A model generated the notes under the pieces. It saw nothing but the letters and a program-made list of their open reading frames with translations. It was not told the origin of the DNA and made no database searches. A stretch of DNA of 64,000 nucleotides, from contig NZ_SMBP01000005.1 of NCBI RefSeq assembly GCF_004341945.1, forward strand, positions 1 to 64,000. Reading direction: 5' to 3'. The translations under genes were made by a program, and so were the position numbers. Origin of the DNA: Longicatena caecimuris (lineage in GTDB: Bacteria; Bacillota_I; Bacilli_A; Erysipelotrichales; Erysipelotrichaceae). This document shows positions 1-64,000 of this stretch, in pieces; the stretch's first letter is position 1, and every line of letters begins with the position of its first letter.

Positions 1-1
1 T

Positions 2-880
2 CGAAAAACCAAAACAGATAAAATTGACGCTCGTATCATCGCTTTATATCTATCCACAGGTGCTTCTAGAACCTATCTGTATTCATCATACCACACTGAG
101 GCTCTAAAGCAACTATCTCGTGCAAGAAATAAGCTGATTCGTTCTCGTAGTAACCAATACGTTATCATCACGAATATTCTTGATGTGGAATTCCCTGAAT
201 TTAAAGCTTTCTTTCATAACAAACTTAGTGATACTGCTTTATTTCTTTTAAACAAATATAAAACAGTGGATCGTATGAAACGTTTAACTCATCAAGACTG
301 TGTTCTATTACATAATAAATCTCGTCGCATTCCAACTTCTAGTTTTGAAGAACTTCGTGATTTAGCAAAGCATACGATTGGGCATCATTTTAACTACAAT
401 GACCTTATTCTTTCCTCTGCACTTCAAATCGTAAATACTCTTGAACGGCAAATAGAAAGCATTGAGAAGGAAATTTTAGCTATCATGGAAGAACTGCATT
501 CTCCTATTGATACTATTCCGGGAATCAGTACGCTTAGTGCTGCGACTATCCTCGGGGAATTTGGCGACTTCTCGAAATTTAGTAATCCTAAACAGCTTTG
601 TGCTTTTTGTGGAGTAGAGCCTGCCATTTACCAATCTGGAACATCTTTTCATAATGGCAGAATGGTAAAGCATGGCTCCTCTGAATTACGTTATGTCCTT
701 TTTAATGCAGTTCCTTATTTAGTTATTCATAACATAACTTTTCGTGAATTCTTTTATAAGAAACTTCATGAAGGAAAGAATTACCGCGTAGCACAATCAC
801 ATGTCGTTAAGAAACTATTACGTATGATTTATCATTTAGAACTTACTGGAGAATCATTCGACCCAACCCTTCTTTACTAG
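2..880 (+). CDS. IS110-family transposase, 5' end outside window
   Basis: The reading frame is open from base 2, so the gene starts before the window; the first in-window start (GTG at 185) is only an internal codon. Near the open end the frame reads KTDKIDA, which carries the last two acidic residues of the DEDD/RuvC-like catalytic domain of IS110 enzymes. The C-terminal half matches the transposase_20 domain: a PGIS helix-hairpin-helix-like start, then LCAFCGVEP and QSGT, where family members keep a catalytic serine, and a conserved arginine-rich stretch. IS110 transposases insert DNA guided by a structured RNA from the element's own non-coding end. Only 68 bases separate the stop from the next gene, so the element's right end is very short. 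The frame is intact as far as it can be seen. Confidence 0.93.
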   Translation, partial: RKTKTDKIDARIIALYLSTGASRTYLYSSYHTEALKQLSRARNKLIRSRSNQYVIITNILDVEFPEFKAFFHNKLSDTALFLLNKYKTVDRMKRLTHQDCVLLHNKSRRIPTSSFEELRDLAKHTIGHHFNYNDLILSSALQIVNTLERQIESIEKEILAIMEELHSPIDTIPGISTLSAATILGEFGDFSKFSNPKQLCAFCGVEPAIYQSGTSFHNGRMVKHGSSELRYVLFNAVPYLVIHNITFREFFYKKLHEGKNYRVAQSHVVKKLLRMIYHLELTGESFDPTLLY

Positions 881-911
881 TCAATTTTATCTAATTTTCA
901 AAGATCAATTT

Positions 912-938
912 TTGTGCTCTTACCAGCACTTGTTTTTG
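912..938 (+). terminator. Weak hairpin after the transposase gene
   Basis: GTGCT and AGCAC arms (914-918, 925-929) with a 6-base loop are followed by TTGTTTTTG. It could terminate the transposase transcript or mark the right end of the insertion element. The stem is only five base pairs. Confidence 0.4.
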
Positions 939-948
939 TCATGCTTTT

Positions 949-1488
949 TTAATCTTTTTCAAAAAGGCTTGACTTCTTAATAGCTAGCTCCTTATACTCT
1001 TTGCCTAGTTGTGCATAATGCATAGCATTGTCTTGAATTTCCTGTATTTGTTGTGCTGATATTGCCTTTATAACCTTAGCAGGACAGCCAACAACGATAC
1101 TATTTTTAGGTATCTGCATATGTTCTGTCACTAAAGCCCCCGCTCCGATAATGCTATGGGAACCAATATGAGCACCATTTAAGATGATGGCGCCCATACC
1201 AATTAACACCTCATCCTCAATATAACAACCATGCAAAATGGCATTATGACCTACTGTCACATGCTTTCCTATGGTTAATACATGCTGTGGATCGGTATGT
1301 AACGTACAATTATCTTGAATGTTACTACCTTCACCGATTTCAATATGATCTTTATCCCCACGGATCACACTGCCAAACCAAACACTCGCATCTGCTTTCA
1401 TAGTTACATCACCAATGATGGTTGCATTATCCGCAACAAAGCAGGTGGCATCAATTCGTGGAGTATGGTTTCGATATGTCTGTATCAT
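949..1488 (-). CDS. Gamma carbonic anhydrase-like hexapeptide protein
   Basis: A 179-residue left-handed beta-helix protein of the YrdA/gamma carbonic anhydrase group. It shows repeated hexapeptide turns and the family's metal-ligand surroundings: SVIRGDKDHIEIG, NIQDNCTLH, TVGHNAILHG, with three histidines spaced as in zinc- or iron-binding trimers. Members may hydrate CO2 or act as acyltransferase-like proteins; the reaction here is not certain. The frame can be extended to a GTG at 1497, but GAGGTG overlaps that codon and lies six bases before ATG 1488, so ATG 1488 is the better start. It appears monocistronic, facing the IS110 gene tail to tail. Confidence 0.9.
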   Translation of the reverse strand: MIQTYRNHTPRIDATCFVADNATIIGDVTMKADASVWFGSVIRGDKDHIEIGEGSNIQDNCTLHTDPQHVLTIGKHVTVGHNAILHGCYIEDEVLIGMGAIILNGAHIGSHSIIGAGALVTEHMQIPKNSIVVGCPAKVIKAISAQQIQEIQDNAMHYAQLGKEYKELAIKKSSLFEKD

Positions 1489-1554
1489 ATGTTTCACCTC
1501 TTTGCCTTTATTGTAGTTGTGTTTCTAGGAAATGTAAATGCTTCTTTGGCTTTT

Positions 1555-1668
1555 TTACAAGCGCTTTACTATCGTATCTTCTCCATCTTTCACTTTAATG
1601 CAGGTACCATCTAATTCCATGTTCCACTCCAAATGTGTGGTTAATACATGCATACCGATTGGAATCAT
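1555..1668 (-). CDS. Possible 37-residue small protein or remnant
   Basis: A short frame with ATG at 1668 and TAA at 1555-1557 lies between the feo terminator and the carbonic anhydrase gene. A purine-rich GGGGCAAAAATAA precedes the ATG. The peptide starts MIPIGMHVL and ends DTIVKRL. I do not recognise it. It may be the last piece of a decayed gene, or chance. Confidence 0.25.
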   Translation of the reverse strand: MIPIGMHVLTTHLEWNMELDGTCIKVKDGEDTIVKRL

Positions 1669-1697
1669 TTATTTTTGCCCCTTAAATTTTCATTAAA

Positions 1698-1730
1698 CAA
1701 AGAAAAAGCGAAGTAGCAAATGACTTCGCA
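1698..1730 (-). terminator. Terminator of the feo operon
   Basis: On the minus strand GCGAAGT, an 8-base loop and ACTTCGC (1729-1708) are followed by TTTTTC. It lies just downstream of the last feo-cluster gene and closes that transcription unit. Confidence 0.8.
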
Positions 1731-1756
1731 AATAAGACGTAGGTTTGTATACAAGC

Positions 1757-1948
1757 TCATTCTTTCAGCTTTTTATCAGCTTCATCTTTTTTATAATCTT
1801 CATAGAAATTGGAAAATGCATGACAGGAACTGCAATCACTTGTACAAGAGCCACATCCGCTATTTCCTTTTTTAGCTCTGGTTACATAAAAGACAATGAG
1901 CAATAAGCCGATAATAATGGCGCTCACGATAACATCTGCTAAGTTCAT
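1757..1948 (-). CDS. FeoB-associated Cys-rich membrane protein
   Basis: A 63-residue protein with one N-terminal membrane helix (about residues 5-22), a basic stop-transfer RAKKG, then a cysteine cluster CGSCTSDCSSC and an acidic/lysine tail. This is the usual pattern of small FeoB-associated (FeoC/FeoD-like) proteins found beside feoB in Firmicutes; the cysteines may handle ferrous iron or redox at the transporter, but the function is not proven. It has an AGAAGGGATG ribosome site and sits 54 bases after feoB, before the operon terminator. Confidence 0.85.
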   Translation of the reverse strand: MNLADVIVSAIIIGLLLIVFYVTRAKKGNSGCGSCTSDCSSCHAFSNFYEDYKKDEADKKLKE

Positions 1949-2002
1949 ATCATCACATCCCTTCTTATAGTATTAGTATATGTTTTTTTCTTGATTCTGT
2001 CA

Positions 2003-4018
2003 TCAGAAAAGCATAGAACCTATCTGATAAACAACTAGTGCTACCACATAAGCTACACCGGTTTGATAAGCCACCGTAGCCAAAGCCTGTCTCATAGAAC
2101 CTAATTCTCGTTTCGTTGCGGCAAAAGCAGCAACACATGGCATATACAAGACCGTGAAACATAAGAAAGCAAACGCTGAAACCGGTGAGAAAATCGTTTG
2201 CAGTGCGCTGGATAAGCCTGCATCACTTGTGGTATTGGTTAATACAGACAGTGTAGAAACAACACTTTCTTTCGCCGTAATTCCGGTAACCAATGCCGTT
2301 GATGCACGCCAATCTTCAAAGCCTAATGGGGCAAAGATATGGGATATCCAAGTACCGATATTTGCCAACATGCTGGTAGATGAATCTTCTACAAAGTTGA
2401 AGGCAAAGTCAAAGCTTTGTAAGAACCAGATGATGATGGATGCTACAAAGATGATCGTAAAAGCTTTACGTAAGAAATCTTTTGCTTTTTCCCACATGTG
2501 TAAGATCACACTTTTCGCACTTGGAATACGATAAGCCGGCAATTCTAAGACAAAGGGTACGGATTCTCCTTGAAATACAGTTCGCTTTAATAACAAAGCA
2601 GACAGTATTGCAACTAAGATGCCTATCAGATACACACTGATTAAAATAAGTGCCGTATGTTCTGGGAAAAAGGCAGCTGTAATCATGCCATAGATTGGCA
2701 GTTTTGCACTACAGGACATGAAAGGTGTCACCACGATCGTCATTTTGCGATCACGATCACTGCTTAAGGCTCTTGTGGACATGATGGCAGGTACGCTGCA
2801 GCCAAATCCGATTAGCATTGGCACAAAACTTCTTCCGCTTAACCCAAGTTTGCGCAATGCCTTATCCATGACGAAGGCAACTCTTGCCATATATCCACTA
2901 TCTTCCAATAAAGATAGAAAGAAAAATAAGGTAACGATGACAGGAAGAAACGATAATACACTTCCCACCCCATTACAGATACCATCAATCACCAAGGCAT
3001 GAAGCCAAGAGCTAACATGTAACTGCAACAGCAATGTACTTAACGCATGAACTGCAATATCTATGCCTTCTTCTAATAAACCTTGTAAAGTACCGCCAAT
3101 CGGTCCAAAGGTCAAATAGAAGATCATCAACATAATAAGGATAAAAACCGGAATCCCTAAATATTTATGTGTTAACAGCCGATCAATGCGTTGACTGCGT
3201 TTTAATCCTTGTGAGCGATGATTTTTCACAACACAATCCTTTACCAGCTCTTCAATATAAGAATAACGCATATCCGCTAATGCAGCCTCACGGTCTGTAC
3301 CTAAAGCATCTTCCATGCTTTTAACAATTTTTTCAATGATATCTAGATCATCTTGATGTAAATGCAAAGCACGCTGCATCGGTTCATCACCTTCAACCAA
3401 TTTGGTAGCCGCAAAACGTGTTGGATAATCCGCAATCTGCGCATGATCTTCAATGATATGTGCAATTGAATGAATGGCACGATGTACTTCACCCTTACAA
3501 AAATCCAGATGAATGGCTTCTTGATGTTTCCGTGCTTCTTTCTTTATCACACTGATCAGATCATTGATGCCTTCATTCTTACTAGCAGAAATCGGTACGA
3601 TGGGAATCTGTAAATGCTTTGATAGCTTTTCTACATCAATACTATTTCCACTGGCTGTAACTTCATCCATCATATTCAATGCGATGACCATCGGTGTCTT
3701 TAATTCCATCAACTGTAAAGATAAATATAAGTTTCGTTCAATATTGGTCGCATCCACAATATTGACGATCAAAGCAGGGTGATCTTTTAAGATAAAATCT
3801 CTTGTGACAACTTCCTCACTCGTATAAGGCGATAAAGAATAAATGCCCGGAAGATCGACAAGGGTTGCCTCTTTGAAATTCTTGATGGCTCCCATCTTCT
3901 TTTCTACCGTTACTCCAGGGAAGTTACCAACATGTTGATTACTTCCGGTTAAACGGTTAAATAAGGTTGTCTTGCCACAGTTCTGGTTACCGGCTAATGC
4001 AATTAGCACTTCACTCAT
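2003..4018 (-). CDS. feoB: Ferrous iron transport protein B
   Basis: A 671-residue membrane GTPase for Fe2+ uptake. The N-terminal G domain shows the P-loop GNQNCGKTTLFN (residues 10-21), the switch region FPGVTVEKK, the G3 motif DLPGIYSL near residue 56 and a G4-like NMMD. A cytosolic helical spacer (about 165-280) leads into the Gate-type membrane core with SFVPMLIGFGCSVPA and, near the C-terminus, a second gate half with ITAKESVVSTL. The start ATG overlaps the feoA stop as ATGA, so the two are translationally coupled. Length is normal for a clostridial-type FeoB. No frameshift or missing motif is visible. Confidence 0.98.
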   Translation of the reverse strand: MSEVLIALAGNQNCGKTTLFNRLTGSNQHVGNFPGVTVEKKMGAIKNFKEATLVDLPGIYSLSPYTSEEVVTRDFILKDHPALIVNIVDATNIERNLYLSLQLMELKTPMVIALNMMDEVTASGNSIDVEKLSKHLQIPIVPISASKNEGINDLISVIKKEARKHQEAIHLDFCKGEVHRAIHSIAHIIEDHAQIADYPTRFAATKLVEGDEPMQRALHLHQDDLDIIEKIVKSMEDALGTDREAALADMRYSYIEELVKDCVVKNHRSQGLKRSQRIDRLLTHKYLGIPVFILIMLMIFYLTFGPIGGTLQGLLEEGIDIAVHALSTLLLQLHVSSWLHALVIDGICNGVGSVLSFLPVIVTLFFFLSLLEDSGYMARVAFVMDKALRKLGLSGRSFVPMLIGFGCSVPAIMSTRALSSDRDRKMTIVVTPFMSCSAKLPIYGMITAAFFPEHTALILISVYLIGILVAILSALLLKRTVFQGESVPFVLELPAYRIPSAKSVILHMWEKAKDFLRKAFTIIFVASIIIWFLQSFDFAFNFVEDSSTSMLANIGTWISHIFAPLGFEDWRASTALVTGITAKESVVSTLSVLTNTTSDAGLSSALQTIFSPVSAFAFLCFTVLYMPCVAAFAATKRELGSMRQALATVAYQTGVAYVVALVVYQIGSMLF

Positions 4019-4257
4019 AGCATTTCCTCCTCAACCAGCACTTCAATCTCTGCTGCATCCTGCAAACGCAGCGTTAATACATAACCGCGTAAATATAATT
4101 CCATCGGATCTCCCATAGGGGCAATCTTAGTTACCTGAATTTTGGTTTTAGGGGTTAATCCCATATCTAAAAGTCTTCTGCGCAATGCTCCTTGCCCACC
4201 TACACTTTGTATGATGCCGCCCATGCCCGGACGTATTTTATCTAATGTCGTCATCAT
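4015..4257 (-). CDS. feoA: Ferrous iron transport protein A
   Basis: An 80-residue SH3-like FeoA protein that assists FeoB in Fe2+ uptake. Characteristic features are RPGMGGIIQSV at the N-terminus, LRRRLLDMGLTP in the middle and the MELYLRGYVLTLR strand pair. Two ATG codons in a row (4257, 4254) can start it; an AGGAAGGCGG ribosome site lies about eight bases upstream of the first. It is the promoter-proximal gene of the feo operon and overlaps feoB by four bases. Confidence 0.96.
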   Translation of the reverse strand: MMTTLDKIRPGMGGIIQSVGGQGALRRRLLDMGLTPKTKIQVTKIAPMGDPMELYLRGYVLTLRLQDAAEIEVLVEEEML

Positions 4258-4309
4258 GCTGTCTACCGCCTTCCTAAAAAAGTTATACGCGTCTAACGTT
4301 TACATATCT

Positions 4310-4337
4310 ATCATACTCGAAATTCTTAACTTGTCAA
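4310..4337 (-). promoter_or_regulatory. Promoter of feoAB
   Basis: Minus-strand TTGACA (4337-4332) and TATGAT (4315-4310) are separated by 16 bases, about 50 bases before feoA. Iron control by Fur or a DtxR-type repressor is likely from the family, but I do not see a clear operator palindrome. Confidence 0.75.
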
Positions 4338-4663
4338 CAAATTGCATGTGTTTCGTAAAGAAAAGTAATAAATTTATGCATGAATGCGTTTACATCAAAT
4401 GATATACTCTCTGTGTATAATGATAAGTAAAAAAGACAAGAGCGGCTAAGGAAACCCTTGTTAACGAATCCCTATGGATAAGACTTATGTCGGGCAACGA
4501 TAAACACACCATCCTATGAAACAAAGCAGTGATCAGTTTTGTATGTGAAGAAGGCAAAGACTGCCCTTTTATAAATAACAGCTTTCTATATCTCAAAGAC
4601 TTTTTTTCAGATAGACAGGATGTAATGATTGAGATTTTCACTAAGGAAACAAGCAAAGGATGC
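4338..4663. other. Intergenic stretch without a recognised gene
   Basis: About 325 bases lie between the feoAB promoter and the terminator of the J-domain gene. Open frames here are poor and run antisense or into the neighbouring gene; no tRNA, riboswitch core or strong hairpin was recognised. A TATAAT at about 4416 on the plus strand has no well-placed -35 partner. Confidence 0.4.
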
Positions 4664-4690
4664 CATAATAAAAAGAGTGTTTCCACTCTA
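4664..4690 (-). terminator. Terminator after the J-domain gene
   Basis: Minus-strand AGAGTG-GAAA-CACTCT (4689-4674) is followed by TTTTATTAT. The hairpin begins at the stop codon of the J-domain gene (4688-4690). Confidence 0.88.
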
Positions 4691-5311
4691 ACAGCATAAT
4701 ATAGGATAGCACATGCCGCCTCCACCAAGGCACATATTGCATAACAACAAATAACAACAGAAATTACTTGCACCACCAAACGGTGTCTGCATCTGCTGAT
4801 AGCGCGTCCTGCCTCTTTGCAGTTGCGCATACAATTGACGATACTGCTGGTTGCTTGGATCCATCTGACAGGCCTTCTCCGCCGCATCCATTGCCGCGAT
4901 ATGATTGCCTAAGCCATAATTCGCAATGGCAAACAGATAATACCAGCTGGCATCACGTTCCTGAATATTGATTAAAACATTGTAAGCTGCCTGATACTGA
5001 CCGGTATTCAAATAATTCACTGCTGCTTGATAATCATTCGTTGCACCACCATTTTGGTAGCCTTGATAATTACCATAGCCACTGCCAAACCCGCTGGCAT
5101 TCCAGAAATCCTGCGGCCCACCGTTTTTCTTATAATCCATGATCTGCTGATAAGCATTCTGAATTTCTTTAAACTTTTCCTCAGCTCCCGCTGTTTTATT
5201 CACATCCGGATGATACTGCTTCGCTAATCGTCGGTATGCTTTTTTTATTTCATCTTCACTGGCATCTCTTGATACCCCTAATATCTTATAAGGATCTTCC
5301 ATCTTCTTCAC
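4688..5311 (-). CDS. J-domain protein with TPR-like segment and Cys-rich tail
   Basis: A 207-residue co-chaperone-like protein. Residues 5-68 form a J domain with the invariant HPD tripeptide, expected to stimulate an Hsp70 ATPase. A Gly/Asn/Tyr-rich linker (about 69-90) is followed by a helical repeat segment (about 90-170) resembling a TPR unit, with YNVLINIQ and [17 protein letters not shown]. The last 30 residues are glycine- and cysteine-rich, with seven cysteines in CC, single and CC patterns, possibly membrane-associated or metal-binding. The gene overlaps the DUF5685 gene by 26 bases (or 17 if ATG 5302 is used). No dnaK lies in the window. It is not the canonical DnaJ: the zinc-finger repeats are absent. 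Confidence 0.88.
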
Positions 5312-6131
5312 CTGTTCTCTTTTTACGTGCTAATTCATATTTTGCCCATATCCCTGAGTATAATACGTTGCGGATAATATCTGCATACGCAATGACCGGC
5401 AATATTTCAAAAGCCTCACATGATGCGGAAATCATCAATTCCAAGATCGTGCGCATGCGTTCATCAAAATCACTTTTCTTCGCTTCTTCTAACAAAGGAT
5501 TAAAACACTGTTTCTTCTTATCTTCTTCTAGATCATCATAAGCATCCAGCAGATAAATATAGCGTCCCAGATAATCACCCATCGTTTTTAAAGTGGGTGC
5601 CCACTCATCTTCCTTGTAGCATAGAATTTCTGCCATAAAACGCCCTGTATAGGAAGCCAACAGATCTAAATCCTTAGTTCCCTTTTTTTCTTCTTCACCA
5701 AGTGCTGTCAAGGCTTCTTCAATACGTGTTACTTTCTCAGGATACTTTTGCTTAATGCTTTCATAGCGATGCTTTAATACTTTCTGATACATATGTGATG
5801 TATGCGAATGTTCATCCTGCCAATTGTCTTCACACTTTAAATACGTTAAGACTATCGTCATCTCGGCCGCATAGCTAAGATAGATGTTATCATACATCCT
5901 ACGTTTTTGCATGGGATGTACCATACAGCGTTTCATCTTCTCTTCTGTAGGCGGTTCATATAACGCAGTTAACAAAATGGCCAGAAATGTCATATCGTAA
6001 TTTAAGGAAAACCGTGACAGCTGTCCAAATTCTTTTTTCAGACATTGACAAAGACCACAGTAAAAACTGCGATAAATATCAAAATCTTTGATTTTTAGTT
6101 CCGGTTTATTTACAATGACATAGCCAAACAT
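5286..6131 (-). CDS. DUF5685 family protein
   Basis: A 281-residue, largely helical protein beginning [12 protein letters not shown], with a YCGLC motif (24-28), the usual start of DUF5685 proteins. Function is unknown. Two acidic motifs stand out: CEDNWQDE (100-107, a DxxxD) and [11 protein letters not shown] (194-204), the latter preceded by LGRY and followed by KKKQCFNP. This arrangement resembles the two Asp-rich motifs of squalene/phytoene synthases; I infer a terpenoid-synthase-like fold, not a reaction. It has a GAGGT ribosome site and overlaps the J-domain gene, which suggests that the two products work together. Confidence 0.85.
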
Positions 6132-6168
6132 GCTCTTACCTCAAATATATTCATGTCATATAGTTTAA

Positions 6169-6197
6169 CCTGTTCTTTAAAAAAATTCAAGAACAGG
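6169..6197. repeat. Inverted repeat upstream of the DUF5685 gene
   Basis: Perfect 9-base arms CCTGTTCTT (6169-6177) and AAGAACAGG (6189-6197) flank an A/T-only core. The repeat lies between the phosphatase stop and the DUF5685 start, about 40 bases upstream of the latter. It could be an operator or a weak terminator; no T-run follows it on the minus strand outside the loop. Confidence 0.6.
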
Positions 6198-6215
6198 CGT
6201 TAAAATAACATGATT

Positions 6216-7163
6216 CTACATATTCAAAGGATATAAATAACGCTGTTTTAGATGCTTTCTTTGTGTTTCATCAATACCGAATTCTGCTTGAAAATAGGCT
6301 TCATAGGTTTGATAGCGTTGTTTAATAGCCTGCAAAGCTGCCCTAAGATACTGCTTTTGTACCCCCATTACAGCCTCCACATCCGTTTGCGAAGCTGCTA
6401 CCTGCGCATAGATTTTCGCATTCTCCTTCTTACGATACTGATTGCTTAAGACATAATCATTTAAGATGGTTTCTTCATCAACATCAAGCAGCAACAATAA
6501 CAAAGCTGCCCCAAAACCAGTGCGATCTTTTCCTGCACTGCAATGAAACAATACCGGTACCTCTTCCTCTAACACCACTTGTACAAGAAGACGATACGCA
6601 GGATTATCAAAAGGAAGCTTCGTATAAACCTGCATCATCATATTCTTTAACAATGTGACATCTACTTGTTGCAATAATGTCGCAAAATCAAAACTGCCTT
6701 TTACATCTATTCCTTGATCAAAAGTTATCGCCGATATGGGATGATACTTCGCTTCCGGTAAGTGGATGTCCTCCTTGCCTTTACGTTCCATATCACTACG
6801 CAAATCCAGAATATGTTGTATATGCAGTTGTTGCAAATATTCCACATGTTCCTTTTGTAAATCACACAAAGGAGCACTGCGATAAAAACAATCATAGCGC
6901 ACCTGTTGTCCATCACGATTCACATAACCGCCAAGATCACGAAAGTTCACAACACCGGTGTCAGGAAGCGCCCGCGGTTTTACTACAAAGGTTTGCTTGC
7001 CTTTGCGAATATAGAGCATTGGACGTTTGTTGTTGCCAGAAAGCAAATGGCGCTGATTTCCTGTAACCTGCTGTAAGAGGCATCTTTTCTCATCGTAGAC
7101 ATCATAAACTCCTGCATCTGCATCCATCTCTAACAGCCAACCATCTTCATAACGTAATTCCAT
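6216..7163 (-). CDS. Tyrosine/lipid phosphatase, HCxxGKDRTG type
   Basis: A 315-residue protein of the bacterial tyrosine-phosphatase family (Y_phosphatase3). The first 85 residues look like a beta-rich N-terminal domain. The catalytic domain starts at NFRDLGGY, has a DLRSDMER general region and the P-loop HCSAGKDRTG with catalytic cysteine and arginine. The Lys-Asp after the glycine is typical of IphP/MptpB-like enzymes that hydrolyse phosphotyrosine and phosphoinositides. No signal peptide is seen, so a cytosolic protein is expected. An AGGAGAT ribosome site supports ATG 7163. It precedes the DUF5685/J-domain pair on the same strand with an 84-base gap. Confidence 0.88.
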   Translation of the reverse strand: MELRYEDGWLLEMDADAGVYDVYDEKRCLLQQVTGNQRHLLSGNNKRPMLYIRKGKQTFVVKPRALPDTGVVNFRDLGGYVNRDGQQVRYDCFYRSAPLCDLQKEHVEYLQQLHIQHILDLRSDMERKGKEDIHLPEAKYHPISAITFDQGIDVKGSFDFATLLQQVDVTLLKNMMMQVYTKLPFDNPAYRLLVQVVLEEEVPVLFHCSAGKDRTGFGAALLLLLLDVDEETILNDYVLSNQYRKKENAKIYAQVAASQTDVEAVMGVQKQYLRAALQAIKQRYQTYEAYFQAEFGIDETQRKHLKQRYLYPLNM

Positions 7164-7420
7164 AGTTAATATCTCCTATTCATCACACATGTCATATATT
7201 TTCTACTATCTTCTAGTATACCTGCAATGTCTCATGAAAACAATTCCTCAAGAGGGAATCCTTACGTTTTCATGCATCTCGTAACCCTCTATCTGCACGT
7301 TGATCCTAGCTGTTAGGCGTTAGATGAGTCCTTATTACTTCTATTTATGATTCACTGGAAAGGCATAAAGGATACATTGGTAATGTACCTTATAAAAACT
7401 ATTGGGCAAAACAGCCATAA
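7164..7420. other. Intergenic stretch, nothing recognised
   Basis: About 257 bases between the phosphatase start and the clpB terminator hold no credible gene. An A/T-rich 7190-7220 part could contain the phosphatase promoter, but no confident -35/-10 pair was identified. Confidence 0.35.
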
Positions 7421-7482
7421 CAAAAAAAGATCCCTCCTTTCATAAACAACGTTTTATTTACGTTGTCTACTTTAGAGGGATC
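7421..7482 (-). terminator. Terminator of clpB, long two-stem hairpin
   Basis: On the minus strand GATCCCTC (7482-7475) pairs with GAGGGATC (7436-7429), with an inner CAACG/CGTTG stem (7465-7461, 7451-7447), followed by TTTTTTT. Its outer part resembles the hairpin at 35855-35912. Confidence 0.85.
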
Positions 7483-7537
7483 ATATCAAAGTTGTTTGAA
7501 AAACAGTCAACAAAGGGAATCTTTTTTATTCTAGTCC

Positions 7538-10090
7538 TTATGCATGAACCGTAACGACGTAATCGCCATCAACGACATCAACACTGATGACATCATCCTT
7601 ACCGGCATTGCCTTCAATCATCTTACGAGCAATAAGTGTTTCAATGTTACGCTGGATATAACGCTTCATAGGTCTTGCCCCATATACCGCATCAACACCC
7701 TGAGTAGCAATACTGCGATATACAGCATCACTAACTTCTAACTTAATATCTTTATGGGCTAATCGTTGTGTCAGCTCATCCATGAATTTATGGGCAATCT
7801 TACTTAACATATCATCATTTAAAGCATTGAACACTACAATTTCATCAATACGATTGATAAATTCCGGTTTAAAGTATTTCTTCACTTCGTTTAAATACTT
7901 GTCTTCTTTATCTTCTTCATCAAAGGCAAACTGACTTCCCAGATTACTTGTCATGATCAGCAGCGTATTCTTAAAGTCTACGGTCACACCTTTAGAATCG
8001 GTAATACGTCCATCATCCAGAATTTGTAATAATACGTTAAAGACATCCGGATGGGCTTTTTCAACCTCATCAAACAGTACGATAGAATATGGATTCCGAC
8101 GGATTGCTTCCGTTAACTGACCACCTTCATCATAACCGACATATCCCGGAGGAGCACCAATCAAACGGGCAACGCTATGTTTCTCCATATATTCACTCAT
8201 ATCAATACGAACGATATGTGATTCACTATCGAAAAGCTGTTCTGCCAATGCTTTGGCAACTTCTGTCTTACCAACACCGGTAGGTCCTAAAAATAAGAAG
8301 CTTCCAATAGGACGATTTTCATCTTGAATCTGGGCTTTGCTACGCAGAATGGCATCACTTACAAGCTCTAAGGCGTTGTCTTGTCCAATGACACGTTTTT
8401 GCAATGCTTCTTTCAAATGCAATAATTTCTGCCGCTCGCTTTCCACCAGTCGTGCAACTTCTACACCGGTCCAGCGCGAAACAATCTTGGCGATTAGCTC
8501 TTCATTTACCGTTTCCTGAATCAAAGCATCTTCGTTATGTTCTTTTTCAGCTTGTTCACGAATGAGCTTCTCTAAATGCGGAATGGTTCCATACTGGAGC
8601 TTCGCCGCATCCTCATAACGAGCCTCACTTTGTGCCTGTTCTAAGTCTAAACGTGCTTTTTCCAGTTTTACCTTAGCATCTTTGCTTTCTTCCAAAACAG
8701 CCTTTTCATCTTCCCATTTTGTATAAAGCTCATCTTTCTTTGCACGTAACTCTTCCAGTTCTTTCTTAATATCATTCAATCGTTCGATTGCTTTTTTATC
8801 TTCTTCTTTCTTTAATGCCGTTTCTTCGATTTGCAGCTGCATGATCTTACGCTGTAACTCATCCAATTCTTGTGGCATGGACTCCATTTCCACCCGTAAG
8901 GTAGCACAAGCTTCATCTACTAAATCAATGGCTTTATCCGGCAAGAAACGATCTGTGATATAACGATTCGACATAGTAGCCGCCGCAATGATTGCTTCAT
9001 CTAAGATTTTTACACCATGATAAGATTCAAAACGATCTTTTAAACCACGCAAGATACTGATGGTATCCTCAACCGTTGGCTCTTGCACGGTAACTCTTTG
9101 GAATCGACGTTCCAAAGCAGCATCCTTTTCAATATACTGACGATATTCATTAAAGGTCGTTGCTCCGATACAACGCAGTTCTCCACGCGCTAGCATTGGC
9201 TTTAACATATTGCCGGCATCCATACTACCTTCAGTTTTACCAGCACCAACCAAATTGTGAATTTCATCAATAAACAGTATGATGTTTCCTTCGGCATTTT
9301 TTACTTCTTCCAAAATTGCTTTTAAACGTTCTTCAAACTCACCACGATACTTCGCACCGGCAATCAAAGAACCCATATCCAATTCAATCAGTTTTTTATC
9401 CTTTAAAGAACTAGGTACATCACCCTTCATGATACGCCAAGCAATTCCTTCCACTACAGCGGTCTTACCAACGCCTGGCTCACCAATCAATACTGGGTTA
9501 TTTTTCGTCTTACGAGATAAGATTTGGATAACACGGCGAATTTCATCATCACGTCCGATGATAGGATCAATTTTACCGCTTTTTACATCTTCGACCAAAT
9601 CACGACCATATTTACTTAAAGCCTCTAAATTACTTTCCGCATTTGGTGTATCCATATTCTTGCCACCACGACGTTTCAGTTCCTCTTCCTTGCATGCTTG
9701 CTCATTCAGGTGGAACTCTTTCACCAACTGTTTAGAAATATAAGATTTGTTAAACAGTAAGGCAATAAAAACACTGGCAACACTTAGATAGCTTTCCTGA
9801 ACGGAATCACTCCATTGCTGCGCCTTATCAAATGACTTCGCAACTTCATTTGAGAATTGCGGATTCACATTGGAACTGCGAGCTACCCTGCTCATCTCAT
9901 CATCAATCATTTGTAAAGCTCTTGTTTTATCAATATTCAATCGCTTAAACAGCCCATCTAACACATCGTTTTCAAAGATAGCTTTCAGCATTTGAATTGT
10001 GTCGATGGTTGTATGCTGATAGGTTTTACAGATTTCGACGGCATGCATGATAACTTCTTGCAGTTTCTCACTCATCTTTTCAAAGTTCAT
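7538..10090 (-). CDS. clpB: ATP-dependent disaggregase ClpB
   Basis: An 850-residue Hsp100 protein that, with an Hsp70 system, pulls polypeptides out of aggregates. It has a double Clp N-domain, NBD1 with Walker [10 protein letters not shown] and Walker [10 protein letters not shown], a long coiled-coil middle domain (rich in Glu/Lys), and NBD2 with [20 protein letters not shown] and the sensor GARPMKR near the C-terminus. The frame extends upstream to 10147, but AAAGGAG nine bases before ATG 10090 and the MNFEKM sequence mark the real start. Two CIRCE elements sit immediately upstream, so HrcA repression with heat induction is expected. Confidence 0.98.
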
Positions 10091-10104
10091 AGTATCACGC
10101 TCCT

Positions 10105-10131
10105 TTAGCACTCTAATACTTTGATTGCTAA
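10105..10131. promoter_or_regulatory. CIRCE operator 1 of clpB (proximal)
   Basis: TTAGCACTC, nine bases, then GATTGCTAA: one mismatch to the HrcA consensus TTAGCACTC-N9-GAGTGCTAA. It overlaps the ribosome site region and lies downstream of the -10 box. Confidence 0.88.
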
Positions 10132-10135
10132 TTGT

Positions 10136-10163
10136 ATTATAGCACAAGTTTTAGCACTGTCAA
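10136..10163 (-). promoter_or_regulatory. Promoter of clpB
   Basis: Minus-strand TTGACA (10163-10158) and TATAAT (10141-10136), 16 bases apart. The -35 box lies inside the distal CIRCE element and the transcript start would fall near the proximal one. Confidence 0.9.
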
Positions 10164-10177
10164 CACTTGAGTGCTAA
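10151..10177. promoter_or_regulatory. CIRCE operator 2 of clpB (distal)
   Basis: TTAGCACTG, nine bases, then GAGTGCTAA: one mismatch to the consensus. It covers the -35 box of the clpB promoter. Confidence 0.92.
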
Positions 10178-10274
10178 TTTATTTGAAATAATATTTATTT
10201 AAAGCAGAGCTATTCTATTTTCAAGAATCATTTGTCAATATTTTAATAACTTGTATGTTTCATATTTTAGAATC

Positions 10275-10315
10275 ATAAAAAAAGCTATACTGCATATTAC
10301 ACAATATAGCCTTTT
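10275..10315 (-). terminator. Terminator of the phosphofructokinase gene
   Basis: On the minus strand GGCTATATTG and CAGTATAGC arms (10311-10302, 10292-10284) are followed by TTTTTTT. It lies between the pfp stop and the clpB promoter. Confidence 0.85.
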
Positions 10316-10432
10316 ACATGTATCTGGAATTTTTATACGATATTCATCTTTCTATATGCCACTTCTTTTACGAATACCTTCATTATGAAGGACTAGCATT
10401 TCACAAAATAGCAATAGTTTGACTACAACGTA

Positions 10433-12091
10433 TTATTCTTGTTCAAGAGCAAGCGTTCTCGTTGTGATATCACATACTTCAGCAGGTCCGTAGTACTGGA
10501 TAGCTCCTGGATAAACGAAGCAAGTTTCACTTGCCCATTCTTCTCTGTGTGCTTCAAAGAATTTGAATGGTTTTCCATCAAGTTCAACTAACGCCTTTCT
10601 GATAACTGGTTTGTCTTCACCATGACGTCTTTCTACGTTCATCATCTTCGTGATTGGCATACCACCGGCAACCCATTCGCTAGCTGGCTTAGAAAGATTA
10701 GAAATCTTTGATAAGTAGCCTGTATAACCATACTGGATCAACATAAATGCGTTATATCCTAATGAGTAGCAGTAGTCAGAATCGAAATTAGATGGGAATG
10801 CACATCTTCCTTCATATCCAAAGAAATGGTGAAGAGGATTAAATTTACCGTTGTATGTACAAGCTTTTCTTCTCTCTTCTAATTTATCTTTTACTAAAGC
10901 AGAGAATAATTTTTCAGATTCAATCAAAGAAACCTGCACATTTCCATGTGGATCTCTTTCTAAGAATAACTGCTGCTGAATACCTTCTGGAAGGATCGCA
11001 AATACATCCATAGATGCTTTTGTTAAACCATTTTCGATGAAGGCATATTTTTCTTTCCAAGTTGCTAAAGCATTGAATGCTTCTGCTTTGCTACCTGCTA
11101 ATAATTCATTGATTTCCTGGATCAATGCAGAGAATTCAGGAACGAATTCAACAACACCTTCTGGGATGATGGCAACACCAAAGTTCATGCCTTTAGCTGC
11201 ACGTTTTTCAACAGAATCAGCGATATAATCAGCAATCTGTGATAATGACATCTTTTTCTCAGCTACTTCTTCAGAAATCAAGCAGATGTTTGGCTGTGTT
11301 TCAAGTGCACATTCCAAAGCTACATGAGATGCAGAACGTCCCATAACTTTGATGAAATGCCAGTATTTCTTTGCAGAGTTTGCATCTCTTTCAATGTTAC
11401 CAATCAATTCACTGTATGTTTTTGTTGCTGTATCAAAACCGAAAGAACATTCAATATCTTCATTTTTAAGGTCACCATCAATAGTTTTAGGACAACCGAT
11501 AACTTGAACACCTGTATTATTAGCTGCAAAATATTCTGCTAATACAGCTGCATTTGTATTAGAATCATCTCCACCGATAATAACGATAGCAGTGATTCCA
11601 TGTTTTTTACAAACTTCAGCAGCGATAGCAAACTGTTCGTTTGTTTCCAGTTTTGTTCTGCCAGATCCGATAATATCAAATCCACCAGTATTTCTGTATG
11701 CATTGATATATGCATCATCGAATGTTAAATAGTCATCTTCGATCAATCCACTAGGACCGTTTTTGAAACCTAACAATACATTTTCTTTATTGGTTGCTTT
11801 TAATGCATCGTATAAACCACAGATAACGTTATGTCCGCCTGGAGCCTGTCCTCCAGAAAGGATAACACCGACAACCTGTTTTTTTGCTTCAGATGTATTT
11901 GCTCCTTTTTGGAAAGTGATTTCCTTTTTACCATAAGTATTTGGGAAAAGTTCTTTGATCTTTTCTTGATCGGCTACACTTTGCGTTTCCTCGCCTTCTA
12001 CAACACAAATATCTGCAATACCGTTTCTTAGCATTCCTGGAAGTTTAGGTGAATACTCATATCTAGCTTTTTGTAGTGATGAAATTTCCAT
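10433..12091 (-). CDS. pfp: Pyrophosphate-dependent 6-phosphofructokinase
   Basis: A 552-residue long-form PPi-PFK that makes fructose 1,6-bisphosphate using pyrophosphate. It has [10 protein letters not shown] at the N-terminal nucleotide loop, GGDDSNTNA (the Asp after GGD that excludes ATP use in this family), and PKTIDGDLK, the substrate/catalytic signature. [14 protein letters not shown] and the C-terminal subdomain agree with the plant-like beta-subunit class common in anaerobes. The frame allows ATG 12109, but AGGAGA seven bases before ATG 12091 favours the latter. It has its own promoter and terminator. Confidence 0.96.
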
Positions 12092-12128
12092 AATCATTCT
12101 CCTTTTCATTTATCTAATTACATCCTAA

Positions 12129-12157
12129 ATTATAAGGCATTCGCCTTAAAATGTAAA
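12129..12157 (-). promoter_or_regulatory. Promoter of pfp with an embedded palindrome
   Basis: Minus-strand TTTACA (12157-12152) and TATAAT (12134-12129) are 17 bases apart. A perfect dyad TAAGGC-N4-GCCTTA (12133-12148) occupies the spacer and touches the -10 box, a position expected of a repressor operator. Confidence 0.75.
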
Positions 12158-12449
12158 CTACTAAAAGGTCATAAGTATGATTTTAAAGAGACCCCTCTTA
12201 GATGTCCTTAATGATCACTCATACATCATTTCAAGAGGCAGTTTCATAACAAAAAAGTTTGTATGATGCCATGCTAATTCACATCAAATGATAAATGTCG
12301 TATCCGAATATGACTTTATCTTCATTTTACCTAAAAGAAGTAAGTCTATCTTTTATCCCGTTAATTTTACAGTATCCTGTTTTCTGCTTAACCTTAACAA
12401 AACAAAACATCCGATTTCCATAACCTTCTTTTCTTACTTTACATATCTG
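12158..12449. other. Intergenic stretch with one hairpin
   Basis: Between pfp and the flavodoxin gene. CCTCTT and AAGAGG arms near 12193-12238 with an inner ACATC/GATGT pairing could terminate the flavodoxin transcript, although no long T-run follows. Otherwise A/T-rich without a gene. Confidence 0.4.
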
Positions 12450-12923
12450 TTAAAACTGTTCTGCCCAAGCTTTCAGCTCAATATCTTTTGCTTGACTACA
12501 AAAACGTTTCCCTTCTTTTAAGATAGCTCCTTTACAAGAACCTTCCAATTCGGCATTTGTTCTTCCCATTTCACTTCCCCCTGATGTAGCGAAAGGTATC
12601 ACCGTTTTTCCTGTCATATCATAGCTCTCCAAAAAGGTGTTGATAATCGTTGGTGCAACATACCACCAAATAGGAAACCCAACATAAATCGTATCATATT
12701 GCTCCATGTTCTTTACCTTTCCTGTAATAGCAGGACGAAATGATGTATCATTCATTTCACAGCTTGTGCGACTATTTTTATTTGTCCAATCTAGATCGGC
12801 TGTCGTATACGGCTGCTCCGGCATAATTTCATATAAATCCGCATGCATCACCTTTGCCAACTTTTTTGCTATTTTCGCGGTAACACCACTCGCACTAAAA
12901 TATGCAACTAATTTTTTGCTCAT
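12450..12923 (-). CDS. Flavodoxin-like protein
   Basis: A 157-residue flavodoxin-fold protein. The FMN phosphate loop is FSASGVTAKIA near residue 10; the later loops GFPIWWYVAPTIINTFLES and PFATSGGSEMG match the long group of fermentative-anaerobe flavodoxins (flavodoxin_4 type). It probably carries electrons or reduces quinones with FMN. An AGGAGGGT ribosome site precedes ATG 12923. It is the last gene of a cluster with an iron alcohol dehydrogenase 31 bases upstream. Confidence 0.9.
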   Translation of the reverse strand: MSKKLVAYFSASGVTAKIAKKLAKVMHADLYEIMPEQPYTTADLDWTNKNSRTSCEMNDTSFRPAITGKVKNMEQYDTIYVGFPIWWYVAPTIINTFLESYDMTGKTVIPFATSGGSEMGRTNAELEGSCKGAILKEGKRFCSQAKDIELKAWAEQF

Positions 12924-12954
12924 ATCTTATACCCTCCTCTATTTGATACTTGTA

Positions 12955-14121
12955 TTATAAACTGTTTGTTAGAATATTGACAATGTCTTCATGATTGAGA
13001 ATCCGATAGCCACCTTCCATAATCAGTGTGCTGTTCGCAATTGGTTCAATCATCGCTTCCGTGACACCAAGCTCAGAAAGATTCATCACCAACCCCAACT
13101 CTTTCATATAGGTTTCCATACGATCAAGACCTTCCCTTGCAATCTGTTCATCTGTTTTTCCTGATGGATCCACATCCCATACATGAATGGCATATCTCTT
13201 AAATTTCTGTAATCCATCTGCCATAATGTACTTATAATATGGAATTGATACTGCGGAAAGTGTCATTCCATGGGTAGCATCGGTATGGGCACCTATCGCC
13301 TGTCCAAGCATATGTACTTCCCAATCCGTTGTTTTCCCCATTGCAATCAGTGTATTTAATGCCCATGTAGCTGTCCACATAATATTGCTTCTTGCTTCAT
13401 AATCCTCTGGATTCTTGACAGCAATCTTACTGCTGGTAATCAAAGAGCGCAAAAGTCCTTCGGCAATATAATCAGATGTAGTGTCATCTTCACCTGAAAA
13501 GTACTGTTCTAAAATATGTGACATAATATCAAAACAACCCGCTACCATCTGGTATTTCGGCAGCGAATACGTAAATTTTGGATTCAAGATCGAGAATTTT
13601 GGAAATACATTATCCCCAAACACATGTCCGATCTTCAATTTCTGTTTGTGATTTGTAATAACGGCTCCCCCATTCATCTCAGAGCCTGTTCCTACCATCG
13701 TTAATACACATCCAACCGGAATGATCTTGCAAGTGACATCTTCAAAGCGAATATAATATTTTTCCCAAGGATCATCTTCACAATATGCTGAAATGGAAAC
13801 CGCTTTTGCATAATCACATACAGAACCGCCGCCAACTGCTAAGATAAGATCCACCTGATGTTCTCTGGCTATCTGGCATCCTTCTGCTAGTTTTTCTACT
13901 GTTGGATTTGGCATGACCCCACTATCCTCAAAAATCACCTTTCCACATTCCTTCAAAATGGTTATTACCTGCTCGTAGATACCATTCTTCTTAATTGAAC
14001 CTCCGCCATAGACAAGCTGCACGTTTGTTCCATAGCTTGCCAGCTCTACTTTTAAATTGCTTAGTGCATCCTCTCCAAAATATAATTTTGTCGGATTCGA
14101 ATATTTAAAATTTCCTAACAT
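12955..14121 (-). CDS. Iron-containing alcohol dehydrogenase
   Basis: A 388-residue type III alcohol dehydrogenase of the butanol dehydrogenase/YqdH group, NAD(P)H-dependent. The nucleotide loop is VYGGGSIKK with a second GGGSVCDYAKA; metal ligands sit in DIMSHILEQYF and, further on, HMLGQAIGAHTDATHG, which holds the two family histidines. The frame can be extended to 14157, but AAGGAGG eight bases before ATG 14121 and the start MLGNFKYSNP fix the start and remove overlap with the upstream gene. It is intact, unlike the two genes before it in the same cluster. Confidence 0.93.
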   Translation of the reverse strand: MLGNFKYSNPTKLYFGEDALSNLKVELASYGTNVQLVYGGGSIKKNGIYEQVITILKECGKVIFEDSGVMPNPTVEKLAEGCQIAREHQVDLILAVGGGSVCDYAKAVSISAYCEDDPWEKYYIRFEDVTCKIIPVGCVLTMVGTGSEMNGGAVITNHKQKLKIGHVFGDNVFPKFSILNPKFTYSLPKYQMVAGCFDIMSHILEQYFSGEDDTTSDYIAEGLLRSLITSSKIAVKNPEDYEARSNIMWTATWALNTLIAMGKTTDWEVHMLGQAIGAHTDATHGMTLSAVSIPYYKYIMADGLQKFKRYAIHVWDVDPSGKTDEQIAREGLDRMETYMKELGLVMNLSELGVTEAMIEPIANSTLIMEGGYRILNHEDIVNILTNSL

Positions 14122-14134
14122 TAACCTTTCCTCC

Positions 14135-14499
14135 TTATGAATTCTGACATACTTCAATCGTGATGGTTCCCTTTAATTTTTCAATATCACTTTTCCCGGA
14201 AACCACTTTGCCAAGCGCATATAAATCACTTCCTTTACCATAAAAGTCATAAAACATCACCACATCCGCCCAAGGTGCATAATAAGCCAATGTTCCTTTT
14301 TCTGCATTTGCCAAGGGAGCATCCTTTATATCAAGTGTTTTAGGTGGATAGAATGTTTTTTCATTTGTGCTAAAATCTTTGACTTCCAATGTCAAGGGAA
14401 GTTGTGCATATAATTGCATTGCGGCTTTGCTCTCATTCAGTTCATAGACAATTTCATACGCTTTTGACTTCACACGAAACTTATAGTTCTTTTAATCAT
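14135..14499 (-). pseudogene. Cyclophilin-like protein gene with an early frameshift
   Basis: The long frame (14473-14135) encodes a cyclophilin-like domain: LYAQLPLTLEV, then a hydrophobic AYYAPWADVVMFY and a final TITIEV strand. It lacks a good start: only GTG 14473 is available, without a ribosome site. A proper start exists at ATG 14499 behind AAGGGGGTG, but that frame reads MIKRTISFV and stops at once; a one-base deletion near 14474-14475 would join it to the long frame. I therefore read this as a frameshifted gene, recent or due to sequence error. Such proteins often accompany flavodoxins and flavin reductases; their role is unknown. Confidence 0.6.
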
Positions 14500-14518
14500 T
14501 ATTTAACACCCCCTTCGT

Positions 14519-15054
14519 TCACATTGTGCTTCCTAGATGATAAGCTCTTTCAAGATGCTTTTTGTCTATATGTCTTTTTCCTTTCTCACCATTACAACCA
14601 CTGCCAAACACATTCCTATATCTGTCCAACCAATTGCTTTGTAACAAAACGATAGTAGGAGACCGATTGCTCAAATGTCCAAAACTGATCACTTCCGGCA
14701 GTCATTAACAAAACACTATTCTTATGTGGATATTTATCTTTACGTTGATATGGCAGATAACCTGTCAATAAATGCTTTTATGCTTGCTGAAAAAGACCAA
14801 AAGTAAAGAGGTGATGCCAATACTATCGTATCGCATACTTTGCATAATGGATATATCTCATTCCCTATGACACAAATATGGTTTCCATTTTGGCATGCTC
14901 CACATCCTTGACATCCAACAATTTTTTTATCACCCAGAAATACTTTATGTATAACATGTCCGTTTGCTTCTGCACCTTTTCTATAGGCATCTGCCAACTT
15001 ATCTGTATTTCCGTTTTTTATACCACTTCCAATTATCGCCAAAATCTTATGCAT
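14519..15054 (-). pseudogene. Flavin reductase (NADPH-dependent FMN reductase/iron-sulfur flavoprotein type), three frameshifts
   Basis: The first 104 residues are intact: a flavodoxin-like start MHKILAIIGSGIKNGNTDKLA, a CQGCGACQNGNHIC cysteine cluster as in iron-sulfur flavoproteins, and ASPLYFWSFSASIKAFIDRL. A stop follows at 14740. The rest continues in shifted frames: KDKYPHKNSVLLMTAGSDQF after a one-base insertion near 14742, then QL/GWTDIGMCLA after a one-base deletion near 14635, then GCNGEKGKRHIDKKHLERA after another near 14604, ending in TGA at 14519. The restored protein is about 178 residues, normal for the family. Three indels in one gene beside intact neighbours show decay, unless the read quality here is poor. 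Confidence 0.85.
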
Positions 15055-15341
15055 AGTTATCTTCTTCTGAATAAACTATTCCTTTTATTTTGACTACGTT
15101 TTTCATAAAATTGTACATACGCTGTCCTACCCTTTTTCAACTATAGCAAACTTTATTCTAATACAATATGCAGGTAAGCTGTATTCATGACAAACGCGCT
15201 TATCTTTTATATTCGTTTTGTTTCCCAAGATACAATTAGACTTTTCTTTGCCACAAGAAACCGTTTTTTTCTATTTGCGAAACTAGTTTTAAAAAGGTGT
15301 CATGAAATATCGTTTACTACATCTGCGACATTTCATCTTGT

Positions 15342-16241
15342 TTATACTTTAATAAATTGTTTGTTTTCAGAAATCATCTTTTGCGCTTCCTCTGTAGGAA
15401 AATCAACAGGACCTACCATGACTTTGCCTTTTGCCTCTGGAATATCTATGATAATTTCTTTCACTTGCGGAACTTGAATCCATCCTGAAAGTGGATTTTT
15501 AATACTATCTAGTGAAGATGAAAGAATTGCCTGAACTTCTGATTTTTCAAAACAAAGATCCGCGTCTACCATTTCACAGTTGATCAAGGTCAGATTCTTG
15601 CAGTAACAAAATGGCTGCGTACCAATAATCTTACAATTCACAAGCGTTAATCCATCAGAATACCATGCCAAATATTCGCCTTTTATCACACTGTTCTTTA
15701 CAACTACATTCTCTGCATGCCAGAAAGCATCTTTCGTATCCAATACACAGTTTTCGAATACAGCATTTTTTATATACTGGAATGAATATTTCCCTTTGAA
15801 GCGCACATCAGAAAAATCCAAGTCTGTAGCGCGCATCATAAAATACTCACTCTCTGCAGTACTATGATTCATCTGCATTCCATTGACTGACCAACCAAAT
15901 TCCGAAGAGATAATATCACAGTTTTCAATTACCACATCGTTACATTCTCGCACCGCTTTAATTCCATGCATTTTTGTATGTGAGATTTTAACATGCTGAG
16001 AATACCATAACGAAGCTCTGCAAAGTTCTGTCATATCACTTCCATGTATCTTTAATCCTTTATTATGCCAAAATGGATAACGAAGATTGAAGTAACAAGC
16101 ATCCACTTCAATTCCCTGACATTCTTTAAATGCACTTTCTCCATCTGCCAATCCATCAAATGCACAATTTTTCACCAATAAATCTGAACGTCCATAGAAT
16201 GCTCTTTCCTTATCGAAGCTCTGATTCTCTACTATATTCAT
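15342..16241 (-). CDS. DUF3737 right-handed beta-helix protein
   Basis: A 299-residue protein of the DUF3737 family. It is made of repeated short strands with turns such as VKNCAFDG, VIENCDII, FENCVLDT and LVNCKIIG, typical of a pectin-lyase-like right-handed beta helix. No signal peptide or catalytic site is evident, so binding or a sugar-related role is possible but unproven. Two ATGs lie upstream (16250, 16247), but AAAGG nine bases before ATG 16241 marks the start. It follows an 83-residue unknown gene on the same strand and opposite a LysR regulator gene, so the three may form one regulated unit. Confidence 0.85.
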   Translation of the reverse strand: MNIVENQSFDKERAFYGRSDLLVKNCAFDGLADGESAFKECQGIEVDACYFNLRYPFWHNKGLKIHGSDMTELCRASLWYSQHVKISHTKMHGIKAVRECNDVVIENCDIISSEFGWSVNGMQMNHSTAESEYFMMRATDLDFSDVRFKGKYSFQYIKNAVFENCVLDTKDAFWHAENVVVKNSVIKGEYLAWYSDGLTLVNCKIIGTQPFCYCKNLTLINCEMVDADLCFEKSEVQAILSSSLDSIKNPLSGWIQVPQVKEIIIDIPEAKGKVMVGPVDFPTEEAQKMISENKQFIKV

Positions 16242-16259
16242 AACCATCATCCTTTTCTT

Positions 16260-16511
16260 TTATTTATGCTCATTATTTCGTCTAATCTGATAAACCAAAT
16301 AATCAAGACAATCAATCTGTTTTTCGCTTTCATGTAATGCGTTAAGCAGTTCGTTTCTATGCTGTTCCAATAACTTAAACGCTTCTTTCATGTCATCTTC
16401 ATTTAGATGTGTCAAGATACATTCCAGCATTTCCTGAGTACACCCGGCATCCTTTAGATTCTGAAGGACAATTTCCTTTGATTCATAGTTAACTAACTTC
16501 TCTAATTCCAT
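16260..16511 (-). CDS. Hypothetical protein, 83 residues
   Basis: An all-helical small protein starting MELEKLVNYESKE, with LKDAGCTQEMLECIL, then a charged helix ending in YLVYQIRRNNEHK. I do not recognise the family; the leucine spacing suggests a short coiled coil. AAGGAAGGG precedes the ATG. It is divergent from the LysR gene (170 bases apart) and directly before the DUF3737 gene (18-base gap), so it may be a target of that regulator. Confidence 0.75.
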   Translation of the reverse strand: MELEKLVNYESKEIVLQNLKDAGCTQEMLECILTHLNEDDMKEAFKLLEQHRNELLNALHESEKQIDCLDYLVYQIRRNNEHK

Positions 16512-16681
16512 GTTTATTCCCTTCCTTTTAATTTTTTCTCTCTACATGTATTATAATTTTACCGCTTTTATATAGCAAATACTTATTTTAAATACATTTG
16601 TATAGTTGAAACCTATTCATAAATCTGATATGCTACCTAAGAAGTTATTATCAAAACCAGATAGTTATAGGAGGGCACCAT

Positions 16682-17602
16682 ATGGAATTACGTGTACTTA
16701 CTTATTTTCTTGCTGTAGCAAGAGAACAAAGCATCATTCGAGCTGCTGCTTCACTGCACCTTTCACAGCCAACCCTTTCCACACAAATTCGTAACATGGA
16801 AAAGGAATTAGGGAAACAACTTTTAATACGTGGAACGAAGGGCTCACGAAAAGTTACTTTAACTGAAGAAGGAATGATTCTCAAAAAACGCGCAGAAGAA
16901 ATTTTAAGTCTTATAGAAAAAACAGAAAAAGAAATAACGCTATCAGATAGCGTTATAATGGGAGATGTTTATATAGGAGCCGGTGAGACAGATGCAGTTA
17001 GGATCCTTGCAAAGGCTGCTAAAGAATTACATAGCATTTACCCTGACATTCATTATCATATATCCAGTGGGAATGCTGAATTTGTTTTAGAACAGTTAGA
17101 TAAAGGTCTGATTGATTTTGGCATCGTATTTGGAAGCGTGAATTTTGATAAGTATCATGCTTTGAAAATTCCCGTTAAGGATACTTGGGGTGTCTTAATG
17201 CGTCGTGATGCTGAACTTGCTCAAAAACAGACTATTGTACCAGAAGATTTATGGGATAAACCTTTGATAATTTCACATCAAAAGAATCAAGGCGGAGAAA
17301 TCAGTTCATGGTTAAATTACGATATTGATCAATTGAATATTGTTGCCACTTATAATTTATTATTTAACGCTTCATTACTAGTAGAAGAAGGTTTAGGCTA
17401 TGCCATCGGGCTTGATAAGATAATCCATACCGAAGAAAATAGTAAGCTATGTTTTCGCCCTCTAGAACCAACTGTCGAAGCAGAAATGTATATCATTTGG
17501 AAAAAATATCAAGTTTTCTCAAAAGCTGCGGAGCAATTTATGATAAAAATAAAAGAACTCCAGGAACAAAGCGAAGAAGAGAGATTAACATCGGCTATTT
17601 AA
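16682..17602 (+). CDS. LysR-family transcriptional regulator
   Basis: A 306-residue LysR protein. The N-terminal winged helix reads MELRVLTYFLAVAREQS, then AAASLHLSQPTLSTQIRNMEKELGKQLL, the classic LysR recognition helix. The rest is a periplasmic-binding-like effector domain (about 90-295). AGGAGG seven bases before ATG 16682 fixes the start. It is divergent from the unknown/DUF3737 gene pair; LysR proteins usually control divergent neighbours, so regulation of that pair is the simplest inference. The effector is unknown. Confidence 0.95.
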   Translation: MELRVLTYFLAVAREQSIIRAAASLHLSQPTLSTQIRNMEKELGKQLLIRGTKGSRKVTLTEEGMILKKRAEEILSLIEKTEKEITLSDSVIMGDVYIGAGETDAVRILAKAAKELHSIYPDIHYHISSGNAEFVLEQLDKGLIDFGIVFGSVNFDKYHALKIPVKDTWGVLMRRDAELAQKQTIVPEDLWDKPLIISHQKNQGGEISSWLNYDIDQLNIVATYNLLFNASLLVEEGLGYAIGLDKIIHTEENSKLCFRPLEPTVEAEMYIIWKKYQVFSKAAEQFMIKIKELQEQSEEERLTSAI

Positions 17603-17834
17603 CTTCAGCAATCCCGTATACTTCACTACTAGCTCATTTGCATGACTTCAATATTTCCTAAACCATATACCCAATACAGTGAATATTAAAGAATTTCAAA
17701 ATTCAATTTCATAAGCATGCGTCCGCTTTTAATTTCTATTAAAACAATTCATCAATGCATACTTATTTCACCATAATTAACGTATCAGAAATCACTTCTT
17801 ACTGTATTTTCATAGCAACACCACATTAATAATA

Positions 17835-18875
17835 TTAATGATATGTATAATATATTTTCTTTGTATTCATAATTTCTATCGCCGTTTTAAGTAGTCTTTG
17901 ATACCATTCATCAATTTTATCTTTATCATCAATCCACTGATATAATTCTTCAATTGTTATAATTTGGCTATCATAAATTTTCATATAGATCTTGCGAAAT
18001 TCAATCTCTTGTTGTGCAGTAGTATGAAAATAAGCTTTTGGATTATGAAGCGCTTCCTCAAATATTTTTAAATCTTTCTGCATGTTTTTCCGATATATTT
18101 CTTTTGTTTCAATAATTGCCTTTAATTCTTTTTCGGCATTTTCTTTGTTCCCTTCACTGATATAAAATAGTGCATTTCTATAAGGTGTTTCATATCCCTT
18201 CACATCTATTAGAGTGGATTTTTTATAATCACGGATATAGAATTTTTCGATATCCTGTAAAGATTGAACGCTATTAAAGTAAGGAAATAATTGTTGAAAG
18301 ATTAATTCTTTCATATCAACTACACTATGAATCAAATTCTCTTTTACAGCACAATCAAAATAAAAAGGCAAAGTATATGTACAATCTTTACTTATTATAG
18401 CTCTATAATATATTTGATCATCACTGAAATATTTAAACAAATCCTGTTCAATTAAGCATAGAGGGTATATATAGCCATTTAATTCTCGTATCCCTCTTTG
18501 TCCCTTATAGACTGCTGAAATAATAATATCATATACTATGTCATGTTCAATTTTACGAAATACAATACCTTTCTCTTTCACTTTATGAAATCCATATTGG
18601 TTTAAATCTTGTTCTAAAACCTGTTTTACCTCATTTTTTAAATTGTTTCTAATATCTTGACTGGACATTTTTTCACGATTCTCATCTTTTTGATTCCAAC
18701 TATCTAGCCTACGCCAACCTCGATCTACCAAATATTGTTGCATTTGCTCTTGTTCCTTTTTAGAACAGCTTTTTCTTCTCATTTTAACCTGTACTATTTC
18801 TTTTAAAAATGATACAAAACTTGCGAAAAAAAACAAACAAATGAGAATTGCTATGAGCAATAAAATTTTAATCAA
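17835..18875 (-). CDS. Hypothetical membrane-anchored protein
   Basis: A 346-residue protein starting with a TTG codon behind AAGGAGG (eight-base spacing). Residues 3-28 form one membrane helix; the remainder is soluble, charged and probably cytosolic given the KMRRKSCSKK after the helix. The segment VLEQDLNQYGFHKVKEKGIVFRK recalls DUF4304-like folds only weakly. A C-terminal helical part contains ELYQWIDDKDKIDEW. I do not know its function. It is A/T-rich, monocistronic and lies in the accessory stretch before the restriction-like gene. Confidence 0.75.
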   Translation of the reverse strand: MIKILLLIAILICLFFFASFVSFLKEIVQVKMRRKSCSKKEQEQMQQYLVDRGWRRLDSWNQKDENREKMSSQDIRNNLKNEVKQVLEQDLNQYGFHKVKEKGIVFRKIEHDIVYDIIISAVYKGQRGIRELNGYIYPLCLIEQDLFKYFSDDQIYYRAIISKDCTYTLPFYFDCAVKENLIHSVVDMKELIFQQLFPYFNSVQSLQDIEKFYIRDYKKSTLIDVKGYETPYRNALFYISEGNKENAEKELKAIIETKEIYRKNMQKDLKIFEEALHNPKAYFHTTAQQEIEFRKIYMKIYDSQIITIEELYQWIDDKDKIDEWYQRLLKTAIEIMNTKKIYYTYH

Positions 18876-19099
18876 TTTAAATCCTCCTTAAATAAATGTA
18901 TAAAATTCATATGATAACACTTATAGATATTGGAAACAATGGAAGCTCCCAGTTTCTATATCACTACTATGTTTTACGAAAGTATCATTGCAAATATTTT
19001 AACTTCTACACATACTTTTTCACAGAGCTATTAATTTAACATTTTTTAGTTTATATTAATAAAATATCCATTCTGCTCATTACCTAATCTTTGCTTTCT

Positions 19100-19723
19100 T
19101 TAGACCTGTTGCTTATTCATCATTGTTTTGCAATATTGTTTTATGCCATCATGTATCCAAAGTCCTTTATTACAGAATATACCTTCACCTTTATCTTTTA
19201 GATATTCGATTGCCTCTTGATATCGGGTATTGTAAGCCATTGTTAAAGATACTCTTAGTTCTTCATGATATGTATTATCACTTATATGAGCATAAAAATC
19301 ATCTATTGTGACCTCATTCATGATTTGATTAAATTTCTCTAAATACAAATCCACATATGTTTCCATTTCTTCTCTTGTCCACTCTTTTAGATAAGCATAA
19401 TCTGAATATACTTCAACGCCACTAACCGTGAATGCGCCAATAGCCCTTAAACTCATTGGTTCTGCTTTGTTGTTTTCCATTCCTAGACAATCCCATAATA
19501 AATCATCTATCCATAAAGGTTTTATTTTTACTTGTATACTGCAACAACATCTATCGTCAACTGTTTCTCTAACATCAATCATGCATTCTATAAACAAATC
19601 GTTTATACTATACCAAATCATATAGTCTTTTTTCTTCATTTTGTATGCCTTGGCTTTTTCCTTTAACATCTTTGGCAATGTTTTTTTTAATTCTCTTAGT
19701 TTTCTTTGTTGCTCTCGTTTCAT
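19100..19723 (-). CDS. Hypothetical protein, 207 residues
   Basis: A soluble protein with a basic N-terminal helix (KREQQRKLRELKKTL), then YMIWYSINDLFIECMIDVR, a CCC triplet near residue 59 and a helical C-terminal half. It has a GGGAGG ribosome site and no partner closer than 224 bases. The overall plan recalls DUF4304-type proteins, some of which are linked with toxin-immunity loci, but I cannot assign it. Confidence 0.7.
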   Translation of the reverse strand: MKREQQRKLRELKKTLPKMLKEKAKAYKMKKKDYMIWYSINDLFIECMIDVRETVDDRCCCSIQVKIKPLWIDDLLWDCLGMENNKAEPMSLRAIGAFTVSGVEVYSDYAYLKEWTREEMETYVDLYLEKFNQIMNEVTIDDFYAHISDNTYHEELRVSLTMAYNTRYQEAIEYLKDKGEGIFCNKGLWIHDGIKQYCKTMMNKQQV

Positions 19724-20332
19724 ATTAACCTCCCAGGCATAAAACTTTACATAACGAATTGAACTGAGATGTTTTCCTCTTTTGCTAAGTTCTTAATAAT
19801 TGTTTTTAATTACATCGCGTTTTTCATAGCAAAACCTCAAAAATGTCCTCAATTTTGCTTCTACTTTGAATATTTTTGCATATGCGGATAAAAGTAGTAT
19901 ACTCTTATTTTTTTCAGCAGCATTTCGTTTAAAACTTTCAGTAATAGTTTGTATTTCCGCTGAACTGTTCAGGTGCAAAATATCACAAAGCTTTCTTGAT
20001 TATATGCCTTTACAGTATTACCACCGGGTCTTACTTCTTATAAAACATTGAAAAAACCTATTTTCATACACTTTTATTTCTGTATTTTAGTCAACAACAC
20101 GACACTCTCAACATGGCTCGATACGTGCTGATTGATGTCGCCATATTGGAACATATCTGTGTATTTTGAGCCAAATATCGCTTATTTGCGGAAACATATC
20201 TATCGGCATAATTTGCCCTTATAGCAGCGCAGGGAGGACTATCGTCTCCACCTCTGATGAGCCATTTCGGGAATAGGTCATAGTAGAACTGTTTCCGCTT
20301 TAATTGCCATTGTCTCAACCTTAAAAACCACT
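19724..20332. other. 609-base gap with fragmentary frames
   Basis: Two short minus-strand frames occur: about 19999-19793 (ending KRDVIKNNY) and 20318-20091 (containing YYDLFPKWLIRGGDD and ending MLRVSCC). Neither has a convincing start with a ribosome site and I recognise neither. The second is directly downstream of the DUF262 gene and has a more balanced base composition than its surroundings. They may be remnants of a mobile element or a lost partner gene. Confidence 0.4.
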
Positions 20333-23300
20333 TTACTTGCCTAGTTTTTTCGCCAAATCAGCTTCAAATGCAAGAATCTCCTGCCAGCATAAATCCAACT
20401 TCGTAAACACCTCTGCTTTATCCAACTGTTCATCAAAGTCAATAGTTGTTGTCTTAAATGGTATTCTCCATTGCCAATCTTCCTTACCCATCTTTGCAGG
20501 ATAGTATTTATTAATGTCATCACAAATTGCTCTAAACTCATCCGTGATGTTCTTTGAACTAATTGCAAGCTGGATATATGAAGTCTTACCATTTCTATTA
20601 ATGATTTCATAAAAATAGTGGTTATTAGTATTCCAGCCACTAGGTGCATCAGGAATATCAGGTAAAATTGCTGACATACCATCTGTAGTAAAACGGGTAT
20701 AAGTTCTATTGCATCTAATCATATCAAGATGAGTTTCAGTCCTTGATTTAACCCATTCTCTGAAAATAGAAACAATAGCATTATAGCGTTTTTCCTCGTC
20801 ACTTAATAAATACTCTAGCATTACGCCACAAATTTTATCGCTCCATTCTGCATGGAATTTAGCCATTCTTGACCAGTCTGCTTCATTAGTGATGCTTACT
20901 CCATTTAAGTGATAACACATCCATGAAGCTTTATTGTTATCCGCTCTATCCCAAGCAAGCTCTATTCCTAATTTAGCTTCGATTTCGTTTTTGTGCTTGT
21001 ATAGTAAATCAAAAGCCTGTTTGTTTTTATTCGTATCACCGTTACCAAGGTAAAAGTCAATTCTTGCATTGTCATAATTAGCAATACAACTAATACAGAA
21101 TCCACTTATTCCAAAGAATCCAGACTCAGTATTTGAAGTAGTCGGATTACATCCACTGAATGTACCTCTATGAACATGCTGTTCCTGAATAATTGGAAGT
21201 GCATATTCCCAATAACGTCTTCTGATTTCATGTCTTCCAGCATCAGAAACTTTTTTCATTTCTGAGTCTTTAAGATAGAAAACCAAATCCATTGGGTCAG
21301 CTTCGTACAATGCAAAGATTCTGCGAAGAATGGACATCTTCAAAGCTGTGCTTGTATTCTTCTCTATATAAAGATTTTCATCAATCTTTAATGCGCTACG
21401 TAAGTCTGATTCATTATTGGTAACATAAACAGCAAGGTCAGTATTTTCTTTTTTGCTATATGCAAGTGACATAAGCACAGACTTGTCCTTCTGATGTAGG
21501 AACTTAACAATATGCTCAAACATATCAGTCCAGCTTGTTACCGATTGTTCTGTAGTTAAATAACTATACTTTGCAATATCTCTACCGGTAAGGTCGAAGT
21601 TTTCATCGTCTAGTGTGCAAGAATCAAACTCCTTTTCTGATGGAACAAAATTCGTTGTTGGACAAGCCCAAATCTCCATAGCTAATTCAAGCATTTCATC
21701 ATTACGCTCTTTTAGCTCATCCAATCCCCATGTTTGTTTTGTGGCGATTTTCTGGTTCATTTTTAAACCACTTGCTTTATAGCCACCTTCTTTAGCATCG
21801 CGCTTTTCAACAAAAGTATTATTACTAAGATTCGGATTATATCCTGTCAAAGTAAGGTTCGCTAAGCGGTGCAACCATGTTGCATGGATTTCTGCAGCAT
21901 TCACGCCTAAACTTTCATTCCAAGCTGGAGTTAAATGCTGCGGCATAATATGCTCAATTGTATAAATGTTATTATCAAGATGTGTATAAACATCTTTTGT
22001 TTCAATTGTTCCATAGTTCTCAAAGCGTTCAAATAAGTATGCTTTATATTTACCACGCATCTGATATACTTGCTTCTCAGTAAGAGCCAAGCCGAATTCA
22101 TCATCATCTGGAAATCGACCACTCTCTTTCTTTGAAAGCAATGCGTAGATGAATTTTGAAACATAATCATCGGCAGTATTATCATAGCGAATGATTTCTT
22201 TATTCAAATTCAAGAAAATCTTATTCAATGCATTTGTAGGCACTTCACAGATATTTCTTCTAAACAAGTAATTTTCAGTGATTAAGAAAATTCTTAATAC
22301 ATCATCAGTAGTTAGCTTACCATCCTGATGTAGTCTTAATACTTCCATCAAGAACGGACGAGTAACAACAATCTCTAAACGCATCAAGCGATATAAACAG
22401 TCATCAAGTTTCTGCTCCTTTAATCCGCTTTTACAAGTAAGGAGTTTTTCAAAGAATCTTGCATATCTAAGAAGGTCTGTGAGTAATGTATCAATAGGCA
22501 GAGAAACAGATTCGGCATAATTCTTAAATGCTCTATAAACGTTGCTAACCGTAGGAGTAACCTGCTGTTTGATGCTTAAGTAATCTCTTACAAATCCACT
22601 CACATCATTAGCTGTGCATTTTTCAATCTTTGCCCAGTAAGTATCATAATACTTGGTCTGATGTTGAGCAGGAAGGCCCATCAATACATAGTTTCTGATT
22701 TTATCACCTTCAGTAAGTGCAAGGCCAGTTGAGTTTAGGCTTTCAAAAATAAGCTGTGCATTATCGCCTTGGTCTAAGGTTATACTGATAATTTCAAGTT
22801 TACCAATTGCGGCATACAAATCAGCTACCGAAACTTCTTCTTTCATCACCATGTCATAGAAAAACTGATAGTTAATTGTGAGATTAGAACTCAGGTCATA
22901 GTCTTCTTTATCTCCGAACAATTTGATAAGAGCTTCTTTATCGCTTTTTATCGGACGAAGCTTAATTCTATCATCTTCACTAGCCCAAGGTGAGATAAGA
23001 AAACGCTGACTAATCTGTTCATCAAGTTTTTCTTCATCTGTTTTCACCTTACCTTGTGAAATAAGGTTACGGATGGCCAAAAGCAATAAAGTAATTGTAG
23101 TTAATCTTTGTTGCCCATCTATGATGTGATATTCAATTTTGCTGCCATTAGGTACAATCGCGGAAACAATGCTACCAAAGAAGTGGCTATCTCTACCATC
23201 AATCACTATTTTCTTTAAATCATCGTATAACTGGCGGCAGTTTTCATATTTCCAATCATACTTTCTCTGATAAACAGGAATCACATAGCGCTTATCTGCA

Positions 23301-23341
23301 CCTTCCATGAAGCCTGTCATTTTAGCTTCTGAACCTTTCAT
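20333..23341 (-). CDS. DUF262/DUF1524/DUF4268 protein, GmrSD-like type IV restriction enzyme
   Basis: A 1002-residue multidomain protein. The N-terminal DUF262 (ParB-like) domain has IPVYQRKYDW (21-30) and IDGQQRLTT (74-82); DGQQR is the nucleotide-handling motif of GmrS-type and SspE-type proteins. Near residue 462 a DUF1524 HNH-like nuclease reads YTIEHIMPQ, followed by HRLANLTLTGYN and an asparagine-rich end, as in GmrD. A DUF4268-like domain follows around 750-850 (RIDFYLGNGDTNKNKQ). Fused GmrSD enzymes cut DNA with modified bases, such as glucosylated phage DNA; restriction here is inference. AGGAGGTGG before ATG 23341 fixes the start. It stands alone among orphan genes. Confidence 0.88.
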   Translation of the reverse strand: MKGSEAKMTGFMEGADKRYVIPVYQRKYDWKYENCRQLYDDLKKIVIDGRDSHFFGSIVSAIVPNGSKIEYHIIDGQQRLTTITLLLLAIRNLISQGKVKTDEEKLDEQISQRFLISPWASEDDRIKLRPIKSDKEALIKLFGDKEDYDLSSNLTINYQFFYDMVMKEEVSVADLYAAIGKLEIISITLDQGDNAQLIFESLNSTGLALTEGDKIRNYVLMGLPAQHQTKYYDTYWAKIEKCTANDVSGFVRDYLSIKQQVTPTVSNVYRAFKNYAESVSLPIDTLLTDLLRYARFFEKLLTCKSGLKEQKLDDCLYRLMRLEIVVTRPFLMEVLRLHQDGKLTTDDVLRIFLITENYLFRRNICEVPTNALNKIFLNLNKEIIRYDNTADDYVSKFIYALLSKKESGRFPDDDEFGLALTEKQVYQMRGKYKAYLFERFENYGTIETKDVYTHLDNNIYTIEHIMPQHLTPAWNESLGVNAAEIHATWLHRLANLTLTGYNPNLSNNTFVEKRDAKEGGYKASGLKMNQKIATKQTWGLDELKERNDEMLELAMEIWACPTTNFVPSEKEFDSCTLDDENFDLTGRDIAKYSYLTTEQSVTSWTDMFEHIVKFLHQKDKSVLMSLAYSKKENTDLAVYVTNNESDLRSALKIDENLYIEKNTSTALKMSILRRIFALYEADPMDLVFYLKDSEMKKVSDAGRHEIRRRYWEYALPIIQEQHVHRGTFSGCNPTTSNTESGFFGISGFCISCIANYDNARIDFYLGNGDTNKNKQAFDLLYKHKNEIEAKLGIELAWDRADNNKASWMCYHLNGVSITNEADWSRMAKFHAEWSDKICGVMLEYLLSDEEKRYNAIVSIFREWVKSRTETHLDMIRCNRTYTRFTTDGMSAILPDIPDAPSGWNTNNHYFYEIINRNGKTSYIQLAISSKNITDEFRAICDDINKYYPAKMGKEDWQWRIPFKTTTIDFDEQLDKAEVFTKLDLCWQEILAFEADLAKKLGK

Positions 23342-23473
23342 CCGCCACCTCCTCTTTACTTTTAAATGAACTGTACTATTTTTCCATCATAAAGCAACTC
23401 AGCTTATTGACTTTTGAATTGATCTTACTTATTGTTTCGATTCAAAAGAAAACACCTTGCATTGAAGTGAACC

Positions 23474-24835
23474 CTATTTATAAATTCTTGACATCAATAC
23501 TACGGTTTCAACATGAAACGTATTCGGAAACATATCCACACCATGCAAAACATCTCCGACATAGCCATATTTCTGAAACAGCTGCAAATCCCGCAACTGT
23601 GTTTGAGGATTACAAGAAATATACAGCACCTTTTTAGGACGAATGGTCGCAACACTGCGAATAAACGCTTCACTGCTGCCAGAGCGTGGTGGATCTAAGA
23701 TCACCACATCCAAACGTTCTTTTTTCGCCGCCAGTTTCTGCATGAACTTACCGGCATCATCACAAACAAAACGAATATTGCGAATCTGATTCAGTTTAGC
23801 ATTATTCTTAGCATCCTCTACAGCATCCTTATTCAGTTCCACACCAATGACCTGTTTCGCATATTGTGCCGCATACATACCGATTGTACCGATTCCACAA
23901 TAGGCATCTAAAACCGTTTCTTTGCCTGTCATATGTAACAGCTCCATACCTTTTTTATACAACACTTCACATTGCTCATGATTGATCTGATAAAAAGATT
24001 TTGCTGATATGCGAAATTGTAAACCACATAAAGTATCCTCGATATAACCCGGACCATATAAAATACGCTCCTGTTCACCTAAGACAATGCTCGTCTTACG
24101 GGTATTCACGTTTTGTACGATGGTCGTTATCTGCGGATGCTTTTTTAATAGTTCCTGCACAAATGCCTTACGTGCCGGGAATACCTGCTGATTAATGACC
24201 AATACCACCATGATCTGTTTACTTACCATACCATAACGTATGACAACATGGCGAAGTAACCCTCTACGTTTATCCTCATCATAAGGTTCAATGCGCAGCT
24301 TTATCATCAAAGCCGTAATCGTATGTAAGATAGCATCACAAATTTCCGGATGCAGTAAGCATTGCTCATAGGGGATGATATGGTGTGAAAATTCTTCATA
24401 AAACCCTGCTTGCAGTTTCCCTTGTTTATCCTTTTGAAACCCAATGATCATCTTATTACGATAATGATACGGCTCTTTCATCGTGGCAATATCTTCCACT
24501 TTCATATGCAATCCCTTGCTTTTTGAACATAAATGCTGTAAGTACGCTAGCTTCTGTTGTTTTTGTCCCTGCACACTCATATGCATTAAATGACAGCTTC
24601 CACATCGCTCATAAATACCACAGAGTGGTTTTACACGTTCCTTATCTTTCTGTACAATTTCTATAACACTTGCACTATAGCCTTCCTTTAAGCGTTTCTG
24701 TATCTTCACCTTAACTCTTTCTTTTGCCAATACATGACGCACAAACACCTTATCTTTACCAACTATTAAAATTCCATTGCTGGATTCATCTAAATAAGCA
24801 ATCGTTCCAGTTAGGATCTGTCCACTCTTTAACAT
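23474..24835 (-). CDS. rlmD: 23S rRNA uracil-C5 methyltransferase, RlmD/RlmCD type
   Basis: A 453-residue TrmA/RumA-family enzyme that makes 5-methyluridine in 23S rRNA using SAM. It has an N-terminal TRAM domain, an iron-sulfur cysteine set CGIYERCGSC with a further Cys upstream of the core, the SAM motif DAYCGIGTIG, DPPRSGSSEAF, and the catalytic YISCNPQT cysteine. Firmicute paralogues differ in target base, so the exact position (U747 or U1939) is not decided by sequence alone. It begins inside the end of the HAD gene (7-base overlap) with AAGGAGAG upstream. Confidence 0.93.
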   Translation of the reverse strand: MLKSGQILTGTIAYLDESSNGILIVGKDKVFVRHVLAKERVKVKIQKRLKEGYSASVIEIVQKDKERVKPLCGIYERCGSCHLMHMSVQGQKQQKLAYLQHLCSKSKGLHMKVEDIATMKEPYHYRNKMIIGFQKDKQGKLQAGFYEEFSHHIIPYEQCLLHPEICDAILHTITALMIKLRIEPYDEDKRRGLLRHVVIRYGMVSKQIMVVLVINQQVFPARKAFVQELLKKHPQITTIVQNVNTRKTSIVLGEQERILYGPGYIEDTLCGLQFRISAKSFYQINHEQCEVLYKKGMELLHMTGKETVLDAYCGIGTIGMYAAQYAKQVIGVELNKDAVEDAKNNAKLNQIRNIRFVCDDAGKFMQKLAAKKERLDVVILDPPRSGSSEAFIRSVATIRPKKVLYISCNPQTQLRDLQLFQKYGYVGDVLHGVDMFPNTFHVETVVLMSRIYK

Positions 24836-25443
24836 ACCTTCTCTCCTTCCAGCAATTCTTCTAGTTCTTGTAAAGCAATCTGTATATCATGAACAACGAT
24901 TCCCTGCATACCTAAAGAGATTGCTTTTTCAATGTTTTGTACACCATCATCTAAAAACACACAAGATGAAGGTTTTAAATGATAGCGTTGAAACAATTCC
25001 ATATACATAGCCGTATCCGGCTTAATCGTTTTTAATTCATAAGATAATACCGCACCATCTGCATAGGCAAAGAAATCCTGCGTCTTTTTCAAATAATCTG
25101 CGCTATCCTGACTGATATTTGATAATAAATAGATGCCATAGCCCTGCTGTTTTAACTTCTTCATACAAGCTAAGGTTTCCGGAATCGCATCCATCAATTC
25201 CAGCCAATGTGTCAGCATATGATCCATTTCTTTTTGATATTGCGGATATGCCTGATGATAAATTTCATATAGATCTTCTAGAAAAAGTATTCCTGCATCA
25301 TATTGTGACCATGCCTCATGTGAGAACATCAATGTGCATAAGGTCTGCGTTTTTGTTTCATCCTTAAAATATTTAAGAAAATAGGTATAAGGGTCAAATG
25401 TTACTAAGACATTTCCAATATCGAAAATAATATTTTGTATCAT
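24829..25443 (-). CDS. HAD-superfamily hydrolase
   Basis: A 204-residue phosphatase-like protein. Motif I is FDIGNVLV, in which the second Asp of DxD is replaced by Gly, as in the YihX/epoxide-hydrolase-like HAD group; motif II is LLSNIS, motif III has KPD, and motif IV is VFLDDG. Members act on small phosphorylated sugars. The frame can start at 25458, but GGAGG eight bases before ATG 25443 sets the start. It overlaps rlmD and the two are one operon. Confidence 0.88.
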   Translation of the reverse strand: MIQNIIFDIGNVLVTFDPYTYFLKYFKDETKTQTLCTLMFSHEAWSQYDAGILFLEDLYEIYHQAYPQYQKEMDHMLTHWLELMDAIPETLACMKKLKQQGYGIYLLSNISQDSADYLKKTQDFFAYADGAVLSYELKTIKPDTAMYMELFQRYHLKPSSCVFLDDGVQNIEKAISLGMQGIVVHDIQIALQELEELLEGEKVC

Positions 25444-25529
25444 TGCTAAAGCCTCCATATGTTTACATTATACTATAGTCCGTAAAGTGAAGAAAGTAAA
25501 ATTGTCTATCCATGGCACATCTATTCACA

Positions 25530-25580
25530 GACGCAAAAAAAGACCAGCGGTGTGTTTATCCACACAACTAGTCTTCTTCT
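25530..25580 (-). terminator. Terminator of htpG
   Basis: On the minus strand AGACTAG and CTGGTCT arms enclose a GTGTG/CACAC inner stem and are followed by TTTTTTTGC. It lies between the htpG stop and the HAD gene. Confidence 0.88.
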
Positions 25581-25619
25581 AAGTGATACTTTCTAAATCA
25601 TCCACTCTTATCGACGATC

Positions 25620-27554
25620 TTAGTTTGCTGCTTTAACCATAAACTCACAGATTTTTCTTGAGAATTCAGCTGGATCATCAATTGGGAATCCTTCAATCAA
25701 CAATGCCTGATCATACAGTAACTGCGCATAATCCTTCACCGCATCCTTATCTTGTGCATACACATTTTGTAAGGCGGTAAAGATTGGATGGCTAGGATTG
25801 ATTTCCAGAATTCTTGTGGCTTTCATGCCGTATGGATTGCCATCTGGCATTGCGCTTAACACCTTTTCCATCTCAAAGGACATACCTTCATCGGCACTTA
25901 AGCATACCGGATCATCTACTAAACGTGTACTCAGTTTGACTTCTTTGACTTTTTCACCTAAAGCCTCTTTTAAGCCATCAAGCATATCCTTACTTTCTTC
26001 AGCCTTCTTTTCCAGTTCCTTCTTTTCTTCTTCACTATCTAAGTCTAAATCTCCCTGTGAGATATTCTTAAAGTTCTTTTCCTTATAGTTCATCAAAGAC
26101 TGTAAGACAAATTCATCTACATTATCTGTCAGATACAAGATTTCATAGCCTTTCTCTTTGACCTTTTTAACAATTGGCAGCTGGTCGATCTTTTCTACTT
26201 TATCACCGCTGACAAAGTAAATGTCCTTCTGACCTTCTTCCATGTGATTAATATACTCATCCAGCGTAATCAATTTCTTTTCCTTGCTGGAATAGAACAA
26301 TAATAAATCTTGCAGCAATTCTTTATGTGCACCAAAGTCATTGTATACACCAAACTTGATCTGTACACCAAAGTTCTGCCAGAATTTCTCATATTCTTCA
26401 CGTTCGTTCTTCAACATCAATAATAATTCTGATTTAATTTTCTTTTCAATACGATTCGCAATAACCTTTAATTGACGATCATGCTGCAACATCTCACGAG
26501 AAATGTTCAAAGACAGATCCTGAGAATCTACCAAACCTTTTACAAAACGGAAATGCTCCGGCAATAGTTCTTCTGCATTATCCATGATAAAGACGCCACG
26601 GCTATACAGTTGTAAGCCTTTCTTATAATCCTGTGAATAATAATTCATTGGTGTCTTACCTGGAATGAACAATAAACTGGTAAAAGATACCGCACCCTCT
26701 ACACTAAAATGGATGACTTTTTGTGGATCGGTATAGTCATTAAATTTACTCTTATAGAAGTCATTATATTCCTCTTCCGTGATCTTTGCCTTTTCACGTT
26801 TCCACAATGGAATCATAGAGTTCAATGTTTTTTCTTCCATCACTGTTTCATATTTTGGTTCTTTTTCTTCTTCGCCTTCTTTTGTTTCCTCTTCCACACG
26901 ACGCTGTTCTTCCACCATCATCTGGATAGGATAACGGATATAGTCAGAATACTTTTTAATCAGACGTTCAATTTCATACTGCTGCATGTATTCATCATAG
27001 TTTTCATCATCACTGTTCTCTTTCAGATACAGCGTAATTTCAGTACCACAGCTATCCTTTTCACATGGTTCGATCGTATAGCCATCAACTGCATTTGAGC
27101 TCCAGATATAAGCTTCTTCACTGCCATATTTCTTAGAGATGACATCAACTTTCTGGGCAACCATGAAAGCGGAGTAGAAACCAACACCGAACTGTCCGAT
27201 AATATCTACATCATCCTGTTTTTCCTCTTCTTCTAATTCCTGCTTGAAGGCCAAAGAGCCACTCTTCGCAATTGTTCCTAAGTTTTCTTCCAGCTCTTCT
27301 TTATCCATACCTAAACCATTATCGCGAATGGTTAAGGTACGAGCTTCCTTATTTACTTCCAGATAAATGTGGAACTTATCGCGTTCGACATCGCTCAGAT
27401 TTTCACTTAAAGATTTATAGTATAATTTATCGATTGCGTCACTCGCATTGGAAATCAATTCACGTAAGAAAATTTCCTTATGCGTGTAGATAGAATTAAT
27501 CATTAAATCTAACAGACGTTTTGACTCTGCCTTAAACTGTTTCTTTCTAGCCAT
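25620..27554 (-). CDS. htpG: Molecular chaperone HtpG (Hsp90)
   Basis: A 644-residue Hsp90. The GHKL ATPase domain shows ELISNASDAIDKL, DNGLGMDKEEL and GQFGVGFYSAFMV; the charged segment near 220 (EEETKEGEEEKEP) separates it from the middle domain, which has SREMLQHDR with the catalytic arginine region. GGGAGGT lies before ATG 27554. Two CIRCE-like operators and a promoter lie just upstream, arranged as at clpB, so HrcA control is expected; in Bacillus subtilis htpG is not a CIRCE gene. Monocistronic with its own terminator. Confidence 0.98.
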   Translation of the reverse strand: MARKKQFKAESKRLLDLMINSIYTHKEIFLRELISNASDAIDKLYYKSLSENLSDVERDKFHIYLEVNKEARTLTIRDNGLGMDKEELEENLGTIAKSGSLAFKQELEEEEKQDDVDIIGQFGVGFYSAFMVAQKVDVISKKYGSEEAYIWSSNAVDGYTIEPCEKDSCGTEITLYLKENSDDENYDEYMQQYEIERLIKKYSDYIRYPIQMMVEEQRRVEEETKEGEEEKEPKYETVMEEKTLNSMIPLWKREKAKITEEEYNDFYKSKFNDYTDPQKVIHFSVEGAVSFTSLLFIPGKTPMNYYSQDYKKGLQLYSRGVFIMDNAEELLPEHFRFVKGLVDSQDLSLNISREMLQHDRQLKVIANRIEKKIKSELLLMLKNEREEYEKFWQNFGVQIKFGVYNDFGAHKELLQDLLLFYSSKEKKLITLDEYINHMEEGQKDIYFVSGDKVEKIDQLPIVKKVKEKGYEILYLTDNVDEFVLQSLMNYKEKNFKNISQGDLDLDSEEEKKELEKKAEESKDMLDGLKEALGEKVKEVKLSTRLVDDPVCLSADEGMSFEMEKVLSAMPDGNPYGMKATRILEINPSHPIFTALQNVYAQDKDAVKDYAQLLYDQALLIEGFPIDDPAEFSRKICEFMVKAAN

Positions 27555-27571
27555 TGCAAATTACCTCCCAT

Positions 27572-27598
27572 TTAGCACTCTTTTGCTAAGTCTGCTAA
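27572..27598. promoter_or_regulatory. CIRCE-like operator 1 of htpG (proximal)
   Basis: TTAGCACTC, nine bases, then GTCTGCTAA: perfect left arm, two mismatches in the right arm. It lies between the -10 box and the ribosome site. Confidence 0.75.
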
Positions 27599-27599
27599 T

Positions 27600-27628
27600 A
27601 GTATAAATCTTTTCTTTAGCACTGTCAA
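27600..27628 (-). promoter_or_regulatory. Promoter of htpG
   Basis: Minus-strand TTGACA (27628-27623) and TATACT (27605-27600), 17 bases apart. The -35 box lies in the distal CIRCE-like element. Confidence 0.85.
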
Positions 27629-27642
27629 CACCCTAGTGCTAA
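27616..27642. promoter_or_regulatory. CIRCE-like operator 2 of htpG (distal)
   Basis: TTAGCACTG, nine bases, then TAGTGCTAA: one mismatch in each arm compared with the HrcA consensus, and the same TCAACAC start of the spacer as in the distal clpB element. Confidence 0.85.
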
Positions 27643-27731
27643 AAAATCTTGCTTCTCTACATGCAGGTGACAAGGAATCGTATATGGGGTTGTCCTTTTT
27701 GTTTTGTTCGATCTAAGTAACCAAGAAATGT

Positions 27732-27760
27732 TTGCTTGTTTGCTGTTTCTCGTCTATAAT
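27732..27760 (+). promoter_or_regulatory. Promoter of proBA
   Basis: TTGCTT (27732-27737) and TATAAT (27755-27760) are 17 bases apart, 33 bases before the proB start. No T-box or other leader was recognised. Confidence 0.8.
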
Positions 27761-27793
27761 ATAAGAAACAATTTACAAAGGGGTTGTAAGAAA

Positions 27794-28594
27794 ATGAAAG
27801 AAATGAAAGATGTGCGCAGAATTGTTGTGAAGGTAGGCTCTTCTACCTTGACCCATCCACAAGGAGGACTTCACTTTCAGAAGATTGATCAGCTTGCCAT
27901 GGCATTGAGTGATATCAAAAATAGTGGCAAAGATGTCATCTTGGTGAGTAGTGGTGCTGTGAGTGCCGGTGTTGCGAAACTGCAAATGCGTCATCGCCCC
28001 ACTTTGATGAAAGAAAAGCAAGCAGCAGCTTCCGTAGGACAGAGTGAATTGATGTTTATCTATGATAAATTCTTCTCCCAATACGGTCAAACCATTGCAC
28101 AGCTGCTGTTAACCAAAACCATAACCCACAATGAAACCTTACGGATGAATGCCGTTAATACGTTAGAAACGCTGTTATCCTATGGTGTCATTCCGATCGT
28201 CAATGAAAATGACAGTGTCGCAACGGATGAAATTGCTTATGGTGATAACGATACGCTAAGTGCCGTGACTGCTTATCTTACAAATGCCGATTTACTTATT
28301 TTGCTATCGGATATTGATGGTCTGTATGATGATAATCCTACCCTTCATCCAAATGCCAAGCTGATTCCTGTCGTCAATCACATCAGCGAAGAGATTCAGG
28401 CAATGGCAAAGGGCGCCGGCAGTAAGCATGGGACCGGTGGTATGGTGACAAAACTATATGCTGCACAATATGCCGGTGAGCATGGCATTCCGATGATCAT
28501 TGCCAATGGCAATCAACCATCAATTTTATATCATATCCTAAAGAATACGTATCGTGGTACGTTATTTGATTTAAAAAAGGAGGAGAATTTATGA
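27794..28594 (+). CDS. proB: Glutamate 5-kinase
   Basis: A 266-residue amino-acid kinase that phosphorylates glutamate in proline synthesis. It has VVKVGSSTLT at the N-terminal phosphate loop, VSSGAVSAG, NENDSVATDE in the substrate site and DIDGLYDDNP; GTGGMVTKL is the ATP-binding end. The C-terminal PUA domain of longer ProB proteins is absent, as in streptococcal-type enzymes. The frame extends to 27704, but that start lies upstream of the promoter; ATG 27794 behind AAAGGGG is the likely start. It overlaps proA by four bases. Confidence 0.96.
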   Translation: MKEMKDVRRIVVKVGSSTLTHPQGGLHFQKIDQLAMALSDIKNSGKDVILVSSGAVSAGVAKLQMRHRPTLMKEKQAAASVGQSELMFIYDKFFSQYGQTIAQLLLTKTITHNETLRMNAVNTLETLLSYGVIPIVNENDSVATDEIAYGDNDTLSAVTAYLTNADLLILLSDIDGLYDDNPTLHPNAKLIPVVNHISEEIQAMAKGAGSKHGTGGMVTKLYAAQYAGEHGIPMIIANGNQPSILYHILKNTYRGTLFDLKKEENL

Positions 28595-29832
28595 CGTTAG
28601 AACAATTGGCACAGAAAACAAAAACTGCTTCCACCGCAATCATGAATGCGGACACACAACGCAAAAATCAGCTCTTAGCAACCATCGCAAAAGGTTTAGA
28701 AGAACATATGGCAGCCATTTTAGAGGCGAATCAAAAGGATGTTGAAACAGGCAAAGCCAATGGCATGTCAGCTGGCTTGTTAGATCGTATGATGTTGAAT
28801 GAAGAACGCATGAAACAAATGATCGAAGGTATTCAGCAGGTTATCTCTTTACCTGATCCAATTGGCGAAATGCGTGGTATGCATACAAGTGAAAATGGTT
28901 TACAGATTGGTAAGATGCGTGTCGCTTTGGGAGTTGTCGGGATGATTTATGAAGCTCGTCCAAATGTTACCGTAGATGCGGCCATTCTTTGTTTAAAAGC
29001 AGGCAACGCCGTTATGTTAAGAGGTTCTAAGGATATTTTGGAATCAAATAAAAAACTCGTTGCCATCATGCAGGAAGCACTTATGAGCTGTGGCTTTGAT
29101 AAATATACCATTGCCTTATTAGAAGATACCTCACATGCATGTGCAACAGCATTCATGCAATTAAATGGCTATTTAGATGTTTTAATTCCCCGTGGTGGCG
29201 CCGGACTTATTCATAATACGGTGCAGCATGCAACCGTTCCGGTATTAGAAACCGGTACCGGCAATTGTCATGTTTATATCGACGCGGATGCTGATCTGCA
29301 AAAAGCGATGGATATTGTCATCAATGCGAAGACCTCTCGCACGTCGGTATGCAATGCCTGTGAAAGTATTTTGATTCATCGTGGCATTCGTGATAGCTTC
29401 ATTCGCTCTTTATTGCAAGAATTATCAGAACATGGTGTTAAGATTCATGGCGATATGACCATTTGTGAGTTGCATCAAGAATGTATTCCGGCAACCCAAG
29501 AGGACTATCGCAAGGAATATCTGGATATGGAGGTTTCCGTAAAAATGGTGAACAGCTTAGCCGAAGCCATTGCCCATATCAACACTTGCAGCACGCATCA
29601 TAGTGAAACGATCGTATCTGAGAATTATACGAACGTGAAAAAGTTTTTAAAAGAAATTGACAGTGCCTGCGTGTACGCCAATGCCTCAACAAGATTTTCC
29701 GATGGCTTTGAATTTGGCTTGGGTGCCGAAATCGGTATCAGTACCCAAAAGCTGCATGCCCGCGGACCGATGGGATTAGAAGCTTTAACGAGTGAGAAAT
29801 ATATCATTCTCGGTGATGGACAAGTTCGCTAA
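28591..29832 (+). CDS. proA: Gamma-glutamyl phosphate reductase
   Basis: A 413-residue aldehyde-dehydrogenase-fold enzyme that reduces glutamyl-5-phosphate to the semialdehyde with NADPH. Signatures are GMIYEARPNVTVDA, RGSKDILESN, and TSVCNACESILIH with the catalytic cysteine; HARGPMGLEALTS is the family C-terminus. Its ATG overlaps the proB stop as ATGA and AGGAGAA precedes it, so the pair is translationally coupled. No proC is in the window. Confidence 0.98.
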   Translation: MTLEQLAQKTKTASTAIMNADTQRKNQLLATIAKGLEEHMAAILEANQKDVETGKANGMSAGLLDRMMLNEERMKQMIEGIQQVISLPDPIGEMRGMHTSENGLQIGKMRVALGVVGMIYEARPNVTVDAAILCLKAGNAVMLRGSKDILESNKKLVAIMQEALMSCGFDKYTIALLEDTSHACATAFMQLNGYLDVLIPRGGAGLIHNTVQHATVPVLETGTGNCHVYIDADADLQKAMDIVINAKTSRTSVCNACESILIHRGIRDSFIRSLLQELSEHGVKIHGDMTICELHQECIPATQEDYRKEYLDMEVSVKMVNSLAEAIAHINTCSTHHSETIVSENYTNVKKFLKEIDSACVYANASTRFSDGFEFGLGAEIGISTQKLHARGPMGLEALTSEKYIILGDGQVR

Positions 29833-30059
29833 TGAACGTAACAAGAAATATGCAATTTTCGACAATTTTCACGCAATATCATCCAAATAGTTTCACAAAG
29901 TTTCAAAATACTTCTATAAGGAATAAATTTCTTTTTCTATCCATCCTACACATAATACGAAAGATTTAAAAAAGTTATAAAAAGCTCTAATGCAAACAAA
30001 GAACTCTTTCAGTAAATGAAGAGAATTTGCCTTTTGAAATACAATCAAAATGATACCAT
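29833..30059. other. Intergenic stretch after proA
   Basis: About 227 A/T-rich bases before the shared terminator. I see no gene or regulatory element here. Confidence 0.4.
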
Positions 30060-30125
30060 AAAAAAGGAAGGACTATTGCCTATGCATACTAACATGTCGA
30101 AACGTAGTTCTTCCTTTTTTAATAT
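30060..30125. terminator. Bidirectional terminator between proA and the exchanger gene
   Basis: AAGGAAGGACTA and TAGTTCTTCCTT arms (12 pairs with one G-U) are flanked by A- and T-runs on both sides, so it can stop proBA (plus) and the convergent exchanger gene (minus). Confidence 0.9.
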
Positions 30126-30171
30126 TTTTAAATTTTTTATGTGCCAACAGTTCTGCTAAGTATAAATTCTT

Positions 30172-31128
30172 TTACATGGATAAGGCGATACTCAGCACGT
30201 AAGATACTAAGATCAACACACTACATAACAATACTGCTCCACGATGTTTTTTTCCATAAATAACACCTAATGTTGCCAACATGGAAAATGCCCCAAAACC
30301 TAACAGGTTCAAGACTTGTGGCTCATTCACATAAATACCACCCTTGACATAAAGCACATCCGCAAAGCATAAAATGATAAAATTAAACAAATTGCTTCCT
30401 ACAATATTGCCAAAAGAAGCGTTAAAGTTCCCGATACGTACCAAATTTATGGAAGCACTCAATTCAGGTAATGAGGTTGCCACTCCTAGGAAGATAGCAC
30501 CAGCCACCGTAGCTCCCAACTGCAATTCATTCGCAATCTTATCTGTTACTTGAGTTAATAAGATACTTACAACGACCAAAGCAACACTGAAGATGATAAA
30601 ACGCAAAGCAATTTGTTTTACTGTTAATGAAATATACACATCCTCAGCATTGTCTCCACTTTCATCATGTTTCATGAACTTCACATTCACAAGATACACA
30701 ATCAGAATGAGAACCGACATTAAATTTACCTTTAAAAAGCCAACTCCAAGTTCATAAGGATAGAAAATGGCAATAAAGACACAAGCATACATGACAATAC
30801 CATACCATAACGTCTTGGAATGGGAATTTGACAGGGTTGCTTGCTGATAGCGTTTGCTGGTAAACAGCATCAATCCGCCAATCACACAAAGGTTAAAGAT
30901 ATTAGAGCCAAGCACATTCCCCTGCACTAGATCAGGCTGATCTAATGCCAACACAGCGGTTAATGAGGTGAATAGTTCAGGCAGTGAGGTGACTGCAGCC
31001 AGCATGACTCCCCCGATAAAAGCGCCGGATAAATTGGTCTTTTTATCCAGGCAATCCACATAATAGGATAGTCGGACAGACAAATAAACAACCAGGATCG
31101 CCAATACCAGATATTCAATATATATCAT
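30172..31128 (-). CDS. Calcium/sodium antiporter, CaCA family
   Basis: A 318-residue membrane protein with about ten helices in two inverted halves. Each half holds an alpha repeat: VTSLPELFTSLTA with QGNVLGSNIFNL, and ATSLPELSASINL with FGNIVGSNLFNF. These carry the acidic residues that bind Ca2+ and Na+ in YrbG-type exchangers. A hydrophilic loop near residue 155 (HDESGDNAED) separates the halves. AAGGAAACG precedes ATG 31128. Substrate may also be H+/Ca2+; the family does not decide this. Confidence 0.93.
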   Translation of the reverse strand: MIYIEYLVLAILVVYLSVRLSYYVDCLDKKTNLSGAFIGGVMLAAVTSLPELFTSLTAVLALDQPDLVQGNVLGSNIFNLCVIGGLMLFTSKRYQQATLSNSHSKTLWYGIVMYACVFIAIFYPYELGVGFLKVNLMSVLILIVYLVNVKFMKHDESGDNAEDVYISLTVKQIALRFIIFSVALVVVSILLTQVTDKIANELQLGATVAGAIFLGVATSLPELSASINLVRIGNFNASFGNIVGSNLFNFIILCFADVLYVKGGIYVNEPQVLNLLGFGAFSMLATLGVIYGKKHRGAVLLCSVLILVSYVLSIALSM

Positions 31129-31240
31129 ACATTCGTTTCCTTTCTTATTTTCAGCTTTTTTATGATACCTTCCCTTATGAAAGAAGTCAATAGCCTTTCT
31201 GGGAAAACACCATCCGTTTCCAGCTTGTAATCATTCTTGT

Positions 31241-31268
31241 AAAAAAACAGAAACACTTTAGGTTTCTA
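31241..31268 (-). terminator. Terminator of rnc
   Basis: On the minus strand AGAAAC-N7-GTTTCT is followed by GTTTTTTT. It lies downstream of the rnc stop. Confidence 0.75.
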
Positions 31269-31327
31269 TTTATGATTTATCCTTTTTTAAGTTGTAGGAA
31301 CACGTTTACGAAAAATCACCTACAAAG

Positions 31328-32011
31328 TTATTTCACCATTTTTTCAAAAGCATCCTTGGCAGCCATTTGCTCAGCCCGCTTTTTGGAAAAACCCTTTCCT
31401 CTTCCTAACGTGATATCATCCAACATCACAGCTACTTCAAATTCCGGCTTATTGCTAGGCCCTGATACATGAATGGTTTCATAGTGGACAGTCTTGCGTG
31501 AATCGGATTGGATATATTCCTGTAATTTTGTTTTATAGTCAATGACCTTCTCACTTTTTGGTTGTGTGATGGCTGGAGTAAGTACCTCTTCTAAAATAAC
31601 ATTAATGCTGTCCATCCCTGAATCTAAATAGATAGCACCTAATACCGCTTCAAACATATCCGCCAGTATGGAATCACGTTCTCTACCACCAGTCTTTTCT
31701 TCTCCTACCCCAAGCAAGAGATAACGACCTAAGCCTAATTTGCGATTATATTCCGCTAAAGCCTCCTCACATACCAATTGTGCACGCAAGGTGGTCATCT
31801 GCCCTTCACTTAATTCCGGCGTCAGTTTAAACAACTTGGTCGTTGACCATAACTGTAAAACCGCATCCCCCATAAATTCTAAACGCTCATTATCGTGGGC
31901 AAAGGTCTTATGTTCATTCACATAAGAAGAATGAACCAGTGCCTGACGTATTAATTCCTTATCTGTATACGGAATTTTTTTGCTTTCTAACCAATCAAAA
32001 ATCGTATTCAT
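31328..32011 (-). CDS. rnc: Ribonuclease III
   Basis: A 227-residue RNase III for double-stranded RNA in rRNA processing. The catalytic domain has NERLEFMGDAVLQLW, the nine-residue signature with its metal-binding Glu and Asp, plus DMFEAVLGAIYLDSG holding the second acidic pair. A C-terminal dsRBD follows (about 155-225) ending GKGFSKKRAEQMAAKDAFEKM. AAGGAGA lies before ATG 32011. It is separated from recG by 165 bases, and does not adjoin smc or ftsY as in Bacillus. Confidence 0.98.
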   Translation of the reverse strand: MNTIFDWLESKKIPYTDKELIRQALVHSSYVNEHKTFAHDNERLEFMGDAVLQLWSTTKLFKLTPELSEGQMTTLRAQLVCEEALAEYNRKLGLGRYLLLGVGEEKTGGRERDSILADMFEAVLGAIYLDSGMDSINVILEEVLTPAITQPKSEKVIDYKTKLQEYIQSDSRKTVHYETIHVSGPSNKPEFEVAVMLDDITLGRGKGFSKKRAEQMAAKDAFEKMVK

Positions 32012-32147
32012 ATCATTTCTCCTTCTTATATACCCTATTTAAAGTCACCTTTGCTTTTCATGAGTATGATCTTTCCTTTTATTAGTAAGCTATCACGAAT
32101 CCCTTATCTAAAACGAAACATCATACCAACTGCCATTGTATAATCAA

Positions 32148-32166
32148 AAGCGCGGTCACACCGCTA
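32148..32166 (-). terminator. Possible terminator of recG
   Basis: A short GCGGT-GTG-ACCGC hairpin on the minus strand followed by GCTTTTG. The stem is five pairs and the T-run short. Confidence 0.4.
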
Positions 32167-32176
32167 TTATATCACA

Positions 32177-34186
32177 CTAATCCAAATATGTGGCACGCGC
32201 AATGGTCATATCAATATAATTTTTTATCTGTTCATAACCAGGATCATGGATGTGCTTTAATAAAGCTTGCGCATCTTCTCTGGCAACCTCTAAAATATTT
32301 GCATCTTGAATAACATCCCCTAAAATAAATCCCGGAACGCCACTTTGCCGTGTCCCTAAGATATCTCCCGGACCTCGCAATGCCAGATCATAACGCGCAA
32401 TCGCAAAGCCATCATTTGTTTTCTCACAAACCTTTAAACGCTGTAGGCTATCTGGATCTTTTGAATCACTTAATAAAAAACAATACCCCGGTTGACTGCC
32501 GCGTCCCACACGTCCGCGAAGCTGGTGAATTTGACTCAAACCAAAACGATGTGCATCATAAATAACCATTATATTGGCATTAGCGACATCCACACCCACC
32601 TCAATAACCGTTGTTGATACTAAGATTTGCAAATCCCCCTCTACAAATGCTTTCATTACAGCATCTTTCTCTTGCGCACTCATTTTTCCATGGAGCAAGC
32701 CTATCTGATAACGTCTTCCTAAGGAAGCCTGCATGCCTTGAAAGATATCTGTGACATTACGCATCTCATAATCTTCATTTTTCTCAATGGCCGGGCAGAC
32801 AACATAACACTGATTGCCTTCATCAATTTTCTCTAACACAAAATCTAAAATACTACTCATGGATCTTGCGTGCACCAGCTTTGTCGTGATTTTTTGACGT
32901 CCAGATGGCAATGTCTGAATCGTGGATACATCCATGTCGCCATACAAAGAAATGGCTAATGTTCGCGGTATTGGTGTAGCACTCATCAATAAGAAATCAA
33001 CCTTATCCCCTTTTTCCAACATTTTCTTTCGCTGGGCAACCCCAAAACGATGCTGTTCATCCGCTACGACCATACCCAAATCATGAAACTCTACACCTTC
33101 TTGAAACAAGGCATGCGTTCCTACAAGAATATCAATTTCATTTCGCGCTAAGCGCTCTAAAATATCTTTTTTCTCTTGTGTCTTTAAGCTGGCATACAAT
33201 ACCTCAACCTGAATTTCATAATCGTGAAAGATTTTCTTCAAATTGTTTCCATGCTGTTTCGCTAGGATTTCCGTCGGTGCTAAAAAAGCTGCCTGCTTAT
33301 GTGCTAATACACAGGCATACATGCCAAAAGCCGCCACCAAGGTCTTTCCACAGCCTACATCTCCCTGCACCATACGATACATGATGTGATCACTCTTCAA
33401 ATCGGCTAAAATCTCTTCGATTGTTTTGATTTGATCCTCGGTCAAAGAGAAAGCTAAGGTTTTTTGCAGATCCATGACTTCCTCATTATCAAATCGCTTT
33501 TCATGTCCATGTACCACTTCTTTTTCCTGTGCCTTTAAAGCTTGCATCGTGATTTGGAATTTTAAAAACTCTTCATATTTTAAATGGCGCAGGCTCTGTT
33601 TTACCGCCTCCATATTTTTGGGATGATGGATGAAATACAAGGCCTGCGAACGAGAAATTAAGCGATACTTCTGTAAGTATTCCATGGGCAGAAAGTCTTT
33701 AATGCTTTCTTGTTGCGCTAGCCATGCCTTATCAATGTATTTACGGATATCTTTTTGACTGATTCCCTCTTTTACATTATATACCGGGAAAATACCAAGC
33801 TGTTCCTGTAATGGCTGAAAATTATATTGCAATGCCGTCATCCGTGAACCACCTTCATATTTAGCGATAAGTGTAATTGTTTTTCCTACCGTAAACGCTG
33901 ATATCCAAGGGCGATTAAAGATAGCGATATCCAATTCTTCCTCTTCATATAGAAGTTTAAATTTTGTGACACTCTGTTTGCCTTTCAAGCGTATTACTCT
34001 GGCACGATTTAAAATCACACCTTCCAATGCGATTCGATCTTCTTTTTGCCATTCCTTACGTGGTTTCGTTTCTACGCTTTCATAACGAAACGGATAATAC
34101 GTTAAAAGATCCATGGCATTTTCAATTCCCATGGTATGCAAAAGTGCTCTTTTTTTCTCTGATATTCGCAGTTCTTTCAGTTCCAT
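32177..34186 (-). CDS. recG: ATP-dependent DNA helicase RecG
   Basis: A 669-residue fork-remodelling helicase. A wedge/OB domain occupies the first 250 residues. Helicase motifs follow: Q-type FSLTEDQIKTI, Walker A GDVGCGKTLVA, VADEQHRFG as the DEQH-type box II, MSATPIPRTLA, and the second RecA lobe with TTVIEVGVDVANAN and QLRGRVGRG. The TRG-like RYDLALRGPGDILGTRQSG is typical for RecG. AGGGTGTG precedes ATG 34186. Length is normal. Confidence 0.98.
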   Translation of the reverse strand: MELKELRISEKKRALLHTMGIENAMDLLTYYPFRYESVETKPRKEWQKEDRIALEGVILNRARVIRLKGKQSVTKFKLLYEEEELDIAIFNRPWISAFTVGKTITLIAKYEGGSRMTALQYNFQPLQEQLGIFPVYNVKEGISQKDIRKYIDKAWLAQQESIKDFLPMEYLQKYRLISRSQALYFIHHPKNMEAVKQSLRHLKYEEFLKFQITMQALKAQEKEVVHGHEKRFDNEEVMDLQKTLAFSLTEDQIKTIEEILADLKSDHIMYRMVQGDVGCGKTLVAAFGMYACVLAHKQAAFLAPTEILAKQHGNNLKKIFHDYEIQVEVLYASLKTQEKKDILERLARNEIDILVGTHALFQEGVEFHDLGMVVADEQHRFGVAQRKKMLEKGDKVDFLLMSATPIPRTLAISLYGDMDVSTIQTLPSGRQKITTKLVHARSMSSILDFVLEKIDEGNQCYVVCPAIEKNEDYEMRNVTDIFQGMQASLGRRYQIGLLHGKMSAQEKDAVMKAFVEGDLQILVSTTVIEVGVDVANANIMVIYDAHRFGLSQIHQLRGRVGRGSQPGYCFLLSDSKDPDSLQRLKVCEKTNDGFAIARYDLALRGPGDILGTRQSGVPGFILGDVIQDANILEVAREDAQALLKHIHDPGYEQIKNYIDMTIARATYLD

Positions 34187-34307
34187 ATGTCACACCCTAA
34201 CTGATTTTCATTATATAATAGGTTTTGAAAACATTCAAACAGAAATATCCTTCCCCTTTACGATCGTATCGCACGATAGCATTTCTTCTTATTATCTTTA
34301 TCTTTTA

Positions 34308-34835
34308 TTAAAGTGATGTTTCCATCATCCTTACCTGATACTTCCCCATATCCATTTCTTCTTTCGTAAAATGAAATCCCAACTTTGTCCAAAACTTTTC
34401 GGCCACGACATTTCCCTTAATGCAGCCCAAACGCGCATACTTAGCAGAAAAACACTGATGCAACAGCGTCTTCATCAATGTCTGGGCAAACATCGTACCT
34501 TGATACTTTTTGTGAATCATAAACCATCCGATATACAAACAATCTTCATTGGGATAGCCAACAATAGCATCCAAAAAACCTAACAATTCCTCCTGGTGAT
34601 AAAAACCAAGAAAGTACTTATCCTGCATGCTTTTCCCCATAGGTAAAGCAGTTAAATCTTCTTTCAATGAAGCTTTCGTTGGTTTGCTTTTCATACAAGC
34701 AAAATAATAGGGATTGCTAATACAGATGGCATACATAGCATCTATATCTTTTTCACTCAGTTTACAAACCTTAATACCATCCTGATACGGTGGAATCGTT
34801 ATTATGCTTTGAAAACAATGCTCTTTATTTTTCAT
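34308..34835 (-). CDS. GNAT-family acetyltransferase
   Basis: A 175-residue GNAT protein. The central strands read FLGFYHQEELLGFLDAI and YIGWFMIHKKYQGTMFAQTLMKTLL, with the KKYQGT acetyl-CoA loop (a weak form of QxxGxG/A), and the end is KFWTKLGFHFT, the usual GNAT tail. The acceptor substrate is unknown. GGAGGTATATC precedes ATG 34835. It sits between recG and the radical SAM gene on the same strand. Confidence 0.88.
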   Translation of the reverse strand: MKNKEHCFQSIITIPPYQDGIKVCKLSEKDIDAMYAICISNPYYFACMKSKPTKASLKEDLTALPMGKSMQDKYFLGFYHQEELLGFLDAIVGYPNEDCLYIGWFMIHKKYQGTMFAQTLMKTLLHQCFSAKYARLGCIKGNVVAEKFWTKLGFHFTKEEMDMGKYQVRMMETSL

Positions 34836-34895
34836 GATATACCTCCATTGGCCATTTTTTTAGTTTCTCGTTATTCGCTTTACTTTCCTAAGATA

Positions 34896-35738
34896 TCATA
34901 GAAATCTTAAGCGATACGTGCAATGCTGACACAACGCTTCCTCTACTTGATGCTTTTGAAAGCCCTCCAACATCTTTAAACAGCGTTTCGATGATAAGAT
35001 TTCTTCCAAAGGGGTCTCAAATAAATTCCCCAAAGCAATATCTCCTTTACTGTCTAAACAGCATGGCACTAGTGTACCATCCACCAATACCCCACACATG
35101 CTTTTCATACCTAAACAACTTCCTGTCTTCGACACAAAAGGATTCATCAAAGAAGGCCAAGTAAAGATATTCTCAAAATGCAGATGAATATGATCCGCTA
35201 AATCAAAACGATGCATTCGCTTAATAATCACATCTTCTAAGTTCTTCTGATATTGTTTTACTACGGTCGTTAATAGTGTTTGTGTTTCTTTGCTTAACTT
35301 TTCATCTTGTATGCTCCATAAACGATAGTTCACATGTATACCACAGGCTGCTAGCTTTTCCGCACATTCCCATATCGTCTCTAAATATCGTGGTTGTTCA
35401 TGCTGAGGAAAGCTGTGCAAGGAGATATTTAATTGTCGGATACATTGGGAAGCACATAAAGCATCCACTTGTTTTTTTAATAAAGTTCCATTTGTCGTCA
35501 GGATGACCTCCATATCATTCGCTTTGCATATCTGTAAAAAAGCGGGAAGATCTGGATGGGACAGCGGTTCCCCTAATACATGCAGATAAACATGTCTTGT
35601 GACACTGCGTACCTCCTGAATGACATGCGTAAATTCTTGTATATTCATCCTGCGTGGCTGTCGCTGATTTTGAATACAGAAGCTGCAGGCAAGATTACAA
35701 GTGTTGGTAATTTCGATATAGACTCTCTTAAATCGCAT
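34896..35738 (-). CDS. Radical SAM/SPASM protein
   Basis: A 280-residue radical SAM enzyme. The CxxxCxxC motif is CNLACSFC (residues 13-20) and binds the SAM-cleaving 4Fe-4S cluster; HVLGEPLSHP is the GGE-like strand and LTTNGTLL is conserved. A short SPASM part follows with Cys residues in GSCLGMKSMCG, VPCCLDSKGDIALGNL and the final CQHC, for an auxiliary cluster. No peptide precursor gene was found nearby, so peptide modification is possible but unproven. AAAGGAG precedes ATG 35738. Confidence 0.9.
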   Translation of the reverse strand: MRFKRVYIEITNTCNLACSFCIQNQRQPRRMNIQEFTHVIQEVRSVTRHVYLHVLGEPLSHPDLPAFLQICKANDMEVILTTNGTLLKKQVDALCASQCIRQLNISLHSFPQHEQPRYLETIWECAEKLAACGIHVNYRLWSIQDEKLSKETQTLLTTVVKQYQKNLEDVIIKRMHRFDLADHIHLHFENIFTWPSLMNPFVSKTGSCLGMKSMCGVLVDGTLVPCCLDSKGDIALGNLFETPLEEILSSKRCLKMLEGFQKHQVEEALCQHCTYRLRFL

Positions 35739-35844
35739 AAACGCTCCTTTTTTTCTCTTATTTTACCACAGGTGATAAAACAAAGAAATAAGAAACCTAT
35801 CTTCGCTTTTGTTAGCAAATCTACTTTTTCTGCAAAAAAATAAA

Positions 35845-35915
35845 AGGAAGTAAGAAAATCCCATCTTCGTAGGTACACATTTACTCATTCCTGTATCTAC
35901 TTTGATGGGATCCTA
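35845..35915 (-). terminator. Hairpin upstream of the radical SAM gene, after the Ca2+ ATPase
   Basis: On the minus strand, downstream of the ATPase stop, ATCCCATC and GATGGGAT arms enclose a long loop with GTAG-TACA/TGTA-CTAC inner pairing and are followed by TTTTC. The sequence around the outer arm resembles that at 7471-7500. Confidence 0.75.
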
Positions 35916-35974
35916 TCAATGTTTTAAACTTCCATATTTATTCAACAATCACTTTCTGCCTATAACCTGTTTTC

Positions 35975-38548
35975 TTATTTATCCTTCGCAAACCATTTGC
36001 TAGCCTCATTAATCAAAATCACACTGGCACTTAAGCCAAACACCAACCCCCAACTCATCATATCTAATGGTACCGTTTTTAATATAAAATTAAAGATCGG
36101 CAACTGACATACGGCGATCTGCAATGCTGTACTAAACAAGAACGTCAGGATTAACCATTTGTTCTTAAATAAACCGACGGCAAAGATAGAATGGGTACGA
36201 CTGCGCAAATTTAGCGCATGGAAAAGCTGCGATAAAGACAATACCATAAATGCCATTGTTTGTGCTTTAGCGGGACTGCTATTTAATCCATAACGGAAAG
36301 CGACTAATGTAATGGTACCAATAAACATACCATTTAAAATGGTAAACATCCAACCTCCATGGGCAAACAAACTCTCTTTTGCATTTCTTGGTTGTTGCTC
36401 CATGATATCCCATTCCATAGGATCTACACCTAAAGCAAGTGCAGGAAAAGCGTCTGTAATCAAATTGACCCATAAGATCTGGATAGCACTTAAGGTTGAT
36501 ACCACATGTGGCATGCATATAATGGCTAAAAATAATGACATAATTTCTCCCAGGTTACAACTTAACAGGTAAAGAATCGCTTTTTGGATATTTTCATAGA
36601 TTCCTCTGCCCTCTTCCACAGCTTTCACAATGGTCGCAAAGTTATCATCTGCCAAGATCATATCACTCGCCTGTTTACAAACATCGGTTCCTCCCTGTCC
36701 CATAGCGATACCGATATCTGCCTGTTTCAAGGAAGGCGCATCATTGACTCCATCTCCCCCCATGGCTACCACCAGATCATTTTGTTTAAAAGCCTGAACG
36801 ATGCGTACTTTATGCTGCGGTGTCACGCGGGCAAACACACGATATCCTTTTACACTGGCACACAGTTCCTCATCACTCATCGCATCTAACTGATTTCCGG
36901 TAATCACTTCTGTCTCTTGTTTGGCAATCCCAAGTCTGCGGGCAATTGCTAATGCGGTTAATGGATGATCTCCGGTGATCATCGCCACACGGATACCGGC
37001 TTTATAACATCGGGCAATAGCATCTTTCACTTCTTCTCGCGGTGGATCCATTAAACCAACAAATCCAATGAAGCACATCTTATTCTCAACATCATCTTCA
37101 TAAGGCGATTTCAATGTTTTTCTTGCTAAAGCCAAGACCCGCTGTGCATCTTCACTCACCTGACGGCTGGCTTCTAAAATACGCTGTTTTTCATAATTTG
37201 ACATGCGTACTGCCTTGCCATCCTGCCAAACACTGGTGCACATCGCTAAGATCTTTTCCAATGCTCCCTTCGTATAAGCAACAACTTCTCGCTCATGCTG
37301 ATGGATTGTCGTCATTCTTTTTCGATTAGAATCAAAAGGAATTTCATTGACTCGGACATACTTCATATCCAAGTCCTTCTTATGAAAGCCTTGTTTTTCA
37401 CCAAAGCATAACAATGCTGTTTCTGTTGGCTCTCCTAATACTTCATTTTGCGATATACTGGCATCATTGCAAAGCACCATACCTTTTAATAATTCCTCAT
37501 TTACTTCCTGCAACATGCCATTGGCATAACTGCTGACCACATGCATCTTATTCTGTGTTAAGGTTCCGGTCTTATCACTGCAAATAACACTAACAGAACC
37601 CAGTGTTTCTACTGCATGCAGTTTGCGCACGATGGCATTTTGCTTACTCATGACCTGAACACCTAATGCTAACACAATGGTGACAACGGCTGGTAAACCT
37701 TCTGGGATAGCCGCCACTGCCAAAGAAATGGAGAGTAGCAGCATATCAAAAAGATTTCGTCCTTGTAATATGGCAACCACAAACATAGCCGCACAAACTC
37801 CTAACGATAGCATTCCTAAAATCTTTGATAAATGTGCCAACCGTTGCTGCAAAGGCGTCATATCCTCTTTTGTTTCATCCAGCATGCGGGCAATTTTGCC
37901 AACCTCACTGTCCATCCCACAGCGAACGACCATCCCTTGTGCTTTTCCATATGTAACATACGTCGACATGAACACCATGTTGCGCTGATCTGCGATATGC
38001 ATCTCATCCGGATAGACAATATCTGCCTGTTTTTCAATAGCCTCACTTTCCCCAGTTAGCGTACTTTCTTCCACCTTTAAATTGGTACTGGTGAGCAAAC
38101 GCATATCGGCAGGTATATAACGACCTGCTTCTAGCTCTACAATATCTCCTACAACTAAATCTTCGGAATTGATTTCTTTCAAATAGCCATCTCGCAGGAC
38201 ATACGCTTTTGGCTCTGATAACTTTTCCAAAGCATCAATCGCTTTTTCTGCTTTAAACTCTTGAATGACACCAATGATTGCATTTAACACGATTACAACC
38301 AAAATGATACAAGCGTCCATATATTCCTTTAAAAATATAGATACGATTGCCCCAATAATCAATATAATGACCATTGGATCCTGAAATTGTTCCAGAAACA
38401 TTTGTAAGAGCGTTACTTTCTTTTTCTTATTTAAAATGTTTTTCCCTTGCTCTTTTTGTCTTCTCCGTGCCTCTTCTTCACTCAATCCTTTATGAAGATC
38501 ACTTTGACAAGCTGTTTCTATCTCCTGAATCGTCTTTCGATACGGCAT
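35975..38548 (-). CDS. P-type Ca2+-transporting ATPase
   Basis: An 857-residue P2A-type cation pump. It shows the actuator TGES, the phosphorylation motif CSDKTGTLTQN, the nucleotide-binding KGALEKIL region, TGDHPLTA and the hinge GDGVNDAPSLKQADIGIAMG. Membrane helix 4 has AAIPEGLPAVV, the PEGL signature of SERCA/PMR1-like Ca2+ pumps, and helix 6 has NLITDAFPALALG with a site Asp. Ten helices fit the usual plan. GAAGGAGGG precedes ATG 38548. Monocistronic; the substrate could include Mn2+ as in PMR1-type pumps. Confidence 0.95.
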   Translation of the reverse strand: MPYRKTIQEIETACQSDLHKGLSEEEARRRQKEQGKNILNKKKKVTLLQMFLEQFQDPMVIILIIGAIVSIFLKEYMDACIILVVIVLNAIIGVIQEFKAEKAIDALEKLSEPKAYVLRDGYLKEINSEDLVVGDIVELEAGRYIPADMRLLTSTNLKVEESTLTGESEAIEKQADIVYPDEMHIADQRNMVFMSTYVTYGKAQGMVVRCGMDSEVGKIARMLDETKEDMTPLQQRLAHLSKILGMLSLGVCAAMFVVAILQGRNLFDMLLLSISLAVAAIPEGLPAVVTIVLALGVQVMSKQNAIVRKLHAVETLGSVSVICSDKTGTLTQNKMHVVSSYANGMLQEVNEELLKGMVLCNDASISQNEVLGEPTETALLCFGEKQGFHKKDLDMKYVRVNEIPFDSNRKRMTTIHQHEREVVAYTKGALEKILAMCTSVWQDGKAVRMSNYEKQRILEASRQVSEDAQRVLALARKTLKSPYEDDVENKMCFIGFVGLMDPPREEVKDAIARCYKAGIRVAMITGDHPLTALAIARRLGIAKQETEVITGNQLDAMSDEELCASVKGYRVFARVTPQHKVRIVQAFKQNDLVVAMGGDGVNDAPSLKQADIGIAMGQGGTDVCKQASDMILADDNFATIVKAVEEGRGIYENIQKAILYLLSCNLGEIMSLFLAIICMPHVVSTLSAIQILWVNLITDAFPALALGVDPMEWDIMEQQPRNAKESLFAHGGWMFTILNGMFIGTITLVAFRYGLNSSPAKAQTMAFMVLSLSQLFHALNLRSRTHSIFAVGLFKNKWLILTFLFSTALQIAVCQLPIFNFILKTVPLDMMSWGLVFGLSASVILINEASKWFAKDK

Positions 38549-38670
38549 ACGATCCCTCCTTCAGTTACACCTTATGATGCTTTCATGCATGCTATGTACA
38601 CTTCGTCAAAACATGACAAAACTACTGAAAAAAGGTGTTTTCACATAGGAAGAAGGCGCAAGTGAGTTCT

Positions 38671-38712
38671 AAAGAAAAAAGTATAAAACAACCGCAGCTA
38701 TTTCATACTTTC
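38671..38712 (-). terminator. Terminator of the ftsA-ftsZ-orf operon
   Basis: On the minus strand, arms beginning AAAGTAT and ending ATACTTT give a stem of about 15 pairs including G-U pairs, with a four-base loop, then TTTTTC. It follows the 150-residue unknown gene. Confidence 0.85.
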
Positions 38713-38719
38713 TTATCAT

Positions 38720-39172
38720 TTAATTTATTTCATCTTTCTTTTTCTTCATGTCAAAGATTTTATCCTGAATGGCTTTTTCTAGTTCTTCCACCAGAAAATC
38801 AAAATTTTCTTCCTCATGATGATCTACAAACATATCCAGATAAATCCGTTTCGCTTTTTTTTCTTTTTCATCAAATTCCACGCAAGTACCCGAATATGCA
38901 TGCTGAATTGGATAGCCCTCAATGGCCGCATACCCAGTATGCAAGGTTCCACAAATTCCATCCACATCAAATATTGCTGGACTGCGAACAATGGAAATAT
39001 TCTTACATTCTTCTAGGAACTTACGGTATCGTCCATTCTCCTTATGAGCTGCACTCACCAAAATCAATTTCACCTGATTTTTACGTAAATGGCACAAAAA
39101 GCGATGACGAATTTCTTCTTGAAATGCCCCGGCTTCAAACATAGCATCATCTATGTAATAAAACTTCATCAT
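38720..39172 (-). CDS. Hypothetical protein overlapping the ftsZ stop
   Basis: A 150-residue protein starting MMKFYYIDDAMFEAG. It contains LILVSAAH near residue 40, IFDVDG in the middle and a C-terminal lysine-rich tail. Hydrophobic strand plus Ser and the Asp pairs faintly recall HAD-fold proteins, but the motif order does not fit, so I leave it unassigned. Its first ATG overlaps the ftsZ stop as TAATG, and a second ATG follows directly. Translational coupling to ftsZ and a shared terminator suggest a role linked to cell division. Confidence 0.75.
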   Translation of the reverse strand: MMKFYYIDDAMFEAGAFQEEIRHRFLCHLRKNQVKLILVSAAHKENGRYRKFLEECKNISIVRSPAIFDVDGICGTLHTGYAAIEGYPIQHAYSGTCVEFDEKEKKAKRIYLDMFVDHHEEENFDFLVEELEKAIQDKIFDMKKKKDEIN

Positions 39173-40284
39173 TATCTTCTTGTGAAGAAGGAAGGAATCC
39201 CTTCATTGTCATCCTCTTCCGCATCATTCATGCGTGAAGTTGCATATACTTCTGGTTCTGATGCTTTTACACTTTGCTTCGGCGCAGCCTTAGCAGCAGA
39301 ATAGGAGAATGCTTTTTCTAAGACATCTTCTTCATTCTTATCAGCGTCAAAACCTGTAGCAATGACGGTAACAATGATAGAATCTCCTAGTTTTTCATTA
39401 ATCGCAACACCAAAGATAGCATCAATATCATTACCAGCAGCCTCTCGTACTAAAGCCATAGCATCCTCAGCATCAAATAAGGTGATAGATTCTCCACCGG
39501 TAATATTGACAATAGCATTGCGTGCACCAGTAATCTGTGCCTCTAGCAATGGGGATTGAATAGCTTTTTCAGCTGCAGCACGTGCTTTGTCTTCTCCTTC
39601 TGCCATACCAATACCAATTAATGCAGAGCCTTGATTTTCCATAATTGTGCGAACATCCGCAAAGTCCAAATTGATCAATGCCGGTACGGCAATTAAATCC
39701 GTAATCGTCTGCACGCCCTGACGCAATACATTATCAGCAGCCTGGAATGCTTCCGTCAATGGTCTTCGTCCGATGACCTCAATAAGGTTATTGTTAGAAA
39801 CGATAATCAAAGAATCTACGTATTCTTTCATTTCAGCCAAGCCTTCTTCAGCTGCCTTCATACGTTTCTTACCTTCAAAGGTAAATGGTTTGGTTACGAT
39901 ACCTACAGTCAATGCGCCTTCTTCTTTTGCTATCTTCGCAAATAATGGCGCAGCACCAGTACCAGTACCTCCACCTAAACCGGTAGTTATAAAGACCATG
40001 TCACTGCCTTTGATTGCCTCACGAATTTCATTTTCATTTTCCTGTGCAGCTCGTCTTCCCATTTCCGGGTTTGCGCCTGCTCCAAGACCTTTGGTAATCT
40101 CACGTCCAAGCACCAGTTTATTTTCTACAGGAGAAATATTTAATGCCTGTAAATCCGTATTTGCCACATAAAACTCGACCCCTTTAACACCTTCGCTCAC
40201 CATACGGTTCACCGCATTACAGCCGCCACCGCCGATTCCAAACACTTTAATATTTGCTACCTGTTCAAACTGTAAATCACTCAT
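39172..40284 (-). CDS. ftsZ: Cell division protein FtsZ
   Basis: A 370-residue tubulin-like GTPase that forms the Z ring. It has VFGIGGGGCNAVNRM at the N-terminus, the tubulin signature GLGGGTGTGAAP, NNLIEVIGRRPLTEAF and NLDFADVRTIMENQGSA with the T7 catalytic acidic residue. A short acidic linker ends in DDNEGIPSFFTRR, the conserved C-terminal peptide that binds FtsA and SepF. GAGGAATAAAG precedes ATG 40284. It lies 24 bases after ftsA and is coupled to the following unknown gene. Confidence 0.99.
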   Translation of the reverse strand: MSDLQFEQVANIKVFGIGGGGCNAVNRMVSEGVKGVEFYVANTDLQALNISPVENKLVLGREITKGLGAGANPEMGRRAAQENENEIREAIKGSDMVFITTGLGGGTGTGAAPLFAKIAKEEGALTVGIVTKPFTFEGKKRMKAAEEGLAEMKEYVDSLIIVSNNNLIEVIGRRPLTEAFQAADNVLRQGVQTITDLIAVPALINLDFADVRTIMENQGSALIGIGMAEGEDKARAAAEKAIQSPLLEAQITGARNAIVNITGGESITLFDAEDAMALVREAAGNDIDAIFGVAINEKLGDSIIVTVIATGFDADKNEEDVLEKAFSYSAAKAAPKQSVKASEPEVYATSRMNDAEEDDNEGIPSFFTRR

Positions 40285-40308
40285 CTTTATTCCTCGCTCT
40301 CTCTTCTT

Positions 40309-41568
40309 TTATCGATCATTCAACAGAATGCTTTTCAATTTTTTCGTAAATCCGCCTTCTTCATCCTGTGTGGACGTCTTACGGCGTATAGTTTCCACAA
40401 CCTGTTCTACTTCTGCATCAGCACAGCTTGTACGTTGATCATTGCGAATATCTATCTGTTCCTTCCAACTGTAAAATAAGCCTAAGCAAGTTACTAAGGA
40501 ACAATCTCTAGCTCCAATCGTCTGTGGCACATATAGCTGCCAAGGCGCATTTAATTCATCAAACAACGGTTCCACTGCCTGAATCTCACAGCCTTCTCCC
40601 GTGATTAGATAGCGAACATCGCCACTCTCAATAATTGGTGCACAGGCTTCATTAATGCCTTGGATCCATTCATGAATGTATGGCGCAACCAGCTGACATA
40701 CTTGCTTTTCACTCAGCTGTTTCTGTTCTTTGCCTTCGCTCCAAACATAAATAATCGTATCCTTTGCTTCATGTTCTTTTAAACAACAAGTATTTTGTAC
40801 CAAGCGATAACCGACATGTGGCGATAAATGGTTTTCTTCACAAAGCTTTGCTAACCATTTGCCATATCCATCTTCTAATACCTCGCAGTTTACAAGTTTA
40901 CCATGCGTAAATAAAGAAAGTGTAGTATTCTGTCGAGCTAAATCAATTAATATGACATATTTATCAACCGTCTGCTCAAAAACCGCTGCTTCTTGGGCAA
41001 TGGCATAAGAATCCAAACATACATCCAGAATTTCTAAGCCAGCTTTTTCGATACAGCGTGCATAGGAATACACGGTTTCTTTATCCGCGAATAGTAAATC
41101 AACATCCATGATCAACATATCACTTGTTTCATCGATTGGCATTTTTCTTGAAGTGATGCCATTGGTTATGTATTTGATACAGCCGACATTCACCAGTTCT
41201 AATTCGGGATCTGGTTTATAAGTAATCGCTTCATTCAGTCCTTTTTGAATATCACTTAAACGAATACGTTTACTGCTTGCCTGTGGCAATACATGAACAC
41301 GTTTATTATGTCTGGCCACATTGACGCTAGGTAACGATACCAATGCGCGTTCAATATGATAACCAAGCGATTCCTCCGCCTGTTTCACAGCTTTTATGAT
41401 TCCATTTACAACATTTTGTTCATCTATAATTTTCTTTTTTTCGATTCCAGTAATCCCTGCTCTTTCAACCCGCAGAATATTAAATCTGGTATCATAAAAT
41501 TCTCCAACGATCAGACGAATTTCATGATCGGCAATTTCTACGGAGGCATAGATTTCCTTTCGATCCAT
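40309..41568 (-). CDS. ftsA: Cell division protein FtsA, divergent
   Basis: A 419-residue FtsA/actin-like protein, identified by overall plan, position before ftsZ and the C-terminal KKLKSILLNDR helix that would bind the membrane. Nucleotide loops are unusual: the N-terminal VEIADHEIRLIVG replaces the usual D-x-GT loop, and IDLARQNTTLSLF (about residue 205) replaces the D-x-GGGTT loop; TGEGCEI stands where TGGGA is expected. ATP binding may be altered. The frame extends to 41619, but GGGGG eight bases before ATG 41568 supports that start. Its partner ftsZ follows directly. Confidence 0.88.
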   Translation of the reverse strand: MDRKEIYASVEIADHEIRLIVGEFYDTRFNILRVERAGITGIEKKKIIDEQNVVNGIIKAVKQAEESLGYHIERALVSLPSVNVARHNKRVHVLPQASSKRIRLSDIQKGLNEAITYKPDPELELVNVGCIKYITNGITSRKMPIDETSDMLIMDVDLLFADKETVYSYARCIEKAGLEILDVCLDSYAIAQEAAVFEQTVDKYVILIDLARQNTTLSLFTHGKLVNCEVLEDGYGKWLAKLCEENHLSPHVGYRLVQNTCCLKEHEAKDTIIYVWSEGKEQKQLSEKQVCQLVAPYIHEWIQGINEACAPIIESGDVRYLITGEGCEIQAVEPLFDELNAPWQLYVPQTIGARDCSLVTCLGLFYSWKEQIDIRNDQRTSCADAEVEQVVETIRRKTSTQDEEGGFTKKLKSILLNDR

Positions 41569-41697
41569 AAGGTTTACCCCCTTACACACGTTTTCACTTA
41601 TACTCATATATAATATCATAAAAATGGTGGATAAAAAACATTTTACAGGAATTTGTCATATTTTTTTCAGATTTAGGAATTTCCGTGCTCCATCGTT

Positions 41698-41730
41698 TTA
41701 AAAAAGAGAGAATTTTAGAAATTCTCTCCA
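41698..41730 (-). terminator. Terminator overlapping the stop of the Ig/cadherin-like gene
   Basis: GAGAGAATTT and AAATTCTCTC arms on the minus strand are followed by TTTTTT. The stop codon (41717-41715) lies in the loop, so the last codons form part of the hairpin. Confidence 0.88.
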
Positions 41731-43229
41731 TCTTCTTGCTGCATTTTAACCAAGCTTTCGTGCTCTATTTCAGCACTTTTTGATAATGGTTTTCCCTTCA
41801 CATCAATCTTATTGAAATGCTTTGGTTTACGTTTCTTGATACATATGATAAGAATAGCCAAGAAAAGGATAGCACTCAATGCACAAAGACCATACACGAT
41901 CAGTTTCAGCTGCTTCGTTTCTTCCTCATGTGCTTTCAGTAATTTTTCATATGCATTCTGCGTAATTGCTGCACCACCGGCATACCGCTGTAAGGTATTC
42001 CCTGTTTTCTCATATTGATAATACACCTTATCACCGGCATCATTCATTACATAAAGCAATGCGTAATCAGCAAATGCCTTATCTTGATATGTCCAACCAG
42101 GAAGTTCTTTTCCATCGACCTTTACTGTCGTAAACACCATACCAGTACGTTTTTGCAACGCTTTGGGCACATCGATGATCGCAATATTTTCTCCAAGTAA
42201 GCCCATCGGGCGATAAATGGATGTTACTTCTTTCTTTTCCGTATCATAAAAATAAAAGTCTTTTTTATCATCGTTTTCTAAATACAACAATGTCATATGT
42301 AAACTTTCATTTGTCCAAGCTGGTACTACTTTTCCATCAATGGTAAGCTTTGTTTCCTCAAATAATTTCTTAGACAATTTCGCAGCTGAATGTGAAACGC
42401 CAAGTTTTTTCCCTTGATAATTTACAAAGACTAGTGGTTTTTCATCCACATGTACCTTTATCGTATAGGTTGTTGATGTCCCATTTTCTGCAGTACATAT
42501 CACTTGAATCGTATTATTACCGGGTTTCAACTTCTTTTTTCCGATTCCACTCAGTGATGCCTTGCTGTTATTTGCTGCTGCACTGACCTTTAGGGTATCT
42601 ACACTACCAGGCAGATCAACCTTATATGAAGTTGTTCCAGCTTGAAATGCCGGGGATAATTTGCCTTCACTGACACTTAAAGACTTCAAGAAACTATCCT
42701 TATTTTTCTTTTCTTCTTCTTTTGGTTTCTCTGTTTTATTACTAGGCTCATTCTTTGGTGTATCATTATTGGAAGGAGCATTGTTATAATCATCATTATT
42801 GTTCTGTGAAGTATCATTATTTCCTGAATTACTTGAATTATTATTATTGTTGTTTGATGGTTTGCTGCGTTCTTTTACCACCACGGTACAAGAAGAAGAC
42901 AATGACTGATCCTTTTCCGTATTAAAATCGGCAATCGTTCCTGAAGCATAGACGCTAAGACTGCCAGCACTAGTTCCTTTTACGGTATAGGATCGAGAAT
43001 TATTTTCAAACCAATCAGAATCATTTGCAGCACCACTCACAGCCACCATACCTGCTCCACCAGAAACACTGACCGTAAAGGTCACAGTATCTCCAACATA
43101 AATTGTCGAACTACTACAAGATACGGATAAGCCTGCTGCAGCAATATGTTTTTTAGGCAGATTCAGTACTGTTACTGCTAAAATAGCAACACTGATACCT
43201 GCCAGAAATTTTGTTATTTTCTTTCTCAT
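41715..43229 (-). CDS. Secreted Ig/cadherin-like protein with C-terminal membrane anchor
   Basis: A 504-residue surface protein. A signal peptide (MRKKITKFLAGISVAILAVT) is followed by an Ig-like or cohesin-like beta domain (about 30-120, VGDTVTFTVSVSGGAG), an Asn/Ser-rich low-complexity linker (about 125-175), a cadherin-like beta-sandwich domain (about 180-265, SFLKSLSVSEGKLSP to TYTIKVHV), an unknown domain, a helix near 440 (YGLCALSAILFLAILIIC) and a basic cytosolic tail. The frame extends to 43241, but GGAGGT just before ATG 43229 gives the start. It is co-transcribed with the dockerin-bearing glucosaminidase immediately upstream (11-base gap). Confidence 0.83.
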   Translation of the reverse strand: MRKKITKFLAGISVAILAVTVLNLPKKHIAAAGLSVSCSSSTIYVGDTVTFTVSVSGGAGMVAVSGAANDSDWFENNSRSYTVKGTSAGSLSVYASGTIADFNTEKDQSLSSSCTVVVKERSKPSNNNNNNSSNSGNNDTSQNNNDDYNNAPSNNDTPKNEPSNKTEKPKEEEKKNKDSFLKSLSVSEGKLSPAFQAGTTSYKVDLPGSVDTLKVSAAANNSKASLSGIGKKKLKPGNNTIQVICTAENGTSTTYTIKVHVDEKPLVFVNYQGKKLGVSHSAAKLSKKLFEETKLTIDGKVVPAWTNESLHMTLLYLENDDKKDFYFYDTEKKEVTSIYRPMGLLGENIAIIDVPKALQKRTGMVFTTVKVDGKELPGWTYQDKAFADYALLYVMNDAGDKVYYQYEKTGNTLQRYAGGAAITQNAYEKLLKAHEEETKQLKLIVYGLCALSAILFLAILIICIKKRKPKHFNKIDVKGKPLSKSAEIEHESLVKMQQEDGENF

Positions 43230-43240
43230 CTTTACCTCCA

Positions 43241-45142
43241 CTATTTCCCCATGATCCTGTTCTTAACGACTACATAATCAGCTGGTGAAATTTTACCATC
43301 TTGATTTGCATCCGCTGCTTTTAAAGGCGTTCCTTTTAATTTTGTCACACCCATGATATGATTTTTGATTTTCACATAGTCAGCAGGAGATAATTTCCCA
43401 TCACCATTTACATCTCCGGGTAAAACTTTTTCATCTGGTTTATCCGGTGTGTCAGGCACCTTATCATGGTTAGCATCTTGATTGCCTTCATAAATGACCA
43501 TCATCGAATCTTTCACCTTTATGTATCCATAATTGTATGTGTAATCATATAGACCATTGGAATCATTATTCTTAGCACTGCGATCTGCTTTTAAGATGCA
43601 GTCTGTACGTATTTTATACCATGTACCTTGACTGTTTTTTACCGTATCTAACACAACAAATGGGAATTGATGAATGACCTTGCTATTGCTATTTCCGTTT
43701 TGATAATATTCTTTGCTGGAGGTTTTAGCATCCTTATATATACTGATTGGTTTTACACCGGTGTCAATCACAAGGGTGTACTTATCACTGTCCTTTTTAC
43801 CAGAAAGATCTTCCAAAAAATAACCTTGTGCTGCCGCTTTTTCCCCCCAGTAAGGATCACTAGCATATTGCACATTCATACCGCTTTGTTTATCCCCAAG
43901 ATGAGGTCCATAATATCGCCAATCATATGGATCTGTATAGCCAAGCGACACCCAGTTTTTCGCAAAATCATTGATACATGCCGCAACTGAGGCGAATGTA
44001 TTCGCTGAAGTTCCCGGACTGGTATCCACAGCATTTAATCCAAAGATGTTGTTTTTTTCCTGTGCGATAGAGCTATTGCCCCAAGCACTTTCATTCACTG
44101 CCAAACCAAAAGCCAAAGCTGCATTTGTACCATATTGTTGTGCATTGATAAAATCTACGCCACGATTTCGCAGCTTTGATTTCGTATTTGTCGTACCTTC
44201 TAACAAACGTTTATTTAAATGATCTGCTGTAAAACTAGATACCGTACGCATCGAAAGAAACTGATAGTAATTATAATAAGGTGATTCCTTATTAACCGCA
44301 CGGCTGTATACATCCTTTTGATAATCATTGATCATGGTTTCAAAAGCAGTATAAAAATAATGACCGTCATAGCTGAAATATTTTGTATTCTCTTTCAAAT
44401 ACGCTGGCGCATTTCCAACGCGCTGAGATGAACTGTAATATGGTGTAAATATCTGATGATAGAGTTTATTCTTTGTCACATAATAATAACTGACATTCAC
44501 CTTTGCTGTATATTCCTGAATGGTAACATATTTCGCATCCACCAAACCGGTAACTCCGGCCATACGAAACTTGACCTTTCCATCCACCGTGCCAAGATAG
44601 GCTGCATCTACCGCATAAACGGCACTCGTATACCCACTGATATTGGTATCGACTTCCTTATATGGTGTCGTCATTCCACCATCCAACACTTTAAATTTTA
44701 CGATAGATGGTTTGGTAGTGCTGCGTAATACATTCTTACTATACACAGAAACATCCACATCACTATTTGCTGAACGCATCATGCTGCGTGTTAGCTGTAA
44801 CATATTTGCTGTCTTTACCGCATCCTCAATGGTATCATAATGGCCAACCTCTGCACTAGCTCCATCTTTGGTTTCCATTTCCACATCAAACGTTACCTCT
44901 TCATCTGTATCTTCCGGCAAGGTAATGTCCTCTTTGACACCCTGTGGATTCGCTTTTACATAAGTAATTTTTCCATCTTCATCCATCTTTAAAAACATAC
45001 CTGTTTGATCGCCATAAGAAGAACCCTTCCTAGTTTCTGAATGTTCTTCTTCCGCAAACAGCTTTTTTTCTATATTTGGCAAAACGTTAACTGCCAGTAA
45101 ACTTACCCCAAGAAAGATTGTAAATACCTTTGTTTTTCTCAT
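43241..45142 (-). CDS. Secreted glucosaminidase with C-terminal dockerin
   Basis: A 633-residue exported protein. The signal peptide MRKTKVFTIFLGVSLLAVNV is followed by a domain of unknown type, then an N-acetylglucosaminidase (GH73-like) core in which VNESAWGNSSIAQEKNN, near residue 350, holds the catalytic Glu. An SH3-like segment follows. The last 60 residues are a type I dockerin: two Ca2+-binding repeats, GDVNGDGKLSPADYVKIKN and ANQDGKISPADYVVVKN, joined by a KLKGTPL linker. It should cut peptidoglycan glycan strands and bind a cohesin. It is first in a two-gene operon with a TTGCAT/TATAAT promoter. Confidence 0.9.
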   Translation of the reverse strand: MRKTKVFTIFLGVSLLAVNVLPNIEKKLFAEEEHSETRKGSSYGDQTGMFLKMDEDGKITYVKANPQGVKEDITLPEDTDEEVTFDVEMETKDGASAEVGHYDTIEDAVKTANMLQLTRSMMRSANSDVDVSVYSKNVLRSTTKPSIVKFKVLDGGMTTPYKEVDTNISGYTSAVYAVDAAYLGTVDGKVKFRMAGVTGLVDAKYVTIQEYTAKVNVSYYYVTKNKLYHQIFTPYYSSSQRVGNAPAYLKENTKYFSYDGHYFYTAFETMINDYQKDVYSRAVNKESPYYNYYQFLSMRTVSSFTADHLNKRLLEGTTNTKSKLRNRGVDFINAQQYGTNAALAFGLAVNESAWGNSSIAQEKNNIFGLNAVDTSPGTSANTFASVAACINDFAKNWVSLGYTDPYDWRYYGPHLGDKQSGMNVQYASDPYWGEKAAAQGYFLEDLSGKKDSDKYTLVIDTGVKPISIYKDAKTSSKEYYQNGNSNSKVIHQFPFVVLDTVKNSQGTWYKIRTDCILKADRSAKNNDSNGLYDYTYNYGYIKVKDSMMVIYEGNQDANHDKVPDTPDKPDEKVLPGDVNGDGKLSPADYVKIKNHIMGVTKLKGTPLKAADANQDGKISPADYVVVKNRIMGK

Positions 45143-45176
45143 ACCATCATTCCTTTTGTTATAATAACTCAGTCTA

Positions 45177-45205
45177 ATTATAGAACAGCCCTTTCATGAA
45201 TGCAA
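45177..45205 (-). promoter_or_regulatory. Promoter of the glucosaminidase operon
   Basis: Minus-strand TTGCAT (45205-45200) and TATAAT (45182-45177), 17 bases apart, about 35 bases before the coding start. Confidence 0.82.
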
Positions 45206-45338
45206 TTGGTAAATATTACACATCCTTACTACTAGCCCGTTATCCTTCCTTAAAATTGATTGAAAACCCTTTAAAATCACCGTTTTACAAACATATCCTT
45301 AAGGGTGATCAACAGATAAATAAAAATAAAAAATATTC

Positions 45339-45367
45339 TTGCATTTTATAATCTTAAATGGTATGAT
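45339..45367 (+). promoter_or_regulatory. Promoter of rpmB
   Basis: TTGCAT (45339-45344) and TATGAT (45362-45367) are 17 bases apart, 47 bases before the rpmB start. Confidence 0.75.
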
Positions 45368-45413
45368 ATTTAAGCGAATTATGTTAAGTATTATACGGAA
45401 GGAGGTAAACGGT

Positions 45414-45605
45414 ATGTCAAAAGTTTGTGCAATTACAGGTAAAGGTCCTTTATCAGGTAATAAACGCTCTCACTCTATGCGTGCATCTCGTCGTAACTGG
45501 AATGTAAATTTACAGAAGGTTAAAGTCGTTGTTGATGGGAAACCTCAAACGATCCGTATTAGTGCTCGTGCATTGAAAACATTAAAGAACAAAAACGCTA
45601 TCTAA
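45414..45605 (+). CDS. rpmB: Ribosomal protein bL28
   Basis: A 63-residue large-subunit protein: MSKVCAITGKGPLSGNKRSHS, RRNWNVNLQKV and RISARALKTLKN are the bL28 signature. The frame extends upstream to 45339, but AAGGAGG eight bases before ATG 45414 fixes the start. Only one upstream cysteine is present, so a zinc-ribbon form is unlikely. It stands alone with its own promoter and terminator, convergent to a nucleoside kinase gene. Confidence 0.98.
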   Translation: MSKVCAITGKGPLSGNKRSHSMRASRRNWNVNLQKVKVVVDGKPQTIRISARALKTLKNKNAI

Positions 45606-45611
45606 GAGTGA

Positions 45612-45640
45612 TTTAAACAGGGAAACCTGTTTTTTTTATT
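45612..45640 (+). terminator. Terminator of rpmB
   Basis: AAACAGG-GAAA-CCTGTTT with a long T-run (45615-45638), a strong intrinsic terminator just after the stop codon. Confidence 0.93.
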
Positions 45641-45682
45641 TCTCTAAACCTTCACGTACAATCTAAAATTGAATGTGACATC

Positions 45683-45721
45683 AGCAATCCAAAAGAGCAG
45701 AAGTCTGCTCCTTTGGATTGC
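45683..45721. repeat. Long perfect-like inverted repeat between convergent genes
   Basis: Arms of 18 bases starting GCAATCCAAA and ending TTTGGATTGC pair with one mismatch and a 2-base gap. It is directly downstream of the nucleoside kinase stop; it lacks a T-run, so it may be a cruciform or a factor-dependent terminator. Confidence 0.7.
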
Positions 45722-45726
45722 TAAAA

Positions 45727-47340
45727 TTACGATACATCAAAGATGCTATTCCCAATAAATTCTGCCAGAATAGAGCTGCGTGGAATGGCTGAGGAATCCC
45801 CAGTCAAGAAATAGTCTAATAGCTTATGCAGACGATTCGCTTCCAGATACGCTTCTTCCTTTATGTCAACTTCTTCTAACAAAGGAAGAACAATAGGCTT
45901 TAATACTGCTAATTCATAGACCATAGAACTATTGAAAATGGCATCTGCTTCTTCTTGATATGGATAAATATAGCGATCCTCGCCATAACGGACATTTTTC
46001 CATGAATGAATCGTTTCTGCAGCACTCCAACCGCGAGATTGATAATCTCGTGCGATACGACGTATTAAACGATAATCACTTGTTGGAATACGATTATGAT
46101 CATCTAAATTGAGATGCGTCAATGCATTGATATAAATACGGAATTTTGCTGAATCCGGTATATAAGCACTTGTCGTTGGATTCAATCCATGAATGCCTTC
46201 AATAATTAAAAGCTGATCCTGTTGCATGCATAACGTTTCCCTCCACTCACGTTTTCCAGTTTTAAAATTAAAATGCGGCATACGAGCTGGAAGGTTATGC
46301 AATAACTTTAACATCGTTTCATTAAACAGCTCCAGATCCAAAGCTTCTAACGATTCAAAGTCATAACTGCCATCCGGCAATTTTGGACAATCCTCACGAT
46401 TTTTATAAAAATCATCCATGGATATAGCAATAGGTTCTTTCCCATGTATTTTCAAATGGATGGATAAGCGCTTTGAAAAAGTTGTTTTCCCTGCTGAACT
46501 AGGGCCGGCTATTAAAATGAAACGAGTACCTGCATGTTCTTTTAACATTTTCACTGCAATATCCTCTAATTTCTTTTCGACCATCGTTTCACTCATTAAC
46601 ACCAACTCATCCATCTTTCCTTCCATAATTTTCTGGTTTAGCTGCGCTATATGCGATACGCCGATGGCTTTCCCCCAGGCCTCAAATTCTTGAAATACTT
46701 GAAACATCTTTCCCTGATTCACAAAGTGTTCTTGTGGTGATAACCAAATACCGGGAGCATAATAGCGCAATGCAAAATGCGTTAGATAACTAGTGTTTGG
46801 CAGCATGATACCATAAAAATAATCATTGACATCTTCTAAATGATATATACTACTTGTTTTACTATGGCGATTTCGCAATAAGCTTGCCTTATGCAGCATT
46901 CCGCATGCTTCAAAAAAAGCTACGGCTTCTTTTGTAGGCACGACGCTGCGTAAGATTGCCAGCTTTTCCCTGGTCATTTGTTTCATGGTCTGTTCAATCT
47001 GAAAAACATCCTCAGGCGTTAAATAGCTTTGCTGTTCCACTTCACAAAACAAACCATTACTTAGCGCATGTTCAATACACACATGCGCTTTAGGGTATAA
47101 GCGATGCACAGCCGCAATAAACAAAAAGCTCAAAGATCGTTCATAAATTTGTTTCCCTATCTCACTATCCGCATAAACAAAGGAAAGATCTCCTTCTTCC
47201 TTTAAACAATACTTCACATCATGGAGCTTCCCATTGAAGACAATAGCATAGACATTTGCTTTTTCTTCTGCCGGAATAAGCTTTTCCACTGGCGTATCTT
47301 TGGTAATTTCTATTATTTTTTGTTGTAACGTGATTTTCAT
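45727..47340 (-). CDS. Nucleoside kinase (uridine kinase-like) with N-terminal TGS/ThrRS-like domain
   Basis: A 537-residue fusion. The first 270 residues resemble the TGS and SAD (second additional domain) of threonyl-tRNA synthetase, with HRLYPKAHVCIEHAL. The C-terminal part is a uridine kinase/PRK-type P-loop enzyme: GPSSAGKTTFSKR (Walker A), SMDDFYKN, IIEGIHGLN and RIYINAL. It should phosphorylate uridine/cytidine or another nucleoside; fusion proteins of this type are widespread in Firmicutes and remain little studied. AAGGATG before ATG 47340 is the likely start, although an ATG at 47346 is possible. Confidence 0.9.
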   Translation of the reverse strand: MKITLQQKIIEITKDTPVEKLIPAEEKANVYAIVFNGKLHDVKYCLKEEGDLSFVYADSEIGKQIYERSLSFLFIAAVHRLYPKAHVCIEHALSNGLFCEVEQQSYLTPEDVFQIEQTMKQMTREKLAILRSVVPTKEAVAFFEACGMLHKASLLRNRHSKTSSIYHLEDVNDYFYGIMLPNTSYLTHFALRYYAPGIWLSPQEHFVNQGKMFQVFQEFEAWGKAIGVSHIAQLNQKIMEGKMDELVLMSETMVEKKLEDIAVKMLKEHAGTRFILIAGPSSAGKTTFSKRLSIHLKIHGKEPIAISMDDFYKNREDCPKLPDGSYDFESLEALDLELFNETMLKLLHNLPARMPHFNFKTGKREWRETLCMQQDQLLIIEGIHGLNPTTSAYIPDSAKFRIYINALTHLNLDDHNRIPTSDYRLIRRIARDYQSRGWSAAETIHSWKNVRYGEDRYIYPYQEEADAIFNSSMVYELAVLKPIVLPLLEEVDIKEEAYLEANRLHKLLDYFLTGDSSAIPRSSILAEFIGNSIFDVS

Positions 47341-47346
47341 ATTCAT

Positions 47347-47849
47347 CCTTCTTTCACTGTTAGGATATGTCGTTGCTACCCTTATTATAATACAGAATAG
47401 CTGTTCCTCAAAGAAGAACGATAAAACGAAAGAACCACTCTATTTCATATACCGTTTCATCCTTAATAACAACTGTATTTTAAACAAAGTTTGATGTACT
47501 ACATATTGCCTCTTCATATTTATATGCTAACCAATATACAAAATTTGCTGCTATCAACCATGAACAACACAAGATAGCTAAAAACTACCCATAAAGTTTT
47601 TTAACATATTTTTCTATCTCACATCCCTTTATCCACAATATGAAAACCGGCTAAGCTATGTCGTTTCAAATTTTTTAAACAACAGTTACAGATCATATCA
47701 TTTGCTTTCTGAGAATTTGCATCCATGAGCCAAGCAAGGACAACTACCTAATTACCAAAGATTCCATGTTGTCATAAGAAACTGTGTTTTTTATTATGAA
47801 CAAGCACCATCTGTATAAACAAAAAGCTACATGTGGTAAAACGTATATG
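47347..47849. other. Intergenic stretch of about 500 bases
   Basis: Between the kinase gene and the thiN terminator. A -10 TATAAT with a TTGAGG -35 (16 bases) near 47386-47413 on the minus strand may drive the kinase gene. The rest is A/T-rich; small frames have no ribosome sites. No RNA family was recognised. Confidence 0.4.
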
Positions 47850-47890
47850 AAAAAAACTCCATGCATTTGGTTATCCAAACTTTGGAGTTC
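47850..47890 (-). terminator. Terminator of the rlmN-to-thiN operon
   Basis: On the minus strand AACTCCA and TGGAGTT arms enclose a TTTGG/CCAAA inner stem, then a T-run. It lies just beyond the thiN stop. Confidence 0.9.
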
Positions 47891-47896
47891 GCTTCA

Positions 47897-48508
47897 TCAT
47901 ATTTTATCACTTGATTCAATCATTAAAAAGCTTCCTTTATGTACAATAATCTCAGCATACTCATTTAGGATTTCATTACTGATTGCATATATATCTCTTG
48001 TAGATAAACAGCGTTTGGATAACGGATAGGCAACGCCGATTTCTGTTATCTGGGAGTCTTCTAAAGCTAGAAACGACAAATAGGTATATTCTTTAGGTAC
48101 TTTATAAGTACCTTCTTTTATTACACGAATACGATTTTGTTCATTGACCAGGGTGATGGGATAATTGCGATGCATTAAAAGATATAAATTGGCTAATTCA
48201 TGATCTAAGCGCCCACCTAATGCACCATAGACCCAAATATCATCATAACCATGTGCAAGAGCGTACAGTATCGCCTCTTCTGTATCCGTCTCATCCTTAT
48301 GTGAAGGAAGTTGTTCCATTCTTTCTGCCATCTGTTGGATTTGGATAACCTGCGTTTTATTCACACTATCAAAATCGCCAATGGCAGCTTTCATGACAAC
48401 GCCTTGCAAAGCACAGATATAGGCGCCATGATCTACCCCGATGATGTCATAGCCTTCTTTTGTATACACCCGTTCAGCTAATCCACTGATTAGAATTACG
48501 CCAAGCAT
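47897..48508 (-). CDS. thiN: Thiamine pyrophosphokinase
   Basis: A 203-residue enzyme that makes thiamine diphosphate from thiamine and ATP. Motifs are GVDHGA, IGDFDS with its catalytic aspartates, KDETDTEEAI and GGRLDHELAN. No TPP riboswitch precedes it. It begins inside the end of rpe (13-base overlap) and is last in the rlmN operon, as in other Firmicutes. Confidence 0.97.
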   Translation of the reverse strand: MLGVILISGLAERVYTKEGYDIIGVDHGAYICALQGVVMKAAIGDFDSVNKTQVIQIQQMAERMEQLPSHKDETDTEEAILYALAHGYDDIWVYGALGGRLDHELANLYLLMHRNYPITLVNEQNRIRVIKEGTYKVPKEYTYLSFLALEDSQITEIGVAYPLSKRCLSTRDIYAISNEILNEYAEIIVHKGSFLMIESSDKI

Positions 48509-49161
48509 AATAAGGATTCTACCGCCTCATGCACATCTTGTTTAAATACATAGCTTCCCGCAACCAGCGTATCACAGCCAGCTTCAATCGCCTGTTTTGC
48601 TGTTTTCGCGTTGATACCACCATCAATTTCTATGCGTACATTTAACTCATGTGCATCAATATAGCTGCGCAATTTTCTTACCTTATCCAACTGATCTTCC
48701 ATAAAAGATTGACCGCCAAAACCTGGTTCTACACTCATGATCAAGAATACGTCCATTTCGTGTAGATATGGTAATATTTCATCAATCGGTGTTTTAGGGC
48801 GCACACTCACACCGGCTTTCGCACCTAAGGAGTGAATGGTTCTACACAAGGCGACACATTCTTTGATAGATGCAACAGCTTCATAATGAAACGTCACAAT
48901 ATCGGCACCGGCTTTAATGAAAATAGGCGCATAAAACTTAGGATCACTCACCATGATATGCACATCCATCACCATATCTACTGCTTTTTTAAAGCCTTTT
49001 AAGATATCCGGGCCAAAGGTTAAATTCGGCACAAAGTGTCCATCCATCACATCAAAATGCATCCATTCTGCACGTGTTTTATTCAAATCGGCCAACTGTT
49101 CACTCACTCTTGCATAATCTAATGATAACACCGATGGCGCGATTACTAATTTTTGTTTCAT
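48496..49161 (-). CDS. rpe: Ribulose-phosphate 3-epimerase
   Basis: A 221-residue TIM-barrel enzyme of the pentose phosphate pathway. VIAPSVLSLDYARVSE opens it; HFDVMDGHFVPNLTFGPD holds the metal ligands, followed by VDVHIMVSDP, VEPGFGGQSF and IEIDGGINAKTA. AAGGAGG precedes ATG 49161. Gene order rsgA-rpe-thiN matches Bacillus subtilis. Confidence 0.98.
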   Translation of the reverse strand: MKQKLVIAPSVLSLDYARVSEQLADLNKTRAEWMHFDVMDGHFVPNLTFGPDILKGFKKAVDMVMDVHIMVSDPKFYAPIFIKAGADIVTFHYEAVASIKECVALCRTIHSLGAKAGVSVRPKTPIDEILPYLHEMDVFLIMSVEPGFGGQSFMEDQLDKVRKLRSYIDAHELNVRIEIDGGINAKTAKQAIEAGCDTLVAGSYVFKQDVHEAVESLLCLA

Positions 49162-49187
49162 TTTTTTCCTCCTTTTCTTATATTAGA

Positions 49188-50054
49188 TTAATACTTAGGT
49201 TTTGCTTGTTTGATCATCTGCACAACTTCCAGATAATGTGCATAGCGTTCACCATTGATTTCTTGCTTTTCCACGGCCTCGCGAATGGCACAGTTTGGTT
49301 CTTGCACATGAATACAGTCATTGAACTTGCATTGATGCAGATAAGGTGCAAAATCAGGAATACGTTCAGCCAGCGTTTGAATGTCCATCGTTGTAAAATC
49401 CATGGAAGAAAAGCCCGGCGTATCGGCTACCCATCCACCGGCAATCTCATGCAATTCACAATGTCTGGTCGTATGTTTTCCACGTCCTAATGCCTTGCTG
49501 ATTTCTTGTGTCTGCAAATGAAATGTTGGATCAATACGGTTTAGCAACGAACTTTTTCCAGCACCACTTTGTCCTGTCAAGACGGAGATTTTCCCTTTCA
49601 ATATTTGTATGAGCGCATCACTGGCATACCCTTTCCCACTGACATAAACATCATAGCCACTATCGCGATACGCCATGATTTTTTTATGAATTTCATCATC
49701 TTCCTCGATAAGATCCATTTTCGTAAAGCATAAGATGGGATGGATCTGTGCGTAACATACTTGAAAAATCAAACGATCTACCAACACCGTAGAGAAATCC
49801 GGATCTTTACAAGACATAACAATGATTGCCTGATCGACATTGGCAATTGCCGGACGCAGCAATTCATTTTTTCTAGGTAAGATTTTCTGAATACCGATTT
49901 GTGCGTCAAATCGCTGAAGCTTTACAACATCGCCAACAACCGGCGCTTTATGCTTACGCAGCTTGCCCATGGCAATGCAGGCTAAATGCTCACCCTGTTC
50001 ATTTAATACCTCATACTGATTCGAAATGATTTTAATAATTCTTCCTGTTTCCAT
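49188..50054 (-). CDS. rsgA: Ribosome small-subunit GTPase RsgA
   Basis: A 288-residue circularly permuted GTPase for late 30S maturation. An OB fold comes first; G motifs appear in the permuted order: FTKMDL, GQSGAGKSSLLNRI, then DTPGFSSMD. The C-terminal zinc finger reads CKFNDCIHVQEPNC. The TTG at 50057 is not needed: ATG 50054 overlaps the prkC stop as TGATG, which fits coupled translation. Confidence 0.97.
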   Translation of the reverse strand: METGRIIKIISNQYEVLNEQGEHLACIAMGKLRKHKAPVVGDVVKLQRFDAQIGIQKILPRKNELLRPAIANVDQAIIVMSCKDPDFSTVLVDRLIFQVCYAQIHPILCFTKMDLIEEDDEIHKKIMAYRDSGYDVYVSGKGYASDALIQILKGKISVLTGQSGAGKSSLLNRIDPTFHLQTQEISKALGRGKHTTRHCELHEIAGGWVADTPGFSSMDFTTMDIQTLAERIPDFAPYLHQCKFNDCIHVQEPNCAIREAVEKQEINGERYAHYLEVVQMIKQAKPKY

Positions 50055-51763
50055 CAATAGTAGTACAATGTGATCGTATTAGAGCCCTCCTGTATGTACC
50101 AACTGCCTTCTACAGGATCACTCTTGACCACAACTCCTTCCTCAACATCTTCTTCATCCTCTGGTTTATCCATTTGTACCAATACCGGGATGATTCCTTT
50201 ATCCCCCAAGATGTTCTGTGCTTCTTCCACTGTTTTACCATTCAGCTGAATCGTAAATTCCACGCGTTTTGTTACCGTTACATATAATTCACAAGGTTGC
50301 TGTGGATCCAGCTTTTCGCCAATATTTAAACCACTTTGTTCGATAATGTACCCTGGTTTATACTCTGCATTCTCTTTTTCTTTAACAATGAGCTTCACCT
50401 TAGGTGCATATTCTTCTAATTCCTTTTTCACATCTTCATATGGACGATTTTTGTAATCTTCGACGATATAATACGTACCTTTTGAAACCGTTAACGTAAT
50501 AGGATCACTAGTTTTATACTTACTGCCCGCTTTTGGATAAATATCTACTACCGTACCAGAACTTTTATCATCGGTTAATTTCTCTTCGATTTTGATCTTA
50601 TCCTTAGCAAATCCTGCTTCACTTAATTTGGTGATAGCTTCATCTTTCGCAAGATCAATAACTTCTGGAATGGCCGCTTCTTTCGGCGACATGATATTAG
50701 TGAAAATCATGAAAGCCACAAGTGCTCCAATAGCGATACAAATGCCAATTATGAGTGGTGTTTTGTGCTTTTTCTTCTTTGTTTTTTGCTGTTCCGCTTT
50801 TTGCGGATGGTCATCTTCATCCGGTATTTCCATCACTTTTGCTTGTCGCGGTTTATGTTGAGTCACCTTTTTTTGTTCCTTCATGATCAGGGTAGGATCT
50901 TGTTCCTGCGCAAAGCTGAGTTTTTTTACATGCGCATTTGATGCATCTAAACAATGTTCTAAATCATATAACATTTCTTTGGTGCTTTGATAACGCAATT
51001 TGCGGTTTTTTACCGTCGCATGGATAATGATATTTTCAATTGATTGAGGCAAGGTAGGATTAAATTCACATACACTAGGTACTTCCTCACGTAGGTGTTT
51101 CATGGCGATCTGTACCGGATTATCACCGCGGAAAGGTACGCTGCCTGTCAACAATTCGTAGAAAACAATTCCTAAAGCATAAATATCAACCTGATTCGTA
51201 GGTGTTTCCCCTCTGGTAGTTTCCGGTGCTAAGTAATGCGCACTGCCCAGTACTGCATCACTTTGGGTCAACTGTACTGAATCATGTGCCAGCGCAATAC
51301 CAAAATCCGTAATCTTGATTGTTCCATCATCCTTCACTAAGACGTTTTGCGGTTTGATATCACGATGGATGATGTTATGCTCATGCGCATGCTGTACCGC
51401 ACTGGTTAATTGAATCATAATATCAACGGCCTCTTCCTTATGCAAGGCTCCACGCTGACTGATCAACTGTTTTAAGGTTCTTCCTCTGACATACTCCATG
51501 ACAATATAATGATGCCCATCATATTCTCCTACATCATAGACATCAACGACATTGGGATGCGAAAGCTTACTGACCGCACTTGCCTCACGCTGAAAGCGCA
51601 ATAACGTGACTGGATCTTTGCTTAATTCTCCACGCAGCACCTTGATGGCAACCTCACGATTCAAGATCGTATCCTCAGCCAGATACACATCTGCCATGCC
51701 GCCTTCTCCGATACTGTCTTTGATGATATAGCGTTCTGCTATCATTTTTTGCATTCTATTCAT
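50054..51763 (-). CDS. prkC: PASTA-domain Ser/Thr protein kinase
   Basis: A 569-residue membrane kinase that senses peptidoglycan fragments. The cytosolic kinase domain has IGEGGMADVY, VAIKVLRG, HRDIKPQNVLV, ITDFGIA and the activation region with APETTRG. A lysine-rich juxtamembrane part leads to one helix (about 330-352, PLIIGICIAIGALVAFMIF), then three extracellular PASTA-like repeats. The frame extends to 51820, but AAGGAGG nine bases before ATG 51763 supports MNRMQK as the start. It overlaps prpC by eight bases, so kinase and phosphatase are made together. Confidence 0.97.
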   Translation of the reverse strand: MNRMQKMIAERYIIKDSIGEGGMADVYLAEDTILNREVAIKVLRGELSKDPVTLLRFQREASAVSKLSHPNVVDVYDVGEYDGHHYIVMEYVRGRTLKQLISQRGALHKEEAVDIMIQLTSAVQHAHEHNIIHRDIKPQNVLVKDDGTIKITDFGIALAHDSVQLTQSDAVLGSAHYLAPETTRGETPTNQVDIYALGIVFYELLTGSVPFRGDNPVQIAMKHLREEVPSVCEFNPTLPQSIENIIIHATVKNRKLRYQSTKEMLYDLEHCLDASNAHVKKLSFAQEQDPTLIMKEQKKVTQHKPRQAKVMEIPDEDDHPQKAEQQKTKKKKHKTPLIIGICIAIGALVAFMIFTNIMSPKEAAIPEVIDLAKDEAITKLSEAGFAKDKIKIEEKLTDDKSSGTVVDIYPKAGSKYKTSDPITLTVSKGTYYIVEDYKNRPYEDVKKELEEYAPKVKLIVKEKENAEYKPGYIIEQSGLNIGEKLDPQQPCELYVTVTKRVEFTIQLNGKTVEEAQNILGDKGIIPVLVQMDKPEDEEDVEEGVVVKSDPVEGSWYIQEGSNTITLYYY

Positions 51764-52502
51764 CTGCTGCATCCTCCTTATCCACAAGGATGACACTAAC
51801 ATTATCATAACCACCGGCATCTAATGCCGCTTGAATTAATAAATCTACCTTTGCCTGTAATGCACAATCACTTTCCATGATATGGCGGATTAATTCTTCA
51901 CTTACATAGCCATGAAGACCATCACTGCACACTAATAGCATCTTATAATCTTCTTTGACCTTATTGATATCAACCTTTACACTATCCCAAATACCCAAAG
52001 CATTTGTCAGCACATTGCGATTAGGATGATGCTTCGCTTCTTCTTCACTCACTTCACCGCGTTTTAATAAATCAGCCACATAGGAATGATCTTCTGTCAA
52101 ACATAAAAAATCATCTTCATATAACCCATAGGTACGAGAGTCCCCGACATTAAACACATAGGTCGCATCCGGACAATGCAAGATACCAACCATGGTTGTT
52201 CCCATACCACGCTGTTCTTCTCGTCTGGTTGCCTGCGTAAAAATCAAATCGTTTGCTTCCTGAATGACACCTTTCAGCCATTGTTTTACTTCTACATCAT
52301 TTTTATGGCATAATACTGCTTGTTCAAAGCTTTTTTTCATATGTTCTGCGGCCAATGCGGACGCCACATCACCGGCTTTACCTCCGCCAATGCCATCACA
52401 GACAACGGCTAATAAAGCATGCTGTTGATTTTCTGCCAGACAGATACTGTCCTGATTATTTTTACGACGCAAGCCGATATGACTCTTTCCATAATACTTC
52501 AA
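51756..52502 (-). CDS. prpC: PP2C-type Ser/Thr phosphatase
   Basis: A 248-residue metal-dependent phosphatase that reverses PrkC action. Motifs include RKNNQDS, VCDGIGGGKAGDVAS (first metal site), GMGTTMVG, NVGDSRTYG, and LVCSDGLHGYVSEE. The final GGYDNVSVILV holds the last metal-binding Asp. The start is TTG 52502 behind AGGG, one base after the rlmN stop. It resembles the Bacillus PrpC and staphylococcal Stp family. Confidence 0.96.
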   Translation of the reverse strand: MKYYGKSHIGLRRKNNQDSICLAENQQHALLAVVCDGIGGGKAGDVASALAAEHMKKSFEQAVLCHKNDVEVKQWLKGVIQEANDLIFTQATRREEQRGMGTTMVGILHCPDATYVFNVGDSRTYGLYEDDFLCLTEDHSYVADLLKRGEVSEEEAKHHPNRNVLTNALGIWDSVKVDINKVKEDYKMLLVCSDGLHGYVSEELIRHIMESDCALQAKVDLLIQAALDAGGYDNVSVILVDKEDAADE

Positions 52503-52503
52503 G

Positions 52504-53562
52504 CTAGTTTCCCTGCCTTTCTTTTGCTTCTTTGCGTAAATGCTTCACTCTTAACTGTCCGCATGCCGCATCAATATCCGCTCCATGTTCCTTACGAATC
52601 GTACAGCGAATCCCTTCTTTCATGAGGGCATCATAAAAGACCATTGCATGGGCATGATCAACACCTTGAAAACCTTTCTCATCCACTGCATTGTAAGGAA
52701 TCAAATTTACATAAGCATTTAAACCACGCAATAGTTTTGCCAACTGTTTCACATGCTCTTTTTGATCATTGACACCTCTTAATAAGATATACTCAAACGT
52801 TAAACGTCGATTGTTTTCTGATGCATACTGACGAATTGCCTTCATGAGTTCTTCCAAAGGATAGGCGTGATTGATCGGCATCAGCTCATCACGCAGCGTA
52901 TTGTTAGGCGCATGCAAAGAAATCGCTAAGTTATACTGGGTATGTTCCTTTGAAAATTCATAGATCTTAGGAACGACACCGCAAGTCGAAATCGTAATAT
53001 GTCTTGCCCCGATACCTAAGCCACGATCATGATTCACCGTACTTAAAAAATTCATCACATTTTCATAATTATCAAATGGCTCTCCAGTACCCATAACAAC
53101 GATATGGCTTAAACGCTCTTCTTGTTTATCCAAATCCTGTTGTACATACATCACCTGTGCAACCATTTCACCACTGGTAAGATTGCGTTTTTTCTTCGTT
53201 AAACCACTGGCACAAAACGCACAGGACATATTACAACCAACTTGGCTTGTTACACAGATGCTTTTTCCATAATCAAACTGCATTAAGACGCTTTCGATCA
53301 AGGAGCCATCTTCCAAGGCAAATAAATATTTTGTTGTACCATCACTGGATACTTGTTTATCTTTTAAAGTCAATGGCTTCAAAGCATAGTTTGCTTTTAG
53401 AATTTCTCTTGTTTCCTTTGACAAATCACTCATTTCATCAATAGAGGTTACCCGTTTGCGATACAGCCATTGAAAAATCTGGTGTCCGCGAAATTTCTTC
53501 CATTCATGAGAAAGTGCTAATTCTGCCATTTGCTCATAGTTAAAATCATATAAACTCTTCAT
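52504..53562 (-). CDS. rlmN: 23S rRNA/tRNA adenine-C2 methyltransferase RlmN
   Basis: A 352-residue radical SAM enzyme that methylates C2 of A2503 in 23S rRNA and A37 of some tRNAs. CNMSCAFC binds the cluster; VVMGTGEPFDNYENV and ITISTCGVVPKI are family motifs. The C-terminal end has the methyl-carrying cysteine in DIDAACGQL. GGTGAT precedes ATG 53562. It is the first gene of the operon rlmN-prpC-prkC-rsgA-rpe-thiN. Confidence 0.97.
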   Translation of the reverse strand: MKSLYDFNYEQMAELALSHEWKKFRGHQIFQWLYRKRVTSIDEMSDLSKETREILKANYALKPLTLKDKQVSSDGTTKYLFALEDGSLIESVLMQFDYGKSICVTSQVGCNMSCAFCASGLTKKKRNLTSGEMVAQVMYVQQDLDKQEERLSHIVVMGTGEPFDNYENVMNFLSTVNHDRGLGIGARHITISTCGVVPKIYEFSKEHTQYNLAISLHAPNNTLRDELMPINHAYPLEELMKAIRQYASENNRRLTFEYILLRGVNDQKEHVKQLAKLLRGLNAYVNLIPYNAVDEKGFQGVDHAHAMVFYDALMKEGIRCTIRKEHGADIDAACGQLRVKHLRKEAKERQGN

Positions 53563-53761
53563 GTTATCACCAACCGCCTTTTATTTTACCATAGAATTGA
53601 CCATCCTACCTATTAGATTGAATGGATTTTCAGGAAGTTTTAAGATTTTCTTTAAGAAGCTGAATGAACAGAAAGATTTGTTTATGCAGGTGGCACAAGA
53701 ATAATAGATGAAAAAATAAAAACAACACTTTTTGAATATTACTTATTTAAACTTAACAATT

Positions 53762-53796
53762 CAAAAAAAGAGTTTACCTGTTTTGGAAAACTCTTC
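53762..53796 (-). terminator. Terminator of the tldD-pmbA operon
   Basis: AGAGTTT and AAACTCT arms on the minus strand (53794-53788, 53775-53769), then TTTTTTTGA, eight bases after the pmbA stop. Confidence 0.9.
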
Positions 53797-53803
53797 TCTA
53801 TGA

Positions 53804-55135
53804 TTATTTACCACTTACAGCAATGGTTTCAAATAAAATACTTGGTGTACCGACACCGCTCATTCCCATCTTACAGTCGTTGCCAACCATTTTAATATGT
53901 TTCATCATATCTAAGAAATTACCAGATATCGTGAATAGGTTAATTGGTTTCACAATGACACCATCTTCTACATAAAAACCTTCGGATTGTAACGAAAACT
54001 CTGTTGATACTGGATTTAATCCGGCATGCAGACCATTCAGATTGGTGACAATAACACCTTTTTTCATCGTTTTAATCATTTCTTCATAGCTTGCTGTACC
54101 ATTTTCGATATAAAAGTTTGTTGGTGAAATACCAACTGGTCCGCCATAGCCACCTTTAAAGCCGTTGCCAGTAGAAGTTGTCTGCATCAATTCTGCTGAT
54201 TTGCTATTATGCAGATACGTTTTTAATATTCCCTTATCAACGACTGTTTTCGTATAGCATGCTGTACCTTCATCATCAAAGGATGCTGAATTTATGCCAT
54301 CCTCCATTAAAGGATCATCAATTACACTAATCTTTGCATCAAAGATAGCTTCATTAAGCTTATCTTTCAAAATAGAAATGCCTTTAAAGGCATTTTCGCC
54401 ATCAAACAAACCTGCTAAAGCACTAAACAATGAGGTCATAGCACTTTTTTCCATCAATAATGGATAATTGCCGCTTTCTATCGTATCCGCATGAAGCTTA
54501 TTGATGACCTTATCACATAATTTATGCGCAAAAGCAGGTATATCCAAGGCTTCCAGATCTTTTATATACAGCCAATCAAAAGCACTCTTTGTATCTTCGC
54601 CGTCCTTTGCCAATACTTCCACATAAACTATGGAACAACTGTCACTGTCACAAAGATCCATACCTTTTGTATTTACAATACTGCGTACTGCAACACTTTC
54701 TTCATAGGTGGTTGTCATGACTTGTGCAATTCGTGAATCCATTTGTTTTACTGTTTCTTCCAGTTCTTTAAGTTTCTGGATCTTTAAACTGTTTTCTGTT
54801 TCTAATAATGTGTTTTTATGCTTTTGTATTGTTGGATAACTTTCTGCTGGTGCTAAGATCATTACTTTATCTTCCGCAGTAATAATAGAAGCATTTTGTT
54901 TAATCTGATCTAATACATCGTCTATCTGCGCATCATCTACTTCTTCTAAGAAACAGTTTCCCATTTTCCCCTGATAAATCCCACGCATGGCAATCCCATC
55001 ACAATCACTGATACTAAAGGAATCTACCTTTTGTTCATAAACATTAATAGAAGTTGAAGTGTGTCGCTGTTCATAGATTTCAAATTGTTCTAATCCGGCT
55101 TTTTTTGCCGCATCCATCCATAACTGCTTATTCAT
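53804..55135 (-). CDS. pmbA: TldE/PmbA-type metalloprotease subunit
   Basis: A 443-residue TldD/PmbA-family protein lacking the HExxxH zinc site of its partner, as expected for the inactive TldE/PmbA subunit. Seen are FEIYEQRHTST, DCDGIAMRGIYQGKMG and the C-terminal GVIVTNLNGLHAGLNPVS and GMSGVGTPSILF. With TldD it forms a protease that trims peptides and RiPP leader sequences. AAGGAGG nine bases before ATG 55135 fixes the start; the first codons overlap the tldD end by eight bases. Confidence 0.95.
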   Translation of the reverse strand: MNKQLWMDAAKKAGLEQFEIYEQRHTSTSINVYEQKVDSFSISDCDGIAMRGIYQGKMGNCFLEEVDDAQIDDVLDQIKQNASIITAEDKVMILAPAESYPTIQKHKNTLLETENSLKIQKLKELEETVKQMDSRIAQVMTTTYEESVAVRSIVNTKGMDLCDSDSCSIVYVEVLAKDGEDTKSAFDWLYIKDLEALDIPAFAHKLCDKVINKLHADTIESGNYPLLMEKSAMTSLFSALAGLFDGENAFKGISILKDKLNEAIFDAKISVIDDPLMEDGINSASFDDEGTACYTKTVVDKGILKTYLHNSKSAELMQTTSTGNGFKGGYGGPVGISPTNFYIENGTASYEEMIKTMKKGVIVTNLNGLHAGLNPVSTEFSLQSEGFYVEDGVIVKPINLFTISGNFLDMMKHIKMVGNDCKMGMSGVGTPSILFETIAVSGK

Positions 55136-56531
55136 TTGCACTTCCTCCTTCCTTACCACCGACAATCATCGCACTTACTCGTAATGGTGGTTGTCCTACA
55201 TCAGTAGGAATAGAACCGCTGCTTGCCCCACACATACCAGGTGCACGTAATACATTTTTTCCTACCATATCTATTTTCATCAAGACATCAGCACCATTAC
55301 CAATCAAAGTAGCACCTTTCACCGGTTTACTGATTTTACCGTCTTTGATCAAATAGCCTTCACGTACTGAGAAGTTAAAATCTCCGGTACTTGGATCTAC
55401 ACTTCCTCCACCTAAGGATTTTGCATATAAGCCATAAGAAATACCTGCAATCATATCTTCTAACGTATCATTTCCCTCTGTAATAAAAGTATTTGACATA
55501 CGGGAAGTTGTTTCATATTTATAAGATTCTCGACGAGAACTGCTGGTACTTTCCATACCCATTCTGCGACCATTGAGTCTATCGATCATATAGCTTTTTA
55601 AAATACCATTTTCAATCAATACACGACGCTGTTGGAAGTTTCCTTCATCATCAATGTTTTCAGAACCCCATGCATTTGGTATCGTTCCATCATCGACTGC
55701 GGTAACACACTCACTTGCTATTTTCTGTCCTAATTTACCACAGAATACAGACTGACCTTTCGCAACTGCTGCAGCCTCTAAAGCATGTCCACACGCTTCA
55801 TGGAAAATAACGCCGCCAAAGCCGTTTTCAATCACGACAGGCATTGTGCCACTAGGACAATCATCGGCATAAAGCATCTGCATTGCTGCTCTAGCTGCTT
55901 CTTTCCCTGTTTCTTCCGGCAGTGCTTCTTCATAAAATTCCATGCCCTTGCTAGATCCTGGTGCACAGCTTCCGGTTTCATGCAAATCGCCGTCTTCTGC
56001 AATTACGGTAACTCCTAAACGGGTATGCACACGCGTATCTTGAATATAGCGCCCTTCGCTATTGGCAATTGCAACATGCTGTTCTTCATCCATTAAAAAT
56101 GACATGGCTTTTTGGATATGTGCATCATATGCCATGGCAGCATCATTAGCACGCTTCAGCAATGCAACTTTCTTTTCCATTGGAAATGTCTTTGGATATA
56201 ACGTAACCGGATGCGCATTCTCATAGGTTACTTCCTGCAGTTTGACATGTTCAATGACTTGTTGATCATCAATAGCGGCAGATAACTGCTTCGCTGTTTT
56301 TATCAAATTTTCTTCACTTAGATCATTGGTATACGCATATACCGATTCTAAACCATGATAGATACGCAAACCAATACCTCTGCGTACTCCACTGTTAACA
56401 TCTTCAACCTTTCCATTCAGCATGGAAATAGAATTACGATAATTTTTTTCTTCAAAGATTTCCGCAAAATCGCCTCCGGTTTTCAGAGCCGTTTCCAGAA
56501 CCTTTTCTAACACTTTTATTTCTAGCATCAT
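55128..56531 (-). CDS. tldD: TldD metalloprotease subunit
   Basis: A 467-residue active subunit of the TldD/E protease. The zinc motif HEACGHALEA lies in NGFGGVIFHEACGH; the downstream metal-binding Cys is in GMCGASSGSIPT. Other family parts are GIGLRIYHG and YMIDRLNGRRMGMES. The frame extends to 56594, but GAGGTGAAC precedes ATG 56531, with a second ATG at 56528 also possible. It is the first gene of the two-gene operon. Its substrate in this organism is unknown; no RiPP precursor is obvious nearby. Confidence 0.96.
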   Translation of the reverse strand: MMLEIKVLEKVLETALKTGGDFAEIFEEKNYRNSISMLNGKVEDVNSGVRRGIGLRIYHGLESVYAYTNDLSEENLIKTAKQLSAAIDDQQVIEHVKLQEVTYENAHPVTLYPKTFPMEKKVALLKRANDAAMAYDAHIQKAMSFLMDEEQHVAIANSEGRYIQDTRVHTRLGVTVIAEDGDLHETGSCAPGSSKGMEFYEEALPEETGKEAARAAMQMLYADDCPSGTMPVVIENGFGGVIFHEACGHALEAAAVAKGQSVFCGKLGQKIASECVTAVDDGTIPNAWGSENIDDEGNFQQRRVLIENGILKSYMIDRLNGRRMGMESTSSSRRESYKYETTSRMSNTFITEGNDTLEDMIAGISYGLYAKSLGGGSVDPSTGDFNFSVREGYLIKDGKISKPVKGATLIGNGADVLMKIDMVGKNVLRAPGMCGASSGSIPTDVGQPPLRVSAMIVGGKEGGSANE

Positions 56532-56633
56532 GTTCACCTCGTTATTCAGAATTATACTCTGAAACATTTCATTACGCAATGAAAAAGATTCCAAATATAA
56601 TGTAAAATATCAAGCACTTAACTATCTATGTAA

Positions 56634-56672
56634 CACAAAAAGGTGAAAGATCGGCATGCTCATCTCTCACAT
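56634..56672 (-). terminator. Terminator of the priA-PAP2-rsmB operon
   Basis: GTGAGAGAT and ATCTTTCAC arms on the minus strand pair over nine positions (one G-U), with a GCATGC-containing loop, then CTTTTTG. Confidence 0.8.
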
Positions 56673-56809
56673 TTTATGGTTTTTAAATCCTATTAATTGC
56701 GTAATCTATGCCAATTACGTATTATACGCATCTACAAAATCAGAAATAATCTTTTCTACCCTACCCACTTATCTTTGATTCTCATAATCTATCCCCCAAT
56801 TTTGCTTAA

Positions 56810-58057
56810 TTAAGCTTTCTTCTCCATCTTCGCCATATAAAAGCCATCACTGCCAAACTCAAAAGGAAATATAGTTCTCTGTGATACTAAGGTAAACTCC
56901 TCATGTTTCTTTAAGAACTTTTCCACCTGCTTCTCATTCTCTTTTTTATTTAAAGTACAGGTAGAATAAACAAGGATACCGCCTTGTTTCACCATTGTGC
57001 TTGCTTTTTCTAAAATAGCTGCTTGTAAAGGAATCAATGTATCCATATCCTCACTCTGCATATGATACTTGATATCGCTTTTTCTTGCTAAAACCCCATA
57101 GCCGCTGCAAGGTACATCACATAACACACGATCAAAACTAGCTTCCTGTAATCCTTGTAATTTCGTCGCATCCATGACAACAGGATGAATGCTATGCAGC
57201 TGTAAACGATCTGCACCTTGTTGAATTAGTTCCACACGATGTTCATGAATATCACCACAGATGATTTCTCCTTCATCCTGCATCAATTCCGCCATATGTG
57301 TAGACTTTGTCCCTGGGGCTGCACATACATCCAAGATGCGCTCCTTAGGCTGAGGATCTACAAAATAAGCAACCAGTTGACTGGCTTCATCCTGTATGGA
57401 CAACATACCATCTTCATACCAGGAAGTATGGGCTAAAGAGGTCCCTTGATAATATACAGAAGAAGCTAATTGTCCAACTGTAAATTGATTGTCCTGTGCT
57501 AGTAATTCTTCACGACTCATACGCATGAGATTCACTCTGGCGCACTGTTTACGCGTTTCCATATTACTTTCACAGATGGCGCGGCAAGTTTCCTCTCCGT
57601 ATTGCGCCTTCCACATTTTGATGAGCCAATCTGGATGTGAAGTTTTTATTGCCAACTTTTGTAGCACATCCTTTGGCAATTCTCTTTGCCCTCGCTGCAT
57701 GACCTTATGTAAAACGGCATTTACTAATGCTCCCTGTTTTTTACCACCATGTTTTTTGGCTATCTCTACAGCTTCATTGATGATGGCATATGCCGGCAGT
57801 TTATCCATATAAAACAACTGATATGCACTCATATCCAATAAGACTGCTGTTTCTTCTTTTGGTAATTTCTGTACCATATCTTCCCATTGATAGCGACATA
57901 AGCGATAGTTTTGTAAGGTTCCATATACAATAGTCGTGATGAGTCCTTTATCCTTATGTTCAGCCTTATCTAATTCTTTACGTAAATAAAGGTTACTATA
58001 GGTTTTATGGATACAGATCTGACAAAGCGCTGTGTAAGCAAACATTCTAGCATTCAT
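56810..58057 (-). CDS. rsmB: 16S rRNA cytosine-C5 methyltransferase RsmB
   Basis: A 415-residue enzyme methylating C967 (E. coli numbering) of 16S rRNA. The N-terminal NusB-like RNA-binding domain is followed by a Rossmann domain: LDVCAAPGTKSTHMAE, CDVPCSGYGVLARKSD (catalytic Cys region) and VYSTCTLNKKENEKQVE (second Cys). AAGGAGAG precedes ATG 58057; the start overlaps the PAP2 stop as ATGA. It is the last gene of the operon with priA. Confidence 0.96.
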   Translation of the reverse strand: MNARMFAYTALCQICIHKTYSNLYLRKELDKAEHKDKGLITTIVYGTLQNYRLCRYQWEDMVQKLPKEETAVLLDMSAYQLFYMDKLPAYAIINEAVEIAKKHGGKKQGALVNAVLHKVMQRGQRELPKDVLQKLAIKTSHPDWLIKMWKAQYGEETCRAICESNMETRKQCARVNLMRMSREELLAQDNQFTVGQLASSVYYQGTSLAHTSWYEDGMLSIQDEASQLVAYFVDPQPKERILDVCAAPGTKSTHMAELMQDEGEIICGDIHEHRVELIQQGADRLQLHSIHPVVMDATKLQGLQEASFDRVLCDVPCSGYGVLARKSDIKYHMQSEDMDTLIPLQAAILEKASTMVKQGGILVYSTCTLNKKENEKQVEKFLKKHEEFTLVSQRTIFPFEFGSDGFYMAKMEKKA

Positions 58058-58842
58058 AATACTTCTCTCCTTCGATAATATCTTCGATAAAACAAATACC
58101 AGCTATAGGTCATAAGAAAGCCGACAGCAGTATCACTTAAAAAATGAGCACCCATGGCCATACGTGAGATAGGCATGTATATAATTAACATCCAAATGAT
58201 GATCGTACGCACGATTGATGATTTTTCATAACGGTTTTTCCGCCACTCTAAGAAACACAGGATGCTAGTAAATCCGCTCGTATGACCACTAGGAAAAGAG
58301 CGATTTCCAGTAACACCTTGTGGGAGATACCATTTTATAAAATCCTGTGCATTTGTTAAATCACGATAGCGAATTCTGCCCCAAAAATGCTTTATGATGG
58401 TTGTACACGCTGCGGCACTTAACATCACACAAGTAAAAAAGATAAAGAAAGGTAGCCGCTGTTGCAACAAATGTTGATCCATTTGTGATAATAGAAGCAA
58501 TATTGTAAAAAGATAGAGAACTGCCAATATAAGAAGTATGCCATATAACCATAGAGCGTCTATGCGCATCCAGTAATGTAAGGCATCCTGTACGACGTAA
58601 ATAGAAGCAATCATAGCACAAAAAAGATATCTATATTTTCGTTTTACGAGATACAACATCGCAAAGGTTACGATGACCATAGATTGCAAAGGAATTAAAA
58701 TCAATCGTTCAAAGAAAACACCACTATAGGGCAATCGTCCATGCAAAGCATTGGTAATCTGATAATCATAAAAGCTGCCAATAAGCAATAATACAATTGC
58801 TATACCATAGGGCAACACTGTTTTTAAAAGTTCTTTTTTCAT
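58054..58842 (-). CDS. PAP2-family membrane phosphatase
   Basis: A 262-residue integral protein with about six helices. The acid-phosphatase triad is visible: KHFWGRIRYRD, RSFPSGHTSGF and SRMAMGAHFLSDTAVG with the catalytic histidines. It probably removes phosphate from a lipid such as undecaprenyl pyrophosphate or phosphatidate; substrate not set by sequence. It lies between priA (two-base gap) and rsmB (four-base overlap), and GGAGT precedes ATG 58842. Confidence 0.92.
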   Translation of the reverse strand: MKKELLKTVLPYGIAIVLLLIGSFYDYQITNALHGRLPYSGVFFERLILIPLQSMVIVTFAMLYLVKRKYRYLFCAMIASIYVVQDALHYWMRIDALWLYGILLILAVLYLFTILLLLSQMDQHLLQQRLPFFIFFTCVMLSAAACTTIIKHFWGRIRYRDLTNAQDFIKWYLPQGVTGNRSFPSGHTSGFTSILCFLEWRKNRYEKSSIVRTIIIWMLIIYMPISRMAMGAHFLSDTAVGFLMTYSWYLFYRRYYRRREVL

Positions 58843-58844
58843 AT

Positions 58845-61010
58845 TTACTCCAGTACCACCGGTGATACATCAATATCCAATCGTGTTCTAGCTTTTTTGG
58901 TTATATGGTTCTGATAGACATCCCATGCATAATGATTCAATAATGCTTGATCCTTTCCTTTTAAGAGGATCCGCATGCGATATTCGTCACGTAGCTTGTT
59001 TAAAGAAGCCGGGCCTAAAATCTTACCGTTTTCTTTCTTTTCTAAAATCTGCATGGCTGCTTTCACATCCTTTTCCACCATTTTTTTTGTTTTATGAGAA
59101 AAAACCAAAGACACCAAATAACGATACGGCGGATATCCGGCTAAGTGACGATAACGCATCTCATGCTTAAAAAACATCAGATAATCATGATGAAGGGCAC
59201 TTTGTATAGCATAGTGTTGCGTATCATATACTTGCAGGATGACTTTTCCTGCTTTATCACCACGCCCACTTCTGCCACTTGCCTGTTCTAATAAATCATA
59301 TGTCAGTTCTCCGCTGCGATAATCACTTCGATTCAGCATAGCATCGCCATTCACAATGCCAACCAATGTAACATTGTCAAAATCTAATCCTTTTGCAATC
59401 ATCTGCGTTCCTAAAAGAATATCTGCCTCATGATTCCCAAAGGATTTCAAAATGTCTTCATGGGCATGCTTTTTTCCGGTAGTATCTGCATCCATACGCA
59501 AAATACGAGCCTGTGGAAATTTGATCTGGACAAATTCTTCCAACTTTTGTGTACCTATACCTAAATACCGCCAACTGGCTTTACCACATGTAGGACAATA
59601 GGCAGGTACTGACATCGTGTGTCCACATGTATGACATTTTAGTACCTGTTCTTCTTTATGATACGACATTGCCACATCGCAATGGGGACACATTTGAACA
59701 AATCCACAGGAAATGCAGCGTAAGATTGGCGTATAACCACGGCGATTTAATAATAAAACAATCTGTTCTTTCTTTTGCAGACGCTCATAAATGGCATCCA
59801 ATAAGTCATTTGATAGTAAATAGCTTTCTGAATTACCGACAGCTTTGCGCATCTCTACCAATTGCATTTCAGGGAAACGGGCATTGATGCGTTTTGGCAT
59901 TTCTACTAGCTGATAAATACCTTTATGAGCTCTGGCATATGTTTCTAAAGACGGTGTTGCACTCGCCAACACGACTTTGGCATGATGATACTTTGCACGC
60001 CATACAGCGATATCACGGCAATGATAGCGTGGTGTTGCATCCTGTTTATAACTGGTATCATGCTCTTCATCTAAAATAATCAATCCCAAATGATCAAATG
60101 GCATAAAAATAGCACTGCGTGTACCAACGACAATTTGTACTTTATGCTCTTTTACCAATTGATACTGTTCATACTTTTCCTGAGCATTTAATGCGGAATG
60201 ATAAATAGCTACTGCTTTCCCAAAACGTGCTTTTACCCGTTGTACCATTTGGGGAGTCAATGCAATTTCAGGGACCAACAACACAACCTGTCGTCCTGTT
60301 TCTAACACTTTTTTGGCAAGTTGTAAAAAAACCTCGGTTTTCCCACTTCCTGTCACACCATGTAGTAAGGATACCACCTGGGTTGCATGTAAAAGCTTTT
60401 GCATAGCCTTTTTTTGATCCGGCTGTAATGTCTTTTCTTCATCCTGCTCACTTTCCAGCAAGCTTGCCTTTGCTTCTTGTTCATAGCTTTCGACAATACC
60501 ATATGCAATCAATTTTTTACCACAAGATTTAAACATTTGATAAAATGTGCTGCGCCGCATGCAGCCATGACGCTCAAGCTGTTCATAAGCAGCCTGTTGT
60601 TTTTCCGTTAATTTCTGTGTCGGCTCTTTGCAAATCCGTACCCATGTTTCCATTTTGATCTTGCCATGTGTTGAACTTGGTTTTAATTTTGCCGGCAGCA
60701 TACATTGAAAACATGCAATACGCGGAGCTATATATGTTTTCCCCATCCAGTCAGCCAAAGCAAACAGTTCTTCATTAATCAATGGTTCTGCATCTATAAT
60801 CTTTGTAATTTCTTTTATTTCATAAGGATATTTTGCAAGCGTTTGTTCATCTGCTTCTTCTACTTTACTGACAAATCCAATGATACTTGTCTTATGAAAA
60901 GGCACTTGAACACGGACACCACGTTTCACATTGGCATCGTAACAACGGTAAGTAAACGTATGGTCTAAATGTAATATTGGATGTTCTACAAATACATGTA
61001 CAAGCCTCAT
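58845..61010 (-). CDS. priA: Primosomal protein N' (helicase PriA)
   Basis: A 721-residue helicase that restarts stalled forks. The 3'-DNA-binding domain opens with HTFTYRCYDANVKRGVRVQVPF. Helicase motifs: GVTGSGKTEVFLQL, LILDEEHD, ASATPSLET and DILLGTQMIAKGLDF. A zinc-binding insert has CISCGFVQMCPHCD and CHTCGH...CPTCG pairs. GCGAGGCG precedes ATG 61010. The operon priA-PAP2-rsmB shares a promoter with a TATAAT at 61045-61040 and a poor -35 box. Confidence 0.97.
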   Translation of the reverse strand: MRLVHVFVEHPILHLDHTFTYRCYDANVKRGVRVQVPFHKTSIIGFVSKVEEADEQTLAKYPYEIKEITKIIDAEPLINEELFALADWMGKTYIAPRIACFQCMLPAKLKPSSTHGKIKMETWVRICKEPTQKLTEKQQAAYEQLERHGCMRRSTFYQMFKSCGKKLIAYGIVESYEQEAKASLLESEQDEEKTLQPDQKKAMQKLLHATQVVSLLHGVTGSGKTEVFLQLAKKVLETGRQVVLLVPEIALTPQMVQRVKARFGKAVAIYHSALNAQEKYEQYQLVKEHKVQIVVGTRSAIFMPFDHLGLIILDEEHDTSYKQDATPRYHCRDIAVWRAKYHHAKVVLASATPSLETYARAHKGIYQLVEMPKRINARFPEMQLVEMRKAVGNSESYLLSNDLLDAIYERLQKKEQIVLLLNRRGYTPILRCISCGFVQMCPHCDVAMSYHKEEQVLKCHTCGHTMSVPAYCPTCGKASWRYLGIGTQKLEEFVQIKFPQARILRMDADTTGKKHAHEDILKSFGNHEADILLGTQMIAKGLDFDNVTLVGIVNGDAMLNRSDYRSGELTYDLLEQASGRSGRGDKAGKVILQVYDTQHYAIQSALHHDYLMFFKHEMRYRHLAGYPPYRYLVSLVFSHKTKKMVEKDVKAAMQILEKKENGKILGPASLNKLRDEYRMRILLKGKDQALLNHYAWDVYQNHITKKARTRLDIDVSPVVLE

Positions 61011-61187
61011 CAGTTTCGCCTCGCTTTTTTTATGTAGGTATTATATCATGTTTTCTTCTTTCTTTTCTTATCCTTTTACTTATCTTTTACCATTCTTTCC
61101 GTTGAAACACTCGACGTTTGCTTTTTCCTATCCCACATGATTACTTATATGCTATAATAACCATACGTAACTGCTAATTCAGATTGT

Positions 61188-61658
61188 ATGGAGATGAGTA
61201 TATTGATACGATTACAAACGATTAATGAAGCCAATTATGAAAGATGTCTAGCTTTAAAAGCAACTGTCGCAAATACGAATTTTGTTGACACGGTAACATA
61301 TTCATTGGCAGAAGCATATGTTTTTTATCATGATATGAAACCATTCGCCATTTATGAGGATGATACAATGATTGGCTTTGTTTCTATGTATGTAGGTGAA
61401 AAAAACTATCAAATTATTAATTTCTTTATTGATGATGCTTACCAGAAGCAAGGATTTGGTATAAAAGCGGCGAAAGTCTGCATTCATTTCTTACAAAAAG
61501 AATATAATGCAGCAAGAGTTTCTTGTCCGGTAGATCTTCATAACAAGGATGCGCAAGCCTTTTGGAAAAAATTAGGCTTTCAATTCTCAGACACGGTAGA
61601 AAATGGGTATGTTTTTATGCGGTTTATGATACCCGAAGATAAAAATTCCAGCTTTTAG
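61188..61658 (+). CDS. GNAT-family acetyltransferase
   Basis: A 156-residue GNAT protein, similar to spermidine/diamine-type acetyltransferases. MIGFVSMYVG and FFIDDAYQKQGFGIKAAKVCIHFL hold the acetyl-CoA loop QKQGFG; KDAQAFWKKLGFQF closes the fold. The start is unsure: ATG 61188 and 61194 overlap the GGAG, and TTG 61203 lies about nine bases after it. It is followed 26 bases later by the DUF975 gene on the same strand, so the two may be one operon. Confidence 0.88.
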   Translation: MEMSILIRLQTINEANYERCLALKATVANTNFVDTVTYSLAEAYVFYHDMKPFAIYEDDTMIGFVSMYVGEKNYQIINFFIDDAYQKQGFGIKAAKVCIHFLQKEYNAARVSCPVDLHNKDAQAFWKKLGFQFSDTVENGYVFMRFMIPEDKNSSF

Positions 61659-61684
61659 CTAATATATAGAGAAAGGGTGATGTT

Positions 61685-62440
61685 ATGTTTTCACGAAAAG
61701 AATTAAAAGACCGCTGTAAGGCAGTCATGCAGCGCAGCTATTGGAGGATGTTTCTCGTTTCCTTTATCGCCATGTTATTATGTGGCAGTATCAGTGATTC
61801 TATTGCCAATCAGGCACATCATGTATCCGATTATAAGGATGGTATCACATTGGGTGTTGGATCTTTAACTTATACTTTCCATGATGCGACGATCTTTGAT
61901 ACCATTTGGCTAAACAACTTTTTGGGCTTTGCATTTTTAATTGTTTTTATTATTGGCATTATAGGTATTCTGTACGGTATCTTTATCGCCAATCCTTTAC
62001 GTTGCGGTGTCAATCGCTTTTTTCTTCAAAATATACAGGAAGCGCAAAGTATCGCCGTTATCTTTTCAATTTTTTCGGATAATTATCTCAATGTCGTAAA
62101 GATTATGCTGTTAAAAAATATCAAAATCTTCTTATGGACCTTGTTATTTGTTATCCCTGGCATCATAAAATCCTATGAATATCAGATGATTCCATATCTG
62201 TTGGCAGAAGATCCGTCAATGAGCAGTGAAGAAGCCTTTGCGCGCTCCCGTCATATGACAATGCATCATAAATTCGATATGTTTGTACTTGATCTATCCT
62301 TTATCGGTTGGCGTATTCTAGGCAATTTATTGATTATCGGTAATTGGTTTGTCAATCCCTATTATGAAGGCGTATTAGCTGAATTATATCTGGACCTACA
62401 GTTACGTAATGGATATGACAGTACTCATGATTTTTATTAA
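61685..62440 (+). CDS. DUF975 family membrane protein
   Basis: A 251-residue integral protein with about five helices, beginning MFSRKELKDRCKAVMQRSYW, a DUF975 start. The family features are IFIANPLRCGVNRFF near the middle, IPGIIKSYEYQMIPYLLAEDP, and the EEAFARSRHMTMHHKFDMF motif. Function is unknown. AGAAAGGGTGATGTT precedes the ATG. Its tail ends before a shared terminator. Confidence 0.9.
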   Translation: MFSRKELKDRCKAVMQRSYWRMFLVSFIAMLLCGSISDSIANQAHHVSDYKDGITLGVGSLTYTFHDATIFDTIWLNNFLGFAFLIVFIIGIIGILYGIFIANPLRCGVNRFFLQNIQEAQSIAVIFSIFSDNYLNVVKIMLLKNIKIFLWTLLFVIPGIIKSYEYQMIPYLLAEDPSMSSEEAFARSRHMTMHHKFDMFVLDLSFIGWRILGNLLIIGNWFVNPYYEGVLAELYLDLQLRNGYDSTHDFY

Positions 62441-62479
62441 GTAACGATAATTTCCAGCTATTTTAAGACATCCAGATTG

Positions 62480-62513
62480 AAAAAGGTGCGTGATTTCTCA
62501 CGCACCTATTTTA
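62480..62513. terminator. Bidirectional terminator
   Basis: AGGTGCGTGA-TTTC-TCACGCACCT with A- and T-runs on both sides ends the DUF975 gene (plus) and the HMA gene (minus), whose stop codon (62506-62508) lies in its right arm. Confidence 0.92.
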
Positions 62514-62712
62514 CTTCATAGCCAACTTCTTCAATGGTTTCATTAATATTTTCTTCTTTAACCTTCGTTTCATCAAAGGTAATGACTGCCTGATTGTTCT
62601 TTGCGCTTGCTTCACAGCTCGTCACTCCATCTAGTGCCATAACAGCATTTTGAACACGTGTTTCACAATGTTGGCACATCATACCTTCAATCGTTATTGT
62701 TATTGTTTTCAT
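62506..62712 (-). CDS. Heavy-metal-associated (CopZ-like) protein
   Basis: A 68-residue ferredoxin-fold HMA protein starting MKTITITIEGMMCQHC. The CxxC (CQHC) binds Cu(I) or a similar soft metal; FDETKVKEENINETIEEVGYEV is the usual end. Several ATGs in a row precede it; GGAG eight bases before ATG 62712 selects the last. No CopA-type ATPase or CsoR repressor lies in the window, so this is an orphan chaperone here. Confidence 0.9.
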   Translation of the reverse strand: MKTITITIEGMMCQHCETRVQNAVMALDGVTSCEASAKNNQAVITFDETKVKEENINETIEEVGYEVK

Positions 62713-62755
62713 CATCATCACTCCTCATCTATAGTGTAGCACAAGTTCTTATCAT

Positions 62756-63043
62756 TTACTGTTTTTTTGCCTTAGGATCGCGCTCTTGCAATTTCACATG
62801 CACAGAATCTGAAGGCTGTTTGTTGATTATTGCACGAATATCTTTGCGTAACCCTAAAATATGACAAGGGGTCTTCATCTTAACTAAACTGCCATCATAA
62901 GGTACATCATCAAACCATGCATGAACATAAACACGTCCTTTGCCAAATTCTTTTTTCACATCAAAGGGAATCTCGACATACGCTCCATCTATATCTTCCA
63001 CTTTTTTGATAATGGCATCAAATTCATAGATTTTTTCCTTCAT
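62756..63043 (-). CDS. DUF1905 family protein
   Basis: A 95-residue beta-rich protein: [32 protein letters not shown] and [14 protein letters not shown] match DUF1905. Function is unknown. The start MKEKIYEF (ATG 63043) sits behind AGGTGAAACAT; the GTG at 63052 is less likely. It lies between the HMA gene and the nucleotidyltransferase gene, 39 bases downstream of the latter on the same strand. Confidence 0.88.
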
Positions 63044-63082
63044 ATGTTTCACCTAGTAACAATATGCCACATAAAAACTTTA

Positions 63083-63991
63083 CTATACATTATAGATTGG
63101 ATCAATTTGTTTCAATTCTTTAAATGTATCTATTTCCACAATATCTTCCTGATGAACCGGTTTTACCATAACCTTATGATGATGCAGACATTCCGCTAAA
63201 GCCACCTCATCCCAATATTTTTCTTTACCTCCCGGCATTCTAAATACGGTTTCAATATCCTCAGCCATCGTTTTGCCATCTTCCTTATTCCAATAAGAAA
63301 TACCGACCATCTGATGACAATCTTTCCCCCCGACACCCAATTTGGTTATATATCCTTTTTTCGTATGAAAACACCAATCATCGGTAACATCTACTTTAAT
63401 CCCACAGTAATTGGTCGCATATTCATATTTGCGGATAATTTCCGGATTGTATAATAGCAAATCACTTTCCAACACATATGCACCTTCCATCATATCCTTG
63501 ATCAGATACGCACTGGAGATATTATTGGTCTCATTATACAATGGATTTTCAATAAATTTAATTTTCGGATATTTATGCAGCAAGACATCAAACTGCTCAC
63601 CTAAATAACCTCGTACGATTGTGATATCCTCAATACCGGCTGCGACGACCGCATCCAATAAGGTTTCAATGATGCGTTTCCCATGAACAAGTACTAATGG
63701 TTTTGGTGTATTTAAAGTGATAGGCACCATACGAGAGCCAAAGCCGGCAGCTAAGAAGATAGCTTTTTTCACCCGGTAAGGTTCTAAGGTTTCATAGCCT
63801 TTCAATGTCACATCATACACTGAATTGCGAATACTGCGCAGCATTTCACTTTCCAATAGCTCTGCCAGTGTTTTATTAACAACACCCAGTGATACATCTA
63901 ACTGTTTTGCCAATGCTCGCTGTGTGATCTTTGTGTTTTGATGACGTTCTATGTAGACAAGTAATTCAAATTGATTTAATGTTAGCGTCAT
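63083..63991 (-). CDS. Winged-helix/nucleotidyltransferase fusion, LicC-like
   Basis: A 302-residue protein. Residues 1-70 form a MarR-like winged helix (ITQRALAKQLDVSLGVVNKTLAEL). From about 75 a nucleotidyltransferase follows: KKAIFLAAGFGSRMVPIT (nucleotide loop), TPKPLVLVHGKRIIETLLD, ENPLYNETNNISSAYLI and ESDLLL with the metal-binding Asp. This form is known for LicC-like phosphocholine cytidylyltransferases and sugar-phosphate nucleotidyltransferases; the HTH may bind DNA or be a dimer part. Complete, with ATG 63991 near the window end; any upstream operon partner is outside. Confidence 0.85.
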   Translation of the reverse strand: MTLTLNQFELLVYIERHQNTKITQRALAKQLDVSLGVVNKTLAELLESEMLRSIRNSVYDVTLKGYETLEPYRVKKAIFLAAGFGSRMVPITLNTPKPLVLVHGKRIIETLLDAVVAAGIEDITIVRGYLGEQFDVLLHKYPKIKFIENPLYNETNNISSAYLIKDMMEGAYVLESDLLLYNPEIIRKYEYATNYCGIKVDVTDDWCFHTKKGYITKLGVGGKDCHQMVGISYWNKEDGKTMAEDIETVFRMPGGKEKYWDEVALAECLHHHKVMVKPVHQEDIVEIDTFKELKQIDPIYNV

Positions 63992-64000
63992 AATTCCGTT

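Follow-up and report, generated by a model that had tools for sequence, protein, structure and literature searches.

A predicted dockerin–receptor gene pair that may tether a wall hydrolase at the membrane in Longicatena caecimuris

Cohesins are nine-stranded jelly-roll domains of about 140 residues (139 positions in the Pfam model). The gene pair described here resembles the type I cohesin–dockerin pair of the C. thermocellum cellulosome (2ccl) in its type I dockerin with recognition positions that are symmetric between the two repeats, but differs in the lack of a scaffoldin, in the wall hydrolase cargo and in the size of the proposed receptor domain, about 85–92 residues. Cellulosomes combine a multi-cohesin scaffoldin with many dockerin-bearing enzymes, whereas a scan of the whole L. 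caecimuris genome detects a single dockerin over the Pfam cut-off, that of the enzyme analyzed here, and no cohesin over the cut-off. Non-cellulosomal use of cohesin–dockerin pairs is described for C. perfringens glycosidases and the Limousia mucinolysome (PMC12997984), which makes such pairs less unusual outside cellulosomes than the original prediction held. There, mucin glycans are the target of the cargo, and Pfam recognizes the cohesins; the present case differs in that it involves an adjacent gene couple, a membrane-anchored receptor and wall-enzyme cargo. No description of the present system was found in the literature searched, the scope of which was papers outside subscription. The window, that is, the entire 64,000-nucleotide stretch of DNA analyzed, contains the following features of this pair:

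43241..45142, minus strand: secreted glucosaminidase with a C-terminal type I dockerin, 633 aa (domain matches)
43832..44143, minus strand: glucosaminidase catalytic domain, residues 334-437 (PF01832, 55.4 bits, cut-off 30.2)
43253..43420, minus strand: type I dockerin, two repeats with SPADYV in each, residues 575-630 (PF00404, Dockerin_1, 52.9 bits, cut-off 22.9)
43235..43239, minus strand: GGAGG, ribosome-binding-site-like, of the receptor gene (sequence)
41715..43229, minus strand: membrane-anchored receptor-like protein, 504 aa from the likely ATG start
42864..43139, minus strand: Ig-like N-domain, proposed dockerin receptor, approximately residues 31-122 (AlphaFold2 pLDDT 98.0, pTM 0.87; co-variation with the dockerin)
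42450..42689, minus strand: single cadherin-like beta-sandwich domain, the stalk (PF12733, 44.2 bits, cut-off 24.2)
41982..42443, minus strand: CT, a conserved C-terminal extracellular region of about 155 residues that matches no Pfam family (sequence comparison)
41829..41912, minus strand: transmembrane helix followed by a basic tail (hydropathy >1.6 at approximately residues 440-467)
41705..41729, minus strand: terminator-like hairpin (11 pairs, T run) that closes the gene pair (hairpin scan)

Both genes of the pair lie on the minus strand. The likely start of the receptor gene is the ATG at 43229, which is preceded by GGAGG and located 11 nt past the stop codon of the enzyme gene; the listed GTG start at 43241 would overlap that stop. 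A hairpin scan of the 11 nt between the two genes detects no terminator-like hairpin, and a strong terminator-like hairpin (41729-41705) follows the receptor gene. Because of this short gap and the position of the strong hairpin, the two genes are probably co-transcribed.

The enzyme has a signal-like N-terminus and belongs to the Glucosaminidase family (PF01832) by both its Pfam match and a conserved glutamate. A phmmer comparison with 7pj3 yields an E-value of 1.1e-22, and E351 (in NESAWG) corresponds to the 7pj3 glutamate that is replaced by Q in 7pj4. The C-terminal domain is a type I dockerin, with a PF00404 score over the cut-off, two calcium-loop repeats and near-identical recognition positions. 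These are positions 10, 11, 13, 14, 17, 18 and 21 of each repeat, which were picked from the repeat-symmetry tables of a first lineage and then applied unchanged to a second one; they agree at 0.77-1.00 between the two repeats of the same dockerin versus 0.12-0.40 between dockerins (n=93). The modelled dockerin of a relative (locus L064, taken from the read-through chain described below) superposes on 2ccl_B at 0.8 A (59 columns, TMt 0.91). The receptor-like protein also starts with a signal-like N-terminus, its Ig-like domain contains VGDTVTFTVSVSGG, and inspection of its C-terminal end reveals one transmembrane stretch and no LPxTG. The description of a dockerin-bearing glucosaminidase beside a membrane protein whose N-domain is exported and Ig-like holds.

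The suggestion that this N-domain has a cohesin fold in the literal sense does not. The Pfam cohesin model (PF00963) yields no match to it at E<=1, and the AlphaFold2 model is a short, 92-residue Ig-like sandwich with 8 strands of at least 3 residues, which departs from the nine-stranded cohesin fold of about 140 residues. The original prediction named a plain Ig fold that does not bind the dockerin as its refutation; given the Ig-like model and the lack of a Pfam cohesin match, the fold half of that statement applies, whereas the evidence argues indirectly against the other half, a lack of binding. A Foldseek search with the model returns nothing at E<=0.001 and lists mostly antibody and receptor Ig folds. 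In a second structure comparison, assorted Ig folds are the best matches among solved structures, and the C. perfringens GH33 cohesin 2vo8, the sole cohesin among the 50 structural matches listed, ranks 14th, in a tied band together with Ig folds (Z 8.0, rmsd 2.9, 89 aligned). The fold alone is therefore not decisive, and we rejected the structure as proof of a cohesin.

Profile comparison links the N-domain to cohesins through intermediates. The same N-terminal slot of the receptor holds true Pfam cohesins in relatives. The profile of the Ig set (built without L082, L139, L142 and L100) matches two cohesin-like sets from this slot, C1 and C3, at 95.4% and 96.6%, respectively, over the whole domain, and C1 and C3 in turn match the set that includes Pfam cohesins at 98.0 and 98.4%; the direct comparison of the Ig profile with the cohesin set gives 35-42% in local and 56-72% in global mode. 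Bacterial Ig-like domains (Big_2, PF02368) share the Ig-like sandwich with the N-domain, but the profile likeness to generic Big_2 domains is weak, at 60.5% over 61 columns (22 domains; 4 of the 26 loci were dropped, the match being shifted by a contig end), and of the 35 first-lineage receptors that were scanned, 1 is matched by Pfam Big_2 at E<=0.1. A generic Big_2 origin was rejected, given that this likeness is below that of the cohesin-like intermediates. On the best reading, the N-domain would be a reduced, cohesin-related socket rather than a textbook cohesin.

The association of the two genes is conserved among relatives. The dockerin gene is located directly upstream, with a gap of -17 to +23 nt, in all 60 complete CT-type receptor loci with the N-domain, and all three complete CT-type receptors without this domain lack an upstream dockerin gene; altogether, 68 CT-type receptors were counted, 5 of them interrupted by contig ends, and the count covers neither the g72 loci (n=11, selected partly by dockerin) nor some short receptor fragments at contig ends. 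In the second lineage, where the loci were selected by receptor match only, the dockerin is directly upstream in 37 of the 40 cases (the exceptions are L227, L228 and L243). Among the 31 non-CT-type receptors with the N-domain, 9 have no same-strand dockerin within 60 nt: four of these have a divergent dockerin 68-211 nt away, one has a same-strand dockerin 1,050 nt upstream, and four have none in the stretch examined. The cargo of the paired dockerin proteins varies and includes glucosaminidase, GH25, Amidase_2, metallo-beta-lactamase fold and RCC1 domains.

The N-domain and the dockerin also co-vary. The partial correlation, given the cadherin-like, CT and glucosaminidase domains, is 0.41 (0/500 permutations, 44 pairs), and in an Ig-only test, with the intervening signal peptide also given and near-identical pairs thinned (39 of 46 kept), it is 0.50 (0/300); because the permutations treat loci as exchangeable, relatedness is controlled in these tests, as in those below, through the linked domains only. 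Within the C1 group taken by itself (7 thinned pairs), the partial correlation falls short of significance (0.24, 52/300). In the first lineage, the N-domain tracks the recognition positions (partial r 0.45, 0/500) as opposed to the other dockerin positions (0.01, 222/500), and the same is observed among the 37 pairs of the second, previously unseen lineage (0.79, 0/1000 versus 0.06, 219/1000), where the N-domain also correlates with the cadherin-like domain (0.24, 6/1000). In 9 genomes that possess two pairs, the nearest dockerin from another genus picks out the correct N-domain 15 times in 18 tests, compared with 11 for CT and 10 for the cadherin-like domain; G096, in which the two N-domains are identical, accounts for two of the three misses.

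The end of the dockerin and the start of the N-domain are near each other in the DNA, so that recombination could move both, and they might merely move together as one DNA cassette that spans the junction of the two genes, with the Ig-like domain binding, for example, a glycan or peptidoglycan. This explanation appears very unlikely, given that the N-domain is tracked by the recognition positions of the dockerin only and that the signal peptide encoded between the two shows no co-variation with the dockerin (partial correlation -0.13, for a short and noisy peptide). Furthermore, in G055, a GH25-like dockerin protein encoded on a different contig carries the motif GVDYV..RN.LD of the paired dockerin of that genome and fits its receptor class, and a similar GH25-like protein from G050, a genome of the same genus, has DYIRIKNYIM, resembling the G050 pair; thus, even away from the receptor locus, the between-species difference follows the receptor.

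Even less probable is the possibility that the dockerin binds a cohesin encoded elsewhere in the genome and that its neighbor is an unrelated membrane protein. A weak candidate for such a partner is a GH31 protein of 2275 aa, with a cohesin-like stretch recognized by eye at approximately residues 1260-1320, a weak match to the cohesin set (9.6 bits), a weak dockerin-like match (16.1 bits) and an LPXTG-anchor match below the cut-off; C. perfringens glycosidases pair in such a manner (PMC12997984). A metallophosphatase protein with a weak cohesin stretch (E 0.024) was rejected as a cohesin source, with no cohesin match at E<=0.1 in the Pfam scan. Against a distant partner, there is no Pfam cohesin over the cut-off in this genome, 25 of the 39 genomes that carry an Ig-type pair lack one even at E<=0.01, and it is with the N-domain of the neighbor that the dockerin co-varies. 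The least probable alternative is that the two proteins bind for regulation or secretion, the receptor being a hydrolase inhibitor or chaperone: wall hydrolases are switched on or off by membrane partners in other bacteria, but cargo with such unrelated folds fits a general-purpose plug better than an inhibitor specific to one enzyme.

Taken together, these observations make it very likely that the two genes encode a dedicated dockerin–receptor pair, which keeps a wall hydrolase tethered to the membrane. The secreted hydrolase would carry the type I dockerin as a plug, and the receptor, a predicted type I membrane protein, would bind it through the N-terminal Ig-like domain and the usual recognition residues of the dockerin, possibly in a calcium-dependent manner. 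If so, the enzyme would be kept immediately outside the membrane, on a stalk formed by the cadherin-like domain and the conserved C-terminal region, and might function in wall growth or division. The socket would be a shortened relative of the cohesins, a recognizable form of which other genera keep in that slot. In a read-through AlphaFold model, in which the L064 dockerin, the gene gap, the signal peptide and the Ig domain form one chain (pTM 0.50), both domains fold and their mutual placement is of low confidence. The minimal pair at the membrane envisaged in the original prediction is thus supported strongly, if indirectly, by adjacency, co-variation and the cohesins found in the same slot of relatives, although not in the form of a literal cohesin fold.

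More broadly, there is perhaps an even chance that these domains constitute a wide family of Ig-sized miniature cohesins (about 85-92 residues) with several orthogonal specificity classes, which would act across two lineages of the class as a general socket at the membrane for wall enzymes tagged with a dockerin; in the relatives of the window, where the pair is located beside ftsA-ftsZ, the socket may keep a wall hydrolase close to the division machinery. The pairing classes yield directly testable binding predictions. If the proposal is correct, it would illustrate the lower size limit of a dockerin receptor, provide a source of many naturally orthogonal plug-and-socket pairs, and extend the dockerin system from plant- and mucin-digesting machines to the maintenance of the cell's own wall.

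The prediction of a glucosaminidase-dockerin gene beside a gene for a membrane-anchored Ig-like protein is borne out: the enzyme carries a type I dockerin, the gap between the genes is 11 nt, and the neighbour (a putative receptor, hereinafter the receptor) has a transmembrane stretch. The locus comprises the following features:

43241-45142, minus strand: secreted 633-aa glucosaminidase, type I dockerin at the C-terminus
43229 (ATG) to 41715, minus strand: receptor, 504 aa, starting 11 nt after the enzyme gene
41982-42443, minus strand: conserved C-terminal region of the receptor (CT), ~155 residues

The receptor consists of a signal-like N-terminus, an Ig-like domain (N-domain), a low-complexity linker, one Cadherin-like domain, the CT, for which Pfam scans gave no family, one transmembrane stretch and a basic tail. 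A hairpin scan detects no terminator-like hairpin in the gap between the two genes, and one closes the pair. The pair adjoins an ftsA-like gene and ftsZ (39172-41619), and an FtsZ-motif ORF is also found in seven fetched relatives (loci L064, L065, L066, L106, L110, L114 and L115), which suggests a link to cell division. The closely related locus in a Longicatena sp. record shows 48% in its best segment. A second glucosaminidase of the window's own genome (L183:2090-4870, contig 10; 926 aa) lacks a dockerin.

Of 78 near relatives searched, 31 yield the receptor and 62 the enzyme. Across the 315 genomes of the order, dockerins are found in 130, the receptor family in 97 and Pfam cohesins (E<=0.01) in 77, in 51 of these above the cut-off. 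The stretches around receptor matches were annotated with profiles built in this analysis. In 60 of the 68 CT-type receptors (window included, loci chosen partly by dockerin left out), an N-domain is present and a dockerin gene immediately precedes the receptor gene, at a distance of -17 to +23 nt; three lack both N-domain and dockerin, and five are interrupted by contig ends. The non-CT class includes 32 entries, mostly multi-cadherin and a few truncated, 31 of them with an N-domain. A dockerin lies directly upstream in 22 of these 31; among the remaining nine, four have a divergently transcribed dockerin gene 68-211 nt away (L097, L146, L150 and L151, with cohesin-type receptors), one has a dockerin 1,050 nt upstream, and four show none within the fetched stretch. 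The single entry without an N-domain has no dockerin. When the search is widened to the class, 61 of 395 genomes carry the receptor family, most of them belonging to a different taxonomic family (the second lineage); here, in 37 of 40 loci selected by receptor match alone, a dockerin gene immediately precedes the receptor gene, at a distance of -4 to +30 nt (exceptions L227, L228 and L243).

The protein bearing the dockerin varies between loci, and the dockerin and the receptor are constant. Ten scanned cargo proteins without a glucosaminidase domain include two GH25, two metallo-beta-lactamase-fold proteins, one Amidase_2 and one with RCC1 repeats; the other four matched no enzyme-naming family. 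The metallo-beta-lactamase-fold proteins (L081:5136-6356, L085:6521-7801) are encoded ahead of the receptor gene. In L170:2909-4797, glucosaminidase and dockerin are split over two open frames, perhaps by a frameshift or assembly error.

Partial rank correlation of pairwise domain distances, assessed by permutation, links the N-domain to the dockerin. Given the cadherin-like, CT and glucosaminidase domains, the correlation over 44 pairs is 0.41 (0/500 permutations), versus 0.01-0.08 for the N-domain and other domains. In 39 thinned pairs with N-domains of the window's kind (Ig-type), it is 0.50 (0/300), versus -0.06 for the N-domain with the cadherin-like domain and -0.03 for the N-domain with the CT; the intervening signal peptide gives -0.13 with the dockerin and 0.28 with the N-domain, and cadherin-like versus dockerin gives 0.20 (11/300). 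The seven thinned pairs of the cohesin-like set C1 alone yield a non-significant 0.24 (52/300).

Within 93 dockerins, positions 10, 11, 13, 14, 17, 18 and 21 agree between the two repeats in 0.77-1.00 of cases, versus 0.12-0.40 from one dockerin to another, a contrast that is absent from calcium-loop positions 1, 5 and 12. The symmetric positions overlap with the known cohesin-recognition positions 10, 11, 17, 18 and 22, and the pattern looks like selection for one specificity displayed twice. When the dockerin is split accordingly, the N-domain correlates with the recognition positions (0.45, 0/500) versus 0.01 (222/500) for the others; the CT gives 0.21 (9/500) with the recognition positions. 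The same positions, reused unchanged on 37 previously unseen second-lineage pairs, yield 0.79 (0/1000) versus 0.06 (219/1000), with 0.13 for recognition positions and CT, -0.17 for recognition positions and cadherin-like, and 0.24 (6/1000) for N-domain and cadherin-like. Second-lineage Ig-type receptors (L229, L230, L254, L259) are paired with DY[VI]xIKN dockerins, like that of the window (SPADYVKIKNHIMG), and the cohesin-like ones mostly with DLLxxQK dockerins.

The correspondence is also seen within genomes. Nine genomes each harbour two pairs. In 15 of 18 tests on these, the closest other-genus dockerin has a partner nearer to the correct one of the two N-domains (CT 11/18, cadherin-like 10/18), and two of the three misses come from one genome, G096, with identical N-domains. 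Among 48 pairs, the closest foreign dockerin has a partner at median quantile 0.02 of N-domain distance and 0.27 of CT distance. In one genus, the dockerins of two similar GH25-like proteins (named by eye from sequence) match the receptor class of their own genome: DYIRIKNYIM in G050, ~5 kb from the pair on the same contig, and GVDYV..RN.LD in G055, where gene and pair are on different contigs. Linkage is no explanation for the latter match. In G080, a second dockerin protein adjoining the pair repeats the local motif.

The AlphaFold2 model of the window N-domain (pLDDT 98.0, pTM 0.87) has eight strands and matches general Ig folds. A cohesin-like fold had been proposed as possible; a C. perfringens cohesin, 2vo8, is among the matches (rank 14, Z 8.0, rmsd 2.9, 89/92 residues aligned) but is tied with general Ig folds. 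In a read-through model of the L064 dockerin and Ig domain (pTM 0.50), both halves fold well in an arrangement that is not confident; the dockerin half superposes on 2ccl_B at 0.8 A.

Profile comparison connects the Ig-type set (49 sequences, window included) to C1 (13 sequences, same CT-type protein) at 95.4% (E 2e-8) and to C3 (24 second-lineage sequences) at 96.6%; C1 and C3 in turn match C2 (25 sequences, including Pfam cohesins) at 98.0% and 98.4%. Directly, Ig-type and C2 reach 35-42% locally and 56-72% globally. The N-domain of L095, a multi-cadherin receptor, exceeds the Pfam cohesin cut-off (26.4 vs 24.1 bits), several Pfam cohesin matches in the order (e.g., in G302, G306 and G238) fall within receptor N-domains, and 6 of 25 scanned second-lineage receptors have such a match (E<=0.01, best 2.6e-8). 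The cadherin-like and CT control profiles score 0.7-8% and 0.1%; Big_2 reaches 60.5% over 61 columns. By our reading of the profile links, the N-domain is a shortened relative of cohesins, but common ancestry with generic Ig domains is possible.

A Pfam search finds the window dockerin to be the only one above the cut-off in the 2.9-Mb genome, and no cohesin above it; 25 of 39 genomes with an Ig-type pair have no Pfam cohesin (E<=0.01). A GH31 protein of the window's genome, with weak dockerin-like and cohesin-like stretches, stays a rival partner. This protein (L181:3210-10037, contig 15; 2275 aa) also contains FIVAR, F5/8C and a sub-cut-off LPXTG match.

The portions of the literature available, including those of PMC12997984, PMC5817068 and PMC6030884, contain no account of this dockerin-receptor pair. 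The cohesin-dockerin systems of C. perfringens and Limousia, described in PMC12997984, are the nearest known non-cellulosomal use. As for the predicted cohesin-dockerin pair, the enzyme and its neighbour very likely form a real dockerin-receptor couple, with putative binding and tethering of the enzyme; the putative socket is no cohesin in the Pfam sense but an Ig-sized relative of cohesins.
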